Assembly (NCBI RefSeq): GCF_003226535.1
Contig: NZ_QKOB01000003.1
Coordinates: 248,001-312,000 of the forward strand
DNA from: Meiothermus sp. Pnk-1
GTDB taxonomy: Bacteria; Deinococcota; Deinococci; Deinococcales; Thermaceae
Direction of reading: 5' to 3'
DNA length: 64,000 nucleotides
Shown piece by piece: positions 1 to 64,000 of this stretch (position 1 is the stretch's first letter; every line of letters starts with the position of its first letter). Below the pieces are notes generated by a model that did no database searches, was not told the origin of the DNA, and saw only the letters and a program-made list of their open reading frames with translations. A program made the translations under genes and the position numbers.

Positions 1-87
1 TATGTGCGAAGGCGCGCGGTCATGGCTGAGCTCTAGTTTACGGGGTGCGCCGTAAGCGATACCGCATCCGCGTACGATCCCCCACGG

Positions 88-124
88 TTGGCAAATTTAC
101 TCGGCTTTCGTATTCTTTCGCTAG
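88..124 (+). promoter_or_regulatory. deoR promoter with overlapping CTTTCG operator repeats
   Basis: A TTGGCA box at 88-93, a 17-bp spacer and TATTCT at 111-116 leave only 8 bases before the ATG at 125, and there is no Shine-Dalgarno sequence, so the transcript is probably leaderless or nearly so. CTTTCG occurs twice, at 105-110 and 115-120, exactly 10 bp apart and overlapping the -10 box. DeoR-family proteins often bind CTTTCG/TTTCG-type repeats, so autoregulation is inferred. Bases 1-87 show no recognisable gene. Confidence 0.6.
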
Positions 125-901
125 ATGCCTTCCCTCGAGGCCACCCTGCGCCACCAAGCCATCCTCGAGCACCTACGCCAAGAAGGGCAGGTGCGGGTTG
201 CTGAGCTTGCCCAACGTTTTGCGGTCTCGGCCGTTACGATCCGCGCCGACCTCGAGCACCTCGAGCGACAGGGGGCGCTCCGGCGCACCCGGGGGGGCGC
301 GGTCCCGGCCCAGCAGCGGCGGTTCGAACTCCCGCTCGAGGCCAGCCGCCAGGTCCACGCCCGCGAGAAGGAGCGGATCGGACGCTACGCGGCGGGGCTG
401 GTCCGCGACGGAGAGACCATCATCCTGGACGTGGGCAGTACCACCACCGAGCTGGCTCGAGCGCTGCCGCCCGGCTTGCGCAACGTAGTGGTGGTCACCA
501 GCGCGCTCAACATTGCCCTGCTGCTGGAGTCGCATCCCGGCATCACCGTGGTGGTGACGGGCGGAACCCTGCGCCCCCTGCAGCACTCGCTGGTCAACCC
601 CTACGGCACCGTGCTGCTCCGGGAGATCAACGCCGACAAGGCCTTTATCGGCTGTAACGGGGTCCATCCCGAGAAAGGCTTCACCAATACCAACCTGCAA
701 GAGGCCGAGGTCAAGCGGGCCATGATCGAAGCAGCCCGTGAAACGGTAGTCCTCGCCGACCATTCCAAGATCATGCAGGTGGCCACCGCCCGGATTGCCC
801 CACTCGGGGCGGCCCGGCTCCTGGTGACCAGCCCGAAAGCTCGGCCTGAAGACTTGGAGGCCCTGCGCAAGGTTGGGCTCGAGATCGCGCTGAGCACGTG
901 A
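125..901 (+). CDS. DeoR/GlpR-family transcriptional regulator
   Basis: A 258-residue protein with the DeoR layout. The N-terminal winged helix-turn-helix lies at about residues 8-60 (VAELAQRFAVSAVTIRADL), followed by the family junction LRRTRGGA. The C-terminal sugar-phosphate sensor domain, with the ribose-isomerase-like fold, has DVGSTTTELA and the late NLQEAEVKRAM and ADHSK motifs. Length is normal. It lies upstream of a sugar ABC importer, a beta-galactosidase, galT and galK on the same strand, so it is likely the local repressor, with a phosphorylated galactose intermediate as a plausible effector (inference). CTTTCG repeats over its own -10 box and CGAAAG motifs before the importer and galT support this. 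Confidence 0.88.
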   Translation: MPSLEATLRHQAILEHLRQEGQVRVAELAQRFAVSAVTIRADLEHLERQGALRRTRGGAVPAQQRRFELPLEASRQVHAREKERIGRYAAGLVRDGETIILDVGSTTTELARALPPGLRNVVVVTSALNIALLLESHPGITVVVTGGTLRPLQHSLVNPYGTVLLREINADKAFIGCNGVHPEKGFTNTNLQEAEVKRAMIEAARETVVLADHSKIMQVATARIAPLGAARLLVTSPKARPEDLEALRKVGLEIALST

Positions 902-909
902 TCCCTCCG

Positions 910-974
910 GCTTTTGCGAAAGCTTTCAAAAGCCCGCAAAACTATTGACAAGCTCTCGAAAGTTTAGGTAAACT
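910..974 (+). promoter_or_regulatory. Promoter and candidate DeoR operator of the galactoside operon
   Basis: TTGACA at 945-950 and TAAACT at 969-974 are separated by 18 bp and form a good sigma-A promoter for the binding-protein gene at 1074. Upstream, arms GCTTTTG (910-916) and CAAAAGC (927-933) flank the palindrome GAAAGCTTTC (918-927). A further CGAAAG lies at 957-962 inside the -35/-10 spacer. CGAAAG is the complement of the CTTTCG repeats before deoR. Repressor binding here is inferred. Confidence 0.6.
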
Positions 975-1073
975 CTCCCCGCAGCCGCAGTTGGGTAGCC
1001 TGAGCCTGTAGCTTCTAGGCTCGCGTTTGCTTATGGCAAGGGCTGCTCAGGGGTAGCGCTGTGGAGGTATTCG

Positions 1074-2342
1074 ATGAAGCGAAGGATGTGGTTGATCGCA
1101 GCTTTGGGTGCACTCTTGTTGACCGTGGGCTTGACCCAAAGCAACCTCACCGGCAAACTGGTCTACAACTCCAACCAGTCCGACCCCGTACCGCGCAAGT
1201 TCGACTCCATGGTGGTGGAGCTGTTCAAAAAGCGCAACCCCAACCTCCAGATGGAGTTCAACACCGTAGACCACGAGACCTTCCAAAACGTCTCCATCCG
1301 CACCTACCTGGCCTCCGACAACCCGCCCGACGTGCTCACCTGGTTCGCCGGGAACCGCATGCGGGCCTTCAGCAGCCGGGGCCTGGCCGCCGACATCACC
1401 GATGTGTGGAAGGCCAACAACTGGGAGAAGGTCTACCCCAAAGGCTTCCAGGCCCTCTCCAAGGACGCCAGCGGCAAGTACGTCTTCGTGCCGGTGAGCT
1501 ACTACTGGTGGGCGGTGTACTACCGCAAGGACATCTTCGCCAAGCTGGGCCTTAAGGAGCCCAAGACCTGGGACGAATTCCTGGCGGTGTGCAAAAAGCT
1601 CAAAGACGCAGGCTATGTCCCCATCGCCAACGCCGCCAAAGAGACCTGGCCCCAGGGCGGCTGGTTCGACTTCCTGGACATGCGGGTCAACGGCCCCGCT
1701 TTCCACAAAGACCTCACCGACGGCAAGATCCCCTACACCGACGCCCGGGTGAAGAAGGTCTTCAGCTACTGGCGCCAGCTCGTCGATAACAAGTACCTGC
1801 TCGAGAACCCCGCCGCCTACACCTGGCAGGATGCCGCCAACCTGATGATCCAGGGCAAGGCCGCCATGTACCTGATGGGCGACTTCCTGCGCGACCAGTA
1901 CCCCGACGACCGCGAGGCCGCCGAGCTGGACTTCTTCCGCTTCCCCATCATCGATCCCAAGGTGCCTATCGGCGAAGAGGCCCCCACCGACGGCTACTTC
2001 ATCCCCGCCAAGGCCAAGAACCTGGCCAACGCCAAGGCCTTCTTGAGCTTCCTGGGCTCCAAGGAGGTGGCCGAGTTGGCCGCCAAGGAAGTAGGACGCC
2101 TGCCGGTGCGCAGCGATGTGGACGTCAAGACCCTCTTCAAGGACAAGCCCCACATCCAAAAGGGCATCGCCCTCCTGGCCGAGGCCGACGACATCTTGCA
2201 GTTCTACGACCGCGACACGGTGCCGGAGATGGCCCGCATCGGGATGGATGGCTTCGTGAAGTTCCTCAGCAACCCCGACCAGGCCGACGCCATCCTGGCC
2301 GACCTCGAGAACCAACGCAAGCGCATCTTCAGCCAACAGTAA
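1074..2342 (+). CDS. Sugar ABC transporter substrate-binding protein
   Basis: A 422-residue family-1 extracellular solute-binding protein. The first ~21 residues (basic MKRR followed by a hydrophobic stretch) form a signal peptide. There is no lipobox cysteine, so it is probably a free periplasmic protein. The mature part has the usual LASDNPPDVLTW and AAMYLMGDF segments of carbohydrate-binding members. The ATG is preceded by GGAGG at 1062-1066. It is the first gene of the transporter and is followed by two permeases; no ATPase lies in the window, so a shared MsmX/MalK-type ATPase is likely used. Linkage to GH42, galT and galK suggests lactose or galacto-oligosaccharides as substrate, which is inferred from context only. 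Confidence 0.85.
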   Translation: MKRRMWLIAALGALLLTVGLTQSNLTGKLVYNSNQSDPVPRKFDSMVVELFKKRNPNLQMEFNTVDHETFQNVSIRTYLASDNPPDVLTWFAGNRMRAFSSRGLAADITDVWKANNWEKVYPKGFQALSKDASGKYVFVPVSYYWWAVYYRKDIFAKLGLKEPKTWDEFLAVCKKLKDAGYVPIANAAKETWPQGGWFDFLDMRVNGPAFHKDLTDGKIPYTDARVKKVFSYWRQLVDNKYLLENPAAYTWQDAANLMIQGKAAMYLMGDFLRDQYPDDREAAELDFFRFPIIDPKVPIGEEAPTDGYFIPAKAKNLANAKAFLSFLGSKEVAELAAKEVGRLPVRSDVDVKTLFKDKPHIQKGIALLAEADDILQFYDRDTVPEMARIGMDGFVKFLSNPDQADAILADLENQRKRIFSQQ

Positions 2343-2364
2343 GCTCTTCCAATAGGGCTGGGGT

Positions 2365-2386
2365 CCCCTCGAGACGCCTCGAGGGG
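2365..2386 (+). promoter_or_regulatory. Intra-operon hairpin after the binding-protein gene
   Basis: CCCCTCGAG at 2365-2373 pairs perfectly with CTCGAGGGG at 2378-2386 across the loop ACGC, and only GCTTT follows. It sits in the 73-bp gap between the binding protein and the first permease. The position matches the stabilising or partly terminating hairpins that keep binding-protein mRNA in excess over permease mRNA in other sugar operons. Confidence 0.6.
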
Positions 2387-2415
2387 GCTTTGGCTCGGAG
2401 AGCAAGGAGGCAATC

Positions 2416-3372
2416 GTGCAAATCACACCCCGGCTCCGCCGGAACCCGAGGAGAGCCGCGAGCTTCTACCAGGCCAGGTGGCTGGTGGTGTTCTTGGGGC
2501 TCCCGCTGCTGTTGTACTCGGTGTGGGTGATCTACCCTTTCGTCCGCACCTTCACCCTGGCCTTCACCAACTACGACGGGCTTTCCCCGGCCCAGTGGGT
2601 CGGCTGGCAGAACTTCCGGGAGATGTTCCAGACCGAGGCCTTCCGGCTGGCCCTGTGGCACAACCTGATCTGGATCCTGATCTTCATCACCGTGCCCACC
2701 TCCGCCGGGCTGGGCTTAGCGATGGTGCTCAACCAGGGGGTGCGCTTTGACCGTTTCCTGAAGATCGCCTACTACCTGCCGCTGGTGCTGGCCCCGGTGG
2801 TCACGGCGATGGTCTGGGGCTGGATCTACCATCCCCAGCAGGGGCTGGTCAACACCGTGATCGCCGGGTTTTTGGGCCTCCTCAAGGCCGTGGGGTTCGA
2901 CGTAAACCCCGAGGAGGCCCGCAGCATCGGCTGGCTGGGCGACCCAAAGCTGGCCCTGATCTCGGTGATCGCCGCGGCGGTGTGGCGGCAGGTGGGGTAC
3001 GTGATGGTGCTCTACCTGGCGGGGCTCAAGACCCTCGACGCGGAGGTGCTCGAGGCCGCCCGGGTAGACGGGGCTGAGGGGTTCAGCCTCTTCCGCCACA
3101 TCATCTTCCCCATGTTGGCCCCGGTGACCACGGTGGTGGTGGTGATCTCCATCGTGGATAGCCTGCGCAGCTTCGACCTGGTCAATGTCATGACCGACGG
3201 GGGCCCCTTCAACAGCTCCGAGGTTTTGGCCAACTACATGGTCAAGACCGCTTTCCACGACTACCGACAGGGCTACGCCGCAGCGGTGGCGGTGATCCTC
3301 TTTCTGATCACCTTCGTGTTCACGCTGGTCTACCTGCGTCAGGTGATGGCGCAGGAGGAGAGAAACCGATGA
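2416..3372 (+). CDS. Sugar ABC transporter permease (MalF/UgpA type)
   Basis: A 318-residue polytopic inner-membrane permease. The GTG start follows AAGGAGG at 2404-2410. About six hydrophobic helices are visible, with the first at about residues 22-44. The cytoplasmic EAA loop reads LEAARVDGAEGFSLFRHIIFP, where the ATPase docks. It overlaps the next permease by 4 bases (ATGA), so the two are translationally coupled and should form a heterodimer. Confidence 0.9.
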   Translation: MQITPRLRRNPRRAASFYQARWLVVFLGLPLLLYSVWVIYPFVRTFTLAFTNYDGLSPAQWVGWQNFREMFQTEAFRLALWHNLIWILIFITVPTSAGLGLAMVLNQGVRFDRFLKIAYYLPLVLAPVVTAMVWGWIYHPQQGLVNTVIAGFLGLLKAVGFDVNPEEARSIGWLGDPKLALISVIAAAVWRQVGYVMVLYLAGLKTLDAEVLEAARVDGAEGFSLFRHIIFPMLAPVTTVVVVISIVDSLRSFDLVNVMTDGGPFNSSEVLANYMVKTAFHDYRQGYAAAVAVILFLITFVFTLVYLRQVMAQEERNR

Positions 3373-4238
3373 GCGCTGCCACTGCCACCCAACCCCACAC
3401 CCGTACCCGTAAGCTGCGCCGGGGCCCGAACCCCTGGGTGCTGGCCGTGGTCTGGTTTTTTGCCCTTTTATGGCTGGTGCCCTTCGTAGGGGCCATCATC
3501 ACCAGCTTCCGCACCTTCGACGACCTCAACACCCGTGGGTTCTGGAGCGTGCCGCAAGAGATCACCGTAAATAATTACGTGCGGGCCTGGGGGCAGGCCG
3601 GGGTCAGCAAGTACCTGCTCAACAGCTTCAAAATCACCCTCCCGGCCCTGGCCATCTGCGTGCTGTTCGCCTCGATGTGCGCCTACGGGCTGGTGCGCTT
3701 CCGCTTCCGCCTGGCTATGCCGATCTACGTGATGTTCGTGGCCGGGCTGATGCTGCCCTTCCAGGTGCTGCTCTTGCCGGTGTTCTTCCTGGCCAACAAA
3801 CTGCACCTCTACGACACGCTGTGGGCGCTGATCCTCTTCCACGCGGCCTTCCAGCTCGGCTTCTGCACCTTTGTCTTGCGCAACTTCATGAAGACCATCC
3901 CCTTCTCGCTCTTCGAGAGTGCGCTGATAGACGGAGCCAGCGAGTGGACCATCTTCCGCCGCATCGCCCTGCCCCTGCTGCTGCCGGGGCTGGCGGCCTT
4001 GGCCACCCTCGAGTTCACCTGGATCTTCAACGATTACCTGTGGGCCATCGTGCTGCTGCAGAGCGATGAGTTCAAACCCATCACCACCGGCCTGGCCAAC
4101 CTGCGCGGGCAGTACGTCAGCGACTGGCCTTTGATGGTAGCGGGCAGCCTGATCGCCACGGTGCCCACCCTGGTGGTCTTCTTCGGCCTCCAGCGCTACT
4201 TCATCGATGGGCTGACGGTGGGGGCGACCAAGGGCTAG
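3369..4238 (+). CDS. Sugar ABC transporter permease (MalG/UgpE type)
   Basis: A 289-residue second permease with about six membrane segments and the EAA motif FESALIDGASEWTIFRRIALP. The start overlaps the stop of the preceding permease. The C-terminus ends in the short tail VGATKG common in this subfamily. It is the last transporter gene, so the ATPase must come from elsewhere in the genome. Substrate is inferred from the downstream beta-galactosidase and Leloir-pathway genes. Confidence 0.9.
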   Translation: MSAATATQPHTRTRKLRRGPNPWVLAVVWFFALLWLVPFVGAIITSFRTFDDLNTRGFWSVPQEITVNNYVRAWGQAGVSKYLLNSFKITLPALAICVLFASMCAYGLVRFRFRLAMPIYVMFVAGLMLPFQVLLLPVFFLANKLHLYDTLWALILFHAAFQLGFCTFVLRNFMKTIPFSLFESALIDGASEWTIFRRIALPLLLPGLAALATLEFTWIFNDYLWAIVLLQSDEFKPITTGLANLRGQYVSDWPLMVAGSLIATVPTLVVFFGLQRYFIDGLTVGATKG

Positions 4239-4300
4239 ATACCCCGCGCAACATGACTGAGTGCACTGGCGACTTGATTTTTATTGTGCTGACCTCATGT

Positions 4301-4330
4301 CGTACGCAAAACGCAAGACGCTAAACGCGG
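4301..4330 (+). repeat. Heptad repeat before the beta-galactosidase
   Basis: Seven-base units of the type ACGCAAA / ACGCAAG / ACGCTAA lie in the 143-bp gap between the permease and the GH42 gene, followed by ACGCGGTGGATC. The same stretch ACGCAAGACGCTAAACGC followed by GGTGGATC recurs at 39711-39736. No clear promoter is visible in this gap. Confidence 0.7.
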
Positions 4331-4381
4331 TGGATCATCCCCTCTAGCGTAAATCTTGTCACCCAAACCAAAACCCCGACT

Positions 4382-6319
4382 ATGCTTGGAGTCTGCTACT
4401 ACCCCGAACACTGGCCCCGCGAGCGCTGGGCCGAGGATGCCCGCAGAATGCGGGAGCTGGGCCTGTCCTACGTGCGCATCGGCGAGTTTAGCTGGAGCCG
4501 CCTCGAGCCCCGTGAGGGGCGGCTCGAGTTCGAGTGGCTCGACGAGGCCATCGAGACCCTGGGCCGTGAGGGGCTCAAGGTGGTGCTGGGCACCCCCACC
4601 GCCACCCCCCCTAAGTGGCTCGTCGACAAGCACCCCGACATCCTGGCCTACGACCTCCAGGGCCGGGTGCGCAAGTTTGGCTCGAGGCGCCACTACAGCT
4701 TCTCCAGCCGCAGCTACCTCGAGCACTCCCGCCGCATCGTGACGGCTATGGCCCAGCGCTACGGCACCCACCCCGCGGTGGCGGGCTGGCAGACCGACAA
4801 CGAGTACGGCTGCCACGACACCACCCGCAGCTACGGCCCCGAGGACCTGCGGGCCTTCCGAGAGTGGCTGAGGGCCAGGTACGGCTCGATCGAAGCGCTG
4901 AACGCGGCCTGGGGCAACGTCTTCTGGAGCATGGAGTACCAGGGCTTCGAGGAGGTCGAGCTGCCCAACCTCACCGTCACCGAGGCCAACCCCTCCCACT
5001 GGCTCGACTTCTACCGCTTCTGCTCCGACCAGGTCGCGGCCTACAACCGCATGCAGGTCGAGATCCTGCGCCAGTACTCGCCAGGGCGCTTCATCGCCCA
5101 CAACTTCATGGGCTACACCCCCGACTTCGACCACTTCAAGCTGGCCGAGGATCTCGACGTGGCAGGCTGGGACAACTACCCGCTGGGCTTTACCGACGTG
5201 GAGGTGCTGCCGGTGAGCCAGGAGGACAAGCTGCGCTACGCCCGCACCGGCCACCCCGACATGGCCGCCTTTCACCACGACCTCTACCGGGGCGTCAAGG
5301 GGCGCTGGTGGGTGATGGAGCAGCAGCCGGGACCGGTCAACTGGGCGGCCCACAACCCCTCCCCCGCCCCCGGCATGGTGCGGCTGTGGACCTGGGAAGC
5401 CTTCGCCCACGGGGCCGAGGTGGTGAGCTACTTCCGCTGGCGGCAGTTCCCCCAGGCCCAGGAGCAGTTCCACGCCGGGCTCAACCGCCCCGACTTCCAG
5501 CCCGACGTGGGCTATTTCGAAGCGCAGCAGGTAGCGCGGGAGCTGGGGACGCTCGAGCTCCCCCCCACCCGCCAAGCCCCGGTGGCCCTGGTCTTCGACT
5601 ACGAGGCCGACTGGGTCTGCCGCATTCAGCCCCAGGGCCAGGAGTTCAGCTACCGCGACCTGACCTGGAGCTTCTACCAGGCGCTGCGCTCCCTCGGCCT
5701 GGACGTGGACTTCGTGAGGCCGGGAGGGAACCTCGAGGGCTACCGGCTGGTGGTGGTGCCCAGCCTGCCCATTCTGCGCGAGGAGGCGCTGCGGGCCCTG
5801 CGCTCTGCCCAGGCTCCCGTCGTCCTGGGGCCGCGCACCGGCTCCAAGAGCGAATCGCTCTCCATCCCCCCCGAGCTACCCCCAGGACCGCTGCAAGCGC
5901 TGCTGCCCCTCAAGGTGGTGCGGGTCGAATCGCTACGGCCGGGTGTGGACTTCGAGGTGGAGTGGGAAGGGGGGCGCTACCGCTCGTCCATCTGGCGCGA
6001 GTGGGTAGAATCCGATCTCACGCCCGCTGCCAGTTTTGGCGACCACCGAGGAGCCCTCTGGCGACAAAACCACCTGCACTACCTGGCCTTCTGGCCTACG
6101 GTGACGTTTTTGCGGGCGTATTTAGGAGATCTGGCCCGCGCCCAGGGCCTGCCTACCCTCTCCCTCCCGGAAAGCTTGAGGTTGCGACGGCGGGGCCACC
6201 TGACCTTCGCCTTCAACTATAGCCCCCACGAACAGCAGGCCCCGTCTCCTCCACAGGCCCACTTCGTCCTGGGCGGCCGCGCGATTCCGCCCTACGGGGT
6301 GAGCGTTTGGGAGGAATGA
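4382..6319 (+). CDS. bgaA: GH42 beta-galactosidase
   Basis: A 645-residue cytoplasmic GH42 enzyme that hydrolyses terminal beta-galactosides such as lactose. The TIM barrel occupies roughly residues 1-380. The general acid/base is E141 in TDNEYG and the nucleophile is E313 in [12 protein letters not shown], matching the positions known for the Thermus A4 enzyme. The trimerisation domain (about 385-590) and a short beta domain follow. The four cysteines that bind zinc in the A4 enzyme (106, 150, 152, 155) are Ser, Ser, Gly and Asp here; only C144 remains nearby. No Shine-Dalgarno is visible before the ATG. The product galactose feeds galK and galT downstream. Confidence 0.95.
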
Positions 6320-6320
6320 G

Positions 6321-6344
6321 AAAGTTTTGGTAAGCTATCGAAAG
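6321..6344 (+). promoter_or_regulatory. Candidate internal promoter/operator before galT
   Basis: Just after the bgaA stop the sequence has AAAGTTTTGG, then TAAGCT at 6331-6336 as a possible -10 box, then CGAAAG at 6339-6344. The CGAAAG hexamer is shared with the promoter at 910-974. This suggests that galT can be transcribed separately under the same regulator. The -35 box is weak. Confidence 0.4.
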
Positions 6345-6359
6345 CACGGGGAGATCCTC

Positions 6360-7403
6360 ATGCATAAACGCGCGTTCAAAAAAGCCGATGGCCGGGTGAT
6401 GTTCCTCTACGGCAACGCACCCCATACCCTACCCCCGTTGGAGGAGATGGAGCCAGCCCCTGTTCCGCACCCGCACCTGCGCTGGCACCCCCTGCGGCAG
6501 GAGTGGGTGGTGTATGCCGCCCACCGGCAAAACCGGACTTTTCTCCCTCCGCCCGAGTACGACCCGCTCTCCCCGACCAAACCCGGCGGTTTCCCCACCG
6601 AGATCCCCTTCGAGACCTTCGAGATCGCGGTCTTCCCCAACCGCTTCCCCTCGCTCACCCCGCACCCAGGCCCACCCCCTGGGGAGATCCCGGTACCCGT
6701 AGCCCCGGCCCAGGGCGAGTGCGAGGTGGTGGTCTATACCCCCGAGCAGACCGGGAGCCTGGCCACGCTCTCGCAAGAACGCCGCGAGCTGTTGGTACGG
6801 GTGTGGGCCGACCGCTACCGCGAGCTGTTGGCGCGGGAGGAGGTGCGCTTCGTGATGCCCTTTGAAAACCGGGGTGAGGCTGTTGGGGTCACGCTGCACC
6901 ATCCCCACGGGCAGATCTACGCCTACCCCTTCGTCCCGCCGGTCATAGAAAAGGAGGTCCATAGCTTCCGCGAAGGCCCGGTGCTGGTCTCGCTGCTGAA
7001 CCACGCCGCACCCTACGTGGTCTGCCAAGACGAATACACCCTCGCCATCGTCCCGCCCTTTGCCCGCTACCCCTACGAGGTGCTCGTCTATCCCAAACGC
7101 TTCCACCCTGGCCCCTGGAGCTTCAGCGATGCCGAGTTCGCCAGCTTTGGCCAAGTTCTGGGCGAGGTGGTGGCGAAGTACGATCGGCTCTTCGCCCGCC
7201 CAATGCCCTACATCATGCTCCTGCACGCTGCGCCCAAGGGGGAGGAGGCCACCTTCCACTTTCACGTCGAGTTCTACGCCGCGCTGCGCACCCGCGATAA
7301 GCTCAAATACCTAGCCGGGACCGAAGTGGGGGCCGGGACTTTCGCGGTGGACGCCCTCCCGGAACAGACCGCTAAGGCGCTACGGGAAGTCAAAGCCTGG
7401 TAG
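6360..7403 (+). CDS. galT: Galactose-1-phosphate uridylyltransferase
   Basis: The 347-residue GalT exchanges UMP between UDP-glucose and galactose-1-phosphate in the Leloir pathway. The catalytic histidine is in HHPHGQ (H181-P-H183 in this start), and the FENRGEAVGVTLHHPHG block is diagnostic. The C-terminal half carries the second HIT-like fold with EEATFHFHVEF. The CxxC half of the zinc site seen in E. coli GalT is missing. An in-frame ATG at 6327 exists, but the ATG at 6360 has GGGGAGA in front of it, gives the usual family length, and leaves the promoter-like motif outside the gene. Confidence 0.93.
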   Translation: MHKRAFKKADGRVMFLYGNAPHTLPPLEEMEPAPVPHPHLRWHPLRQEWVVYAAHRQNRTFLPPPEYDPLSPTKPGGFPTEIPFETFEIAVFPNRFPSLTPHPGPPPGEIPVPVAPAQGECEVVVYTPEQTGSLATLSQERRELLVRVWADRYRELLAREEVRFVMPFENRGEAVGVTLHHPHGQIYAYPFVPPVIEKEVHSFREGPVLVSLLNHAAPYVVCQDEYTLAIVPPFARYPYEVLVYPKRFHPGPWSFSDAEFASFGQVLGEVVAKYDRLFARPMPYIMLLHAAPKGEEATFHFHVEFYAALRTRDKLKYLAGTEVGAGTFAVDALPEQTAKALREVKAW

Positions 7404-7421
7404 AGCGGCGGCCTTTACACC

Positions 7422-7427
7422 TACACT
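7422..7427 (+). promoter_or_regulatory. Leaderless-type -10 box of the M24-like gene
   Basis: TACACT ends 7 bases before the ATG at 7435 and no ribosome-binding site lies between. This is the TAnnnT-N7-ATG spacing of leaderless promoters known in Thermus and Deinococcus. No -35 box is recognisable. Confidence 0.4.
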
Positions 7428-7434
7428 GGTCAAC

Positions 7435-8445
7435 ATGAACACAACAGCGCTGAAAAAACTCCGAACCTGGATGGACCAGCACGGCTTCGAGCGCTTCTTC
7501 GTGCAACACCCGGAGAACTTCGCCTGGCTCAGCGGGGGCGGGGACAACACCGTGGTGGTGAACCGTCCAGTGGCCTGGCTCGAGGTCCCCGGCGGAGCCG
7601 ATGCCCCGGTTAAGCTCCATACTTCCCACATCGAGGCGCGGCGGTTGGCCGAAGAGGAGGTGCCAGGGCTCGAGGTCATCCCGCATCCCTGGTACAACCC
7701 ACCCCATCTACCTAGCCCCAACGACTCCGAGCACGACCTCACCCTGCTGCGGCTGGTGTTAGGCCCCGAGGAGCAAGAGCGCTACCGGGCTTTAGGCCAG
7801 GACGCGGCAAGAGCAATCGGAGAAGTGATGCGAGACGCCGAACCGGAATGGACCGAAACCGAACTCGCCGGGGCAGTCGCAAGCGCCCTCTATGCCTACG
7901 GCATTCAGCCAGTAGTGCTGTTGGCGGCAGGCGAGGAGCGCATCTTCAGCTACCGCCATCCGCTGCCCAAGAACCGGCCCCTCGGCCGGTTAGCAATGGC
8001 CGTGCTGTGCGGACGGCGTGCAGGGTTGATCGCCAACGTCACCCGGGTCAAGACCTGGGGACACCGCCAGGCGCGGGCGCTCATGGATCGCGTTTTGCAG
8101 GTGGAGGCGGCCGCTCTTAGCTGCACGGCGCCCGGCAAAACCTTGGCGGAAGTTTTCCTCGCTTTGCAGCAAGCCTATACCGACATCGGACACCCCGAAG
8201 CCCTCGAAGAACACCACCAGGGTGGGCTTACCGGTTATAAGCCGCGCGAGATGCTGGCCACCCCGAGCAACCTGACCGTCCTCGAGCCCGCCATGGCCGT
8301 AGCCTGGAACCCCAGCCTGAGGGGGGCCAAGGTAGAGGACACCTTTTTGATCGGTGAGAATGGCCTGGAGAACCTCACCTTAGACCCCCGCTGGCCCACG
8401 GTCGAGGTGGAGGGGCGGTCAAGGCCCGGCCTGCTGGAAGGATAG
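7435..8445 (+). CDS. M24 (Xaa-Pro peptidase/creatinase)-like protein, degenerate metal site
   Basis: A 336-residue protein with the pita-bread fold signature of the M24 family from about residue 115 on. Three of the five usual metal ligands appear kept: H in EEHHQGG, E in VLEPAM and E in KVEDTFLI. The two aspartates do not. The region that normally reads DxG...D(I/V)TR is here [15 protein letters not shown], so the first Asp is gone and the second is Asn. Ordinary dimetal peptidase activity is therefore doubtful. It lies between galT and galK with an 8-bp gap to galK, so a role tied to galactose metabolism, or a pseudoenzyme role, is possible. Function unknown. Confidence 0.75.
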
Positions 8446-8453
8446 GCAAGCCT

Positions 8454-9503
8454 ATGGATTTCAAAGACCGCTTCGGCACCCCCCCGGAGGCCAGCGCCCA
8501 GGCCCCGGGCCGGGTCAACCTGCTGGGTGAACACACCGACTATAACGACGGCTTCGTCCTCCCTACCCCGCTGCCCTACTTCACCTATGTCGAGGTGGGA
8601 GCGCTCGAGGGCCGTATCGAAGGCTACGCCGAGAACTTCGGCGAAACTCGTTCTCGCTCCCTGGAGGAGGGCAGACAAGGAGACTGGCTCGACTACCTGG
8701 CGGGGTGCGTCTGGGTGCTGCATAAGGCAGGCCACCGGATCCCCGGTGGGCGCTTCTACGTGCGCAGCGAAGTACCGATGGGGGCTGGTCTTTCCAGCTC
8801 GGCCGCGCTCGAGGTCGCCACCCTGCGGGCTCTCCGGGCGCTGTATCGGCTTCCCCTCGACGACAAGCAGATCGCCCGGCTAGCCCAACAGGCCGAAGCC
8901 GAATACGTGGGGGTACGGGTAGGGATCATGGACCAGATGGCGAGTTCGCTGGGCCAGCCGGGAGAGGCGTTATTCCTGGATACCCGCACCCTCGCCCACC
9001 AATTGGTGCCGCTCCCCAGGGGGTACAAAGTGGCGGTGGTGGACTCCGCCGTACCCCGCCGCCTGGCCGAGGCCGGGTACAACGAACGTCGCTCCCAGTG
9101 CGAGGAGGCTGCCCGCCTCTTAGGGGTGAAAGCCCTGCGCGATGTGGGGCTGGACCGGATGGACCAAATCGAGGCCCTGCCCCCCCCGCTCGACCGTCGC
9201 GCCCGCCATGTCGTTACCGAGAACACCCGGGTGCTCGAGGGGGTCAGAGCGCTCGAGCAGGGAGACATCGAACGCTTGGGCGAACTTATGCTGGCCTCGC
9301 ACCGTTCGCTGCGCGATGATTATGAAGTCTCGATTCCCGAGCTTGACCAGCTGGTAGAGCTGGCTATGCAAAACGGTGCCGTTGGGGCGCGGCTCACTGG
9401 GGCAGGTTTCGGTGGGGCCATCGTCGCCCTGGTGCCGGAGCAAGAATACGAGCGCTTCAAAGCCGGGGTGACCCGTGGCTATCCCCAAGCCCGCTTTGTT
9501 TAG
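8454..9503 (+). CDS. galK: Galactokinase
   Basis: The 349-residue GHMP kinase phosphorylates galactose at C1 with ATP. The galactokinase signature [15 protein letters not shown] spans about residues 23-37. The ATP-binding GHMP loop [14 protein letters not shown] is at about 106-119, and the C-terminal motif [16 protein letters not shown] is intact. The invariant Asp in VGIMDQMAS is the expected catalytic base. It is the last gene of the galactoside operon and converges with hslO, overlapping its stop codon region by a few bases. Confidence 0.96.
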
Positions 9504-10534
9504 GCCCGGGGGCCCTCGTCCCGCCGAACCCTCCGGCCACAGGTACAGGTTTCACCGTCGTGGTGCACCTCGAGGCCCGCAGCGGTCTGGAAGTACCACA
9601 GCGTTCCGCAGTCTGGACAGCGCACCTCACCGCCGGTAGAGGGCTCGGCCAACGAACGGATTTCCTCGGGGGTGATCCAGTAGCGCTGGTTGCACCAATG
9701 ACACACCGCCTCCGCCCCGCCGTCCTTGGTGATCATCTCTTCGCGCTCGCCGCGATCAAAAAAGATCAGCGCCTCGCGAGCTTTCTGTTGGCTACAGGTA
9801 CACCGAAATTGGAGCGGGATGTAGTTGCCCTCAAAGCCCAACGCCCTCAGGTCGGTACGGGTGTAGTCTAGCCCCTTGAGCAGGATTTCCACGGTACGCT
9901 CCATGCCGTGCTCAGCCAAAAGCGGGGTGATCCCGCCCAGCCGTCTCAGGTTGGCCTCGAGCGCGTCGATTACTGCCTGCGAAGCTTCCGGCATCACCTG
10001 GACGATCACTCCACCCGCCACCTGCACGCGGCCATCCCCGTGTACCCGTACCCCTAAGAGCACCGCCGAGGGCACCTGTTCGGACTGCCAGAGATAGTGC
10101 GCTAGGTCTTCGGCGATCTCACCGGAGACGAGCTCGGTGGCGGAGTCGTAGATTTCGCCGTTGGACAGGGCTCGGCTTACCCGCAGCTGCCCCTTCCCGA
10201 CCAGGGCACCCACGTTGAGCTTGCCGTCGCGGCGTAGAGGAAGCTCAGCCCGAGGGTTTTTGGCGTAGGCCCGCACCGTACCATCCGGCCCAGCGTCCAC
10301 GATCAACCCCCCCAGCGGTCCGTCCCCATCGAAGCGCAGGTCCACCCGCTCGCGCGGGGTCTTGGAAAGCAGAAAAGCCAGCAACAACCCGCCCGTCATC
10401 GCACGGCCCAGCGCGGCGGTGGCGGTAGCGGAAAGGCCATGGCGCTGCCGGGCCTCTTCGGTAATATCGGTGGTGTCGGCGGCCAGGACGCGCAAACTTC
10501 CCGCTGCGGCAAGGCCGTGAATCAACCGTCCCAT
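9500..10534 (-). CDS. hslO: Hsp33 redox-regulated chaperone with an extra C-terminal cysteine cluster
   Basis: A 344-residue Hsp33, a chaperone activated by oxidation when its zinc-bound cysteines form disulfides. The N-terminal chaperone core ends at about residue 235. The canonical redox switch is present as CTC at 245-247 and CHWC at 278-281. The protein continues about 50 residues past the usual end (families are commonly near 290) and carries a second set: CPDC at 306-309 and CTC at 330-332. Together with [17 protein letters not shown] this looks like an added zinc ribbon. The -10 box TACAAT lies 10 bases before the ATG. Confidence 0.93.
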
Positions 10535-10544
10535 TACTTAATCG

Positions 10545-10550
10545 ATTGTA
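10545..10550 (-). promoter_or_regulatory. -10 box of hslO
   Basis: On the minus strand TACAAT is followed by 10 bases and the hslO ATG, with no Shine-Dalgarno sequence, so the leader is absent or very short. Confidence 0.4.
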
Positions 10551-10672
10551 GTCAGAAGCGGAGGGAGAATGGGGTACCAAGGCAGGATTAGGGGCCCCGT
10601 AGGGTACGCCCGGATAGCTATCGGTTATTTAGATACCTCACCCTGCACAATTCCAATTGTCAGACCTCCATC

Positions 10673-10689
10673 TCAAGCTTTAGGCTTGA
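10673..10689. promoter_or_regulatory. Inverted repeat in the hslO-gabT spacer
   Basis: TCAAGC (10673-10678) and GCTTGA (10684-10689) form a perfect 6-bp inverted repeat with a 5-base centre. It lies in the 229-bp divergent spacer, about 75 bases before the gabT start, and may be an operator or a small hairpin in the gabT leader. Nothing else in the spacer was recognised with confidence. Confidence 0.3.
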
Positions 10690-10763
10690 AGCGTTCTTCT
10701 GTAGGTATCGGTTAGGGGGTAGCCGTAAACGCTATTTCCAACGTTGCCGCGGAAAGGGGAGCC

Positions 10764-12056
10764 ATGCCAACCACCGAATCGCGCAATCAGGCCTTGTTGG
10801 AGTTGCGACAAAAGGTCGTCCCACGCGGGGTCTCCCAGGTCCACCCTGTCGTGGCGGAGCGGGCGCTAGGAGGAAAAATCTGGGACGTGGACGGGCGGGA
10901 ATATCTGGACTGGATCGGTGGGATCGGGGTGCTGAACGTGGGGCACAACCACCCGCGGGTGGTGGCGGCGGTCAAGGCCCAGCTCGAGCGCTTCAGCCAC
11001 ACCTGCTTTCAGGTCACGGCCTACGAGGGCTATATCCGGCTGGCGGAAAAACTCTGCCAAAGCGCCCCCGGTGATGCCGAGAAAAAAGCCTTTTTCGTGA
11101 CCACCGGGGCCGAGGCCACCGAGAACGCCATCAAAATCGCCCGAGCCTACACGGGGCGACCTGCGGTAATCGCCTTCCGGCACAGCTTCCACGGGCGCAC
11201 CCTGATGGGCCTGACCCTCACCGGCAAATCCCAGCCCTATCGCCAGAACTTCGGCCCCTTCGCCCCCGAGGTCTACCATGCGCCTTATCCTTACGAATAC
11301 CGAGGAGTAGATACCCAAACCGCCCTCGAGGCGCTGCAAGAACTCTTCGACACCGAGGTCTCGCCGGAGCGGGTAGCAGCCCTCATCATCGAGCCGCAGC
11401 TAGGCGAGGGGGGCTTCGTCCCCGCCCCAGCGGCGTTTTTGCGCTCGCTGCGGGCCCTCACCCAACAACACGGCATCGTCTTGATCGACGACGAGATCCA
11501 AAGCGGCATCGGGCGCACCGGCAAGTTCTGGGCCATCGAGCACGCGGGGGTCGAACCCGACCTGATCACCTTCGCCAAGAGCATCGGCGGGGGGCTGCCC
11601 ATCGCCGGGGTGCTGGGCAAGGCCGAGATCATGGACGCGCCCCTGCCCGGCGGGCTGGGCGGCACTTTCGCCGGGAACCCCTTAGCCTGCGCGGCGGGGC
11701 TGGCGGTGCTCGAGGTCTTCGAGGAGGAGCAGCTCCTGGAGCGGGGCCAGCGGCTGGGCGAGATCCTGCACGAGGGCTTCGGCAAACTTCAACGCCGCTT
11801 CCCTCAGATCGGCGACGTGCGCGGCCTGGGGCCGATGGTCGCCATGGAGCTCGTCAAGGACCGCCAAAGCAAAGCCCCCGACCCCGCCCTCACCACCCGG
11901 GTCTTCGATGCGGCCCGCGAGCGCGGACTGCTCCTGATGAAGGCTGGGATGTACTCCAACGTGATCCGCTGTCTGGTCCCGCTGGTGGTGAGCGAGGCCG
12001 AGGTGCGCAAGGGTCTGGAGATCCTCGAGCACAGCCTCGAGGCGGCGACCGCATGA
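10764..12056 (+). CDS. gabT: Class III aminotransferase, 4-aminobutyrate type (first copy)
   Basis: A 430-residue PLP enzyme expected to move the amino group of GABA (or a related omega-amino acid) to 2-oxoglutarate, giving succinic semialdehyde. The PLP lysine is K272 in ITFAKSIGGGLPI. Other class III marks are VTTGAEATENAIKIARAYTGR, HSFHGRT, and IIEPQLGEGGFVPAP followed by DDEIQSGIGRTGKF. GAAAGGGGAGCC precedes the ATG. It starts a plus-strand run with potABCD and a second gabT. 5-Aminovalerate or putrescine is an alternative substrate that sequence alone cannot exclude. Confidence 0.85.
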   Translation: MPTTESRNQALLELRQKVVPRGVSQVHPVVAERALGGKIWDVDGREYLDWIGGIGVLNVGHNHPRVVAAVKAQLERFSHTCFQVTAYEGYIRLAEKLCQSAPGDAEKKAFFVTTGAEATENAIKIARAYTGRPAVIAFRHSFHGRTLMGLTLTGKSQPYRQNFGPFAPEVYHAPYPYEYRGVDTQTALEALQELFDTEVSPERVAALIIEPQLGEGGFVPAPAAFLRSLRALTQQHGIVLIDDEIQSGIGRTGKFWAIEHAGVEPDLITFAKSIGGGLPIAGVLGKAEIMDAPLPGGLGGTFAGNPLACAAGLAVLEVFEEEQLLERGQRLGEILHEGFGKLQRRFPQIGDVRGLGPMVAMELVKDRQSKAPDPALTTRVFDAARERGLLLMKAGMYSNVIRCLVPLVVSEAEVRKGLEILEHSLEAATA

Positions 12057-12111
12057 GGTTGCGGTTGCCACAAGCCGCCAGCCGTGGATGCGGTGATAAG
12101 GAGCTAATCTA

Positions 12112-13179
12112 ATGGCTGTGTCTATACCCGCGAACCTCCAGGATCAGGCGGCCACCGGGAGCTTATCGGTGCGGGAGGTGGTCAAGCGCTTCGGGGAAGT
12201 GGCCGCGCTGCGTGGGGTGAGCCTGGAGATCCAAAAGGGTGAGTTCTTCACCCTGCTGGGGCCTTCCGGGTGCGGCAAGACCACCCTGCTCAGGATCATC
12301 GCGGGTTTTGAGCTGCCTGACGAAGGAAAGGTCTGGCTGAACGGGGCAGAGATCTCCGCCTGGCCGGCCAACCGCCGCCCCATCAACACAGTTTTTCAGA
12401 GCTACGCCCTGTTCCCCCATCTCAACGTCTTCGAGAACGTGGCCTTCGGCCTCAAGAGCCGCCGTTTCCCCAAGGCCGAGGTCGAGCGGCGGGTGGAGTA
12501 CGCCTTGGGGCTATTGCAGATCGAAGCGTTGGCCAACCGTTACCCGCATCAACTCTCCGGCGGCCAGAAGCAGCGGGTGGCCATGGCCCGGGCCTTGGTC
12601 AACGAACCCGAGGTGCTGCTGTTGGACGAGCCGATGAGCGCCCTCGACGCCAAGCTGCGCGCCGAGGTGCAGGTGGGCTTGCGCCGCCTGCAGCGTTCGC
12701 TGGGTACCACCTTCATCCTGGTCACCCACGACCAAGACGAGGCCATGACGGTCTCCGACCGCGTCGCGGTGATGCGCGAGGGGCAGGTGGTGCAAGTGGG
12801 AAGCCCCGAGGAAGTCTACGCCGAGCCCAAAACCCGCTTCGTGGCCGAGTTTTTAGGAACCGCCAACCTGATCCCGGCCAAGAAGAGCGGCAGCGGGGCG
12901 GAAACCCCTTTGGGACCCCTCCAGGTAGCGCGCCCGCTGCCCTGGAGCGAGGGAACTTTGGCCATCCGCCCCGAGCGAGTGCAGATCTGCCCCACCCCGC
13001 CGCCCCTCAACGGGGTGGCGGCGCGGGTGCGCGACGTAGTCTACCGGGGGTCGCACCAAGAGGTCTGGCTCGAGCCCGGGAACTTACGGGTGCGCACCGC
13101 GCCTTACCCTCCGCTCTCCCCTGGCCAAGAGGTATGGGCCGGACTGCCACCCGAGGGGCTGGTGGTACTGGATGATTGA
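12112..13179 (+). CDS. potA: Spermidine/putrescine ABC transporter ATP-binding protein
   Basis: The 355-residue ATPase energises polyamine import. It has Walker [10 protein letters not shown] (about 44-52), the Q-loop in [13 protein letters not shown], signature LSGGQKQR, Walker [13 protein letters not shown] and the H-loop VTHDQDEA. From about residue 240 it has a TOBE domain with [11 protein letters not shown], typical of the PotA/MalK group. Upstream spacing is 55 bp with AAGGAGC before the ATG. Two permeases and a PotD-like binding protein follow on the same strand. Confidence 0.92.
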
Positions 13180-13182
13180 GGC

Positions 13183-13211
13183 TAAACGCAAGACGCAAAC
13201 CGCAAAGCGCC
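13183..13211 (+). repeat. Heptad repeat after potA
   Basis: Four degenerate 7-bp units (TAAACGC/AAGACGC/AAACCGC/AAAGCGC) start immediately after the potA stop codon and fill part of the potA-potB spacer. Confidence 0.65.
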
Positions 13212-13257
13212 TGGGAAGCGGCTGCGCTTTACATCCAGCACCTTGTCGGAGGTATGC

Positions 13258-14163
13258 ATGAACCGCCTTCTGGTCTGGTACGGCGAACTCGGCACGGCGG
13301 GCTCGATTCTCCGGCGGGGGTTGATGTTCCTGCTGCCGGCTTTGCTGTGGTTGCTGGTTTTCCTGATCCTGCCGGGCCTAGCCCTGGTAGCGGTGGCCTT
13401 TGCCGAGCGGGGGAGTTTCGGGGAGATCCTCTGGAACTTCAGCCTGGAAAACCTCTCTAGGCTCCTCGGCTACGGCATCTTTGGCTGGAGCCCGGACAAC
13501 CTGATCATCCTGGCCCGCACCGTCTGGGTGGCCTTCATAACCACCCTGATCTCGGTACTGCTGGCCTACCCGCTGGCCTTCTTCATCGCCAGCCGCAAGC
13601 TCCACCAGCGCTACGTGTGGCTGGCGTTGGTCATCATCCCTTTCTGGACCAACCTGGTCATCCGCACCTACGCCTGGCAGCTCCTGTTCGCCCCGCAGCT
13701 GCCCTTCGCCCAAATCGCCGCCGCCCTCCACCTGATCGAGCCAGGGACCGCGCTCAATCCCAGCTCCTTCGCGGTGTACGTGGGCATGGTCTCGGCCTTC
13801 CTGCCCTTTGTGGTGCTTCCCTTGTACTCCTCGGTCGAGCGGTTGGACTGGAGTTTGGTGGAAGCCGCCCAGGACCTTTACGGCAGCCGCAGCCGGGTGT
13901 TCTTCCAGGCCATCCTGCCGCAAACCCTGCCGGGCCTCACGGTGGGGGTCATCCTCACCTTCATCCCGGCCATGGGCATGTTCGTGGTGCCCGACCTGTT
14001 GGGCGGGGCCAAGTACCTGCTGGTGGGGAACCTCATTCAGCAGCAGTTCTTTTCCAGCCGTGACTGGCCCTTCGGGGCCGCTCTCAGCCTGGGATTGGTG
14101 TTGCTGACCCTCATCGCCCTGCAAATCTACCGGCGCAGCGGAAAGGAGGTGGATCTGGTATGA
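13258..14163 (+). CDS. potB: Polyamine ABC transporter permease
   Basis: A 301-residue inner-membrane permease with about six hydrophobic helices and the coupling loop LVEAAQDLYGSRSRVFFQAILP, typical of PotB. A TTG in frame at 13243 is possible, but the ATG at 13258 is preceded at good distance by CGGAGG (13247-13252). It pairs with the next gene to form the channel. The stop lies just before a long heptad array. Confidence 0.9.
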   Translation: MNRLLVWYGELGTAGSILRRGLMFLLPALLWLLVFLILPGLALVAVAFAERGSFGEILWNFSLENLSRLLGYGIFGWSPDNLIILARTVWVAFITTLISVLLAYPLAFFIASRKLHQRYVWLALVIIPFWTNLVIRTYAWQLLFAPQLPFAQIAAALHLIEPGTALNPSSFAVYVGMVSAFLPFVVLPLYSSVERLDWSLVEAAQDLYGSRSRVFFQAILPQTLPGLTVGVILTFIPAMGMFVVPDLLGGAKYLLVGNLIQQQFFSSRDWPFGAALSLGLVLLTLIALQIYRRSGKEVDLV

Positions 14164-14255
14164 CGCTGAACGCTGAACGCAAGACGCTAAACGCGGGTTA
14201 TGCGTCGTACGTCGTACGTCCTACGCCAGACGCAAAGCGCAAGAGGCAAGACGCC
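14162..14255 (+). repeat. Heptad array between potB and potC (13 units in register)
   Basis: Thirteen consecutive 7-bp units run in perfect register from 14162 to 14252. Five are of the type GACGCTG/AACGCAA, then an AACGCGG junction and GTTATGC. Next come GTCGTAC twice with GTCCTAC, then GCCAGAC, GCAAAGC, GCAAGAG and GCAAGAC. The block order (ACGC units, GTCGTAC units, GCC units) recurs at 18466-18540. It sits between two co-directional, presumably co-transcribed genes. Confidence 0.85.
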
Positions 14256-14284
14256 TTGGCCCTCGGCACAGCCGGAGGCTCTTT

Positions 14285-15079
14285 ATGAGCCGCCTTCCCC
14301 CCGCCTTAGGCATCACCGCCGTCTTGACGCTGGCCTTTTTGTACTTGCCCATGCTGGCGGTGGCGGTGTTCTCGGTGAACACCACCCGCTACGGGCTCGA
14401 GTGGGGCGGTTTTAGCTGGAAGTGGTACGTAGGGCTCTTCCAAAACGACCAGATCCTCGAGGCCGCGCGCAACACGCTGGTGCTGGCGGTGGCCTCAACC
14501 CTGATCGCCACCGTGCTGGGCACCATGCTGGCCATCGCCCTCGAGCGCTACCCCTGGACCCGGCGGGCGCGGACCTTTCTCGACAACCTGCTCTACTTGC
14601 CGGTGGTCACCCCAGACATCATCCTGGCGGCAGCCCTGGTGGTGGCGTTCAGCTTTTTGCGGCTGATCTCCGGGATTTTCGAGCTGGGGATGGTCTCGAT
14701 GATCATCGGGCACGTCACCTTCCAGATCGCCTTCGTGGCGCTGGTGGTGCAAAGCCGCTTGCGCAGCCTGGGCCGCGACCTGGACGAGGCGGCCCGGGAC
14801 CTCTACGCCAATTACAGCTACTACCTGCGCCGGGTGCTCTTACCCCTTCTGGCCCCAGGGATCGTGGCCGGGGCCATGCTGGCCTTTACCCTCTCCCTCG
14901 ATGACTTCGTGATCAGCTTCTTCACCGCCGGGCCGACCTCGCAGACCCTCCCGCTGTTCATCTACGCCTCGGTACGGCGAGGGGTCACGCCGGAGATTCA
15001 CGCGCTCTCGACCCTCATCTTCCTGGTGACGGTGCTTTTGGTGCTCCTGTCGGAACGGCTGAGCCGCCGGGCCGCTTGA
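14285..15079 (+). CDS. potC: Polyamine ABC transporter permease
   Basis: A 264-residue permease of the PotC type with about six membrane helices. Its EAA loop reads LDEAARDLYANYSYYLRRVLLPLL, and the segment LDDFVISFFTAGPTSQTLPLFIYASVR is highly typical of PotC. The ATG follows CCGGAGG at 14271-14277. The binding-protein gene begins 23 bp downstream, so the two are probably co-translated. Confidence 0.9.
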   Translation: MSRLPPALGITAVLTLAFLYLPMLAVAVFSVNTTRYGLEWGGFSWKWYVGLFQNDQILEAARNTLVLAVASTLIATVLGTMLAIALERYPWTRRARTFLDNLLYLPVVTPDIILAAALVVAFSFLRLISGIFELGMVSMIIGHVTFQIAFVALVVQSRLRSLGRDLDEAARDLYANYSYYLRRVLLPLLAPGIVAGAMLAFTLSLDDFVISFFTAGPTSQTLPLFIYASVRRGVTPEIHALSTLIFLVTVLLVLLSERLSRRAA

Positions 15080-15102
15080 ATCCACCCTTGACGGAGGTAA
15101 CT

Positions 15103-16131
15103 GTGCAGCGAACCCTGATCCTGCTAGCCCTGGCTTTGATGTCTTTGGCCTTCGCCCAAAACAAGGAACTGCGGCTATTTATCTGGTCGGAGTACATAGA
15201 CCCCAAGCTCCTGGAGGAATTCACCCAGCAGACTGGCATCAAGGTGCGGGTAGACCTCTACGAATCCAACGAGGACATGCTGGCCAAGCTGCAAGCCGGA
15301 GGGGTGAGCCAGTACGACGTGATCGTGCCCGGCGATTACATCATCCCCACCCTGATCCAGCTCAAGCTGATCCAACCTTTCGACAAGAGCAAGCTCCCCA
15401 ACTTGAAGAACCTCGACCCCAAATTCGCCAACCCCCCGTACGACCCCGGCAACCGCTACAGCGCGGCCTACCAGTGGGGGATGTCGGGGATCATGTACCG
15501 CAAGGACCGGGTCCCAACCCCCAAAAGCTGGGGCGTGATCCTGGGGCCGGGCGGGAGCGGGCCCTTCGTGCTGATGGACTCGATCCGGGAGATGATGGGC
15601 GGCGCCTTACGCTATTTGGGGTACAGCATCAACAGCAAAGACCCCAAGCAAGTACAAGCCGCCGGTAAAGTGCTGCTCGAGGCGAAAAAGAGCAGCCGCT
15701 TCCTGGGTTTTGAAGGCGGCGTGGGGGCCAAGAACCGCCTGGTGGCGGGAACCGCGACCTACGCGGTGGTCTACAACGGCGATGCCATCAAGGCTGCCGC
15801 GGAAAACGACAAGGTGGGCTTCGTGGTGCCGCAGGAGGGCGCGGCCCTCTTTGTGGACAACCTGGCCATCCCCGCTAAAGCCCCCAACCCCGAGGCGGCC
15901 CACAAATTCATCAACTTCATCCTCGACCCCAAGATCGGGGCCCGGCTCTCCAACTTCAACCGCTACGCCACCCCCAACAAAGCCGCCCTACCCTATATCA
16001 ACCCCGCCGACCGCAAAAACCCCGCCATCTACCCCGACGCCAAGGTGATGGAGAAGCTCGAGTTCGTCCTGGACCTGGGCAAAGATACCCGCCTATACGA
16101 CGAGGTGTGGACCGCGGTCAAGAGCCGCTAG
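15103..16131 (+). CDS. potD: Polyamine ABC transporter substrate-binding protein
   Basis: A 342-residue periplasmic polyamine receptor. The GTG start at 15103 has ACGGAGG in front (15091-15097) and yields a clean signal peptide MQRTLILLALALMSLAFA; a longer TTG start at 15076 would overlap potC and bury the signal. The mature region has the PotD/PotF opening LRLFIWSEYIDPKLLEEF, plus DVIVPGDYIIPTL and YQWGMSGIMYRKD. No lipobox is present. It completes the potABC operon; putrescine versus spermidine preference cannot be told. Confidence 0.9.
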   Translation: MQRTLILLALALMSLAFAQNKELRLFIWSEYIDPKLLEEFTQQTGIKVRVDLYESNEDMLAKLQAGGVSQYDVIVPGDYIIPTLIQLKLIQPFDKSKLPNLKNLDPKFANPPYDPGNRYSAAYQWGMSGIMYRKDRVPTPKSWGVILGPGGSGPFVLMDSIREMMGGALRYLGYSINSKDPKQVQAAGKVLLEAKKSSRFLGFEGGVGAKNRLVAGTATYAVVYNGDAIKAAAENDKVGFVVPQEGAALFVDNLAIPAKAPNPEAAHKFINFILDPKIGARLSNFNRYATPNKAALPYINPADRKNPAIYPDAKVMEKLEFVLDLGKDTRLYDEVWTAVKSR

Positions 16132-16309
16132 GGGCGATATGGACGTCCAAAAGGCTTGCATTCCTCCGCCGTAAACCTTGGGGCTCACCTTGCTTGATTC
16201 CCTGTACTGATGCTCCATGGTGGATCATCCTCTGGTGAGGCCGTTCCAGAGCCAGGCCATTAGATGACCAGGCTGTGCCCACTGCTTGGCATAAAAAGAC
16301 GGAGGAAGC

Positions 16310-17662
16310 ATGCCCTACATCAACCTGAAAACCCCCATCCCTGGCCCCAAAAGCCAGGAGCTCAACGCCAGGCGCGCCGCTGCGGTGACCAGCGCCCTGG
16401 CCCAGGCCAACCCTATCGCGGTCAAGAAAGCCCACGGCTCGCTGGTGGAAGACGCCGACGGCAACACCCTGATTGACCTCGCCGGCGGCATCGGCATGAT
16501 GGCGGTGGGACACACCCCACAGGCGGTGGTGGAGGCCATCAAAGCCCAGGCCGACGAACTATTGCACATCTGCTCCATCGTGGCCAACTACGAGCCCTAT
16601 GTGGCCCTCTGCGAAGCCCTCAACCGCCTCACCCCCGGCGACTTCCCCAAGAAGACCCTGCTCAGCAGCGGCGGGGCCGAGGCGGTGGAGAACGCGGTCA
16701 AGTTCGCCCGGCGCTACACCGGGCGCTCCGGGATCCTCGTCTTCGAGGGGGCCTATCACGGGCGCAGCAACCTGACCATGGCCATGACCAGCAAGTGGGG
16801 ATTGTTCAAGAAGGGCTTCGGCCCCTTCGCCTCCGAGGTCTACCGGCTGCCCCTGCCCAACCTCTACCGCACCCCCCAGGGCATGACCCCCCAGGAGTAC
16901 GTGGAGTGGAGCTGCTGGAACCTCGAGAACGCCCTCACCGCCCACATCGACCCCAGCGCCCTGGCGGCCATCGTGATCGAGCCGGTGCTGGGAGAGGGCG
17001 GCTTCATCCCGGTGCCCCACGAGTTTTTGCGCAAGATCCGCGAGGTCTGCGACCAAACCGGCGCGGTGATGATCGCCGACGAGATCCAGTCGGGCTCGGG
17101 CCGCACCGGCAAGCTGTGGGCCATCGAGCACTCCGGCGTCGTCCCCGACCTGATCATCTCGGCCAAGAGCCTGGGCGCGGGCATGCCCATCAGCGCGGTC
17201 ACGGGCCGGGCGGAGATCCTGGACAGCCCGCACGTAGGCGGGGTGGGCAGCACCTACGGGGGCAACCCCCTGGCCTGCGTGGCGGCCTTGAAGGCCCTCG
17301 AGATCCTCCAGTCCCCCGGCTTCCTCGAGCGCGCCCAACACATCGAGCGCATCGTCCGGGAGACCTTTGAGCCCATACAGTCGGAGGTCGTGGCGCTGGG
17401 TGACGTGCGCGGGGTAGGGGCGATGATGGCCCTCGAGTTCGTCAAGGATAAAGCCAGCAAGGAGCCCTGGTCGGACTTCACTATGAACACCATCAAGGCG
17501 GCCAACCAGAACGGGGTCATCTTGATCCGGGCCGGGCTCTACACCAACTGCATCCGCTTTCTGCCCGCCCTGGACATTCCCGAAGATATGCTTCGGGAAG
17601 CCTTGGAGGTCGTGGCGAACGCTATCCGCACCACCCACCAAGCGATGGCGGCGACGGCGTGA
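16310..17662 (+). CDS. gabT: Class III aminotransferase, 4-aminobutyrate type (second copy)
   Basis: A 450-residue PLP aminotransferase, distinct from the copy at 10764. The PLP lysine is K286 in IISAKSLGAGMPI. LSSGGAEAVENAVKFARRYTGR and the DEIQSGSGRTGKLW block are those of GABA transaminases. An insertion near residues 180-205 (PNLYRTPQGMTPQEYVEWSCW) is absent from the first copy and resembles Actinobacteria/E. coli GabT-type enzymes. The 178-bp gap after potD suggests its own promoter, though none is clear; GGAGGAAGC precedes the ATG. The two copies may divide GABA and another omega-amino acid between them. Confidence 0.87.
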   Translation: MPYINLKTPIPGPKSQELNARRAAAVTSALAQANPIAVKKAHGSLVEDADGNTLIDLAGGIGMMAVGHTPQAVVEAIKAQADELLHICSIVANYEPYVALCEALNRLTPGDFPKKTLLSSGGAEAVENAVKFARRYTGRSGILVFEGAYHGRSNLTMAMTSKWGLFKKGFGPFASEVYRLPLPNLYRTPQGMTPQEYVEWSCWNLENALTAHIDPSALAAIVIEPVLGEGGFIPVPHEFLRKIREVCDQTGAVMIADEIQSGSGRTGKLWAIEHSGVVPDLIISAKSLGAGMPISAVTGRAEILDSPHVGGVGSTYGGNPLACVAALKALEILQSPGFLERAQHIERIVRETFEPIQSEVVALGDVRGVGAMMALEFVKDKASKEPWSDFTMNTIKAANQNGVILIRAGLYTNCIRFLPALDIPEDMLREALEVVANAIRTTHQAMAATA

Positions 17663-17675
17663 GGAGGCAAAATGC

Positions 17676-17700
17676 CAAACGCCAGGCGCAATACGCTGGC
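17676..17700 (+). repeat. Short heptad repeat after the second gabT
   Basis: Degenerate 7-bp units (AAACGCC, AGGCGCA, ATACGCT) lie just after the stop of the aminotransferase. Confidence 0.55.
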
Positions 17701-17809
17701 CACCCCCAACGCCGAAGCCGGAACTCCTCAACAACCCTGCGGTCTGGCCCACCGATGAACAGATGTTGGACGCAAATCAAGAGCCGCTAAAGGTTATGGT
17801 CTAGGTGCG

Positions 17810-18466
17810 ATGAACGTGATCCTGCAAAGCCATGACCAGCGCTTCGCGGTGGTACACAGCGAACCCTGGATGGCCCCCCACCTCGAGGCCATCCAGGCCG
17901 CCTCCTTCCCCGACCTCGCCCCCCACGAGCGCATGCGGGCCGAGCACTACCTCTCGCAGATGCGCATCTTCCCCGAGGGGCAGCACGCGGTGCTCGAGGT
18001 GGCCACGGGGCGGGTGGTGGCCTGCTCCACCGACCTGCGCGCCAAGGTGGACTTCGCCCACTTCGCCCACAAGTACCTCGAGGCCGTGGGCGGCAACTAC
18101 CTCACCACCCACGACCCCCAGGGCGACTGGCTCTACGGCGCCGACATCGGCGTACACCCCGAGTTCCGCGGCCACGGCCTCTCCACGCTGCTCTACACCG
18201 CCCGCCACCGGCTCATCCGCCGCCTGGGGCTCAGGGGCCACGTGGCCGGGGCCATGCCCAAGGGCTACGGGGCCTACCGCGAGCAGATGCCCATCGAGCA
18301 GTACGTGCAGCGCGTGGTGCGGGGCGAGCTCTTCGACCCGGTGCTCTCGATCCAGCTCAGGCGGGGTTACGCGGTGTGGGGCATTATCCCGGACTACCTC
18401 GAGGACGCCAGTTGCGCGAATTACGGGGTGTTCATCGTGTGGCGGAACCCGGAGGTGGGTTTGTGA
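17810..18466 (+). CDS. GNAT-family N-acetyltransferase
   Basis: A 218-residue acetyl-CoA-dependent acyltransferase. The cofactor-binding motif A is GADIGVHPEFRGHGLSTLL at about residues 111-129, containing the R/Q-x-x-G-x-G/A loop as RGHGLS. The acceptor is not identifiable. The position inside a polyamine catabolic island makes a polyamine or an amino-acid intermediate a reasonable guess, but this is inference. A heptad array starts at the stop codon, and the next gene is an amidohydrolase. Confidence 0.8.
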   Translation: MNVILQSHDQRFAVVHSEPWMAPHLEAIQAASFPDLAPHERMRAEHYLSQMRIFPEGQHAVLEVATGRVVACSTDLRAKVDFAHFAHKYLEAVGGNYLTTHDPQGDWLYGADIGVHPEFRGHGLSTLLYTARHRLIRRLGLRGHVAGAMPKGYGAYREQMPIEQYVQRVVRGELFDPVLSIQLRRGYAVWGIIPDYLEDASCANYGVFIVWRNPEVGL

Positions 18467-18540
18467 ACGCAAAACGCAAGACGCTAAACGCAAAACGCGG
18501 GGCGTACGTCGTACGCCAAACGCCAGACGCCAAACGCCTT
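18466..18540 (+). repeat. Heptad array between GNAT and amidohydrolase genes (10 units in register)
   Basis: Ten 7-bp units run without slippage from 18466 to 18535: AACGCAA twice, GACGCTA, AACGCAA, AACGCGG, GGCGTAC, GTCGTAC, GCCAAAC, GCCAGAC, GCCAAAC, then GCC. The array starts inside the stop codon of the GNAT gene. Block order matches the array at 14162. Confidence 0.85.
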
Positions 18541-18580
18541 CACCTTAGCCCTCGACCCTCGACGCAACCGGAGGTTGCCC

Positions 18581-20113
18581 GTGAAAGCTGACACCCTGAT
18601 CCATGGGGGCACCATCCTCAACCCTGGCCCCGCGCCCGGCGAGCTCGAGGGGCTCGAGGCCCTCGCGCTGCGCGAGGGGCGCGTCCTGGCGGCGGGGCGG
18701 ATGAGCGAGCTCGAGCCCCTCCTCTCCCCCACCACGCGGCGGGTGGACCTCGAGGGCCAGACCCTGCTGCCCGGCTTCAACGACGCGCACGTGCACGTGT
18801 GGAAGGTGGGGCAACTGCGCACCACCCTGCTCGACCTGCGGGGCGTGGAGAGCTTGGAGGCATTTTATGCGGCGGTCCGGGAGCGGGCCAGGACCCTGCG
18901 CCCCGGCGAGTGGCTGTGGGGGCGCGGCTGGAACGAGGCCCGCCTGGGCGGCTGGCCCGACCGCTCGACCCTCGATGCCATCGCCCCACGCAACCCGGTG
19001 CTGCTGACGCGCACCTGCGCCCACATCCACGCCGTGAACACCCCAGCCCTACAGGCGGCGGGGGTCACCCCCGAGACCCACGTGCCGGGCGGGGAGATCG
19101 ACTTCGGACGCGGCCTCCTCTACGAGACGGCCTACGGGCTGGTGTTCAAGGCCATGCCCGCGCCCACCCAGGCCGACTACGAGCGCTGGGTGCTGGCGGG
19201 GCTGGAGCACCTGAAGTCGCTGGGCATCACCAGCGCCACCGACCCCGCCGTGGACCCACCGCTCTACGCGGCCTACCGCGCCCTGGACGCCGCCGGAAAG
19301 CTGCCCATCCGGGTCAACCTGCTCTACATCCGCCGCCCGGACGGGGGCAGCGAGACCTTCCCCCTGCCCGAAAAGCACCGCTCCGACTTCCTGCGCTGCG
19401 ACTCGGTGAAGTTCTTCGCCGACGGGGGGCTTTCGGGGGCCACCGCTGCAGTGAGCGTTCCCTACCGCAACACCCAAGGCCCTAACCAGGGCGTGCTCCG
19501 CTTCGAGACCGAAGAACTCTACGCGCTGGCCCTCGAGGCCCACCGCCAGGGCTTCCGCATCGGCACCCACGCCATCGGGGACCGGGCGCTGGACCAGGTT
19601 TTGGAGGTGTACGGGCGGCTTTACCGGGACTCTCCCGGACCCCGGCACCGCATCGAGCACTTCGGGCTGGCGGGGGAGGAACACCTCGAGCTCGCCCGGC
19701 GGCTCGGCGTGATCGTCGTGCCCCAGCCGGTGTTCCTCCACGAGCTGCGCGCCAACTTCCTCAAGTACCTGCCCGAGGCCATGCGCTGCCGCTGCTACAA
19801 CCTGCGGGCTATGTTCGCCGCAGGGCTTACCGTGGCGTTTTCCAGTGACGGCCCCGTGGTTCGGCAAGTTGACCCACTCACAGGCCTCCGCGCGGCGCTC
19901 AAAGAGCCCCTCTGTGCGGGGAACGAGGTGAGCCTCGAGCAATCCCTCTGGGCCTACACGATGGGCGGGGCCATCGCCCAAGGCGACCAGGGAAACCGAG
20001 GGAGCTTGGAGGAGGGCAAGTGGGCCGATTTGGTGATCCTGGAGGGTGACTTAGCGAAGATCGAAAGCCTCTCGGTTCACCGAGCCACGGTCGGGGGGGA
20101 GGATTTGGGCTAA
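18581..20113 (+). CDS. Amidohydrolase family 3 protein (YtcJ-like)
   Basis: A 510-residue metal-dependent hydrolase. The metal-binding HxH is in PGFNDAHVHVWKVGQ (about 65-70). Further family marks are the FADGGLSGATAA segment, the histidines in GTHAIGDRALDQ and RIEHFGLA, and the aspartate in FSSDGPV. The beta-sandwich ends carry TLIHGGTILNPG and WADLVILEGD. The GTG at 18581 is chosen because CCGGAGG ends 6 bases before it. Members hydrolyse amide or lactam bonds, but substrates are mostly unknown. Next to an acetyltransferase it might act on an acylated polyamine intermediate, which is speculation. Confidence 0.8.
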   Translation: MKADTLIHGGTILNPGPAPGELEGLEALALREGRVLAAGRMSELEPLLSPTTRRVDLEGQTLLPGFNDAHVHVWKVGQLRTTLLDLRGVESLEAFYAAVRERARTLRPGEWLWGRGWNEARLGGWPDRSTLDAIAPRNPVLLTRTCAHIHAVNTPALQAAGVTPETHVPGGEIDFGRGLLYETAYGLVFKAMPAPTQADYERWVLAGLEHLKSLGITSATDPAVDPPLYAAYRALDAAGKLPIRVNLLYIRRPDGGSETFPLPEKHRSDFLRCDSVKFFADGGLSGATAAVSVPYRNTQGPNQGVLRFETEELYALALEAHRQGFRIGTHAIGDRALDQVLEVYGRLYRDSPGPRHRIEHFGLAGEEHLELARRLGVIVVPQPVFLHELRANFLKYLPEAMRCRCYNLRAMFAAGLTVAFSSDGPVVRQVDPLTGLRAALKEPLCAGNEVSLEQSLWAYTMGGAIAQGDQGNRGSLEEGKWADLVILEGDLAKIESLSVHRATVGGEDLG

Positions 20114-20127
20114 ACGCAAAACGCAAT
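20112..20127 (+). repeat. Short heptad repeat after the amidohydrolase
   Basis: TAAACGC, AAAACGC and AATGGATC begin at the stop codon itself: the TAA of the gene is the first three bases of the repeat. Confidence 0.6.
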
Positions 20128-20216
20128 GGATCAAACTCGCCGTGCTACCAGACCGCTTAGGATAGCCCATGCCCGCCTGGGCTGGAAATCGAGCAAATCC
20201 CTGTGAGGAACCCATC

Positions 20217-21575
20217 ATGACCCATCCGGTTCAGATTGACCGCGACCGCGTGAAAGCCCTAATGCAGAGCGAGCAGAAGCGCTTCGCCGAGCATCACCCG
20301 CGCTCCTTCGAACTCTACCAACGGGCCAAAAACTCCCTGCTGGCCGGGGTCCCCATGCACTGGATGACCCGCTGGCCCGGCGGCTTCCCGCTCTTCGTGG
20401 CCGAGGCCAGAGGGGCCACCTTCCGCGACGTGGACGGGCTGGAGTACGTCGACCTCTGCCTGGGCGACACCGGGGCCATGACCGGGCACTCCCCGCCCGC
20501 CGTGCTGCCCAAGATCACCGAGCAGCTCGCCAAGGGTATCACCACCATGCTGCCCAGCGAGAACGCCTTCTGGGTGGCCGAGGAGTTGCAGCGCCGCTTC
20601 GGCCTGAAGTACTGGCAGTTCGCCCTCAGCGCCACCGACGCCAACCGCTTCGCGCTGCGGCTGGCCCGCGCCGTCACCGCTCGCCCCAAGGTGCTGGTGT
20701 TCAACGGCTGCTACCACGGCACCGTAGACGAGGCCTACGTGAGCCTGGTGGGCGGCGAGGCCCGGAGCCGCCCCGGCAACATCGGGCCGCAGGTCGACCC
20801 TACCCTCACCTCCAAGGTGGTGGAGTGGAACGACGTGGAGGCCCTCGAGGCCGCCCTAGCCCCCGGTGACGTGGCCGCGGTGCTGGCCGAGCCGGTGATG
20901 ACCAACGTGGGCATCGTGCACCCCGAGCCGGGCTACCATCAGGCCCTGCGCGAGCTGACCCGCAAATATGGCACCCTGCTGATCCTCGACGAGACCCACA
21001 CCCTCTCGGCGGGACCGGGGGGCTACACCCGCAAGCACGGCCTCGAGCCCGACCTGCTCACCGTGGGCAAGCCGCTGGCGAGCGGCATCCCCGCCGCCGC
21101 GTACGGCTTCACCGAGGAACTCGGGCGCAAGGCGCACGCGGTCATCCAGCCCCCCTACGCCGACACCGGCGGCATCGGCGGCACCCTGGCCGCCAACGCG
21201 CTCTCGCTGGCGGCGATGCGGGCCACCCTCGAGCACGTCCTCACCGAGGAGGCCTACGAGCGCATGATCGCGCTGGCCGAGCGGCTGGAGTGGGGCGTGA
21301 AGGGCGTGATCGCCAAGCACAAGCTCCCCTGGCACGTCACCCGCGTGGGCTGCCGCGTCGAGTACCTCTTCCGCCCCAACCCCGCCAAGAACGGCTCCGA
21401 GGCCCTGGCCGGCCAGGACCCCGACCTCGACCCCTTCATCCACCTCTACATGCTCAACCGCGGCGTCCTGCTCACCCCCTTCCACAACATGGCGCTGATG
21501 TCCCCGGCGACGCTCGAGGAGCACGTGGACCGGCATACGGAGGTGTTCACGCAAGCGGTGAAGGAGTTGTTGTAG
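20217..21575 (+). CDS. Class III aminotransferase (glutamate-1-semialdehyde mutase-like)
   Basis: A 452-residue PLP enzyme from the ATG at 20217, which follows GTGAGGAACCC; an upstream in-frame ATG would add 16 unlikely residues. PLP lysine is K285 in LTVGKPLASGIPAAAYGF. FNGCYHGTVDEAY and ILDETHTLSAGPGG match the GSA-aminomutase-like branch rather than GabT. The second Ser/Thr-rich segment reads ALSATDANRFALRLARA. It sits between an amidohydrolase and an FAD oxidase, so it likely acts on an amino intermediate of the same pathway and not in haem synthesis (inference). Confidence 0.8.
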   Translation: MTHPVQIDRDRVKALMQSEQKRFAEHHPRSFELYQRAKNSLLAGVPMHWMTRWPGGFPLFVAEARGATFRDVDGLEYVDLCLGDTGAMTGHSPPAVLPKITEQLAKGITTMLPSENAFWVAEELQRRFGLKYWQFALSATDANRFALRLARAVTARPKVLVFNGCYHGTVDEAYVSLVGGEARSRPGNIGPQVDPTLTSKVVEWNDVEALEAALAPGDVAAVLAEPVMTNVGIVHPEPGYHQALRELTRKYGTLLILDETHTLSAGPGGYTRKHGLEPDLLTVGKPLASGIPAAAYGFTEELGRKAHAVIQPPYADTGGIGGTLAANALSLAAMRATLEHVLTEEAYERMIALAERLEWGVKGVIAKHKLPWHVTRVGCRVEYLFRPNPAKNGSEALAGQDPDLDPFIHLYMLNRGVLLTPFHNMALMSPATLEEHVDRHTEVFTQAVKELL

Positions 21576-21593
21576 GAGCAGGGGGCGTCTTGC

Positions 21594-21675
21594 GTTTTGC
21601 GTATTGCGTAGGACATACGACGTACAACCCCCCAGCGTTCGGCATGCGATGTACGACCATCGCGCCAAGCGCCTG
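21594..21675 (+). repeat. Heptad repeat in reverse orientation before the FAD oxidase
   Basis: Units of the complementary type (GCGTCTT, GCGTTTT, GCGTATT, GCGTAGG) are followed by ACGACGT-like units and degenerate GCGCC blocks. Orientation is opposite to the other arrays in the plus-strand polyamine operon. Confidence 0.65.
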
Positions 21676-21683
21676 CCGCAGAC

Positions 21684-21698
21684 TGTATACTGTATACA
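21684..21698 (+). promoter_or_regulatory. Leaderless-type promoter / palindrome before the FAD oxidase
   Basis: TGTATAC at 21684-21690 is followed directly by the palindrome TGTATACA at 21691-21698, three bases before the ATG at 21702. The embedded TATACT (21686-21691) is a good -10 box 10 bases from the ATG and no ribosome-binding site exists. The tandem TGTATAC may also be a repressor site that would block both transcription and translation start. Confidence 0.5.
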
Positions 21699-21701
21699 CT
21701 T

Positions 21702-23081
21702 ATGTCCAACCTCGAGGCCGAAGTGGTCGTCTGCGGAGCCGGGATCGCCGGGATCGCCGTGGCTTACGAACTGGCGGTGAAGCGCGGGGTGAAGGGCGTG
21801 GTGCTGCTCGAGCAGGACGCTCCCCTCTCGCTCACCAGCGACAAGTCCACCGAGGGCTATCGCAACTGGTGGCCCGGGCCCGACGGGGCCATGATCGCCC
21901 TGATGAACCGCAGCATCGAGCGGCTCGAGCAGATCGCCGGGGAGAGCGGCGACCGCATCGGGCTGAACCGGCGGGGCTACCTCTACGCTACCGCCGAGGC
22001 GGACGAGATTCCGCGGCTGGCCGAAGCTGCGGAGAATGCTGCGCGGATGGGAGCGGGGCCGCTGCGCCTCCACGACGGGAAGGGGGAAAGCTACGTCCCT
22101 GCACCCGCTCACGGCTTCGAGGGACCGCCGGATGGGGCCGACCTCATCACCAACAAAGCCCTGATCCGGCGGCACTTCCCCTACCTGGCCGAGGACACCG
22201 TAGCCGTGCTGCACGCCCGGCGGGCTGGGTGGTTCTCGGCGCAGCAGTTAGGGATGTGGATGCTCGAGCAGGCCCGCGCCCACGGGGTGCGGCTGGTGCG
22301 GGGCCGGGTGACGGGGGTCCAGACCGCGGCAGGACGGGTGAGCGCGGTGGAGGCGCGGCGCGAGGATGGCTCGGCCTTCACCGTCCGGACCCCCTGCTTC
22401 GTCAACGCGGCGGGGCCCATGCAGAAGGCCGTGGGGCAGATGCTGGGGGTGGAGATCCCCGTCTTCGCCGAGCTTCACCTGAAGATGAGCTTTGCCGAGC
22501 ACCTGGGCGTGGTGCCCCGCGAGGCCCCCCTGCTGGTCTGGATGGACGAGGTGCGGCTGCCCTGGAGCCCGGAAGAACGGGAGGTGCTGGCCGAGGAGCC
22601 CTCGACGCGCTGGCTGCTCGAGCCCTTCCCCCCTGGCGTCCACTGCCGCCCCGACGGGCACGGCGAGAGCCACACCCTGATCGTGCTGTACAACTACCAC
22701 CTCGAGCCGCTCGAGCCCCGCTTCCCCCTTCCTGCCGACCCCCACTACGCCGACATCGCCCTACGGGGCATGTCGGTGATGGTGCCGGGGCTGCGGCGCT
22801 ACTTCGACAAGGCCCCCAAGCCCTACATCGACGGGGGCTACTACGTCAAGACCCGCGAGAACCGCCCGCTGATCGGACCGCTGAGGGTGCAGGGGGCCTA
22901 CGTCGTGGGGGCGCTCTCCGGCTTTGGCGTGATGGCGGCCTGCGCGGCGGGCGAGCTGCTGGCGGCGCACATCCTGGGCGACCGGCTGCCCGAGTACGCC
23001 CCGGCCTTCGCGCTCGAGCGCTATCAGAACCCCGAGTACCGGAGGAGGCTCGAGGCCTTCGGCGACGGAGCGCAACTATAA
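21702..23081 (+). CDS. FAD-dependent oxidoreductase (DAO family)
   Basis: A 459-residue flavoprotein with the N-terminal dinucleotide-binding loop VVCGAGIAGIAVAYEL (residues 9-24), the acidic E near the end of the second strand (VLLEQD), a DAO-type substrate domain, and the C-terminal FAD motif TRENRPLIGPLRVQGAYVVGALSGFGVM. This is the fold of sarcosine, glycine and gamma-glutamylputrescine oxidases. Given two polyamine importers and PatD next door, an amine oxidase step is the best guess; the exact amine is not shown. Its stop is only 5 bp from the stop of the convergent aldehyde dehydrogenase. Confidence 0.82.
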   Translation: MSNLEAEVVVCGAGIAGIAVAYELAVKRGVKGVVLLEQDAPLSLTSDKSTEGYRNWWPGPDGAMIALMNRSIERLEQIAGESGDRIGLNRRGYLYATAEADEIPRLAEAAENAARMGAGPLRLHDGKGESYVPAPAHGFEGPPDGADLITNKALIRRHFPYLAEDTVAVLHARRAGWFSAQQLGMWMLEQARAHGVRLVRGRVTGVQTAAGRVSAVEARREDGSAFTVRTPCFVNAAGPMQKAVGQMLGVEIPVFAELHLKMSFAEHLGVVPREAPLLVWMDEVRLPWSPEEREVLAEEPSTRWLLEPFPPGVHCRPDGHGESHTLIVLYNYHLEPLEPRFPLPADPHYADIALRGMSVMVPGLRRYFDKAPKPYIDGGYYVKTRENRPLIGPLRVQGAYVVGALSGFGVMAACAAGELLAAHILGDRLPEYAPAFALERYQNPEYRRRLEAFGDGAQL

Positions 23082-23086
23082 AACGA

Positions 23087-24532
23087 TCAGTGCTTCACCA
23101 TGACGTGCCGTACCACGGTGTAGTCCTCGAGCGCGTAGATGCTCATGTCCTTGCCGTAACCGGAAGCTTTGAGCCCGCCGTGGGGCATCTCGTTGACCAG
23201 CATGAAGTGGGTGTTGATCCAGGTGCAACCGTACTGGAGGCGGCTGGCGATGCGCATAGCCTTGCCTACGTCCTGGGTCCAGACCGAGCTGGCCAGGCCG
23301 TAGTCGGAGTCGTTGGCCCAGGCGATGGCCTGTTCGGCGTCCTTGAAGCGGGTCACCGAGACCACCGGCCCAAAGACCTCCCGCCGCACGATCTCGTCTT
23401 CCTGGAGGGCTCCAGCAATCACGGTGGGCTCGTAGAAAAACCCTTTGCCCTCCCGCGAGTGTCCGCCCGCGGTGATCTCGATGTGGGGCTGCATCCTAGC
23501 CCGCTCGACAAAGCTCGCCACCCGGCTGCGCTGGCGCTCGGTGATGAGGGGTCCCATCTCCACCCCCTCTTCGTTCTGCGCGCCGACCTTGATGCTCTTC
23601 ACCGCATCGGAGAGCTCGGCGACAAATTTGTCGTAGATCTTGGCCCCGGCGTAGACCCGGCAGGCCGCGGTGCAGTCCTGGCCCGCGTTGTAGTAGCCAA
23701 ACACGCGGATGCCCTGCACGGCGGCCTCGAGGTCGGCATCGTCCATCACGATCACCGGAGCCTTGCCGCCCAGCTCGAGGTGGGTACGCTTGAGGCTTTG
23801 CGAGGCCGCCTCGAGCACCCGCTTGCCGGTCGCCACGTCACCGGTAAGCGAGATCATCCGCACCTGGGGCTGGTGGATGAGGACCGAGCCCACCGTCTCC
23901 CCTACCCCCGTGATCACATTAACCACCCCGGGAGGGAAAAGCTCGGCCAACAGCTCGGCCAACCGTAGGGTAGTGAGGGGGGTCTGCTCGGAGGGTTTGA
24001 TCACGCTGGTGTTGCCCGCCGCCAGCACCGGGGCCAGCTTCCAAGCGGCCATCATCAGGGGGTAGTTCCAAGGAGCAATGGAGGCCACCACCCCGATAGG
24101 GTCGCGCCGGATGAAGGAAGTGTGGCCTGACAGGTACTCCCCCGCCACCGCTCCGGTCATCGCGCGGGCGGCCCCGGCAAAAAAGCGGAAGCAGTCTGCG
24201 ATGGCCGGAATCTCGTCGTTGAGGACGGCCTGGTAGGGCTTACCGCAGTTGAGCGACTCCAGCCGGGCGAACTCCTCGGCCCTCTCCTCGATCTTGTCGG
24301 CGAGCTTAAGCAGAAGCAACGCGCGGTCTTTAGGCGTAGTCTGCGACCAGGGCTCAAATGCCCGGTCGGCAGCCGCCACCGCCGCCTTGACCTGCTCGAG
24401 GGAAGCCTCGGGAACCCGCGCTAGCACCTCGCCGGTGGCGGGGTTGAGCACTTCGAAGGGAGTACTCTCCCCGGCTACAAATTCTCCACCGATGAGCATT
24501 TTGGTCTGTCCGATTAGAGGTTTGGTTGCCAT
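23087..24532 (-). CDS. patD: Aldehyde dehydrogenase, probably gamma-aminobutyraldehyde dehydrogenase
   Basis: A 481-residue NAD(P)-dependent aldehyde dehydrogenase. The catalytic glutamate is E253 in LELGGKAP and the nucleophile is C287 in [15 protein letters not shown]. The [22 protein letters not shown] and FGPVVSV blocks are standard. The [13 protein letters not shown] context is very close to that of PatD/YdcW, which oxidises 4-aminobutyraldehyde to GABA. Gene order with a binding protein, ATPase and two permeases is that of E. coli ydcSTUVW. AAGGAG precedes the ATG. Betaine aldehyde dehydrogenase activity is the main alternative. Confidence 0.85.
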
Positions 24533-24578
24533 TGGTCGCTCCTTTCCTACCTATCGCCCATCGCTTTTGATGGCCCTC

Positions 24579-25388
24579 TCAGGTGGTCTTGCCTCCCCCG
24601 TGTAAATCGTCGGTATCTCGCGTCAACCACTGCGCCAGCACGATGGGCAAAAAGGTGATAAGCATGACGAAAAGCGCCACCACGTTGGTGATGGGGCGCT
24701 CGCGAGGACGGAAGAGCTCGCTCAGGAACCAGATGGGTAGGGTCTTTTGGTCGGCAGCGGTGAAGGTGGTGACGATCACCTCATCGAAGGAGAGGGCAAA
24801 GGAGAGCATCCCACCCGCCAGGAGCGCCGTGGCGATGCTCGGCAACACCACAAAGCGCCAGGTCTTGAAGTAATCCGCACCCAGGTCCATCGAGGCCTCC
24901 ACCTGCGAGTAGCCAGTGCGGCGGAAACGGGCCACCACGTTGTTGTACACGGTGACGATGCAGAAGGTGGCGTGCCCGACGACGATGGTCCAGAAGCCGG
25001 GCTCTATGGCCAGCCGCTTGAAGGTGGTGAGCAGAGCGATCCCGGTGAGGATACCCGGCAGGGCGATCGGCAGGATCAAGAGGGCTGCGATGAGGTCCTT
25101 GCCCAGGAACTGGAAACGGTACATAGCCGCCGCCACCATGGTTCCCAGGACAAGGGCGATCAGTGTGGCCACCGCTGCCACCTGTAGCGAGAGGGAGAGG
25201 GCAGCCCACATATCCGAGCGGGCGAAGGCCTTGGCAAACCAGGCCACGGTGAGCCCCGGCGGGGGGAACTGGTAGGTGCGGTCCTCGGTGGTGAACGCGT
25301 AGAGCACGATGATGAGGATCGGCAGGTGCAAAAATGCCATTCCCCCGTAAAAAGCGAGGCGAAGCGCAAGGGAAGGTTTACCTGGCAC
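24579..25388 (-). CDS. ydcV: Polyamine ABC transporter permease (YdcV/PotC type)
   Basis: A 269-residue permease with about six helices. The EAA loop reads [23 protein letters not shown], and [34 protein letters not shown] is the PotC-type terminal block. Start is GTG at 25388. It lies 46 bp upstream of patD and 53 bp downstream of the other permease, all on the minus strand. Confidence 0.87.
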
Positions 25389-25441
25389 AGCGCCCCTCCA
25401 CCCGGCTGGCCTTCAGCGCTTGACCTTCAACGCATGTTCGG

Positions 25442-26368
25442 TCACAAAGCATCGAAGGCCCCCAATCTGCGCATGAAGATCAGGTAAAGGGCGATGATCC
25501 CTATCGGCACCACCGAGAAAGCCGCCGCCAGCGGGAGGTTTCCAGCGGTGCCTTGCTGGATGTAGACCATCTGCCCGATAAAGAAACCTGGCTGCCCCAC
25601 CACCTGCGGGATGATGTAATCGCCCAGGGTGAGGGAAAAGGTGAAGATCGAGCCCGCCGCCACACCGGGAATGGCCAAGGGCCAGATCACCTTCCAGAAG
25701 GTTTGGCGCGGTTTGGCACCGAGGTCAGCGGAGGCTTGGATGAGGGATCTGGGAACGCGCTCGAGACTGGCGATCACCGGCAGGATCATGTAGGGCAGCC
25801 AGACGTAAACGAACACCGTCGCCATGCCGAGGTAGCTCGAGGAGAGGCTCGAGCCCCCGATCACCGGGATATTGAGGATCGCTTCCAACAGCCCACCCAA
25901 TCCCAGAAGGTTGAACAACCAGCTCACTACCCCTTCCTGCGCCAGAATCAGCCGCCCCGCGTAGACCTTGACCAAGTAGCTCGACCAAAGCGGCAGGAGC
26001 ACCATCAAGTACCAAAACGTCCTGCTTGCGCCGCGGGTATAAAAAGCGATGTAATAGGCGATGGGAAAACCGATCAACGCGCAAAGCAGCGTGACCGCCA
26101 GGGCCATCAGGGTTGTGCGGAGCACCACATCGATGTTGGCCGGAGAAGAGAATAGCTGCTTGAACGCGGTAAGCGAGAAGCGGTACTCGACCTGTCCGGT
26201 GAAATCGTTGAGCGAATAGAAGCTGTACAGCAGCAGGTTGAACAGCGAACCCAGGTAGATGATACCCATCCACAGCAACGGTGGGGTCAACAACAACAAG
26301 AGCAAAAAACTCGGGCGCAAGTAGAACAGGTCGGAGATGCGCCGGCGCAGGGGCTTGGTGGCTACCAC
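25442..26368 (-). CDS. ydcU: Polyamine ABC transporter permease (YdcU/PotB type)
   Basis: A 308-residue permease. A short basic N-terminus is followed by about six membrane helices. The loop LIQASADLGAKPRQTFWKVIWPLA is the ATPase docking site, and LGDYIIPQVVGQPGFFIGQMVYIQQ is characteristic of the YdcU/PotB branch. GTG start with GGGAGGTGG just upstream; 25 bp separate it from the ATPase gene. Confidence 0.87.
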   Translation of the reverse strand: MVATKPLRRRISDLFYLRPSFLLLLLLTPPLLWMGIIYLGSLFNLLLYSFYSLNDFTGQVEYRFSLTAFKQLFSSPANIDVVLRTTLMALAVTLLCALIGFPIAYYIAFYTRGASRTFWYLMVLLPLWSSYLVKVYAGRLILAQEGVVSWLFNLLGLGGLLEAILNIPVIGGSSLSSSYLGMATVFVYVWLPYMILPVIASLERVPRSLIQASADLGAKPRQTFWKVIWPLAIPGVAAGSIFTFSLTLGDYIIPQVVGQPGFFIGQMVYIQQGTAGNLPLAAAFSVVPIGIIALYLIFMRRLGAFDAL

Positions 26369-26393
26369 CGTCCACCTCCCGAGGGGCGAGGCA

Positions 26394-27407
26394 TCACCGG
26401 GGGACCTCCTCGCCCCGTCGTATGACTTCGAGGGGCCGTAGGCTACTCGGATCCCAGCTCAGGGTCACCAGGCTCCCGATGTCCAAGCCCACTTCGCCCG
26501 AGGGGGCGATAGCGGTGAGTCGTTGCCCCTCTACCCGCACCTCGTAGCGGGTCTGCGCCCCCAGGTAGTGAATATCCAACAACTCCCCCACCAACCGGTT
26601 GGGCCCTCTTTCGCTACCGGGTTGGATACGGATGCGCTCGGGGCGGAGGGCGTATTTGCCCTCGAGCCCGATCTGGCGGCCCTCGAGCACGTTGGCGCTG
26701 CCCACGAAGCGGGCCACGAACTCGGTCTTGGGGTACTCGTAGAGCCGGCGCGGGGTATCGAGTTGCTCAATACGCCCTTGGTTGAACACGGCCACCCGGT
26801 CGCTCATGGAAAGGGCCTCGCCCTGGTCGTGGGTGACGTAGACGAAGGTGATTCCTAGCTGGCGCTGGAGGGCTTTGAGTTCGATCTGCATCTCCTCGCG
26901 CAGCTTCAGGTCTAAAGCTCCCAGCGGCTCATCCAGCAAAAGTAGCTTGGGTCGGTTGATCAGCGCCCGGGCCAAAGCTACCCGCTGCCGCTGCCCGCCC
27001 GAGAGTTGGCCAGGGCGACGGTCTCCCAAACCGGCAAGCTTAACCAGCTCGAGCATCTCCTCGGCCCGCCGGTAGCGCTCGGCCCGGCCCACCCCCCGCA
27101 CCATCAAGGCGTAGGCCACGTTGTCCCGCACGTTCATGTGGGGAAAGAGCGCGTAGTCTTGAAAGACCGTGTTGACGTCGCGGGCATAGGGGGGGAGTTT
27201 GCTGGCGTCCTGCCCGAACAGGACGATCTGCCCACGCGTAGGGGTCTCGAACCCCCCGATCAGGCGCAAGCAGGTGGTCTTGCCCGAACCGGAAGGCCCC
27301 AGCATGGAGAAGAACTCCCCTGTGTAGATCTCCAGGCTCACGTCGTCCACCGCTCGCACCGAACCAAAGTGACAGGAGAGGTGATGGAGTTCGACAGCGT
27401 TAGACAC
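26394..27407 (-). CDS. ydcT: Polyamine ABC transporter ATP-binding protein (YdcT/PotA type)
   Basis: A 337-residue ATPase with Walker A GPSGSGKTT, Q-loop VFQDYALFPHMNV, signature LSGGQRQRVALARAL, Walker B LLLLDEPLGALD and H-loop VTHDQGEA, plus a TOBE-type C-terminus with ALRPERIRIQPGSE. The open frame extends 64 codons further, but that stretch overlaps the preceding binding-protein gene and has no homology-like content; the GTG at 27407 follows GAGG and begins MSNAVELHHLSCHFGSVRAV, a normal family start. Confidence 0.88.
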   Translation of the reverse strand: MSNAVELHHLSCHFGSVRAVDDVSLEIYTGEFFSMLGPSGSGKTTCLRLIGGFETPTRGQIVLFGQDASKLPPYARDVNTVFQDYALFPHMNVRDNVAYALMVRGVGRAERYRRAEEMLELVKLAGLGDRRPGQLSGGQRQRVALARALINRPKLLLLDEPLGALDLKLREEMQIELKALQRQLGITFVYVTHDQGEALSMSDRVAVFNQGRIEQLDTPRRLYEYPKTEFVARFVGSANVLEGRQIGLEGKYALRPERIRIQPGSERGPNRLVGELLDIHYLGAQTRYEVRVEGQRLTAIAPSGEVGLDIGSLVTLSWDPSSLRPLEVIRRGEEVPR

Positions 27408-27468
27408 GGGATCAACCTCGGGTGCGGGAAACAGCGGCAAAGCAGCCACCAACCGGCCCTTTCTCCCG

Positions 27469-28629
27469 CTATCTTCCCCCTTGGATCGCCACGTAATCCG
27501 AAACCCATCGGCTATACGGAACGCACTTCCCGCCTTGGCTTTTACAAGAGGCGATGGGGGTCTTCCAGAAGTAGATCTTGTCGAAGTCCTGGTAGCCATT
27601 GGCTTTGCAACCTTCCGCCCCCAAGAGCTTGCTGGCCGTACAGCCCTGCGGGACTACCGGGTTCGAGCCGAACCAGGCCGCCACATCGCCTTGTACCTTG
27701 GGGTTGAGGCTCCACTCGAGCCACTTGTAGGCGCAGTTAGGGTTCTTGGCGTCGGCGTGCATCATGGTGGTATCGGCCCAGCCGGTAGCCCCCTCCTTGG
27801 GAACCACGCTATCGATGGGTTGCTTGTTGGCCTTGAGGGTGTTCACCTGGAAGGGCCAGGTCGGTGCGGCCACCACGCCTTCGTTGGTAAAGTCCTGCAC
27901 CTGGGCGTTGGCGTCGTTCCAGTAGCGCTGCACCAAGGCGCGCTGCTGGCGCAGCAGCTTCAGGGCCTCTTGATACTGGGCCTCGGTGAGTTCATAGGGG
28001 TCTTTGATGCCCAGCTCGGGCTTGGTCTTCATCAGGTAAAGCGCCGCGTCGGCGATGTAGATGGGGCCGTAGTAGGCCTGAATGCGGCCTTTGTTGGACT
28101 TGCCGTCGGGCAAGGTCATCTCCTCGAAGACCACCTTCCAGCTATCCGGAGGGGTGGGAAAAACCTTGGTGTTGTAGGCCAGCACGTTCAGACCGAACTG
28201 GTAAGGTACCCCGTAACGCACCCCGTTTACCGTGTACCAAGGCGCATTGACCAACCGCTTGTCCAGGTTCTTGGTGCTAGGGATGAGGTTCCAATTGATG
28301 GGCTGGACCTTGTTGCCGTAGACGAGCCGCAAGGAGGCATCCCCCGAGGCGGTCACCAGGTCGTAGCCGCCCTGGTTCATCAGGGCTACCATCTCGTCGG
28401 AGGAGCCCGCCACCTTAACATTCACCTTGCAGCCGGTGGCTTTTTCAAAGGGGGTGACCCAGTCGTAGGCTTTGTCGCTCGAGCCGTTTTCGATATACCC
28501 AGCCCAGGCGATGATGTTGAGCTTGCCCTCGGTTTTGCCCAATGACTGCTTGGCCCGGTTGGCTGGAAGCTGGGCCATCGAAACGCTAGCCATGAGTACC
28601 AAACCCCACACCCACCATCGTCTTTGCAT
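27469..28629 (-). CDS. ydcS: Polyamine ABC transporter substrate-binding protein (YdcS type)
   Basis: A 386-residue periplasmic binding protein. The ATG at 28629 follows AAAGGAGGGAACGC and opens with a signal peptide (MQRRWWVWGLVLMASVSMAQ); a longer frame upstream is discarded. LNIIAWAGYIENGSSDKAYDWVTPFEKATGCKV is the YdcS/PotD-like beginning. The C-terminal part holds several cysteines (NCAYKW, QGCTAS, EGCKANG, ASCKSQGGKC), consistent with disulfides in the periplasm. It heads the minus-strand ydcSTUV-patD operon, with a LysR box in its promoter region. Confidence 0.87.
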   Translation of the reverse strand: MQRRWWVWGLVLMASVSMAQLPANRAKQSLGKTEGKLNIIAWAGYIENGSSDKAYDWVTPFEKATGCKVNVKVAGSSDEMVALMNQGGYDLVTASGDASLRLVYGNKVQPINWNLIPSTKNLDKRLVNAPWYTVNGVRYGVPYQFGLNVLAYNTKVFPTPPDSWKVVFEEMTLPDGKSNKGRIQAYYGPIYIADAALYLMKTKPELGIKDPYELTEAQYQEALKLLRQQRALVQRYWNDANAQVQDFTNEGVVAAPTWPFQVNTLKANKQPIDSVVPKEGATGWADTTMMHADAKNPNCAYKWLEWSLNPKVQGDVAAWFGSNPVVPQGCTASKLLGAEGCKANGYQDFDKIYFWKTPIASCKSQGGKCVPYSRWVSDYVAIQGGR

Positions 28630-28760
28630 GCGTTCCCTCCTTTGTTCTGGGCTAAATGGCGACACCCCGCCCTTAGCCACGCCGAATACGGGTTGTCGTA
28701 CTGTGGCCAAGAATATCCAGCCTATAGCGGCCCTACAAGCCAGTCCAGGGAATGGGAGAT

Positions 28761-28775
28761 ATCGGAAAAAGAGAT
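28761..28775. promoter_or_regulatory. LysR-type box ATC-N9-GAT upstream of ydcS
   Basis: ATC at 28761-28763 and GAT at 28773-28775 are exactly 9 bases apart, inside the larger inverted repeat ATATC...GATAT. ATC-N9-GAT is a classic LysR-type core. It lies about 130 bp upstream of ydcS and just after the stop of the LysR gene, so it is a likely binding site for that regulator. Confidence 0.5.
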
Positions 28776-28785
28776 ATTGAAAGGT

Positions 28786-29706
28786 TCAGAACCTAAACAG
28801 CGCGTCTTGATCCTGTATCCTGGCGTGTTCCGCCACAATGACCAAGAATTGCCGAGCCGTCTCGGAGAGGGCACTGCCCCGGCGCCATGCCACCCCGATC
28901 TCGAGCCTGGGCAACTCCTCCAGCAAAGGCCGCGACTCGAGCCTATCCCCTTCCAAGCTCCAAGGACGGTACATCAGGTTGGGCAGCACCGCTACCCCAA
29001 TTCCCACCGCCACCAAGCTGCGCATGGCCTCGATGGAATCGGTGCGCACGGCGATCTTGGGAAAGCGGCTTAGGCGGTATATCTGCTGGGTGACTTCCTC
29101 GAGCTCGTCGTTTTTGAGGGCCAAAAAGCGCTCAGGGTGAAGCTCCTCGAGCCGGATCGCCTCTTTTTGGGCTAAGGGATGGTTGGCCGCCAACCAGACC
29201 CGCCACGGCGAGCGCAAGAGGGTGCGGGTCTCGAGGGCCTGTTTGTCCACATTCGAGACGTCCATCACCGCCACGTCGAGCTCGCCACCGATGAGCAGAT
29301 GCTCTATATAGCCCCGCCGATCCTCGACGATCGAAACCTCCACCCCGGGAAAAACCCGCTCGAAGCGGTCCAACAGGTAGGGCAGATAGTAGGCTGTGAC
29401 CAGGCTGGTAACCCCTAAGTTGAGCTTGCCGGTCACGGTATCGGGCCGCTCACGGATGGCCTGCTCAGCGTTGCGCAAGGTGGCCAGCACCTCATGGGCG
29501 TGGCGCAAGAACTGGTGCCCAGCGTGGGTCAGCACCATACCGCGCGCATGCCGGGTGAAGAGTTCGGCGCCCAGGGTGTCCTCGAGCTTCTTGATGGCCT
29601 CGGTGACCACCGACTGGGTGACGTTGAGGGAGGTAAGGGCCCTGGAGATCGAACCCGATTCGGCCACCGCGATGAAGTACACCAACTGTTTGAGCGATAT
29701 CTGCAT
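28786..29706 (-). CDS. LysR-family transcriptional regulator
   Basis: A 306-residue LysR regulator. The N-terminal winged helix-turn-helix is at about residues 1-60 (SISRALTSLNVTQSVVTEAIKKLEDTLG, quoted in parts), then a linker helix and a periplasmic-binding-like effector domain with GKLNLGVTSLVTAYYLPYLL and VAVGIGVAVLPNLMY. It lies directly upstream of the ydcSTUV-patD operon in the same orientation and is the most likely activator of polyamine uptake and oxidation. Effector unknown. Confidence 0.9.
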   Translation of the reverse strand: MQISLKQLVYFIAVAESGSISRALTSLNVTQSVVTEAIKKLEDTLGAELFTRHARGMVLTHAGHQFLRHAHEVLATLRNAEQAIRERPDTVTGKLNLGVTSLVTAYYLPYLLDRFERVFPGVEVSIVEDRRGYIEHLLIGGELDVAVMDVSNVDKQALETRTLLRSPWRVWLAANHPLAQKEAIRLEELHPERFLALKNDELEEVTQQIYRLSRFPKIAVRTDSIEAMRSLVAVGIGVAVLPNLMYRPWSLEGDRLESRPLLEELPRLEIGVAWRRGSALSETARQFLVIVAEHARIQDQDALFRF

Positions 29707-29721
29707 ATCCAGGACTTCCTA

Positions 29722-29734
29722 TCGGTATTACCGA
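29722..29734. promoter_or_regulatory. Inverted repeat in the lysR-type gene promoter
   Basis: TCGGTA (29722-29727) and TACCGA (29729-29734) form a perfect inverted repeat around one base, 16 bp before the LysR start. With its flanks it reads ATC-N9-GAA, close to the ATC-N9-GAT box before ydcS, so it fits an autoregulatory site. Confidence 0.45.
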
Positions 29735-29848
29735 AAGCTATTATCCCCCAAAAGCTTGCCATTGACTTCCTGCGGCAGGCTGCCCTTGGAGTGTATCCGT
29801 AAGCCAAGCTACTCTAGGTCTCGATGATCTAAAGTACCCTACCACCGC

Positions 29849-30130
29849 ATGAAAGCCATCTGGAACGGGCAGGTCATCGCGGAGAGCGACCAGACCATCG
29901 TAGTCGAAGGCAATCACTACTTTCCTCCCGAGAGCGTACGGCAGGAGTTCTTGCAGGACTCGCCCACCCACACCACCTGCCCCTGGAAAGGCACAGCGAG
30001 TTACTACAACTTGGTGGTAGACGGGCAGATCAACAAGGACGCAGCCTGGTACTACCCCACGCCCAAGGACGCCGCGAAGCAGATCAAGGGGTACATTGCG
30101 TTCTGGCGAGGGGTGCAAGTAATCCCGTAA
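29849..30130 (+). CDS. DUF427 domain protein
   Basis: A 93-residue protein that is a complete DUF427 domain: MKAIWNGQVIAESD, then the core VEGNHYFPPESV, TTCPWKGTASYYN and the end AAWYYPTPKDAAKQIKGYIAFW. The family is widespread and of unknown biochemical role. It is divergent from the LysR gene, with no clear Shine-Dalgarno; TAAAGT about 13 bases before the ATG could be its -10 box. Confidence 0.88.
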   Translation: MKAIWNGQVIAESDQTIVVEGNHYFPPESVRQEFLQDSPTHTTCPWKGTASYYNLVVDGQINKDAAWYYPTPKDAAKQIKGYIAFWRGVQVIP

Positions 30131-30175
30131 CTGGCCAGACGCCCCATCTCCGCCTTTTGCCTCGCCCCTACCCCG

Positions 30176-30181
30176 TAAAAT
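30176..30181 (+). promoter_or_regulatory. Leaderless-type -10 box before the 30188 gene
   Basis: TAAAAT is followed by 6 bases and then the ATG, with no ribosome-binding site, a textbook leaderless arrangement. Confidence 0.5.
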
Positions 30182-30187
30182 ACCGTT

Positions 30188-30598
30188 ATGGAAGTGATTG
30201 GCCTTCGCGGTGCACCCCAACATACCCTCGAGGCCCTCCAGGAGGCCTTGAAAGGCGCGCGCTTTCCCGAACTCATCGTCACCTTCGTGACCGACTGGCA
30301 GGATCAGCGGAACAAGGCCCGCTACGCGGTATTCGTGCGCAGCAGTAAACATTCGCTGCTCACCATGGACGCTTTCGGCCCAGCCTTCGGCCCCGAGGGG
30401 GATCAAGCCCTAAGCGAACTGGTGCACTGGCTAGAAGAAAAGGGAGTACATAAGTGGTACGAGTCGGTGGTACCTCCTTCGGAATACGCCGCCCTATTCG
30501 AGACCGACCCTGACGAGGTGCACCGCCAACTGGTGGCTAACGCTAACCCCAGCGACCCCGCACTGTATACCCATAGGGGCTACACCAGCCGGATGTGA
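30188..30598 (+). CDS. Conserved-looking hypothetical protein
   Basis: A 136-residue acidic soluble protein with no signal peptide or membrane segment. I do not recognise a family. Codon use (GC-rich third positions, CTCGAG) is like its neighbours and the promoter is of leaderless type, so it is probably real. Central motifs are RNKARYAVFVRSSKHSLLTMDAFG and a WYESVVPPSEYAALFE region. It sits 57 bp after DUF427 on the same strand. Confidence 0.7.
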   Translation: MEVIGLRGAPQHTLEALQEALKGARFPELIVTFVTDWQDQRNKARYAVFVRSSKHSLLTMDAFGPAFGPEGDQALSELVHWLEEKGVHKWYESVVPPSEYAALFETDPDEVHRQLVANANPSDPALYTHRGYTSRM

Positions 30599-30742
30599 CG
30601 GCAACGGTAATACTGGGGAGCGCACCCCGCGGAGAGACCCCGGCTAGCCTCAGGTGAGGTCCGGCGAAACCTCGCCCACGGGCCCGGTCACAGGCGATCC
30701 GCCGACACAAAGCACGCGGGCCACCTTGGAGAAGCGCCCCGC

Positions 30743-31072
30743 TCAGACGTTGAAACCAAACATCCGCATCTGCCGCTTACCGTCCTCGGTCATCCTGGCG
30801 GGTGTCCAGGGTGGAGACCAGACGAACTCCACGTTCACGGAGTTCACCCCAGCCAGCCGCATTACCGCGATCTCCGCATCGGCCTTGACGATATCCTGGG
30901 CCGGACAGCCGATGGCGGTGAGGGTCATGGTGATCTCTACCTCTCCGTTTTCCTTGACCTCCACGTCGTAGACCAAGCCCAAGTCCACCACGTTGACGGG
31001 AATCTCCGGGTCCTTGACTACCTTGAGGGCTTCCAGTACCTGTTCCTTGGTGGGCAAAACCGCTTCGCTCAT
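30743..31072 (-). CDS. MIP18/DUF59-family Fe-S cluster assembly factor (SufT/PaaD-like)
   Basis: A 109-residue DUF59 protein: VLEALKVVKDPEIPVNVVDLGLVYDV is the family opening and MTLTAIGCPAQDI holds the conserved cysteine. The C-terminus VEFVWSPPWTPARMTEDGKRQM matches the iron-sulfur assembly branch. Such proteins help mature Fe-S enzymes. It is a single gene here, with the large exported protease gene downstream on the same strand only after 31113-33773. Confidence 0.88.
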   Translation of the reverse strand: MSEAVLPTKEQVLEALKVVKDPEIPVNVVDLGLVYDVEVKENGEVEITMTLTAIGCPAQDIVKADAEIAVMRLAGVNSVNVEFVWSPPWTPARMTEDGKRQMRMFGFNV

Positions 31073-31112
31073 CCTCGTATCCTACCGGAATTCGCCCTGG
31101 CTAGGGAGGGGC

Positions 31113-33773
31113 TTAGTAGGGTAGCGGGGCAGCCAGAGCCGCATACAGCTTAGGGGCCATCTCCCCAGGGGAGTAGGCGATGCCCCCCACCAATCCAACC
31201 TGAACCCCGGACACGCTGAGCGAGGCCCCTAGCTCTACGCCAAAACCGTAGCGGAAACCCTGCTGGGTCCAGCCCGCATCGGTAAAGAGCCCCATCCAGG
31301 TATCGTCCACGAAACCTACGATGGGTAGCCTCCGCTCGATGGGCACCAATGGGAAGTCCCACTGCAGTGAGCCCACTACACCCAGCGGTCCTGTCAGCTC
31401 ACCTGCATCCAAGCCGCGCAGCGCAAAGCGGCCGTAAGGCCCTCCCAGGGTGATCTGGTCAGCGGCCAGGGGCGCCTTGCTGTACCCCCCGGCCAGGCGC
31501 AGGTTGATCCGCTGCCCTCCAGGGGAGGTCCAGCGCAGGCTGCCGGAGCACTCCGCCTCGAGCCCACCCCAGCCTCCTATCCCCTCGCGAAAGTATCCGC
31601 CACCTTGCAGATCCAACCGCATCGCCGTCCGCAGTTCCTCCCGCCGCCAGGAAAAGTTGGTGGTGTAGGCGGCCTCGAGGGCATGCTTGGTCGGCAAGGT
31701 AGGGGAACGGGCATCGCGGGCATAGCGCAGGTCCAAACCAAAGCGGCTGAACTCCAGGCGCTGAAGGTTGTAGGGTCCATTGCCCTCGAGCTGCAATGAG
31801 ATATCCGGCGGGAACTGACGGTTGGTGTAGCGAAGGTCGTACACCGGCCAACCCTGGGCGGCATTCCACCCCGCAATCACCACGTAGCCATGCTGCCCGA
31901 CAGGATCAGCTCCCTGCAGGTAAACTCCGGCCCCACCGGCTACCGGATAAGGCAGCCAGAAATGGGGGGCCAGCAGGGCGAGGGCGTCGTACGGCCGTGC
32001 CGGAAGGGATTTTGGCGCAAGCTCCGCGGCCACCGGTTCCCTGGGGCGTTCGATCGGCTCCCAGGTAGAAGGGTCGTAGGGCATGCGGTAGAGGTCGTAG
32101 CCCCTCGAAGCGTAGCCGACAAATAGCAAGCTCGCCCCTTGCACCACCGGGAAGAAGGCCCCGGTGAGCACGTTGCTGACCTGGAAAAAGCGTCCATCGC
32201 CAAGCCGATAGGCGTAAAGGTTGTAGACCCGGCCCGGGTCAGAGCTGAAAAGAATGTACTGGCCATCGGGGCTCCAGCTCGGGTCGGAATCTTGGTAGCG
32301 GTCTTGAGTAAGCCGGGTGAGCTCGAGGGAGTCCAAACTGAGCAAATAGAGGTCCTGAAACCCATCCTCGGTTTGCAGCGCCAGGGCCAGGGTTTTCCCG
32401 TCAGGCGAGACGGCCAGCGAATGGACGGAGGCCCCGAGGGGGAACCCGGGCGAGGTGGGATGGGCGAAATCCAGCACCTGCTCCCCACCCCCTAGCCCAG
32501 GCCGCAAGACCTCGAGCCGAGCCGAACCATCAGGGTTGTTGGCCGCGTAGAAGATGCGCCCATCCGGGGCGTAGCTGGCCGCGTAGGCGCGCTCGCCCTG
32601 GGTTAGCCGGGTCTCATGGCCCGATCCCAGGTCGTAGCGGAAGAGGTCCCGCTGCCCCGAAGCCAGAAGCTTGCTGTAGACCAACGAGTTGCCCTCGGGC
32701 GACCAGGTGGGTGAAGCCACCGTCCCATCCGAAATCAGCTCGCGATCCTCCCCGGCCAAAAGGCGCAATCCCGCCCGCTCCGGGCTCGAGTGAACGTACG
32801 CGATCCCACCGGGACCCACCGCGGGAAAGCCCGCGTAATATCCCCGGTGAGTGAGGGGCTGAGCCTCACTCACCCCAGTCTCCCCTCGCTTCGCTCGGCG
32901 AAAATACGCCTCGCGGATCGCTGCGATTTCCTGGGCGAACTGCTGGGAAAGCCAGCCGGTAAAATCGTCATACAGAGCGTCCAAACCCTTGCCGGTCACC
33001 GCGTATAAGGCCGCTTCCAGGTCACCGCCCGCGCTCAGGCCATCGGAGAGCTGGCGCAGGGTCTTTGGACCATAGGTAGCCTCGAGGTAGTAGAGAAACC
33101 AGGAGGTGTAGTTGTAAACCAGCAGCCCTGGAGCGGGCCAGGACCGGCGGGAGTAGACCTGGGTGGTCTGGTCGAGAGGGGGAAACTCACCGTCCAGCAC
33201 CATCTGCCGCAGCATCATCCGGGTTCGGGCATCGTTGAGGCGGGACTCGCCCTGGGTTTTGAACTTCTCGTACACCGCCAAGCCCTCGATGAAGGACTGG
33301 GGCTTGGCCGCGTTGGGAGCCACGATCCGGCCAAAGGTGCGGCGGAGGGTGGCGAAAGGCCCGCGGGCTTGGGTCAGATCCACCATATGCACCAGCTCGT
33401 GGAAGATGACCATGCGCAGCCAGCCCAAGCGCATGTTGAAATCGTCTGAGCCGCGGGCACGCGCGGTGTAGATGACCAATCGGTTCCCTACCGGATCGGC
33501 GAAGCCGTTAGAAAAATCGGGGCCTTCTTCGATCACCACATCGAGCTTGGGCGGGGCCTCGCCAAACTGCTCGAGGAGGGTGGCGTAAGCCTCTTCAGCG
33601 ATTGCGGCGGCCCGCCCGGCCAACGCCTCGAGGCCTTGTGGGAAATGAAGGCGAAAGTGCAAGGTCTCGAGCGTCATCCAGCCCTGGCGAGGGTCAGGGC
33701 CTTCGGTTTGGGCTAGGCCAAAAGCCAGCAGCGCCAGGCTCAGGATCAGGCGGAATCCCCACCTCATGAGCAC
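31113..33773 (-). CDS. Exported metalloprotease - TolB-like propeller - beta-barrel fusion
   Basis: An 886-residue protein with three parts. After a signal peptide (about 1-21) comes a gluzincin-like peptidase with HELVH (125-129) and the downstream E163 in FIEGLAVYE. From about residue 330 to 600 there are PD40/TolB-type propeller repeats (PTWSPEGNSLVYS, SPDGKTLALALQ, PSWSPDGQYILFSSD). The last ~270 residues are alternating beta strands rich in Gly and aromatics (PYGRFALRGLDAGELTGPLG), ending in Tyr, as in Omp85-like outer-membrane barrels. GTG start with GAGGGA nearby, 12 bp after the amidase stop, so the pair is probably coupled. Substrate unknown. Confidence 0.8.
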   Translation of the reverse strand: MLMRWGFRLILSLALLAFGLAQTEGPDPRQGWMTLETLHFRLHFPQGLEALAGRAAAIAEEAYATLLEQFGEAPPKLDVVIEEGPDFSNGFADPVGNRLVIYTARARGSDDFNMRLGWLRMVIFHELVHMVDLTQARGPFATLRRTFGRIVAPNAAKPQSFIEGLAVYEKFKTQGESRLNDARTRMMLRQMVLDGEFPPLDQTTQVYSRRSWPAPGLLVYNYTSWFLYYLEATYGPKTLRQLSDGLSAGGDLEAALYAVTGKGLDALYDDFTGWLSQQFAQEIAAIREAYFRRAKRGETGVSEAQPLTHRGYYAGFPAVGPGGIAYVHSSPERAGLRLLAGEDRELISDGTVASPTWSPEGNSLVYSKLLASGQRDLFRYDLGSGHETRLTQGERAYAASYAPDGRIFYAANNPDGSARLEVLRPGLGGGEQVLDFAHPTSPGFPLGASVHSLAVSPDGKTLALALQTEDGFQDLYLLSLDSLELTRLTQDRYQDSDPSWSPDGQYILFSSDPGRVYNLYAYRLGDGRFFQVSNVLTGAFFPVVQGASLLFVGYASRGYDLYRMPYDPSTWEPIERPREPVAAELAPKSLPARPYDALALLAPHFWLPYPVAGGAGVYLQGADPVGQHGYVVIAGWNAAQGWPVYDLRYTNRQFPPDISLQLEGNGPYNLQRLEFSRFGLDLRYARDARSPTLPTKHALEAAYTTNFSWRREELRTAMRLDLQGGGYFREGIGGWGGLEAECSGSLRWTSPGGQRINLRLAGGYSKAPLAADQITLGGPYGRFALRGLDAGELTGPLGVVGSLQWDFPLVPIERRLPIVGFVDDTWMGLFTDAGWTQQGFRYGFGVELGASLSVSGVQVGLVGGIAYSPGEMAPKLYAALAAPLPY

Positions 33774-33785
33774 GAGTCTATCCCT

Positions 33786-35111
33786 CTACTGCCCTGGGTA
33801 ATCGTTCTCCAGGTACTCCAGCACTCCCCGCGCGATTCCATAGGCTAAGCGCTCGAGGTAGTCGGGGTTGCGCAGGTTGACCCCTTCGATGGGGTGGGTG
33901 ACATAACCAACCTCCACCAGAATTGAAGGAACCGGGGCGAATTTGTTGACGTAGAAGTCGGCTACCCGCACCCCGCGGCCCGTAGCGGTGCTCGAGCTGA
34001 GCAGATACGACATCACCTTGACGGCAAGCCCTTGCGAGAGAGAAACGCGCTGGCTGGCGCTGATCGTGGGAAGCAGGGCTGGCAGGGTGGACGGGGGGGA
34101 AATGGGGGCAATTCCTTCAGTAGCCTCCCCCACGACAGCGGAGTCAAACCCATCGGACATCACGCCTGCATTGGGTGGGGCTTGGGCCGGCGGGGGGGCA
34201 GCGGCAGGTGACGTGCTTTCCGCAGGAGAAGCCGAAGCAATCGGAAGCGGGGGCGTAGCGACGACCGGGGCGACCGCCCCAGGGTCGGTAGGCGGGACCG
34301 CCCGGGCGATCTGGGAAACGTCGGGCCAGAGTGGGGCAGCCAAGGGGTAAAGAGGCTTCGCCGCGGGGCCGAAGTAGTAGACCTCGAGCCCGCACCACTC
34401 CTCGGCCTTGGCGGGTGGAGCGGCGTTGGCGTGGATCGAGACGTAGAGGGTTTGGCCCTTGGCCAACGCCAGCCGCGCGGCCAAGTCGGTGCGCTTGTCG
34501 GCGGAGAGCGCCCTGTCCTCGCTACGGGTCAGGGTCACCCCTACGCCCGCGGCCTGCAAATAGTCCGCCACCCGCTTGGCTATCTGGAGGGTCACCTCTT
34601 TCTCGACGACATAGCCTATGGCCCCGGGATCAGGGCCGCCATGCCCCGGATCCAAAACTACCCCGAAACGCTTGCCGCTGGCCTTGACGAAGCGGAAAGG
34701 AGGAAGGGCCTCCAGCGGAATCAACCCCACAAAAGCCCCTGAGAGATCCAGCACCAGCCGCTGCCCATCCCCGCCGAGGGCGGGCAACCGCGAGAGCCTG
34801 TACCCCCAGCCCGGCCCCACCCCCTGTGGGGTGAGCAAGGTCAGCACGGCATCAGAGCCTTTTTGCTCCAGAGCATATCCGGTGAGTTCGGGCAAACCGA
34901 TCTGGGCGATGGCCGGGATCACCGCCTGCCCCGGCAGGGTAATGCGCAGGGCCGGGCCCAAAGGCTCGAGGGTATAGGTCACCCCCGGCGGGAGGTCGAG
35001 CACCACACGGGTATAGCCGGGATGGTGGCCAACCCGGGGGGTGAGGAGCTCCCCCCAGGCCACCCCTCCCATCACCAAGCTCCATATCGCCGCTCGTAAA
35101 CAACGCCTCAT
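33786..35111 (-). CDS. N-acetylmuramoyl-L-alanine amidase (Amidase_3) with AMIN-like domain
   Basis: A 441-residue exported cell-wall hydrolase that cleaves the amide between MurNAc and the stem peptide. Signal peptide about 1-20, an AMIN-like beta domain (about 22-130), then Amidase_3 with zinc ligands H157 in LDPGHGGPD, E170/E172 in VVEKEVT and H227 in YVSIHANA, and the catalytic E in ILVEVGYVTH. Between about residues 250 and 355 there is a low-complexity insertion rich in Pro, Ala and Ser that interrupts the catalytic domain. It is followed closely by the protease-propeller-barrel gene. Confidence 0.92.
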   Translation of the reverse strand: MRRCLRAAIWSLVMGGVAWGELLTPRVGHHPGYTRVVLDLPPGVTYTLEPLGPALRITLPGQAVIPAIAQIGLPELTGYALEQKGSDAVLTLLTPQGVGPGWGYRLSRLPALGGDGQRLVLDLSGAFVGLIPLEALPPFRFVKASGKRFGVVLDPGHGGPDPGAIGYVVEKEVTLQIAKRVADYLQAAGVGVTLTRSEDRALSADKRTDLAARLALAKGQTLYVSIHANAAPPAKAEEWCGLEVYYFGPAAKPLYPLAAPLWPDVSQIARAVPPTDPGAVAPVVATPPLPIASASPAESTSPAAAPPPAQAPPNAGVMSDGFDSAVVGEATEGIAPISPPSTLPALLPTISASQRVSLSQGLAVKVMSYLLSSSTATGRGVRVADFYVNKFAPVPSILVEVGYVTHPIEGVNLRNPDYLERLAYGIARGVLEYLENDYPGQ

Positions 35112-35244
35112 GGCAACGGGGGCAGTTTACCCATTCCCCGGGCCCGCTCAGGTGAATTTAGCGCCGCTGCAATTTAATGCTGCGCCGTCGAGGCGTGAAC
35201 CCTCACAGCAGTTCTAACGCGCAGCGAGTAGATTGGAGCTCGCC

Positions 35245-35814
35245 ATGTATGCCCTCGCCGCCCTCCACCTCGAGCTGGCCCAGGAGTTCCTCGCCAAGCT
35301 CCTCACCCAGCAGTTGTCCACGCTGGATATCCCCCTCGAGATTCCTTGGCTACACATCCCGCTGGGTCGCTTGCAGGGCGGCGAGGTCAAGGCGGGCCGT
35401 TTGGAGCCGGGTTCGTGCCAGCTCGAGGTGACTTTCGCCAGCGGGCCATCCGCCGAGGTGCGGCTAAGGCTCCTCGAGTTTTGCCCCGATACCCAAACCC
35501 TAGACCTGGAACTTGAGGAATTTCGCCTCTCGGGCTTCGCCGGGGCCGGGCTCGCCAGGCTGGCCAGGCGTAAGCTGCTGGAGGTCACCGCGTCGCGGGC
35601 TAACGCCCAGCTTCCCGGCTTGGTCACGCTGGGAAAGGGGATGCGGTGGCAGCTCCACTTCGGGCCGCTCTGGCGCAAGGTCTTGCGCGACTCACAACTC
35701 CGCCAAACAATCGAGAGCCGGCTGGGGCTGAAAGCCGATCTGAGCTTGCGGGCTCGGGCGGTGCACCTCGAGGAAGGAAAAGCGGTGCTCGAGCTAGAGG
35801 GCCAGCTCTCTTGA
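35245..35814 (+). CDS. Hypothetical protein, lipid-binding-like beta-rich
   Basis: A 189-residue protein without signal peptide. The ATG at 35245 has TTGGAGC in front; a TTG four codons upstream is possible. The sequence alternates hydrophobic beta strands with charged turns (VRLRLLEFCPDTQTLDLELEEFRLSG), and repeatedly pairs positive residues with glycines. I do not recognise the family. Codon use fits the neighbours. Confidence 0.65.
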   Translation: MYALAALHLELAQEFLAKLLTQQLSTLDIPLEIPWLHIPLGRLQGGEVKAGRLEPGSCQLEVTFASGPSAEVRLRLLEFCPDTQTLDLELEEFRLSGFAGAGLARLARRKLLEVTASRANAQLPGLVTLGKGMRWQLHFGPLWRKVLRDSQLRQTIESRLGLKADLSLRARAVHLEEGKAVLELEGQLS

Positions 35815-35898
35815 TTGTTGGGGTATTGCGCGGTCTTAATGCCGCAAGACGCGGGAGATTATCCTTTCCTAGCGTAAAGCTGGTCATCAAACCACCAG

Positions 35899-36276
35899 TC
35901 AACGCAACCGGCTATTCACGCAACCGGTGCTGTTGCACTCGCGGATACGCGCTTTAAGAAAATCGGTGCGCTGGGTGGTCATCCTGAGGGCGCAGTCCAG
36001 GTTGACGAGTCGGGCATCACCGGCAACCTCGGTGCATCTCTGATTGCGCTGGCGGATCCAGGCCAGTTGCGAGGTGCGCAGGATACTCCGTCCCTCGGCA
36101 TCGAGCTTACCCACCAGCTGCTTGTACACTTTGTTGAGGTCCTTATCGGCCTGCTGGTAAAGCTGAATGGCGCAGTAGACGTAATCGAAGTCGGTACCAG
36201 GGTTGTCGCAACCTGCGGCTTTGCCCAGGCCAAAGCCCGTCATCGCCAGCAATGCCAAGGCCATAAGTTTGCGCAT
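35899..36276 (-). CDS. LprI-like lysozyme-inhibitor family protein (DUF1311)
   Basis: A 125-residue exported protein: signal peptide about 1-21, then four or five cysteines (AAGCDNPG, VYCAIQLYQQADKDLNKVYKQL, QRCTEV, DCALRMTTQRTDFL) in the LprI/DUF1311 arrangement, including the family motif ADKDLNKVYKQL and SQLAWIRQRNQRC. Members bind host lysozyme or act in the envelope; the role here is unknown. The upstream 225 bp (36277-36500) contain no gene I can support. Confidence 0.85.
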   Translation of the reverse strand: MRKLMALALLAMTGFGLGKAAGCDNPGTDFDYVYCAIQLYQQADKDLNKVYKQLVGKLDAEGRSILRTSQLAWIRQRNQRCTEVAGDARLVNLDCALRMTTQRTDFLKARIRECNSTGCVNSRLR

Positions 36277-36500
36277 ACGGGACCTCTGCCTTCGATTGTA
36301 GCAGTCAAGCGCCCAAGCCTCCGGGAAATGCGCGACGAGATCATGGGCTTTCCCTAGGTCGAACTCGCCAAGCCCGCGTTCATCTTCGGTTGGCGGTTCG
36401 AGATTCGCCTTGGGAGTTAGGTGGGCGCGCGAGACCCCCGACGCTCGGTTGGCTAAAGCAAAACTCGAGGCTCGAGCGACCAGGCGGCGATTGAGACGCG
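36277..36500. other. Spacer without a recognised gene
   Basis: The stretch between the LprI-like gene and the VWA gene carries short frames in both directions with stops at close spacing. One plus-strand frame reads RDEIMGFP, then stop, then VELAKPAFIFGWRFEIRLG, stop, which hints at a decayed coding sequence. No family could be assigned. Confidence 0.3.
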
Positions 36501-37442
36501 CTACACCACCTGCCGCCGCAGGCTCGAGGTCAGCAAGCTCGAGGCCAACAGTAAGCCCGCAAGCAAGGCAAAAAGCCCGCTCACTTCGGTGCGCTCAGGC
36601 TTCCAACCCACCGTCCGGCCCAGGTTGCGGTAAGCCGCCTGTAGCTTTTGGGCGGACTCGGCAGCGTAGTATCTACCGCCGGTGATCTCGGCGATGGCGC
36701 GCAAGGTTTCTTCATCGAAGGCCATAAAGTTGAATTGGAAATCGTTTTGGCTTTGATCCAGGCGGCGGCCCAAACCGATGGTATGGACGGTCACGCCCAT
36801 CTCCTTGGCTTTCTGCGCGGCCTCCAGCGGGTCCGAGCCCCGGTTGCTGCGCCCGTCGGAGAGCAACACCACCGTGGAAGGGCCCCTGAGCCGACCCGTT
36901 TCGTCTTTAGGAAAAGCCTTCAGGCTCTCTAGCAAGCCGTCTCCGATCGCGGTTCCTCGGGCCATCTGGAGAAAGTCAATCTGGTCTAAGACCCGCTGGT
37001 GGTCGGCGGTGAGAGGAACCTCGAGCGTGGCATACCCGGCAAAGCTCACTAGCCCTACCTTGGCCCCCTTCGGCAGGGAGCGCACGAAAGTCTGGGCGGC
37101 CTTTTTGGCCGCGGTGAAACGATCGGGATAGATGTCCTCAGCCTGCATGGAACGGCTGATGTCCATGGCGAGCATCACCCCCACCCGCTCGTCGGGCTGA
37201 GGAATCATAGCGTGGGGCCGAGCTAGGGCAAGCAGGCCCAGGGTGAGGGCAAAAAAGTACAGCCCGGCGCTCAGGTGGCGTCTCCAGGGCGGGGTAGCCG
37301 GCACGAGCCGGATAAGCCGTCCCAGATGGGGGTAAAGGGCATAAGCCCGAGCCCCCTCCACCGCTATCCTGCGCCGGTACTGCCATATCAGGACAGGCAG
37401 CAGCAACAACAGCCACAGCAGGTGAGGAAACTGAAACCCCAT
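36501..37442 (-). CDS. VWA-domain membrane protein (BatA-like)
   Basis: A 313-residue protein. The ATG at 37442 opens with MGFQFPHLLWLLLLLPVLIW, the membrane segment that begins BatA-type proteins; a second helix lies near 55-75. The von Willebrand A domain follows with the MIDAS motif AMDISRSMQAED and the later VVLLSDGRSNRGSDP. A C-terminal helix (LFALLAGLLLASSLL) completes the BatA topology. BatA/B homologues work with MoxR ATPases in envelope stress or enzyme activation; no MoxR gene is in the window. Confidence 0.85.
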   Translation of the reverse strand: MGFQFPHLLWLLLLLPVLIWQYRRRIAVEGARAYALYPHLGRLIRLVPATPPWRRHLSAGLYFFALTLGLLALARPHAMIPQPDERVGVMLAMDISRSMQAEDIYPDRFTAAKKAAQTFVRSLPKGAKVGLVSFAGYATLEVPLTADHQRVLDQIDFLQMARGTAIGDGLLESLKAFPKDETGRLRGPSTVVLLSDGRSNRGSDPLEAAQKAKEMGVTVHTIGLGRRLDQSQNDFQFNFMAFDEETLRAIAEITGGRYYAAESAQKLQAAYRNLGRTVGWKPERTEVSGLFALLAGLLLASSLLTSSLRRQVV

Positions 37443-37519
37443 GGCCCACCCCAGGCGGTGAGAGAAGAGCTTATTGCAGTCTACCCCTCGAATTTGTAGG
37501 TTTCGTGAAGCTCCGGACC

Positions 37520-39559
37520 TCAATCGCTGGCCGGCCCCAGGGCCTCTCGGTGGCTGCGCAAATCCCGCGCTACCAGCTCGGCCACATCCAATACCTGCAT
37601 TCCTTCACCCTCCGGCTCCTGCGCGGTCTCCACGTTCATCATCGCCATGCAGAAGGGACAGCCAGTGGCGATGGTAGCGGCCCCGGTCTTTTTGAGTTCC
37701 CGGTAACGGTTGCTCGAGACCCGCTCGGCCCCGGGTTCCTCCTCCTTCCAAAACTGGCCTCCACCGGCTCCGCAGCAGAAGGAGTTCTTACCGTGGCGGG
37801 GGGGCTCGGCAAGCTCGAGGCCCAGGGCTTGGATGACGGCGCGGGGCTCCTGGAGAATGCCGTTGTGGCGGCCCAAGTAGCACGGATCGTGAAAGGTGAC
37901 CTTGCCATCCGAAAAACCCACCGCGATCTTCTTCTGGGAAACCAGCTCGGCGATGAAGTCGGTGTGGTGCCGCACGGTGTAGTCGCCGCCAAAATCCTTG
38001 TATTCGTTGGCGAGGGTGTGAAAACAGTGCGGGCAGGTGGTGACGATGGTCTTGGGTTTGGCCTCCATCGCGGCATTGAGCGTAGCCACGTTTTCCTCGG
38101 CTAGCTGCGCGAAGAGGTACTCGTTGCCAGAGCGCCGGGCGGCGTCGCCGGTGCACTTCTCCCGCTTGCCCAGGATGGCCCAGGACACGCCGCTGGCCTG
38201 GAGGATCTCGGCCATGCTGCGGGCGATCTTCTGGGCGCGGGGGTCGTAGCTGGGAGCGCAGCCCACCCAGTAGAGCACCTCAGCCTCGGGGTTTTGCTCG
38301 ATGGTAGGGACCTCAAAGGGCAAGCCCTCGGTCCAGGCGGTGCGCTTGTCTTGGGATAGGTTCCAGGGGTTGCCGTTGCGCTCCATGCCCCGGAAGGCCT
38401 GCCCGAGCTGGGCGGGGAACTCGCCCTGCATCATCACCCGCTCGCGGCGAATATCCACGATGTGCAGCATCTGCTCGTTGCCCACCGGGCAGACCTCGAT
38501 GCAGGCGTTGCAGGTGGTACAAGCCCAGATGGACTCTTCGTTGGTGGCAAACTCCAATAGCGGGCGGGGGCTCTCCTTCCCGGCGGCGAACATCGGCAAG
38601 ATCTCGTTGAGTTCGTAACGCTCAGAGATCAGCATGGCCGCCGGGGAGAGGGCCTTGCCGGTGGTGTAGGCCGGACAGACTTCCTGGCAACGGTTGCACT
38701 GGATGCACGCGTACGCATCGAGGAGGCGCGGCCAGGAGAAGTCCTCCAGCTTGGCCACCCCCAAGCCGGTCTCTTCGGCTCGCTCGAAGTCCAGCGGCAG
38801 CAAGGCGCCAGGCTTTTCCTTTTTGAAAGCAAGGTTGATGGGGGCTAGGAAGAGGTGGATGTGCTTGCTGCGGGCGAAGTAGGGCAGGAACACCAGGATC
38901 GAACCCAGCGCCCCCCACCAGAAGAAGTGCTCTAGGAAGGCAATCTCCTCAAGGGTGAGGAAGCTCAGCCATCCGCCCACCGCCGAAGCCACCGGTTGGA
39001 AGGGGTCGGGACCCAAATCGGCAGCCTGGGCGGATTTGTGTAGGAGCCTCGAGCCTACGTGAAAAAGGATGAAGCTGCCTACGATCAATGAATCGCGGCG
39101 GATACCCGCGGGGGCTTTTTCGTGCAGGGGGGTTTTGGGATTCCAGGTGAAGTCAGCGGGGCGGACCACAAAGCGGCGCAACAAAAGCCCCGCTATCCCC
39201 AGCAAAATCAGCGCGGTGAGGATATCCCCCACAAGGTTGACTCCGTTCCAAAATCCTCCCCGCAATACCACCGGGAAGTAGCCCTCGAGCGCATCGAGGA
39301 AGTTGACCAGCAAGTAAAAGACAAAGCCGTAGAACACAAAAGCGTGCAAAAGCGAGACCCAGGGCCGCTTCTTGAACACCGTCTGCTGGGTCAGGGCGAT
39401 CCACAATCCCTTGCCTAGCCGCGCGGCCAGGTGGTCAAAACGGTCCTCCGGCCTCCCTCTGGCGATGGCCCGGTAGACCCGGTAGAAGGCCATTCCCCCC
39501 ACATAGAAGGCGGCTACAGCAAAGACCAGAAAGAGGATTTTTTCGCTCAAGCTCAGCAT
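37520..39559 (-). CDS. Membrane-bound iron-sulfur oxidoreductase (HdrDE-like)
   Basis: A 679-residue protein. The N-terminal half has about five or six membrane helices of the nitrate-reductase-gamma/HdrE type (to about 240). Then come two 4Fe-4S sites, CIQCNRCQEVCP and CTTCNACIEVCP, and two CCG domains, seen as WVGCAPSYD, TTCPHCFH, CCGAGGGQF and GCPFCMAM, which in HdrD-like proteins hold special Fe-S clusters. It probably passes electrons between a soluble donor (for example an electron-transfer flavoprotein) and menaquinone. ATG at 39559 with GGGGGAG; a TTG upstream is less likely. Confidence 0.87.
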   Translation of the reverse strand: MLSLSEKILFLVFAVAAFYVGGMAFYRVYRAIARGRPEDRFDHLAARLGKGLWIALTQQTVFKKRPWVSLLHAFVFYGFVFYLLVNFLDALEGYFPVVLRGGFWNGVNLVGDILTALILLGIAGLLLRRFVVRPADFTWNPKTPLHEKAPAGIRRDSLIVGSFILFHVGSRLLHKSAQAADLGPDPFQPVASAVGGWLSFLTLEEIAFLEHFFWWGALGSILVFLPYFARSKHIHLFLAPINLAFKKEKPGALLPLDFERAEETGLGVAKLEDFSWPRLLDAYACIQCNRCQEVCPAYTTGKALSPAAMLISERYELNEILPMFAAGKESPRPLLEFATNEESIWACTTCNACIEVCPVGNEQMLHIVDIRRERVMMQGEFPAQLGQAFRGMERNGNPWNLSQDKRTAWTEGLPFEVPTIEQNPEAEVLYWVGCAPSYDPRAQKIARSMAEILQASGVSWAILGKREKCTGDAARRSGNEYLFAQLAEENVATLNAAMEAKPKTIVTTCPHCFHTLANEYKDFGGDYTVRHHTDFIAELVSQKKIAVGFSDGKVTFHDPCYLGRHNGILQEPRAVIQALGLELAEPPRHGKNSFCCGAGGGQFWKEEEPGAERVSSNRYRELKKTGAATIATGCPFCMAMMNVETAQEPEGEGMQVLDVAELVARDLRSHREALGPASD

Positions 39560-39706
39560 TGACTCCCCCAAGGCGGGCAAAATCTTGTACTGGGTATAAG
39601 CATATAGGTTTTGCCGCTTTGCTTCAAGCCAAAACTCCCGTTGGGGCTATTGTCCGGCGAGAGCCCCGGCAAAGCAAGGGCACGCTTGGCCCTGCACCGA
39701 TGTCCC

Positions 39707-39736
39707 ACGTACGCAAGACGCTAAACGCGGTGGATC
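39707..39736 (+). repeat. Heptad repeat with GGTGGATC tail
   Basis: ACGCAAG, ACGCTAA, ACGCGG then TGGATC, sharing 26 consecutive bases with the copy at 4311-4336 that lies 35 kb away. It sits in front of a small membrane-protein gene. Confidence 0.7.
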
Positions 39737-39766
39737 GGGCCAATCATGCTGCAGGCAGCGCCCGGT

Positions 39767-39772
39767 TACAAT
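39767..39772 (+). promoter_or_regulatory. -10 box of the small membrane protein gene
   Basis: TACAAT lies 11 bases before the ATG at 39784, leaving a leader of only a few bases with a minimal AGG. Confidence 0.4.
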
Positions 39773-39783
39773 GCAAGCTTAGG

Positions 39784-40026
39784 ATGAACCCCTATACCCT
39801 CGCCTGGATACTGCTGCTTTTGTTTGGTCTAATCAACTTGGGCATGGCCTGGTCTTTCCTACGCCCCCGCAACCGCCTAAACCTGATGTGGCTCCCAGGT
39901 GGGGCGGTCGCCCTGAGCTACCTGCTGTTCGCCCTCTTCCCCGGGGCCCTTACCCTGCTGGCCTTCCCAATCCTGCAAACCCTGGCCTTTCAGGCCTTGC
40001 TCAGGCTGACCACCAGCCACAAATAA
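39784..40026 (+). CDS. Small membrane protein
   Basis: An 80-residue protein with two or three hydrophobic helices (WILLLLFGLINLGMAWSF, GAVALSYLLFALFPGALTLLAF). A longer frame extends upstream but crosses the heptad repeat and the -10 box, so the ATG at 39784 is preferred. No family recognised. It is isolated between minus-strand genes. Confidence 0.65.
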   Translation: MNPYTLAWILLLLFGLINLGMAWSFLRPRNRLNLMWLPGGAVALSYLLFALFPGALTLLAFPILQTLAFQALLRLTTSHK

Positions 40027-40049
40027 CGTGTGCTCCGGGGTTTGCTGGC

Positions 40050-40523
40050 TCAGCGCGGCTGAGCCAGCACCACCGCCCAAGCCCCGCCCAATCTCGAGAA
40101 CCCTACCCCTAGTTCCCGGTAGTAGGGGTTCATGATGGCCCGGCAGTGCACCGGCGAGCGCAGCCACCAGCTCACTGCCCTACGCGGATCTTTGCCGTAG
40201 CCCTTGAAGATGATCTCCGACAGGCGCAAGTAGCGGTAGCCGACCTGGATCACCCGGGCTCGAGGCCCCTGCCCTTGGTAGTAGTGGGACAAGAACCGCT
40301 TCTGCCCCATGTTGTTGGCGTGATTCTGCGCGGCGATGGCCAGGGTGCCGCTATAGCTGAGGGCCGGGAGGCGAAGGCCGCCTCCACCCCCCACACAACG
40401 CACCCCCTGCGCCCGAGCCTGGTTGATCAGGGCCAGCATCTGCCCCTCCAGCCCCTGGCGCTGGGCCAAAGCCGGACTCAGGCATAAACCTAGCCAGACC
40501 CAACAAAAAAAGAGATGTCTCAT
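40050..40523 (-). CDS. CAP-domain secreted protein (SCP/PR1, YkwD-like)
   Basis: A 157-residue exported protein: signal peptide about 1-20 and one CAP domain with LINQARAQG, the LAIAAQNHANNMGQKRFLSHY block (conserved His), SEIIFKGYG, and the SPVHCRAIMNPYYRELGVGF block with the second His. Bacterial CAP proteins are extracellular and of poorly known function. Convergent with the small membrane-protein gene. Confidence 0.9.
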   Translation of the reverse strand: MRHLFFCWVWLGLCLSPALAQRQGLEGQMLALINQARAQGVRCVGGGGGLRLPALSYSGTLAIAAQNHANNMGQKRFLSHYYQGQGPRARVIQVGYRYLRLSEIIFKGYGKDPRRAVSWWLRSPVHCRAIMNPYYRELGVGFSRLGGAWAVVLAQPR

Positions 40524-40608
40524 GGCCCCTCAGAATGTAGGAATACTAACCACCCAGCCCCGACCGAATCAAGCAGGGGGGCTTAATCTACCCCTCGCCA
40601 CGGTCGGC

Positions 40609-40632
40609 AAAACCCACCTCCCGGGTGGGGTT
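40609..40632 (-). terminator. Rho-independent terminator after the DUF212 gene
   Basis: On the minus strand AACCCCACC pairs with GGTGGGTTT (one mismatch) across CGGGA, and the 3' arm runs into TTTT. It starts 4 bp after the stop of the DUF212 gene. Confidence 0.7.
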
Positions 40633-40636
40633 CGTA

Positions 40637-41086
40637 TCAGACGACCAGGAAGCTGATCCAAGCGAACATGGCCCCGATGATGGCCCCCACTGCGACCTCC
40701 AGGTAGGTATGTCCCAGCAGTTCCTTTAGGGGCTCGGGTTTGGGGCCTTGCTTGCGAAGTTCTTGAAGTTCTTCGACCAGATCGTTGAGGAGCTGAGCGT
40801 GCATGCCGGCGGCCCGGCGGATACCGGTGGCGTCGTACATCACGATGAAAGCCAGCACCGCCGCGATAGCAAAGTAAGCGCTCCCCCAGCCCTCGGTGAT
40901 CCCCACCCCGGTGGCCAAGGCCGAGACGGTAGCGGCGTGCGAGGAGGGCATCCCCCCCGTCTCTACAAAGCGTTCCCACTGCCACTCACGCTCGACGGCA
41001 TAGTAGATAAGCAGCTTCAACACTTGGGCGATAAAGCTCGCCAGGACCGCCGTCCACAAGACTTGATTGGAGAGGAGTTCAGCCAT
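40637..41086 (-). CDS. Divergent PAP2-family (DUF212) membrane protein
   Basis: A 149-residue protein of the YuiD/DUF212 type with four hydrophobic segments. The phosphatase-like signature GGMPSSHAATVSALATGVG is clear, as is the AFIVMYDATGIRRAAGMHAQLLND block that follows in the family, and the GHTYLEVAVGAIIGA end. It may act on a lipid phosphate, but substrate is not established. Confidence 0.92.
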   Translation of the reverse strand: MAELLSNQVLWTAVLASFIAQVLKLLIYYAVEREWQWERFVETGGMPSSHAATVSALATGVGITEGWGSAYFAIAAVLAFIVMYDATGIRRAAGMHAQLLNDLVEELQELRKQGPKPEPLKELLGHTYLEVAVGAIIGAMFAWISFLVV

Positions 41087-41212
41087 AAGCGGGCGCAGAT
41101 ACCCTTAGATTTTACCTGGCAAAGTAAGGTATCTCCCGCTCGAGGTCTGCTTGACCCGAGTACAGACAAACCCGCCGGGGCCGACCCGGCAATACCGCAA
41201 CAACCAAAGCCC

Positions 41213-42064
41213 TTACCGCGTTCCTCTACGGCGCATCGCTGCCTTGACGGTGTTGGCGAGCAACATCGCCACGGTCATGGGACCGACCCCACCCGGAACC
41301 GGGGTGAGGGCCGAGGCCACCTCTGCCACCCCAGGGGCGCAGTCGCCCACCAGGATATCCCGGCCCGCCTCGTTCTGCCCCACCCGGTTCACGCTCACGT
41401 CCACCACCACCGCGCCGGGCCGCACCATCTCGGGGGTGATGAACCCGGCCCGCCCCACCGCCGTCACCAGGATCTCGGCCCGGCGGATGACCGAGGGGAG
41501 GTCTTGAGTCTTGGAGTGGGCCAACGTCACGGTGGCATTCTCGCGCAGCATCATCGCCGCTAGCGGCTTTCCTACCAGGTTTGAGCGGTTGACGATCACC
41601 ACCTCTTTCCCTCCCACGGAAATCCCGTAGTACCGCAACAGACGCATAATCCCTGCTGGGGTACAGGACTCGAGCCCCTCCAGACCCATCCACAGCCGAC
41701 CGGCATTGGTGGGGGTAAGGCCGTCTACGTCCTTATCGGGGTCAATCGTCTCGAGCACCCGGTTGAAGTTCACGTGTTCAGGGGTCGGGGACTGCACCAG
41801 GATGCCGTCCACTGCGGGATCGGCGTTGAGTCGGCGGATGTGCTCGAGCAGGGCTTCTTGGCTCATGCTCTCGGGGAACACGTCCACCTGGCTGCTGAGG
41901 CCTAGTTTCTTGGCCTGCCGGTCCTTGAGCCGTACATAGGAGACCGAAGCCGGATCCTCACCCAGCCGCACCACCCGCAGGTGCGGCACATAGGGTAGCT
42001 TTGCCAACTGAGCGCGCAGCTCGGCGTATACCGCCTCGGCTACCGGGGGTCCTGCAAGTTCCAT
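41213..42064 (-). CDS. folD: Bifunctional methylenetetrahydrofolate dehydrogenase/cyclohydrolase
   Basis: A 283-residue cytoplasmic enzyme that interconverts 5,10-methylene-, methenyl- and 10-formyl-THF. The catalytic lysine lies in SYVRLKDRQAKKLG, substrate loops are VDGILVQSPTPEHV and DPDKDVDGLTPTNAG, and the NADP loop is VVIVNRSNLVGKPLA. Two small deviations from the usual text are QSPTP (QLPLP is common) and VNRSN (VGRSN is common); both keep the shape of the motif. PGGVGPMTVAML ends it normally. nusB lies 65 bp upstream. Confidence 0.96.
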   Translation of the reverse strand: MELAGPPVAEAVYAELRAQLAKLPYVPHLRVVRLGEDPASVSYVRLKDRQAKKLGLSSQVDVFPESMSQEALLEHIRRLNADPAVDGILVQSPTPEHVNFNRVLETIDPDKDVDGLTPTNAGRLWMGLEGLESCTPAGIMRLLRYYGISVGGKEVVIVNRSNLVGKPLAAMMLRENATVTLAHSKTQDLPSVIRRAEILVTAVGRAGFITPEMVRPGAVVVDVSVNRVGQNEAGRDILVGDCAPGVAEVASALTPVPGGVGPMTVAMLLANTVKAAMRRRGTR

Positions 42065-42129
42065 AGCTCTCCTCGTTTTATCGACCGCGCCGAGGGATCC
42101 CGGAACAACCCTCGTACGATTCCGAACAA

Positions 42130-42600
42130 CTATTTCTCCTTCTCCACCGCCTGAATCTCTCCGCTTTCGATCCGTTTGAGCAAGCGGCCCAGCACCCCGT
42201 TGACGAAGCGGCCCGAATCCTCACCGCCATAGCGCTTGGCGATCTTGACCGCCACCTCGATGAGAGGAGCGTACGGGGTGGGCTCAAAGAGCATCTCGTA
42301 GGCCGCCAGGCGCAGTACCGCCAGGTCGGTCTTGGCCATCTGCCCAAAGCTCCAGCCCTGGATGGTGCTGCCCAGCACCTTATCAACCTCGGCCTCGCGA
42401 TGCTGGTAGCCCTCGAGCAATCTTCGCGCGAACTCGAGCCCTCCCTGGTCAAGGAGGTCGTCGTAACCTTCTGTGGAGGAGTTACCCTCCTCGAGTTCTT
42501 GGCTCTGGCTGACGTGCTCCCAGGCTTCCTCCAGGCTTACCCCACCTACGGCGTGCTCGAAGAGCACTTTAAACGCGAGCTCACGGGCTTTACGACGCAT
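42130..42600 (-). CDS. nusB: Transcription antitermination factor NusB
   Basis: A 156-residue all-helical protein that binds boxA RNA with NusE (S10) in rRNA antitermination. MRRKARELAFKVLFEH is the diagnostic N-terminus, and YEMLFEPTPYAPLIEVAVKIAKRYGGEDSGRFVNGVLGRLL the diagnostic C-terminus (quoted in part). The ATG at 42600 with GAGGGG is chosen over a longer frame that would cross a heptad repeat. Neighbours asp23 and folD match the yqhY-nusB-folD order of Firmicutes. Confidence 0.95.
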   Translation of the reverse strand: MRRKARELAFKVLFEHAVGGVSLEEAWEHVSQSQELEEGNSSTEGYDDLLDQGGLEFARRLLEGYQHREAEVDKVLGSTIQGWSFGQMAKTDLAVLRLAAYEMLFEPTPYAPLIEVAVKIAKRYGGEDSGRFVNGVLGRLLKRIESGEIQAVEKEK

Positions 42601-42650
42601 GCTGGCCACCCCTCGATACGCTCGGCGAAACGACGCCACCCACCATGCCC

Positions 42651-42678
42651 AACGCCAACCGCCGAACGCCAAGCGCCT
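42651..42678 (+). repeat. Heptad repeat between asp23-like gene and nusB
   Basis: Four 7-bp units in register (AACGCCA, ACCGCCG, AACGCCA, AGCGCCT) lie in the 116-bp spacer; a GCGTATT-type unit follows near 42707. Confidence 0.65.
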
Positions 42679-42716
42679 TTCCCAAGCATCTAGCCATTTC
42701 CACCGGGCGTATTGCG

Positions 42717-43052
42717 TTATGCAGCATTGGGCTCCTTGTACTCCACCGCCACCACGGTCACGTTCACCGCCCGAACTTTGAGCCCGGTGCTCACGGTAAG
42801 GGTTTCAGCGATGCAACGCTGGGCTTCTTTAGCCAGGTCGGGGATGGGCTTGCCGTAATCCACGCAGACCACCACATCCACCGTCAGGTTCTCTCCCTCC
42901 CGCTCTACCCGTACTGCCTTGGCCCGTCGCCCGGGGATTAGATCGCCTACGCTACGGGTTCCAGGCTGCGCCAGCCGAATGCCCTCTTGGCCCTCGAGGG
43001 CCAGGGTAACCAGGCCGACCAATGCGTTCTCGCTCAAATCGTAATCCACCAT
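42717..43052 (-). CDS. Asp23/Gls24-family protein (YqhY-like)
   Basis: A 111-residue Asp23 domain: DYDLSENALVGLVTLALEGQEGIRLAQPG, then VRVEREGENLTVDVVVCVDYGKPIPDLAKEAQRCIAETL. In Firmicutes the neighbour of nusB and folD is this same family, linked to acetyl-CoA carboxylase control. It begins 29 bp after the livM stop, on the same strand. Confidence 0.9.
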   Translation of the reverse strand: MVDYDLSENALVGLVTLALEGQEGIRLAQPGTRSVGDLIPGRRAKAVRVEREGENLTVDVVVCVDYGKPIPDLAKEAQRCIAETLTVSTGLKVRAVNVTVVAVEYKEPNAA

Positions 43053-43081
43053 GAGCCCAGTCTACCGCGTGAAGGGAGGGA

Positions 43082-44152
43082 TCAATAAGGAAGCGGCCAC
43101 GTGCGAAAGTAATCCCGGATACGGCCCCACAGGCCAACCAGGCCGCGGGGCTCGAGGATCAGAAAGGCCAGGATCAGCACCCCGAAAGCCACGCTGCGCC
43201 AGGCGGAGAGCTGAGCCACATACTGGGGCCCAAAAGCCCCGGCGATTACGCTCAAAATCTCCGGGATCAGCACCACGAAGAAAGCCCCCAACACCGCTCC
43301 CAGCACGGTCCCTGCCCCACCCACGATGACGATGGCCAGGTACTGGATGCTAAAGGCCAGCGTGAAGTTCTCCGGCGCCACCGTCCCGATCAGGTGCATG
43401 AGAATCCCGCCCGCTACGCCTGCGTAAAAAGCCGAGAGCGCGAAAGCGGTGAGCTTGGCCCGCACCAGATCCACCCCGGAGAGCTGGGCCGACAGATCGT
43501 TGTCGCGCACCGCGAACCAAGCCCGGCCCGCGCGGGTCGAGAGCAACCGCTTGGCATAGAAAAACAGCGGGAGCGCAAAGAGCAGGCCCAGGTAAAAAGC
43601 TACCCGGTCATCGGTGAGGGGCAGTCCCAGGAAACGGTTGTCGGCGGGCAGGGTACGCCCGGCCACCCCGCCGGTAAAACCCTTCCACTGGCGAAAGATA
43701 TAGTCCGCCAGCGACTGGAAGGCCAGCGTTCCGATAGCCAGGTAAACCCCTTTGATCCGCAGCGAGGGAATCCCCAGCACCACCCCGATCAAAGCCGCCA
43801 CCACTCCCCCCATCAGGATGCCGCAAGGGGCCAGGTCTCCGCTGAGGTGGCTCGAGACATAAGCCCCCACCCCCACAAAGGCCGCCTGCCCCAAGGAGAT
43901 CTGCCCCGCCCCACCCACCAACAGATGCAGCCCCAGCCCGGCCAAGGCCGCGATGAGGATCTGCGTCAGGACGAACAACGGGTACTGCGGCAAAAGCAGG
44001 GGCAGCAGCAGCACCCCCACCAACAAGAGCACTAACCCAAAGCGACCCTGAGGAGTATTGGCGTAGGCTTCATCCTGGCGGTAGGTCTCCCGCACCGTAC
44101 GCGAGAAGCGGCGGCTGAAAGCGTCGGTGAGGGTTTGACTCAGGCGATACAC
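43082..44152 (-). CDS. livM: Branched-chain amino-acid-type ABC permease (LivM)
   Basis: A 356-residue permease with about nine or ten helices. The GTG at 44152 is preceded by GGAGG six bases upstream; a longer frame is discarded. LLVGGAGQISLGQAAFVGVGAYVSSHLS and LRIKGVYLAIGTLAFQ are LivM hallmarks, with LAIVIVGGAGTVLGAVLGAFFVVLIPE near the end. It is separated from the other Liv genes by an acyl-CoA ligase gene. Confidence 0.92.
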   Translation of the reverse strand: MYRLSQTLTDAFSRRFSRTVRETYRQDEAYANTPQGRFGLVLLLVGVLLLPLLLPQYPLFVLTQILIAALAGLGLHLLVGGAGQISLGQAAFVGVGAYVSSHLSGDLAPCGILMGGVVAALIGVVLGIPSLRIKGVYLAIGTLAFQSLADYIFRQWKGFTGGVAGRTLPADNRFLGLPLTDDRVAFYLGLLFALPLFFYAKRLLSTRAGRAWFAVRDNDLSAQLSGVDLVRAKLTAFALSAFYAGVAGGILMHLIGTVAPENFTLAFSIQYLAIVIVGGAGTVLGAVLGAFFVVLIPEILSVIAGAFGPQYVAQLSAWRSVAFGVLILAFLILEPRGLVGLWGRIRDYFRTWPLPY

Positions 44153-44267
44153 GGAAAGCCTCCAACGCCGGGAGGGGAGGCGTTCGCCACAGCCGAGCCA
44201 CCAGCCATGGGCCACTGGCCGTTTTTGACGTTCGACGTGCGGCGTAGCCCGCAGGACCGTTCAACGT

Positions 44268-46178
44268 TCATGCTCCCACCTTTGGGCTCGAGGGAAACGA
44301 AACCCCTACATCGGCGATATAGACCAAAGCCTCCAGCGTGCCCTGCCCCTCGAGGTAGCGGATGGGCAGGGAGAGCTGCACCGACCTCGAGCCGTCGTAT
44401 AAAGCCTCGAGCAGCGCCCTGTAACGGCTTTCCACCACTCCCCGTTTGACCTTGCGGGTGCGGGTGACCTCCTCGTCGTCGGCGTGGAGTTCCTTGGGCA
44501 AAATGGCGAAGCGGCGCACCCGAAGCGCCTCGGGTAGGCTCTCGCAGGCCATGGCGATCTCCTTGGCGATGAGCCCGTAGACCGCCTCGCTCGCGGTGAG
44601 GCTTTGGTAGGTGGAGAAGGCGAGACCGCGCTTCCTGGCCCAGTTTTGGGTATTCTCCGGGTCAAGCTCGACCAGCGCGGTGACGAAGGGCTTGCCGTGC
44701 CCAATGACGACAGCTTCGCGGATATAGGGGGAGTACTTGAGGCGGTTCTCGAGGAACTGGGGGGCAAAGCGCGTACCGTCGGCAAGCGCCCCTACCTCTT
44801 TCAAGCGGCCCAGCAACACCAGATGCCCCCGTTCGTTGAAGAACCCCGCATCCCCGGTGCGGAACCAGCCGTCTTCGGTGAAGCTCTCCCGGGTGGCGGT
44901 CTCGTTCTTGAAGTAGCCGGCGAAGACTTGCTTCCCCCTGACCTGGATCTCCCCCTCGGGGCTGATGCGGACCTGGGTATTTCGCAAGGGCTTGCCTACC
45001 GTCTCGGGCGGGGCGTCGCCGGGGAGGTGGCCACAGCTGGTGGCGGCGGTCTCGGACTGGCCGTAAACCTGGCGGATATCCACCCCCAGCGCTCGGAAGA
45101 AGGTGAAGACCTCCGGCCCCAGAGGAGCCCCACCCGTCACCGCGACGCGACAGGCTGCCAAGCCCATACGGGCCCGCAAGGGCCGGGCCACCAGAGGGTA
45201 GGCGAGGGCACGCGCCAGGTCTAACCCCAAGCCCACCGGTTCACGGCGGAACTCCCGCTGGGCGGCCTCGAGCAGTACCCCTATGCCCCAGCGGTACACC
45301 GCTTTCTTGACCCGGTCGGCATCCTCCATGCGGCTGCGGATGAGGGCGGCCATGTCCTCCCAAAGCCTTGCCGGAGCCAGGTAGAAGTCGGGTTGAACCT
45401 CCTTGATATCTTCCCGTACGGTGATGGCATCCTCAGGGAAGTGCAGCACCAGCCCGTCTACCACCCCGCGCACTACGGTGAGCATCTGCTCGCCAATCCA
45501 GGGCAACGGGAGATAGGAGAACACCCACTCCTTGCCGGTGAGCTGGAGCACCTCGCCTACCGCCTCGAGCCCGGCGATGAGCTGGGCGTGGGTGAGCATG
45601 GCCAGCTTGCTGCGGGCGGTGGTGCCGGAGGTAGGAGCCAAAAGGGCGAGGGTGTCCGGTCGGACCCGCTCTAAAGCCGCCTCTACGGCTTGCCGGGCCG
45701 TTGGGGCCTGCCCGACCTCGAGGGCTCTGGAAAACGGCAGGATTTTCTCTCCCCAGTACTTGCTCATGCCGGCTTCTTCCCACACCAACACGAAGCGCAG
45801 CTTGTCCAGGTGGGGCAGCACCTTGTCGAGCTGCTCCTCGTCGGAGAGCACGATCCCCTGCGCCTCGGAAAACTCCAGGAAGTACCCCACTTCCTCGGGC
45901 ATGGCGTCGGCGTAGATGCCCATCGGCATGGCTCCCAGGGCTTGCGCTGCGAGTTCGGCGGCCACCCATTCCGGCGCGTTCTGACCCAAGATGGCGAGCA
46001 CCCCGCCCGGCTCGAGGCCCAAGCGGCGAAGCCCTCCGGCCAACCGCTGCACCTCTTCCCACAACCCCGACCAGGAAGTGGTCTCCCACACCCCGTAGCG
46101 CTTGACCCGCAGGGCCGGAGCCCTCGGCTTTGTGCGAGCCTGGTGACGAAGAGCAGCGATAAGGGTGTCCTTACCCAT
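44268..46178 (-). CDS. AMP-forming acyl-CoA ligase (long-chain type)
   Basis: A 636-residue ANL-family enzyme that activates a carboxylic acid with ATP and CoA. The P-loop LLAPTSGTTARSKLAMLTH lies at about 184-202, then YGQSETAATSC, the hinge DGWFRTGDAGFFNERGHLVLLGRLKE and the late DDEEVTRTRKVKRG with the catalytic-loop lysines. The length and the insertion near 480-600 fit the FadD15-like long-chain subgroup. It is embedded in the Liv operon between livG (54 bp) and livM (115 bp), so imported carboxylates may be its substrates. Chain length cannot be told. Confidence 0.88.
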   Translation of the reverse strand: MGKDTLIAALRHQARTKPRAPALRVKRYGVWETTSWSGLWEEVQRLAGGLRRLGLEPGGVLAILGQNAPEWVAAELAAQALGAMPMGIYADAMPEEVGYFLEFSEAQGIVLSDEEQLDKVLPHLDKLRFVLVWEEAGMSKYWGEKILPFSRALEVGQAPTARQAVEAALERVRPDTLALLAPTSGTTARSKLAMLTHAQLIAGLEAVGEVLQLTGKEWVFSYLPLPWIGEQMLTVVRGVVDGLVLHFPEDAITVREDIKEVQPDFYLAPARLWEDMAALIRSRMEDADRVKKAVYRWGIGVLLEAAQREFRREPVGLGLDLARALAYPLVARPLRARMGLAACRVAVTGGAPLGPEVFTFFRALGVDIRQVYGQSETAATSCGHLPGDAPPETVGKPLRNTQVRISPEGEIQVRGKQVFAGYFKNETATRESFTEDGWFRTGDAGFFNERGHLVLLGRLKEVGALADGTRFAPQFLENRLKYSPYIREAVVIGHGKPFVTALVELDPENTQNWARKRGLAFSTYQSLTASEAVYGLIAKEIAMACESLPEALRVRRFAILPKELHADDEEVTRTRKVKRGVVESRYRALLEALYDGSRSVQLSLPIRYLEGQGTLEALVYIADVGVSFPSSPKVGA

Positions 46179-46232
46179 CTCCCCTCCCTTCGATCCCTAG
46201 GCCAACCCTTGGATGTTTAGCGGCCAGCGGTC

Positions 46233-46985
46233 TCACGCGCTCCTCCCCAGATAGGCCTCGGCCACGCGCGGATCTTCCCGCACGCCGGAGGGTTCCCCCT
46301 GGTAGAGAACCTCCCCGTACGACATCACCAGCACCCGGGTAGAGAGTTCGAGCACCGCCCTCAGGTCATGCTCTACCAGCATCAGCGTCACCCCCCACTC
46401 GCGCCGGGCGTCGAGCAAAAAGCGGGCCAAGTCCTGCTTCTCCTCCAGCGAGAGACCAGCCATCGGCTCATCGAGGAGCAGGAGTTTGGGCCGACCGGCC
46501 AAGGCCCGGGCTACCTCCACCCGCTTTTGCAAGCCATAGGGTAGGGCTCCGGCAAGTGCGTGGCGATAGGGAGAGAGGCGTAGGTAATCGAGGACTTCCT
46601 CCGCCCAACGGCGAATCTTCCACTCGGTGGGGGCCTTGGGCAGGAGATCGGTGTAAGCCCCCGCCGCCAGCTCGGCTCCCAACTTGACGTTGTCCAGGAC
46701 AGTCATGCCGCGGAACAGCTCGAGGTTTTGAAACGTCCGGCCCAGCCCCTTGCGCACCCGATCCTGCGGGCTCTGTCCGGCTAGTTCCTCCCCTAAGAAC
46801 ACCACCTGACCACGCTGCGGCCTGTATAGACCGGAGAGCACGTTGAGCAAGCTGGTCTTTCCCGCTCCGTTGGGGCCGATCACCGCGAAGAGGTCACCTG
46901 CGGAAACCGTGAAACTCACCCCGGCCAGCGCCCTCACCCCGCGAAAAGAAAGGTGAAGGTCTTTGGCCTCCAAGACTCGGCTCAT
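46233..46985 (-). CDS. livG: Liv-type ABC transporter ATP-binding protein
   Basis: A 250-residue ATPase: Walker A IGPNGAGKTSLLNV, then the LivG-specific GRTFQNLELFRGMTVLDNV Q-loop, the signature in LPYGLQKRVEVARAL, Walker B LLLLDEPMAGLS, H-loop MLVEHDLRAVLE. ATG at 46985 with CAGGAGGTC; a GTG-type extension upstream is rejected. Pairs with LivF. Confidence 0.93.
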   Translation of the reverse strand: MSRVLEAKDLHLSFRGVRALAGVSFTVSAGDLFAVIGPNGAGKTSLLNVLSGLYRPQRGQVVFLGEELAGQSPQDRVRKGLGRTFQNLELFRGMTVLDNVKLGAELAAGAYTDLLPKAPTEWKIRRWAEEVLDYLRLSPYRHALAGALPYGLQKRVEVARALAGRPKLLLLDEPMAGLSLEEKQDLARFLLDARREWGVTLMLVEHDLRAVLELSTRVLVMSYGEVLYQGEPSGVREDPRVAEAYLGRSA

Positions 46986-47046
46986 GTAGACCTCCTGACC
47001 CCAACCGATCGCCAACGGCCCGCTCTATAGTCGGCGTTTGGCCACG

Positions 47047-47832
47047 CTACACCCATCGCTTCCTCCTGCGGTAGCGCTTGGCTTCGGCAAAACCACCGGT
47101 GGCCCCCGCACCCAGGTAGAACTCCATCACATCAGCATCGGCCTGAGCCTCCTGGGCCGTGCCCTCGAAGACCACCCGGCCCTGCTCCATCACGTAGACC
47201 CGCTCGACGATTTGAAACGCAGCGCGGGCGTTCTGTTCGACCAGCACCAGGGTGAGGCCCTTATCGCGGCGGAGTTCGTCCAAGACCCGCATGACCTCCT
47301 CGACGAGTTTGGGCGAGAGGCCCAGGCTGGGTTCGTCCACCACCAGGATCTTGGGCTCGGTGAGCAGGGCCATCCCCAAAAGGAGCATCTGCTGTTCACC
47401 GCCCGAGAGGTATCCGGCCTGCTCGCCACAACGTTCATAGATGCGAGGGAAGCGGCTGAAGATCTCGTCGGTGATCTCTTTTTGGCGAGCCGGGCTCAGC
47501 CTGTGCGCGGCGGCGCGGAGGTTCTCTAGCACCGTCAGGTAGCGAAACACCGGGCGGCCCTCGAGGATCGCGGTAAGGCCCAAAGAGGCCACCCTGAGCG
47601 CGGGGGCACGGCTGGTGTCGTGCGGACCGATTGCAATCTTGCCATCCAGCACCCGCCCGTCGTACTGCGGCAGCAGTCCAGCCACCGCGCGCACCAAGGT
47701 ACTCTTCCCGGCCCCGTTGGGGCCGAGCAAAGCTACGGCCTCCCCCGAACCCGCCCGCAGCGACACCCCTTGTAAGGCCAGGATCACCCCGCGGTAGACG
47801 ACCTTGAGGTTCTCGACGTGAAGTTCGGCCAT
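47047..47832 (-). CDS. livF: Liv-type ABC transporter ATP-binding protein
   Basis: A 261-residue ATPase: Walker [18 protein letters not shown], signature LSGGEQQMLLLG, Walker B ILVVDEPSLGLSP, H-loop LVEQNARAA. The C-terminus has an unusual basic tail (KRYRRRKRW) beyond the normal LivF end. It begins 10 bp after the livH stop. Confidence 0.93.
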   Translation of the reverse strand: MAELHVENLKVVYRGVILALQGVSLRAGSGEAVALLGPNGAGKSTLVRAVAGLLPQYDGRVLDGKIAIGPHDTSRAPALRVASLGLTAILEGRPVFRYLTVLENLRAAAHRLSPARQKEITDEIFSRFPRIYERCGEQAGYLSGGEQQMLLLGMALLTEPKILVVDEPSLGLSPKLVEEVMRVLDELRRDKGLTLVLVEQNARAAFQIVERVYVMEQGRVVFEGTAQEAQADADVMEFYLGAGATGGFAEAKRYRRRKRWV

Positions 47833-47842
47833 CGCTAAAGCC

Positions 47843-48757
47843 TCACACCCGCTCGATGCGCCGCTGCCCGAAGAGGCCGTAAGGCCGTAGCAGCAGCACC
47901 AACAGCACGATCAAAAAGGGAATGGCTTGGCTGATGCCGGGCAGGAGGGCCTCGAGGTACAGCTGGGAAAAAGCTTCGATCACCCCGATTATAAGCCCTG
48001 CCATCACCGCCCCCGCTACCGAGTCAAAACCGCCCAGAATCGCCACCGGAAACACCACCAACCCCAAGAGGATCAGATGATGACCCGGCCCACCACCCCC
48101 TGCCGCCCCGGCTAGGAAGGCTCCGCCGATGGCCGCCATCATCGCCGAGATACCCCAGGCGACAGCCACCACCCGAGGGGCGTTGATGCCCAGGGCCAGC
48201 GCAGCGGTTTCGCTCTCCGAGACCGCCCGCAAGAGAACCCCGTAACGGGTGTACTTGAGCATGGCGACGAGAGAGATCGCCAAGGGCAGGGCCAGGATCA
48301 AGCTCCACACCGCCTTGGACGAAAGAAACACCCCACCCACCTCAAAGGCCAGGTTAGGTAGCTCCTTGGGCAGTTGCGAAATGTCCGCCGCCCCCATGGC
48401 CTTTTGATCTGGCCCCCAGACGATGAGTGCGGTTCCGTCCAGGGTTGCCGCCAGGCCGATGGTGGCCATGACCACCGCGACCACGTTGCGCCCCAGCAGA
48501 GGCCGCACAAACCCCCGCTCGACCAACACGCCAAATACAAACGCCAGCGGCAAAGCCAACAGCATCGCCAGCAGCACCGGCAGGACGAGCGAGAGGGTGT
48601 AAGTCAGGTAAGCCCCGATAAGCAAAAACTCGCTGATGGCGAAATTGGTGACGCTGGTGGCACGATACACCAACACAAACCCGGCAGCGATCACCGCGTA
48701 CAGTGCCCCGTTGGCCAGGCCGTTGACGAGGGTTTGCAAATTGAGGGCTAAGTCCAT
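47843..48757 (-). CDS. livH: Liv-type ABC permease
   Basis: A 304-residue permease with about eight helices. NGLANGALYAVIAAGFVLVYRATSVTNFAISEF is the LivH opening, and the segment LGINAPRVVAVAWGISAMMAAIGGAFLAGAAGG carries the coupling loop. LIIGVIEAFSQLYL ends in the expected way. It begins 24 bp after the binding-protein stop. Confidence 0.92.
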   Translation of the reverse strand: MDLALNLQTLVNGLANGALYAVIAAGFVLVYRATSVTNFAISEFLLIGAYLTYTLSLVLPVLLAMLLALPLAFVFGVLVERGFVRPLLGRNVVAVVMATIGLAATLDGTALIVWGPDQKAMGAADISQLPKELPNLAFEVGGVFLSSKAVWSLILALPLAISLVAMLKYTRYGVLLRAVSESETAALALGINAPRVVAVAWGISAMMAAIGGAFLAGAAGGGGPGHHLILLGLVVFPVAILGGFDSVAGAVMAGLIIGVIEAFSQLYLEALLPGISQAIPFLIVLLVLLLRPYGLFGQRRIERV

Positions 48758-48781
48758 GTCCTGGGTGCGCCGTCCCGCCGA

Positions 48782-49975
48782 CTAAACCTTTGAACCGTCC
48801 ACCCAATCGGTGATGGCGTCAAAGCGGGCATCTTTGACGTTGGCGCGGTAGAGCTTGGTAAACGGCAGGCGATGGTTGACCCAGTTCAGGTTACGGAACT
48901 GGCCAAACGCGTTGTAGTCGCTCATGTTCTCTAGCGTCTCGATCATGCCTGGACGGGTGAGCTTACCGGCCTGGGCAGCCCGGCGCATAGCCTCGGCAAT
49001 GACGTCCATGGCCGCCCAAGAACCCATGTAGTAGGTGGGGCGGTAGCTGAGGTCACGGCCTTTGGAGCGGCGCAGCGCGCGAATTTGCTCCACGGCAGGG
49101 ATCAGCGTGTCGTAGTAGTAGGCGTTGTGGTAGGTCACAATGAAGCCATCGGCAGCCGCCCCAGCCCGCTGCATCAGGGCCAATTCGGCAGAGTAGTAGG
49201 TACCCATGAAGGTGGCGCGCACCCCTTGTTCGCGGGCAGCCCGCACCAACAGGGGCTCTACGGTCAGTACGTACCCCTGGAGGATGACGAAATCCGGCTG
49301 GGCCTGGCGCAGCTTGGTAACGATGGGGGTGGCGTCCGAGATGGCCAGGGGGGTTACTTCCTCACCCACGATCTGGTAGCCTCGCTTGGCAGCTTGGTCC
49401 TTGATGAACTGGATGTTGTCCCGCCCGAACTCGGAGTTGGAGTAGACCAAAAAAATCTTGGCTCCCCGGCCACGAACGCGCTGCACTTGTTGCAGCAAAG
49501 CCCCGGCCATGTCGTTGTAGGTGGGGCCGAAGACGAAGATGGTGGGGTAGGTTTTGGGGTCAGCCAGTTCGTTGGCGAAAGAGGTAGCGGTATAGGGCAG
49601 TTGCAGCCGGGTGATCTCCGGGGCCAAGGCCTTGGACAGCCCGGTAGAATCTCCATAGACGAACAGCAGTTCGTCCGGCCGCTCCCGCTGCACGATACGG
49701 TTGAATGCCGCAGTCCCTCGCGCCACGTCGTAGCCGTCGTCCTCCACGATCAGCTCGAGCTTCCGCCCCCCGATTCCCCCGCTGTCGTTGATGCGGTCAG
49801 TCTGGTCGCGGAAGGCATCGAGCCCCGCGTTCCCCGCGAAAGCGAAGGCTCCGGTAAGCGGAAGGATCGCAGCCAGCTTAACCGGGCGCGACTGGGCCAG
49901 CCCGATCATGTAAGGGCTGAACACGGTAGACGCTGCCAGACCGGCCTTCAACACCTGACGACGGTTGACCTTCAT
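48782..49975 (-). CDS. Liv-type ABC substrate-binding protein (probable Tat substrate)
   Basis: A 397-residue periplasmic binding protein of the LivJ/K fold (Peripla_BP_6). The ATG at 49975 follows GAGGAGGCCGAG and gives MKVNRRQVLKAGLAASTVFSP, where NRRQVLKAG resembles a twin-arginine signal. KLAAILPLTGAFAFAGNAGLDAF is the family opening. Located first in an operon with livH, livF, livG, an acyl-CoA ligase and livM. The ligase suggests a carboxylic acid rather than an amino acid as ligand, which is inference. Confidence 0.88.
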   Translation of the reverse strand: MKVNRRQVLKAGLAASTVFSPYMIGLAQSRPVKLAAILPLTGAFAFAGNAGLDAFRDQTDRINDSGGIGGRKLELIVEDDGYDVARGTAAFNRIVQRERPDELLFVYGDSTGLSKALAPEITRLQLPYTATSFANELADPKTYPTIFVFGPTYNDMAGALLQQVQRVRGRGAKIFLVYSNSEFGRDNIQFIKDQAAKRGYQIVGEEVTPLAISDATPIVTKLRQAQPDFVILQGYVLTVEPLLVRAAREQGVRATFMGTYYSAELALMQRAGAAADGFIVTYHNAYYYDTLIPAVEQIRALRRSKGRDLSYRPTYYMGSWAAMDVIAEAMRRAAQAGKLTRPGMIETLENMSDYNAFGQFRNLNWVNHRLPFTKLYRANVKDARFDAITDWVDGSKV

Positions 49976-50050
49976 CTCGGCCTCCTCAAAAAGCAAAATG
50001 TTGTATGCCTCCACTTTACCGGTTTTTGCTCCCGTTGCAACCTAGGGGCG

Positions 50051-50083
50051 GCTAATCCACCGCGTCTTGCGTACGACTATGCG
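50051..50083 (-). repeat. Heptad repeat with GGTGGATTAGC tail
   Basis: Read on the minus strand: GTACGCA, AGACGCG, GTGGATT; it shares ACGCAAGACGCGGTGGAT with the other GGTGGATC-tailed copies at 4311 and 39711. Confidence 0.6.
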
Positions 50084-50173
50084 TGGTAAGGTTGGCAAAG
50101 GGGCCGCGGGTGCTGCGGCTCGAGGGCGAACCCGGTGTATCTAGGTTTGGTAACTTGATTTGTGCTGACTCAG

Positions 50174-50201
50174 ACGTCGTACGTCGAACGTCATACGTCG
50201 T
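50174..50201 (+). repeat. Heptad array left of the hairpin array (4 units)
   Basis: ACGTCGT, ACGTCGA, ACGTCAT and ACGTCGT follow one another in exact register, then ACGAAGGGG leads into the first hairpin unit. Confidence 0.8.
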
Positions 50202-50209
50202 ACGAAGGG

Positions 50210-50434
50210 GATTGGTCCCCTAGGTGTACGAGCTTTGCTCGTCCCGATAGGGAATCGTCCCTTGGGTGTACGGCGGTACGCCGTCCCGATAGGGAATCTA
50301 CCTCTGGGTGTACCGGCCCTGCCGGTCCCGACAGGGGATCGTCCCCCGGGTGCACGGAGCTTGCTCCGTCCCGTAGGGAATCTACCCCCGGGTGTACGGC
50401 GGCACGCCGTCCCGATAGGGAATCTATCCCCGCG
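50210..50434 (+). repeat. Tandem array of five 42-43 bp hairpin units with changing stems
   Basis: Units at 50210-50252, 50253-50294, 50295-50336, 50337-50378, 50379-50420, plus a 14-bp remnant. Each has a short leader (AATCKWCCCYYGGGTGYAC-like), a hairpin core and GTCCCGATAGGG. Cores are ACGAGC-TTT-GCTCGT, ACGGCG-GTA-CGCCGT, ACCGGC-CCT-GCCGGT, ACGGAGC-TT-GCTCCGT and ACGGCG-GCA-CGCCGT. Both arms change together, so pairing is kept in all five. Units abut with no unique spacers. Confidence 0.9.
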
Positions 50435-50550
50435 TTTAGCGTAAGACGTACGACGTAAGCCGCGTTTAGCGTTTTGCGTACGACGTACGACGTATGACCT
50501 AAGTCGCGTATGGCGTACGACGTAGGACGTATGCCAACCTCACCCCAGCC
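50432..50550 (-). repeat. Heptad array right of the hairpin array
   Basis: Runs of GCGTTTA, GCGTAAG, ACGTACG, ACGTAAG, then after a 2-base slip GCGTTTA, GCGTTTT, GCGTACG, ACGTACG, ACGTATG and further degenerate units. Complementary in type to the arrays in the polyamine operon. Confidence 0.75.
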
Positions 50551-50577
50551 CTCCCCTGCTAGGGGAGGGAGCACCTC

Positions 50578-50637
50578 GCGTTTAGCGTAAGACGTACAGC
50601 GTACGACGTACGACGCAAATCGCGTTTATCGCATGAG
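50578..50637 (-). repeat. Heptad array at the end of the 974-residue gene
   Basis: GCGTTTA, GCGTAAG, ACGTACA, GCGTACG, ACGTACG and degenerate units, ending next to the stop codon of the minus-strand gene at 50641. Between this and the previous array lies a G/C-rich AGGGGAGGGAGC stretch. Confidence 0.7.
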
Positions 50638-50640
50638 GTA

Positions 50641-53565
50641 TCAGTCCCCCGAACTGCTCTTGAGCGCCCGTTTAAAGATCTGCGGGGCAAAATCCGCTAC
50701 CGCACGGAGGAAACCGGTGATGCCCCGAGCCCGCCCGGGGGTGATGTAGACCGGCACCCCCCGATGTTCAGCCTCGAGCCTTACCGGCTCGGAGACATCG
50801 TGGCCGACGTAGCTGGAAATGATCATCAACCCGTGGGCCCGCTCCACCCGGTTTTGGATGCGGCGGATCGCCTCTCGCCCCGAACTGTTGGCGTCGGCGT
50901 CAAACCAGTCCAAGCGCAACCCCTGGGCCTCCAGGAAGGGCACCATCCGGCTCCTGAGCTGGGTGTGCCCCCCTACCACGATGAGGTACTCGCCGTGAAA
51001 CTTGGGCAGCCCCTCGTGCAGCAATCCTTGCGGGGTAAGGCCCTCGAGGGTGTCCGTGCTGCCGTCTAGCTGAGCGAGGGCCGCCGAAGTAGCCTTGAGC
51101 TCCTCTAGGTATAGCGCCAGCTCAGGGTCGGTGGGGTTTAAAAACAGCAGGTTACGTAGGATCTCCCGCGCAAGCTCGAGGTCTTTTTCCGCATAGTAGG
51201 CCACCTCGAGGGCTTTGCGCCAGACCTCTGCGGCTTTCTTGTAGGCCCCGCTACGCTCGAAGTGTTCGGCCAGATCGAACATCACCTCTAGAGCACCAGG
51301 GCGGTGGCGGAGTTCGTCCTCAAGCAGCTGGCGGGCTTCCTCAAGCCGCCCCCGGGCATACAGTGCCGCCAGGTATTCCCCCCGTACCTTCTCGGCTTCC
51401 TCGCTCTGGCGGAAGCTGCGGGAGAGCCGGTAAGCGAGGGCCAGCTGCTCCAGCGCAGGATGCGGGGTATGGGCCAGGGCGGAGGTCAGCAGGCGAAAAG
51501 CCTCCCAGGGGCCCTCGAGCTCCTCCACCAGGGCCAACACGCCCTCGAGCTGATCCTGCACCGCTTCCAGCCCAGCGTCGCGCACCCGGCCCAAGAATTC
51601 CCGGGCCAGCACCGGTTCGCCCGCGGCCAGCGCCTCCTGCGCCATCTGGTAGAGCACCGGAAGCGGGTAGGCCCTGAGGGCGTGGGCCCGTTTGTGATCC
51701 CCCAACACTTCCAGCATGGGGTAGCCGAGGGCCCGCTTGGTTAGGGCCAGGTAGTGGTAGGCCAATCCGGCAGACTCCCCCCGGCCCTCGCGGGCCGCGC
51801 GCTCGAGGTGTTGCAGGGCCTCCGGAAAGCGCTCCTCGCGGTAGCGGAGAAGCCCTAAGGCCAGCAAAGCCATGGCGTCCTCGGCTCTGGCTACCGCATC
51901 GGTGAGGTAAGGCTCGACCGCTTTGAGTTCGATCAGCAGGACGTCCTCCAGCCCTTCTGGCCCCCGCACCCGGAGTTGGGTCAAGGCCAACCCCAGGGCC
52001 CCCGCCGCTTCCCCTTGATCGTAGAGGCGGCGGGCATAGCGCTCGGCGCGGGCCCACAACCCTTGCTGCAACGCAGCCTGCAAGCCCAAAAACAAGAGCC
52101 CGCGGGTCAGCAGCTCGGGCGAGAGGTCCTCGACAAATTCCACCCGACGGCTGACCTCGCTCCAGTCCCCCTCGCGCCCAAAGCGGAAGGCCCGCTCCTC
52201 CAAGCGCTCGAGCGCGGCTTTGATGGGCAAGCGCGCCTCCGCCAGCCCCGACTCATACAGCTGACGCAGGGCATCCGAGAGCCGACCCAAGCCCAGGTAG
52301 ACCCGGCCCAGGGCCAACCGGTAGCGCCCGCCTCGGCTGCTGAGGGCCTCCAGGCGGGGCAAGGCCCGCTGGTACTCCCCCATCTCCACCCAGCACAGTA
52401 CCCGCAAGTCCTCGGCTTCCTCGCAAGCGGCCTGCTCGAGCGTCCCCTCGGCCTCCTCGAAGCGGGAGAGGGCCATCAAGGCCCGGCCCCGCAAGTAGGC
52501 CAGGCGCCCCTCCGCGTCCGGCGGGACCTGAGCCAGCACCGCGGCGTAATCCCCCTGCTCGAGCAAAGCCCATACCTCCTCCACCGAGGCCGTGGCTTTA
52601 TCCTCCACCCGCGGCGCTTCGGCCTCCTGCGCCTTGACCGGGGGCTCGAGCCGCAGTTCCTCGGGCATCCGGCCCAGCACCAGCACATACTCACCCTCGC
52701 CCACCCGGCGCACGTCGCTAAACCCCAACCGGATCAGGGCCTCGCCTACCGCCTCGAAGTTCTTGCCCAAGAAGGGGCCGTGCCCGTAGATCAGCAGCCC
52801 GCCGGGGCGCAACAGCCCGGCGAGCGGCATGAAGCGCTGAGGAATCTCGAAGTGGCGGTAGAACTCCTCGGTCTCGAGCCGGGCCGGGAGGTCCCCCAGG
52901 TATCCCTCAGGCAATACCGAGAGCATCAGGGCGGCGTCTACCGGCGGGATCCCCTCCAGCGCTTCACCATACCACCCTTGGTGCCACTCGATCCCCTGGG
53001 TACGGGCCTTGCCCACCGCCACCGCCTCCTCGACCCCCTCGAGGGCATGCCACTCGAGTTCGGGGCGCTTTTGCGCCAAAAGGTTGACCAGAAAACCGGT
53101 AAACGCCCCGATTTCCAGAACTCTACCCCGCTCGGGCAGCAGGGCCGGGAGTCGCTGAAGGTAAAACTCCAAGTAGGGAAGGTGCAGCGCGTACACCAAC
53201 CCCTCCAGACGCTCCCGGGGGTGCGCCAGTAGCTCGCCGTAAAATCTTCGCACCGCCTCTAAGCCGCCGCCGCTAAGGTATCGCTTCCAAGCCTGCAACA
53301 CCGGCTTGCGCCGGGCGGGGCTGCCAATCCGCTTGGCTAGCTCGCTCTCGAAGCGCCCGGGTGAGATTGGCCCATCCAGGTTGAAGTGCTGTTTGAGGTA
53401 GCGCCTGGCCTCGCCCTCCATCTCCCCTCCCGCGACCTGCTCCAAGTGTACCAAGTGGGCAGAACCCACCTGCCGAATTTCCACCACGGGCTGCGGTAAC
53501 CCGTTGGCGGCGTAAGCCGTGGGGTTCCAAGCGCCGCTTCGGGCTGGGGGCCGTACTGGGCACAA
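50641..53565 (-). CDS. Methyltransferase-like - TPR - DUF2325-like fusion protein
   Basis: A protein of up to 974 residues; start uncertain (TTG at 53565 or a later internal start). Residues about 85-330 look like a class I SAM-dependent methyltransferase: RGRVLEIGAFTGFLVNLL is motif I, with VDAALMLSVLPEGYL and LLRPGGLLIYGHG. Residues about 340-840 are helical repeats of TPR type (AEGTLEQAAC, YQRALPRLEAL, LARGILRNLLFLNPTDPELALYLEEL). The last ~110 residues, YLIVVGGHTQLRSRMVPFLEA to GVPVYITPGRARGITGFLRAV, resemble DUF2325. No signal peptide. It follows the deoxyhypusine-synthase-like gene by about 27 bp. Function unknown. Confidence 0.75.
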   Translation of the reverse strand: MCPVRPPARSGAWNPTAYAANGLPQPVVEIRQVGSAHLVHLEQVAGGEMEGEARRYLKQHFNLDGPISPGRFESELAKRIGSPARRKPVLQAWKRYLSGGGLEAVRRFYGELLAHPRERLEGLVYALHLPYLEFYLQRLPALLPERGRVLEIGAFTGFLVNLLAQKRPELEWHALEGVEEAVAVGKARTQGIEWHQGWYGEALEGIPPVDAALMLSVLPEGYLGDLPARLETEEFYRHFEIPQRFMPLAGLLRPGGLLIYGHGPFLGKNFEAVGEALIRLGFSDVRRVGEGEYVLVLGRMPEELRLEPPVKAQEAEAPRVEDKATASVEEVWALLEQGDYAAVLAQVPPDAEGRLAYLRGRALMALSRFEEAEGTLEQAACEEAEDLRVLCWVEMGEYQRALPRLEALSSRGGRYRLALGRVYLGLGRLSDALRQLYESGLAEARLPIKAALERLEERAFRFGREGDWSEVSRRVEFVEDLSPELLTRGLLFLGLQAALQQGLWARAERYARRLYDQGEAAGALGLALTQLRVRGPEGLEDVLLIELKAVEPYLTDAVARAEDAMALLALGLLRYREERFPEALQHLERAAREGRGESAGLAYHYLALTKRALGYPMLEVLGDHKRAHALRAYPLPVLYQMAQEALAAGEPVLAREFLGRVRDAGLEAVQDQLEGVLALVEELEGPWEAFRLLTSALAHTPHPALEQLALAYRLSRSFRQSEEAEKVRGEYLAALYARGRLEEARQLLEDELRHRPGALEVMFDLAEHFERSGAYKKAAEVWRKALEVAYYAEKDLELAREILRNLLFLNPTDPELALYLEELKATSAALAQLDGSTDTLEGLTPQGLLHEGLPKFHGEYLIVVGGHTQLRSRMVPFLEAQGLRLDWFDADANSSGREAIRRIQNRVERAHGLMIISSYVGHDVSEPVRLEAEHRGVPVYITPGRARGITGFLRAVADFAPQIFKRALKSSSGD

Positions 53566-53592
53566 AACAGCGGGACGGGCATCCGCAGCGGC

Positions 53593-54570
53593 TCACTCCC
53601 CCAAGATCAGGGCAAACATCAGCGGAGCCACGATAGAGGCATCGGATTCAATGATGTACTTGGGCGTATCCACCGCCAACTTTCCCCAAGTGATCTTCTC
53701 GTTCGGCACCGCTCCCGAGTATGACCCGTAGCTGGTGGTGGAGTCAGAGATCTGGCAGAAATATCCCCACATCGGGATATCGGGGCGGCGCATGTCCTGG
53801 TGGAGCATCGGCACCACGCAGATGGGGAAGTCCCCAGCGATGCCCCCGCCGATCTGGAAGAAGCCGATGGAATGACGCCGCGAGGTCTCCACATACCAAT
53901 CGGCCAACATCATCATGTACTCGATGCCGGTGCGGACGGTATGGACGTTTTTGATCTCCCCCGCCAGGCAGTGCCCAGCGTACATGTTGCCGGTGGTGGA
54001 GTCTTCCCAACCGGGAACCACGATGGGCAGATTTTTCTCCGCAGCGGCGACCATCCACGAATCCTTGGGGTCAATCTGGTAGTAGGGCTCGAGCCTTCCC
54101 GAACGGATAATCCGGTAGAGGAACTCGTGGGGGAAGTAACGCTCCCCCGCCTGATCAGCCCGGGTCCATTCCTCGATCAAAGCACCCTCCAAACGTCGCA
54201 TGGCCTCCATCTCCGGGATACAGGTGTCGGTAACCCGGTTCATGTGGCGCTCGAGCAGGGCTTGCTCGTCCTGCGGGGTGAGGTCGCGCCAGTGGGGTAC
54301 GCGCTCATAGTGGTCGTGGGCCACCAGGTTGAACAGGTCTTCCTCGAGGTTAGCCCCCGTACAGGAAATGGCCTGCACCTTGTCCTGGCGAATCATCTCC
54401 GCCAAGCTGATCCCCAGCTCGGCGGTGCTCATGGCTCCGGCCAGGGTGATCATCATCACCCCCCCCGAATCGAGGTGTTGGCGATACGCTTCGGCGGCTT
54501 CTACCAACGTCGCCGCGTTAAAGTGCCGGAAGTGGTGCTTGAGGAACCGACTCACTGCTCCACGAGACAT
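53593..54570 (-). CDS. Deoxyhypusine synthase-like protein
   Basis: A 325-residue homologue of deoxyhypusine synthase, which in eukaryotes and archaea transfers the aminobutyl group of spermidine to eIF5A/aIF5A using NAD. The catalytic lysine is kept as K297 in EKITWGKLAVDT, and DASIVAPLMFAL follows. The NAD-binding block GGVMMITLAGAMSTAELG and the IGGGIAGDFPI segment are also present. Bacteria lack eIF5A; some bacterial members make homospermidine from putrescine. Either activity would fit a lineage rich in polyamines. It has a structured 5' leader (see 54571-54684). Confidence 0.88.
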   Translation of the reverse strand: MSRGAVSRFLKHHFRHFNAATLVEAAEAYRQHLDSGGVMMITLAGAMSTAELGISLAEMIRQDKVQAISCTGANLEEDLFNLVAHDHYERVPHWRDLTPQDEQALLERHMNRVTDTCIPEMEAMRRLEGALIEEWTRADQAGERYFPHEFLYRIIRSGRLEPYYQIDPKDSWMVAAAEKNLPIVVPGWEDSTTGNMYAGHCLAGEIKNVHTVRTGIEYMMMLADWYVETSRRHSIGFFQIGGGIAGDFPICVVPMLHQDMRRPDIPMWGYFCQISDSTTSYGSYSGAVPNEKITWGKLAVDTPKYIIESDASIVAPLMFALILGE

Positions 54571-54684
54571 GAAAACCCCCTTGGGTCGTTTTCCCGGCCA
54601 CAGCCGGGCTCAGTCTTCGCGGGGTGGGCGAACCTTCCGGACTCCCCCCTTCGGCAGCAGGGTATACCCGCCACCTAGCGTCCG
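54571..54684 (-). ncRNA. Structured 5' leader of the deoxyhypusine-synthase-like gene
   Basis: Between a promoter and the ATG lies about 114 nt with nested hairpins. CGGAC (54680-54684, minus strand) pairs with GTCCG (54638-54642). Inside it GGTGGC-GGG and CCC-T-GCTGCC pair around a TATA loop (54653-54675). CCCGGC and GCCGGG pair at 54593-54608. A last stem, AAAAC with GTTTT (54572-54592), places the ribosome-binding AAGGGGG in a hairpin. No known riboswitch class fits. A cis-regulatory RNA is inferred. Confidence 0.5.
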
Positions 54685-54690
54685 CCTGAG

Positions 54691-54718
54691 AGTTTACCGA
54701 ATCCAGGAAGGAAATCAA
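54691..54718 (-). promoter_or_regulatory. Promoter of the deoxyhypusine-synthase-like gene
   Basis: On the minus strand TTGATT (54718-54713), 16 bp and TAAACT (54696-54691). Transcription should start near 54684, giving the long leader described above. Confidence 0.5.
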
Positions 54719-54833
54719 TAAGTACATCACGGGGCGGTGGCTGTTTGGTCTCGCGTCGCACCAGACCGCTGGAGTACGTGCAAAACGAAAAAACGTTTCG
54801 ATACTATGTGAAAACCTCAGAGGGCTCTCACCC

Positions 54834-54870
54834 CTGGGGGCTACCTGTACCCCAGAAGGGCCTATATAAT
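54834..54870 (+). promoter_or_regulatory. bmpA promoter with inverted repeat
   Basis: TATAAT at 54865-54870 is a perfect -10 box. CTGGGG (54834-54839) and CCCCAG (54850-54855) form an inverted repeat around the -35 position and could be an operator. A second inverted repeat, CGAAA/TTTCG, lies at 54786-54800. The -35 itself is weak. Confidence 0.55.
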
Positions 54871-54912
54871 CCCTTTGGCGTGAGCCATTGCAACAACTTA
54901 CGGAGGAGCCAG

Positions 54913-56043
<1,131 letters not shown>

Positions 56044-56057
56044 AGCTAACCGTAGGG

Positions 56058-56091
56058 GAGGGTGGGTTTTGGCCCGCCCTCTCGTTTTGTT
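56058..56091 (+). terminator. Rho-independent terminator after bmpA
   Basis: GAGGGTGGG (56058-56066) pairs with CCCGCCCTC (56073-56081) with one G-T pair, then TCGTTTTGTT. It lies between the binding protein and its ATPase, so it likely lowers ATPase expression relative to the receptor. Confidence 0.75.
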
Positions 56092-56124
56092 AGGGGTCTT
56101 CCTCGGGGCGTTTAGAATTAGGGC

Positions 56125-57669
56125 ATGAGCGATCCGGTATCCGGCCCGATCCCATCTCCGAAAAACCCTACTGCCCTCGAGCTCAAAGGCATCACCAAAC
56201 GTTACCCGCTGGTGCTCGCCAACGACCGCATCAGCCTCGACCTGCGCTGGGGTGAGGTGCTCGCCATCGTGGGGGAGAACGGCGCGGGTAAAAGCACCCT
56301 GATGAAGATCGTCTACGGGCTGGTCAAGCCGGATGCAGGGGAAATCTGGATCGACGGCGAAAAGGTAGATGCGAAAGGACCTTCCGACGCAATAGCGCGG
56401 GGTGTGGGGATGGTCCACCAGCACTTCATGCTGGTAGACCCCTTCACCGTGCTGGAGAACGTGATCCTGGGCTCGGAGCCCGGCACGAAGGGGCAGATCA
56501 ACCTAACCCAGGCCCGGGCACAGGTATCGGCGCTGTTGCAAGAGCTCGAGTTCGAGCTCGAGCTCGATGCCAAGGTCGAAGACCTGCCGGTAGGCCTCCA
56601 GCAGCGGGTGGAGATCCTCAAGGCCATCTACCGCCACGCCAAGATCCTCATCCTCGACGAGCCCACCGCCGTGCTCACCCCCCAGGAGGCCGAGGACCTG
56701 TTTCGCTTTCTGCGCAAATTCGTCGCAGGGGGTGGAGCAGTGATCTTTATCAGCCACAAGCTAGGGGAGGTGATCCAGGTTTCAGACCGGGTCACGGTGA
56801 TCCGCGATGGCCGGGTGGTGGGCACCGTTAACACCAAAGACACCACCGTCCGTGAGCTGGCCCGGATGATGGTGGGTCGAGAAGTGATCCTCACCGTGAA
56901 CAAAAAAGAAGCCACCCCTAAAGAGGTGGTGCTCGAGGCCAAAGATTTGGTAGTGGACTCCAAAAACCCCAAACACAGCATCAAGAACATCGGCTTCCAG
57001 GTGAGGGCCGGGGAGATCGTGGGTATCGCCGGGGTGGAGGGAAACGGCCAAAGTGAGCTGGTCGAGGCCATCACTGGGCTCAGGCCCTACAAAGGCACCG
57101 TCCTCTATGGCGGCACGCCCCTTCCTCCCAAGGCCCGGGTGGTGCGGGAATGGGGGCTCTCCCACATCCCCGAGGACCGTAACGCACGGGGATTGGTGCT
57201 TGATTTCTCAACCCGAGAGAACCTGATCTTGGGCGACCACTACCGCAAACCCTACGCCGGTTTCCTGGGGTTCATCGACGAGGCAGCGGTGGAAGAGCAC
57301 GCCGAGGCAGTGGTGGAAGCTTTTGACGTGCGGCCCCGCAGCACCGCGCTCGAGGCTCGCCGCTACTCGGGGGGGAACGCCCAGAAGATCATCGTGGGTC
57401 GGGAGCTTTCCCGCAAGCCCAAAGTCCTCATCGCCGCCCAGCCTACCCGGGGAGTGGATATCGGGGCGATCGAGTTCATCCACGAAAACATCGTGGCGGC
57501 CCGCGATCAAGGGATGGGGGTACTGTTAGTCTCGGCAGATTTGAACGAGGTCCTATCCTTGGCCGATCGTATCCTGGTGATGTACGAGGGCCGGATTATG
57601 GGCGAACTCACCCCCAAGGAGGCTACCGAGGAGAAACTGGGGCTCCTGATGGCAGGAATTACGTCTTAG
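56125..57669 (+). CDS. Nucleoside/simple-sugar ABC ATP-binding protein (NupA/YufO-like, two domains)
   Basis: A 514-residue double ATPase. The first domain has Walker [21 protein letters not shown] in place of the canonical signature, and Walker [12 protein letters not shown]. The second domain has a degenerate P-loop [10 protein letters not shown] and signature [15 protein letters not shown], then [11 protein letters not shown], all usual in this family. It would drive nucleoside uptake with BmpA. No permease genes follow: the next ~375 bp are repeats and then an opposite-strand gene. Confidence 0.9.
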
Positions 57670-57689
57670 CGCGCAGGTCATTTGTTGAC

Positions 57690-57728
57690 GTCGTGGGTCG
57701 TACGCTATACGCAAAACGCCAGACGCTA
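57690..57728 (+). repeat. Heptad repeat before the single hairpin unit
   Basis: TACGCTA, TACGCAA, AACGCCA, GACGCTA and then an A-run leading to GGGACGGC. Confidence 0.7.
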
Positions 57729-57736
57729 AAAAAAAA

Positions 57737-57775
57737 GGGACGGCGTACCGCCGTACACCCGAGGGACCAATCCCC
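57737..57775 (-). repeat. Single inverted copy of the hairpin unit
   Basis: Read on the minus strand it is GGGGATTGGTCCC, then TCGGGTGTAC, the core ACGGCG-GTA-CGCCGT and CCC: nearly the same as the first unit at 50210 with the core of unit 2. As at 50.2 kb, it is flanked by ACGACGT heptads. Confidence 0.85.
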
Positions 57776-57780
57776 TTCGT

Positions 57781-57836
57781 ACGACGTACGACGTACGACG
57801 TATGACGTATGACGTACGACGTATGATGTGGGACGT
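57781..57836 (+). repeat. Perfect heptad array of eight units
   Basis: ACGACGT three times, ATGACGT twice, ACGACGT, ATGATGT and GGGACGT run in exact 7-bp register. Confidence 0.9.
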
Positions 57837-58045
57837 ACTACCAGCAGGGTAGGACTGGGGTATGGTTACCCTCGGCGGGCCATACGCCCCGCGCCAGGTT
57901 GGAAGCGTACAGCCCGGATAAGCCCCCTCCAGCAGGATCCGTGTCGCAGCCGGGATTTCGCGCGCCCCTGATGGAACGCCTTGGGCGGGATGGTCATGCG
58001 TCCTAGTACGTACTTCTCCCTACGAGGGGTGACCGGGCTTCGGTA

Positions 58046-59296
58046 TTACTGGTTTGCCCAGCGCTCGAGCATCGCCGCGCTCAAGTCGTTGCCTACCAGC
58101 AACACCACATCTCCCCCCACCGGGTAATCGGGGTTTTTCTCGAGTTTCGGGATATGTAAAAGCTGCTGGATGGTTCTGGCTTGGGGCTCGAGGGCCGCCT
58201 GCTTATAGATCAAGGTGGAAGTTTCCTGGCGTTCGCGGGCGGTATCGGCGCGCTGGATGCTGAACCCCTGCTGCCGCAGCAAACCTGCCGTCGCCCGTGC
58301 CACCCCGCCCCTATCGCTGGCGTTCAAAACGCTGACTTCCACCAATCGATTCCCCGCCGTGGGGTCCCCTTTGATAAGCCAATCCACCAAGGCTTGCGCT
58401 TTTTCACGGTCGAGGTAGTAGAGGTAAACCCCACCATAGGTTCCGCCGGTGCCTGGCAAGGTAGCGGTGCGCAGGTTGTTCAGGCTTTGGCGCCCCATCC
58501 GGGCGGCGATGGCCATCATCTGGGGCCGCGAGAGGTCGGTTTCGATCTCGCCCAGGGCCACGTTGACGATCTGGTCCAGGCGCAACAGGTTGCTCGGTTG
58601 CAAGGCTTGTTCGGCCATTGCCCGCAACAACTGTTGCTGGCGCTCGGTGCGGCGAATGTCACCTTCTTCCTTGCTGGGTGGGGCGCCTTGGTTGGACTTT
58701 CGGAAGCGCACGAAGCCTACCGCTTGTTCTCCGTTGATGAACTGCCGCCCTTTGGGTAGATCGATGTGCAGGTGGCCCCAGCTATCGTCGTAGCGCATGG
58801 CGTCGATGGTTTCAACCCAAACCCCACCCAGAGCATCCACGATGTGCTTGACCGCGGTATCCTTGAGTATCACGTAGTGGTCGATGTGGACACCGAAGGT
58901 GCGCTCGAGGGTCTGTTTCAACAGCTCGACCCCCCCACGGGCAAACGTGCCGTTGATTTTACCCTCGATGCCGTCCGTAGCCTGCACATAGGTGTCGCGC
59001 GGCACCGATACTGCCGCGGCACTGCCACTTTGCAGATCCAGCGAGAGCAGCATGATGGTGTCGGAGCGGGCGTTTTTACTGTAGGCAATGTCTTGTCGGG
59101 TGTAGTTATAGTCCTTGCCCACGATCAGCACGTTGACCCGGTTGCGGGGGAAAAACCCCTCGGGATCGCGCACCACCCTGATCAGCTCAGCGGGAGGGGC
59201 TCCCCCCGAAACCGCGTGCAACAATCGATAAGCCCACGCTGCCCCGGCCAGGACGGCTAGCAGCATTAGCCCCAGAAACACTCTGCTGAGACGCAT
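58046..59296 (-). CDS. LCP-family (LytR-CpsA-Psr) protein with LytR_C domain
   Basis: A 416-residue membrane-anchored protein: one N-terminal helix (about 5-24), an LCP domain with VLIVGKDYNY, NARSDTIMLLSLD, AVSVPRDTYV and VRFRKSNQGAPPSKEEGDIRRTERQQQLL (the conserved Arg/Asp set that binds polyprenyl phosphate), and a LytR_C domain at about 325-410 (VEVSVLNASDRGGVARATAGLLRQQGF). LCP enzymes attach glycopolymers to peptidoglycan. Neighbours pheA and a FemAB protein do not share an operon with it clearly. Confidence 0.92.
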   Translation of the reverse strand: MRLSRVFLGLMLLAVLAGAAWAYRLLHAVSGGAPPAELIRVVRDPEGFFPRNRVNVLIVGKDYNYTRQDIAYSKNARSDTIMLLSLDLQSGSAAAVSVPRDTYVQATDGIEGKINGTFARGGVELLKQTLERTFGVHIDHYVILKDTAVKHIVDALGGVWVETIDAMRYDDSWGHLHIDLPKGRQFINGEQAVGFVRFRKSNQGAPPSKEEGDIRRTERQQQLLRAMAEQALQPSNLLRLDQIVNVALGEIETDLSRPQMMAIAARMGRQSLNNLRTATLPGTGGTYGGVYLYYLDREKAQALVDWLIKGDPTAGNRLVEVSVLNASDRGGVARATAGLLRQQGFSIQRADTARERQETSTLIYKQAALEPQARTIQQLLHIPKLEKNPDYPVGGDVVLLVGNDLSAAMLERWANQ

Positions 59297-59372
59297 GATC
59301 CTTGAATCGGCCCGAAGCCGATCTCCGAGCTCCCACTATAGGGCGGTTGGGTGAGGAAATCTTGGGAAAGCT

Positions 59373-60215
59373 TTATTTCGACAACAACCCCCAGCTCGAG
59401 ACCGCCGGGTACGAACCCAGCACCTTGACGAAGGAAGCCCGGCGTAAAAGAGCTAGAAGCGCTTGCGAGGGGCCGGGGTCTTCGGCGTGGCCTTCGAAAT
59501 CCACATAGAAAATGGGGCTAAAGGGCTTGTCGGGGTCGCGACGGGGGCGCGATTCGAGCTTGACCAAGTTGATCCCTTGGTCGGCGAAAGCTTGCAACGC
59601 GGCCAGCAGCTCGCCGGGGCGGTGGCGGGTGGTGAAGACCACCGAAGTTTTGTAAGGGCCTTCCCGGCGCGGCTCATCATGGCGGGAGAGCACAAAAAAG
59701 CGCGTGTAGTTCCCGGTGAAGTCCTGGATACCCTCCATCAGCACTTGGAGCCCATAACGCTCGGCAGCCCGACGCGAGGCGATGGCAGCCATGCCCGGTT
59801 CGGGATGCTCGGCCAGCTCACGGGCCGCCCCAGCCGTATCGTAGACCGGGATTCCCTCGAGCTTGTAGCGGGCGATGAACCCGTCGCACTGGGCCAGACC
59901 CTGGGGATGGCTCTTGACCTTGCGGATGGACTCGAGGGTCGTGCCCTTGGGAGCCAGCAAGCAGTGTTCGACCTTCAGCACGATCTCACCGATCACGTGC
60001 AGGTCGGTCTCGAGGAGCAGGTCGTAGGTCTGGTTGATGATCCCGGCGGTGGTGTTTTCCACCGGGACTACCCCGTACTCGACCTCACCGGCGGTCACTG
60101 CGGAAAAGACCTGGTGAAAGGTGGGTAGGCCCACCGGAATGGCCTCGGGGAAGGTCTTGAGCAAAGCCTCTTCGCTGAAAGCTCCCTCGGTGCCCTGAAA
60201 CGCCACGCGCATCAT
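59373..60215 (-). CDS. pheA: Prephenate dehydratase
   Basis: A 280-residue cytoplasmic enzyme of phenylalanine synthesis. MRVAFQGTEGAFSEEAL starts the catalytic domain; VVPVENTTAGIINQTYDLL and the TRFFVLSR motif are catalytic marks. A C-terminal ACT domain (about 190-275) has KTSVVFTTRHRPGELLAAL and the ESRP motif in KLESRPRRD that binds phenylalanine. The ATG at 60215 is chosen because TATACT lies 7 bases upstream; an upstream in-frame start would run through the promoter. Confidence 0.95.
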   Translation of the reverse strand: MMRVAFQGTEGAFSEEALLKTFPEAIPVGLPTFHQVFSAVTAGEVEYGVVPVENTTAGIINQTYDLLLETDLHVIGEIVLKVEHCLLAPKGTTLESIRKVKSHPQGLAQCDGFIARYKLEGIPVYDTAGAARELAEHPEPGMAAIASRRAAERYGLQVLMEGIQDFTGNYTRFFVLSRHDEPRREGPYKTSVVFTTRHRPGELLAALQAFADQGINLVKLESRPRRDPDKPFSPIFYVDFEGHAEDPGPSQALLALLRRASFVKVLGSYPAVSSWGLLSK

Positions 60216-60222
60216 GGGCTTT

Positions 60223-60228
60223 AGTATA
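60223..60228 (-). promoter_or_regulatory. Leaderless-type -10 box of pheA
   Basis: TATACT on the minus strand is followed by exactly 7 bases and the ATG, with no ribosome-binding site between. Confidence 0.55.
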
Positions 60229-60309
60229 GGGTTTGCGGTCGGGGAAAGCACCGGGCTGATTTTTGGATTTCAACCCCCAGGCACCGGAGTCCGTGGCATC
60301 ATAGAGGGG

Positions 60310-61206
60310 ATGGCACAGGTCCTTGTGGTAGACGATGATCCCAGCCTCCGACACCTGCTGGACGTGCTGCTTTCGGCCACCGGGCACCAGATCGTGGAGG
60401 CGGGCTCGGCCGCGGAGGCGCTCAAGTTCCTCCGTGAGCACACGCCCGATTTGATCATCGTGGATGTGGCCTTGCCGGATCTAGACGGGATCAGCCTGGT
60501 CAACCGCGTTAAGAACGTGGTGCGGCTGAAGGCAGTGCCGGTAGTGGTCATCAGCGGGGGTTCGCCCGACCTCGAGAACCACGCCAAGTTCGTAGGGGCC
60601 GAGGCCTTTCTGAAGAAACCGGTAACCAACAAGGCCCTGCGGGAGACGGTGGGGGCCATTCTCTCCCAGCGAGGGGTGGTGCTGCCGGGGAAATCGGTGC
60701 TGACCACCTTGGAAGATGCCACCCCTCAGTTGCGCGATAGCCTTCCCGAGGAGGAGCGCTTCCGCGAACTCTGGTGCCACCGCAAAAGCCGCGAAGCCCT
60801 GCTGCGCTCGCTAAAGAACAAAGGGTGGGGCGAAGAACAGCTCGAACGGCTGCGCGAATGGTCGGGCGCTGGGGACCGGGTAGACCTCTTCGATTTGATT
60901 GGCCACTTAGGCTACGGCTGGCCTCTCTTGAAGCGCTCCGAGCGGGCCACAGCCTGCATGCATGGCCTTTGGGATCACCCCCACGCCGATGTTTGCTACT
61001 ATCTCCTGCACGTATATACCCAAAAGGGGCTCGAGGCCATGCAGCCTTTGGACATCCTCGACACCCCAGAGGCCAAAGAGCGAGGCTTGGGCGGCTCGGA
61101 CAAGGTCTTGGCCAAGGTCGGAGGGCTCAAGGCGTACGTGCGGCTGCTGGACGACCTCGAGGAGCAACTGTACAGCGTTTCTCCGACGCCCCCCGACGCG
61201 ACTTGA
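60310..61206 (+). CDS. Response regulator with uncharacterised C-terminal domain
   Basis: A 298-residue protein. The receiver domain (1-120) has the acidic pair D8/D9, phosphoacceptor D52 in IIVDVALPD, the Ser in VVVISGG and K103 in FLKKPV. The remaining ~170 residues are helical with LRDSLPEEERFRELWCHRKSREALLRSL and GLWDHPHADVCYYLLHVYTQKGLEAMQP; I do not recognise this domain, and it is not a typical DNA-binding or GGDEF domain. The ATG follows AGAGGGG directly. No histidine kinase is adjacent. A FemAB gene starts 23 bp downstream. Confidence 0.8.
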   Translation: MAQVLVVDDDPSLRHLLDVLLSATGHQIVEAGSAAEALKFLREHTPDLIIVDVALPDLDGISLVNRVKNVVRLKAVPVVVISGGSPDLENHAKFVGAEAFLKKPVTNKALRETVGAILSQRGVVLPGKSVLTTLEDATPQLRDSLPEEERFRELWCHRKSREALLRSLKNKGWGEEQLERLREWSGAGDRVDLFDLIGHLGYGWPLLKRSERATACMHGLWDHPHADVCYYLLHVYTQKGLEAMQPLDILDTPEAKERGLGGSDKVLAKVGGLKAYVRLLDDLEEQLYSVSPTPPDAT

Positions 61207-61229
61207 TCAGCCAGACCGCCCGGCCTGGT

Positions 61230-62270
61230 ATGTTGGTGGGCGTGTTGCGTTTAGAAATCATCACCGACCCCACCCGCTGGAACTTGATGGTGGCTTCCCT
61301 GCCCATCACCAGCGCGTTGCAGTCGTGGGGTTGGGGCGAGGTAAAAAAGCTCTCCGGCTGGAAGGCGGAGCGGGTGGCGGTCTATGAGGGGGAACGGCTA
61401 ATCGCGGCGGCCCAACTCCTACGCAAGGGCTACGCCGGGCCGCTCTCGATGCTCTATGCCCCGCGAGGTCCGGCTTTGGCCGACCTCTCCGACCTACCCC
61501 GCGTGGCCGAGGCGCTGAAAGCCCGGGCAGAGCGGGCGGTGTACCTCAAGCTCGAGCCCGAAACCGGCCAACCTGCTACCGAAGCCACTCCCCGCTGGCC
61601 GGGCTTGATCCAGGAAGAGACCATACAACCCGAATACTCCATCTGGCTCGATCTCACCGCCGGCCCCGAAACGCTGCTCGCCCGCATGAGCAGCATGCAT
61701 AAGCGCAACACCAAGCTGGCCGAGAAGCGGGTGGCAACCCGCATCGAGGGAGCGGAGGCGTTCGAGGAGTTTTGGAGGCTCTTCGTCGAAACCAACCGGC
61801 GGGCCAAACTGATGCAGCACTCCGAAGACTACTACCGCACCGTTTTGCAGCAGATGAACCAGCCCGAGGGGAAAGCCTTTATCTCGATCTCGCGGCAAGG
61901 GGGCAAAGCCTTGGCAGCAGGGTTATTCGTGGCTTTCGCCGGGCGGGTAGACTACCTCTACGGCGGATCCACCCGGGAACACCCTGAGGCCAAGGCCCCC
62001 AACGGGATGCACTGGGGGGCTATCCGCTGGGGCATCGAGCACGGCTACCGCATCTACGACCTGTGGGGAATCTCGGCCAACTCTCAGGGCTCGCACGCAG
62101 CAGGGATCGACCGCTTCAAAGAAGGCTTTGGTGGGGTACGGGTGCGCTTTCCGGCATATGACCTTCCCCTCTCCCCGCTGTATGATCCGGTGAAAAAAGC
62201 CTTGCGCCTGCGCAAAGACCTGCGCAACTGGCGAGCTCGAGGGAGCACTCGCGACGTGTTGGGAGGCTAA
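61230..62270 (+). CDS. FemAB-family aminoacyltransferase (peptidoglycan bridge formation)
   Basis: A 346-residue protein of the FemX/MurM type, two GNAT-like halves that use aminoacyl-tRNA to add residues to the cross-bridge. TSALQSWGWGEVKKLSGWK begins the first half; EYSIWLDLTAGPETLLARMSSMHKRNTKLAEKRV is a FemAB hallmark, as is GRVDYLYGGSTREHPEAKAPNGMHWGAIRWGIEHGYRIYDLWG near the end (quoted in parts). A GTG at 61242 is an alternative start. Gly or Ala specificity cannot be told. Confidence 0.85.
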   Translation: MLVGVLRLEIITDPTRWNLMVASLPITSALQSWGWGEVKKLSGWKAERVAVYEGERLIAAAQLLRKGYAGPLSMLYAPRGPALADLSDLPRVAEALKARAERAVYLKLEPETGQPATEATPRWPGLIQEETIQPEYSIWLDLTAGPETLLARMSSMHKRNTKLAEKRVATRIEGAEAFEEFWRLFVETNRRAKLMQHSEDYYRTVLQQMNQPEGKAFISISRQGGKALAAGLFVAFAGRVDYLYGGSTREHPEAKAPNGMHWGAIRWGIEHGYRIYDLWGISANSQGSHAAGIDRFKEGFGGVRVRFPAYDLPLSPLYDPVKKALRLRKDLRNWRARGSTRDVLGG

Positions 62271-62430
62271 ATTATTTGCACCCGGTGAAGCGAAGCTTAG
62301 CTCGAGGCAAGGGGAAATCTGTGCAACGCCCCTCCTCCAGAAGCCAGAAATCGCGTCGTCTAGCCTTCGGCAGCGGGCAGCTGGCCTTGCTTCACTCTTC
62401 TAAGTACCCCTCCGGCTACGGTGAAGGACG

Positions 62431-63003
62431 ATGGTTCGCTACGCGCTGATCGTGCTGGGAGTGGTGCTGGGTTTGTCGGTGTTCTTCGCCACCCGACCCG
62501 TACCTAAACCCCCCATCCCCCCTCAGGGCGTGCACCTCGAAAACGTCTCGCTGACCCTCTACCCCGAACAAGACCCCCAGGCCAAGTGGCGCTTCCGGGC
62601 CAAAGAGGTGGTGCAAGACCCGGGCAGCCGCGAGTCGAAGGTAACCGGGCTCGAGGAAGCCGCCCGCTATGTGGGGAACCGCCTCGACCTGCGGCTTTCT
62701 GCCCCCGAGGTCACGATCGACCGCAACGACAACCTGCGGGCTCCTTACGCCACGGTAGAGATTCTCAAGGGGTGCCTCAAGGTGGAGCTGGGTGAACCCG
62801 GAGGTCCCCCCGTCAGCATTGATCAACGCTCAGGCTTCGCCGCTCCTAGGGTGCGGATCTCCTCGCCAACCTATAGTGCCAGCGGGGTCAATTTCACCAG
62901 CGACTTCGCCATCGAGCAGATCCGCTGGGGAGACCCGGCTTGGAAGTTCTACGACTATCCCCCGGGGCAAACCCCGCCCTGCACGATTAAAGATGGAGGC
63001 TAA
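62431..63003 (+). CDS. LptC-like outer-membrane biogenesis protein
   Basis: A 190-residue protein with one N-terminal helix (about 4-20) and a beta-rich periplasmic part, typical of LptC/YrbK: GVHLENVSLTLYPEQDPQAKWRFRAKEVVQDP matches the family opening. LptC forms part of the bridge carrying LPS-like lipids. The next gene, one base away, is LptA-like. Start is ATG 62431 after GAAGGACG. Confidence 0.75.
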   Translation: MVRYALIVLGVVLGLSVFFATRPVPKPPIPPQGVHLENVSLTLYPEQDPQAKWRFRAKEVVQDPGSRESKVTGLEEAARYVGNRLDLRLSAPEVTIDRNDNLRAPYATVEILKGCLKVELGEPGGPPVSIDQRSGFAAPRVRISSPTYSASGVNFTSDFAIEQIRWGDPAWKFYDYPPGQTPPCTIKDGG

Positions 63004-63004
63004 C

Positions 63005-63895
63005 ATGAAACGAATCGCTACCCTTTCGCTGCTTTGCTTGACGCTCGTCACCGCCCAAAGCAACAACGTGCGCATCATCACCATCGACAGCCCCAACGGG
63101 GGTACGGTCTCGGGCAACCCGCGCACCGGCCCTCTCACTTTTGAGAATCCCAAACCCGGCGGAGTAGTGGGCAGGGTCAAGGACCTACAGATCACCTCTT
63201 CAAAAGCCATCCTCGAGGCCCCTCCGGGCAAAACCCTGGACGAGTCCAAGGGCGAGCGCACCGCTACCTTTCAGGACAACATCACCGTCAAACGCGACCG
63301 TATGACCGCCACCGGCCCCAAGCTGGTCTACAGCGAAAAGACCGGCCAGGGCGTGCTGGAAGGCCCAGCCAGGATGCGCCAGGAACCCAAGGACAAAGAC
63401 GCCGACCCGGTGGAGGTCACCGCCAACAAGATGACCTTTGACGTGGACACCGACATCTCCACCAGCGAGGGCAATGTCTCGCTCAAGAACGGCCGCCAGG
63501 AGGGCAAGTCCGACACCGTCTACTACGAGGAGAAGCGGGGTCTGGCGGTCTTCACCGACAAGGACCAAGTAGCCCTCGTCCGCCACCGCAGCGATGGCGA
63601 CCTGATCATCCGGGCCAAGGAGGTCCGTAGCCTCACCGAGGACAAGCGGCTTATCGCTACCGGTGGAGTCACCCTGGTTGACGGCAATATCACCACCACC
63701 GGAGCCAGCCTGTCGTACGACGACAAGACCGGGATTGCGTTTATCACCGGCAATGCCCGCAGCGAAAACAAGAAAGAAGGGTTGGTCATTACCGGGCCCA
63801 CCCTGCAACACAACGTAAACAAGCACATCGTGGTCAACTACACCAAGCCCTACCAGCTGCCCGCCGCCGATTTCAAACGAACGGGTGAAAAGTGA
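63005..63895 (+). CDS. LptA/OstA-like periplasmic protein
   Basis: A 296-residue exported protein: signal peptide about 1-18, then OstA-type beta-jellyroll repeats such as ATFQDNITVKRDRMTATGPKLVYSEKTGQGVLEG and NKMTFDVDTDISTSEGNVSLKNGRQEGKSDTVYYEEKRGLAVF (quoted in part), in which a buried beta groove carries lipid. Two repeats are visible, longer than E. coli LptA. Only one base separates it from the LptC-like gene, so they are translationally coupled. Confidence 0.82.
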   Translation: MKRIATLSLLCLTLVTAQSNNVRIITIDSPNGGTVSGNPRTGPLTFENPKPGGVVGRVKDLQITSSKAILEAPPGKTLDESKGERTATFQDNITVKRDRMTATGPKLVYSEKTGQGVLEGPARMRQEPKDKDADPVEVTANKMTFDVDTDISTSEGNVSLKNGRQEGKSDTVYYEEKRGLAVFTDKDQVALVRHRSDGDLIIRAKEVRSLTEDKRLIATGGVTLVDGNITTTGASLSYDDKTGIAFITGNARSENKKEGLVITGPTLQHNVNKHIVVNYTKPYQLPAADFKRTGEK

Positions 63896-63905
63896 CCGCA
63901 AAGCG

Positions 63906-64000
63906 ATGAAACGGCTGTGGATTATCCTGCTGGCCCTGTTGTTAGGGGCCAGCATTCTTGCTCAGGAAAGCGCCGCCCGCACCGCCGAGATCATCCGCAA
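63906..64000 (+). CDS. Start of a further exported protein (partial)
   Basis: An ATG 10 bp after the LptA-like stop opens MKRLWIILLALLLGASILA, a clear signal peptide, followed by QESAARTAEIIR to the window end. Position suggests another Lpt/OstA-like protein or LptD, but too little is visible to decide. Confidence 0.6.
   Translation, partial: MKRLWIILLALLLGASILAQESAARTAEIIR

Follow-up and report, generated by a model that had tools for sequence, protein, structure and literature searches.

Several small pseudoknotted riboswitches act on translation, among them the preQ1-I, preQ1-II, preQ1-III, SAM-II and guanidine-III classes. The Thermaceae leader described here resembles these in being short and in combining a hairpin with a pseudoknot (here proposed) that adjoins the ribosome-binding site (RBS), but it matches none of them in sequence or by covariance model and its conserved letters differ. 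For polyamines, the first convincing riboswitch was reported in 2023 as a spermidine-responsive variant of SAM-I (PMC10853860); it too is a leader RNA at polyamine genes, but it couples a SAM-I fold to transcription termination, whereas the Thermaceae leader has neither a SAM match nor a terminator and stands before other genes in another phylum. Orphan leaders have also been described at polyamine-related genes in the form of the odc1 and potE motifs (PMC8632094), although both the genes and the motifs are different from those considered here, and that paper mentions neither Thermus/Deinococcus nor deoxyhypusine synthase (DHS). More generally, the published orphan riboswitch candidates (PMC2864571, PMC11109978) share with the present element a conserved leader, a single gene association and a ligand that is not assigned; the present element differs in being restricted to the Thermaceae, and the main texts of both papers mention neither Thermus nor deoxyhypusine synthase. 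A search of the open-licence literature on TTHA1570, on homospermidine together with riboswitches and on Thermus leaders returned no report of this element.

The locus lies in a stretch of 64,000 nucleotides from Meiothermus sp. Pnk-1 (the window, to which all coordinates refer). On its minus strand, a leader of about 114 nt runs from a predicted promoter at 54691-54718 to the ATG at 54570; the sequence and coordinates proposed for it in a first-pass annotation were confirmed. The promoter consists of a -35 box (TTGATT, 54718-54713), a 16-nt spacer and a -10 box (TAAACT, 54696-54691), and although it was missing from the output of a strict sigma-70 scan, the combination of TTGAAT or TTGATT, 16 nt and TACACT or TAAACT recurs at the equivalent place before many orthologues. 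Directly downstream of the leader is a DHS-like gene of 325 aa (53593-54570, minus strand; Pfam DS, 131 bits), in agreement with the earlier assignment to a polyamine-type enzyme. No terminator-like structure was found between the conserved core of the leader and the gene, and the arrangement of a transcription-attenuation leader is therefore absent. Divergent from the operon, the window encodes an adjoining PnrA/BMP-type substrate-binding protein (54745-56043, plus strand) and a nearby sugar/nucleoside-type ABC ATPase (56125-57669, plus strand). Two tandem arrays were also observed in the window, one of 4.6 copies of a unit of about 42 bp (CGTCCCGATAGGGAATC...GGTGTACG; 50240-50432) 3' of the operon, and one of the 7-bp unit CGTACGA (57778-57838).

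Comparison of orthologous leaders revealed a core of the form GGCGY…RAA-GGGGGG-AGYC-N3-9-CGCCCACCCCGCG, located at 54684-54618 on the minus strand of the window, between the conserved promoter and the RBS of the DHS-like gene. When the window leader was used as a DNA query, short matches were obtained immediately 5' of the DHS-like gene in other genera, including Thermus, and across the leaders compared the GGGGGGAGYC-N3-9-CGCCCACCCCGCG part is preceded by GGCGY and usually also by (R)AA. A near-invariant part of 35 nt (about 54652-54618) is present in 47 of 50 Thermaceae genomes, in one copy each and always before the DHS-like gene. The exact core pattern occurs once per genome in 32 genomes representing all five Thermaceae genera, with zero matches to the reversed-pattern controls, and a covariance model of the core (R1) gave one strong match at the DHS-like gene in each of 47 of the 50 genomes (40-60 bits, E <= 4e-7; 51.2 bits for the window), the next-best match anywhere scoring 25.7 bits. 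The core is thus a near-invariant sense element found once per genome in the promoter-RBS interval of the sole DHS-like gene, with the conserved sequence and structure on the same strand in the 5' leaders of orthologues that are expected of a structured cis-regulatory leader RNA. Of the three exceptions, one (G020) is a contig that ends inside the gene, and the other two carry a degenerate core. In these two sister species (leaders L020 and L022, from G014 and G007) the DHS-like gene and its RBS are kept while the core reads GGGAGGGAGCTTTCCCTGGCCGCCC and GGGGAGCCTCCCCTGGCCGCCCC, respectively, a pattern that has the appearance of natural loss of the element.

Outside the Thermaceae the core was not detected. 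The covariance model gave no strong match in 61 other Deinococcota genomes; among 21 genomes tested from other Deinococcota families, nine have a DHS gene and all nine lack the core in its leader, and one of the families sampled (f4) has neither gene nor core. The core was also absent from 80 window-type DHS loci of other phyla, from 32 whole genomes of other phyla carrying a window-type DHS (no strong match anywhere) and from the viral contigs searched. Weak matches to the model in other families (at most 25 bits) were set aside as chance, those inspected lying in unrelated and apparently coding sequence such as an NADH dehydrogenase region. Comparison with 4,227 Rfam families gave no match at the gathering threshold in the window, and a search in E-value mode with the leader and four relatives gave only weak unrelated matches and none to the SAM clan; the leader likewise shows no match to the spermidine riboswitch or SAM-I clan covariance models. 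The earlier statement that no known class fits is consistent with these searches.

The Meiothermus-like and Thermus leaders, run separately through RNAalifold, yielded an identical nested core, in which a stem CGY/GCG closes around the hairpin GGGGGG/CC-A-CCCC. In the window the closing stem, PA, spans 54618-54680 on the minus strand (CGC 54680-54678 with GCG 54620-54618), and the core hairpin, P3, spans 54621-54649 on the same strand (GGGGGG 54649-54644 with CC-A-CCCC 54627-54621), with invariant letters at A54643, G54642 and A54625. PA is invariant except for C or U at a G-paired position, the third closing pair always being C-G or U-G, and covariation is modest because PA and P3 hardly vary. 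Between them lies a variable inserted hairpin, P2 (GGTGGCGGG-TATA-CCCTGCTGCC; 54653-54675, minus strand), which corresponds to the GGG-TATA-CCC hairpin that had been predicted in the first-pass annotation; the hairpin is present but is not conserved in sequence. In Meiothermus-like leaders this position holds hairpins differing in sequence and length, with compensatory C-G/U-A changes, and in Thermus and one further leader (L021) it is replaced by 4-7 nt. For the whole Meiothermus-like structure, nine cells with two-sided changes were counted against 3.4 in shuffles (reached by 0 of 500), and in slid controls the paired fraction fell from 96% to about 50%. These counts were made on anchored condensed and clade-wise alignments, since a whole-leader MAFFT alignment leaves the GGCG element unaligned owing to the hairpin inserts. 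An alternative pairing of the upstream GGCG with the CGCC of the core was dropped, as the GGACG of the window genus breaks it without compensation.

The CGGAC/GTCCG pairing had been drawn as a stem closing a multi-element structure. The complementary strands exist (CGGAC 54684-54680, GTCCG 54642-54638) and show compensatory changes, but they are better read as a pseudoknot, probably between the tail and the hairpin loop of the core: yxGG on the 5' side of the closing stem is complementary to a YCxy stretch of the hairpin loop, so that in the window CGGA (54684-54681) would face TCCG (54641-54638; whole span 54638-54684, minus strand). Support for this proposed helix is modest. Relative to the GGC/GCC of other lineages, C-to-A and C-to-T changes compensate, with A and U in the window genus in place of the G and C of other lineages, and the pair that follows takes the form U-A, C-G or G-C depending on the lineage; on the other side, the third pair is a C-A, U-U or G-G mismatch in three lineages, so that one outer pair is broken. 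The permutation p value was about 0.02-0.04, with the register set by eye and one ambiguous sequence (L005) excluded from the pair count; the number of two-sided-change cells was matched by 4 of 500 shuffles and the covariation score by 74 of 500. Overall, the modeled fold (a closing stem, a hairpin whose bulge is invariant, a further hairpin inserted in some leaders, and a pseudoknot joining 5' flank and loop) appears supported, but more weakly than the core sequence.

The 3' portion of the leader is far more local. A CCCGGC-TGTG-GCCGGG hairpin (54593-54608, minus strand) exists in the window as had been described, but it is a genus-specific insert that the window species shares only with a single sister species, in which it reads CCTGGC-CATG-GCTGGG. 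Similarly, the last stem, an AAAAC/GTTTT pairing that holds the AAGGGGG RBS (54582-54576) within 54572-54592 on the minus strand, can be drawn but is kept only in that sister species. The leader recognized in the first-pass annotation is real and conserved, and the absence of conservation among orthologous leaders, which would have refuted that annotation, was not observed. What is conserved, however, is the GGGGGGAG...CGCCCACCCCGCG core together with its short closing stem, and this core had not been singled out. The distance from core to RBS is mostly 4-10 nt, about 35 nt in the window and 50-85 nt in two others; with a hairpin and an RBS stem lying between in the window genus, coupling there must differ. 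Leader L008 carries, between promoter and core and about 50-100 nt before the latter, an extended and almost perfect inverted repeat (GGTTTTCATGA...TCATGAAAACC), which may be a small mobile element.

Based on its sequence, the window DHS-like product is a probable NAD-dependent aminobutyl/amidinobutyl transferase, and the lysine of the ITWGK motif is present. It passes no NCBIfam equivalog cut-off; against an equivalog with a cut-off of 500 it scored 84 bits, as compared with 547 bits for the protein of genome G049 (CdmS type). Orthologues of the window type occur in all Meiothermus-like Thermaceae and in many phyla, whereas in Thermus and its sister genus g5 the gene belongs to another DHS subfamily, about 28% identical to the window type. 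The tree separates the two subfamilies with 100/100 support, each having relatives outside the Thermaceae. All 50 Thermaceae genomes have one DHS-like gene, split into two pieces in one fragmented genome. The shared core precedes both the window type and the caldomycin synthase of Thermus, which belongs to the route from agmatine to homospermidine, and only these DHS-like genes. The agmatine route is encoded in the window's genome, with SpeA found in 10 of 10 tested Thermaceae; 12 of 12 genomes tested have an arginase-type ureohydrolase.

Located 3' of the DHS-like gene, and probably in the same operon, is a gene for a TPR/DUF2325-like protein of 974 aa (50641-53565, minus strand), whose N-terminal part looks methyltransferase-like by eye and which also has TPRs and, at its C-terminus, a weak resemblance to DUF2325. 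This gene follows the DHS-like gene in Thermus, in the window genus and in G004; it is not adjacent in four genomes (G002, G008, G010 and G015), in which the core is kept. The protein is 61-63% identical between the window and Thermus, where it stands behind the other DHS type. Because one core precedes both subfamilies and the downstream gene is conserved to this degree, the simplest reading of the sequences is that the enzyme was replaced in place under a retained leader, suggesting that the element goes with the enzyme function and not with the coding sequence.

Taken together, we favor, with about even confidence, a compact cis-regulatory RNA that would control translation of the DHS-like (homospermidine-type) gene, plausibly in response to a metabolite from the agmatine/homospermidine pathway. 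Under the proposed mechanism, formation of the core fold, which a small molecule from the agmatine/caldomycin/homospermidine pathway would stabilize, would change access to the adjacent RBS; in the window genus, the signal would have to pass through the inserted hairpin and the RBS stem. Translational control is favored over attenuation because the leader lacks a terminator and the core usually abuts the RBS. The small-molecule signal is suggested more weakly, on the grounds that the element has persisted through changes of the enzyme and of the downstream neighbors. A point against the favored reading is that a polyamine sensor might be expected at several genes per genome, whereas one carries the core. 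The further possibility of a new riboswitch class, one that binds a guanidino-polyamine or a homospermidine-pathway metabolite itself (agmatine, caldomycin, aminobutylagmatine or homospermidine) and that stayed in place when a distant paralogue replaced the enzyme under its control, can be put forward only tentatively.

That same persistence argues against autoregulation by either protein, which bears on the possibility that translation is blocked or aided by a regulatory or RNA-binding protein (the DHS-like enzyme, the TPR/DUF2325 protein or a trans factor) bound to the core in the RNA. One site per genome and a strongly fixed sequence with a bulged A in a small hairpin are features of many protein-RNA sites; autoregulation by the enzyme, however, is hard to reconcile with a core that stays the same before two enzymes that are 28% identical, and the TPR protein is no neighbor in the four genomes named above. 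Such a protein-binding leader is considered unlikely, though it deserves weight. A double-stranded transcription-factor site downstream of the start site would account for the very high primary-sequence conservation and the little covariation of the G/C stem, yet such an operator is very improbable given the sequence pattern: spacing within the motif varies (loop 3-9 nt, linker 4 to about 40 nt), with inserts that are themselves hairpins, while the paired parts stay constant; the core is always on the sense strand, with 38-121 nt separating it from the -10 box upstream and, in most cases, 4-10 nt from the RBS that follows; and only C and U alternate opposite G in PA. These variable lengths, the C/U alternation and the compensatory pairs of P2 (0 of 500 shuffles) fit an element acting as RNA and not as a fixed DNA site.

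Folding energy contributes nothing to the case. Minimum-energy folds that include the coding start differ between species, the window leader alone (-54.1 kcal/mol, z = -1.04) is no better than chance and 39 family leaders have a mean z of -0.4; energies were therefore rejected as evidence and the argument rests on comparison. The notion that any G+C-rich leader folds, although in line with energies equal to those of shuffled sequence, is excluded by the retention of the core in 47 of 50 genomes and five genera and is given practically no weight. An RNA thermosensor, or a passive 5' stabilizer or ribosome standby element of thermophiles acting without a ligand, would suit the G+C-rich leader and the finding that T. 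thermophilus has more homospermidine when grown at lower temperature (PMC10981699), but the unpaired letters (A, AGYC, the bulged A and CGCC) vary no more than the paired ones, an invariance that a melting stem does not require. The G-C stems are still folded at 60-70 °C in the predictions for some species, and the element occurs at one gene only; these observations make this explanation improbable.

The leader is probably a new gene switch, and it is filed as a new orphan cis-regulatory RNA of the Thermaceae; the term riboswitch is reserved for the case that a ligand is demonstrated. The gene swap provides an unusual argument that the leader tracks the chemistry of the pathway and not the protein sequence. 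For T. thermophilus, a cdmS deletion strain is ready and the metabolites are known. A leader that is unrelated to the SAM-I variant and that precedes homospermidine-type synthases would offer a clean test of whether RNA senses agmatine-derived polyamines in thermophiles.
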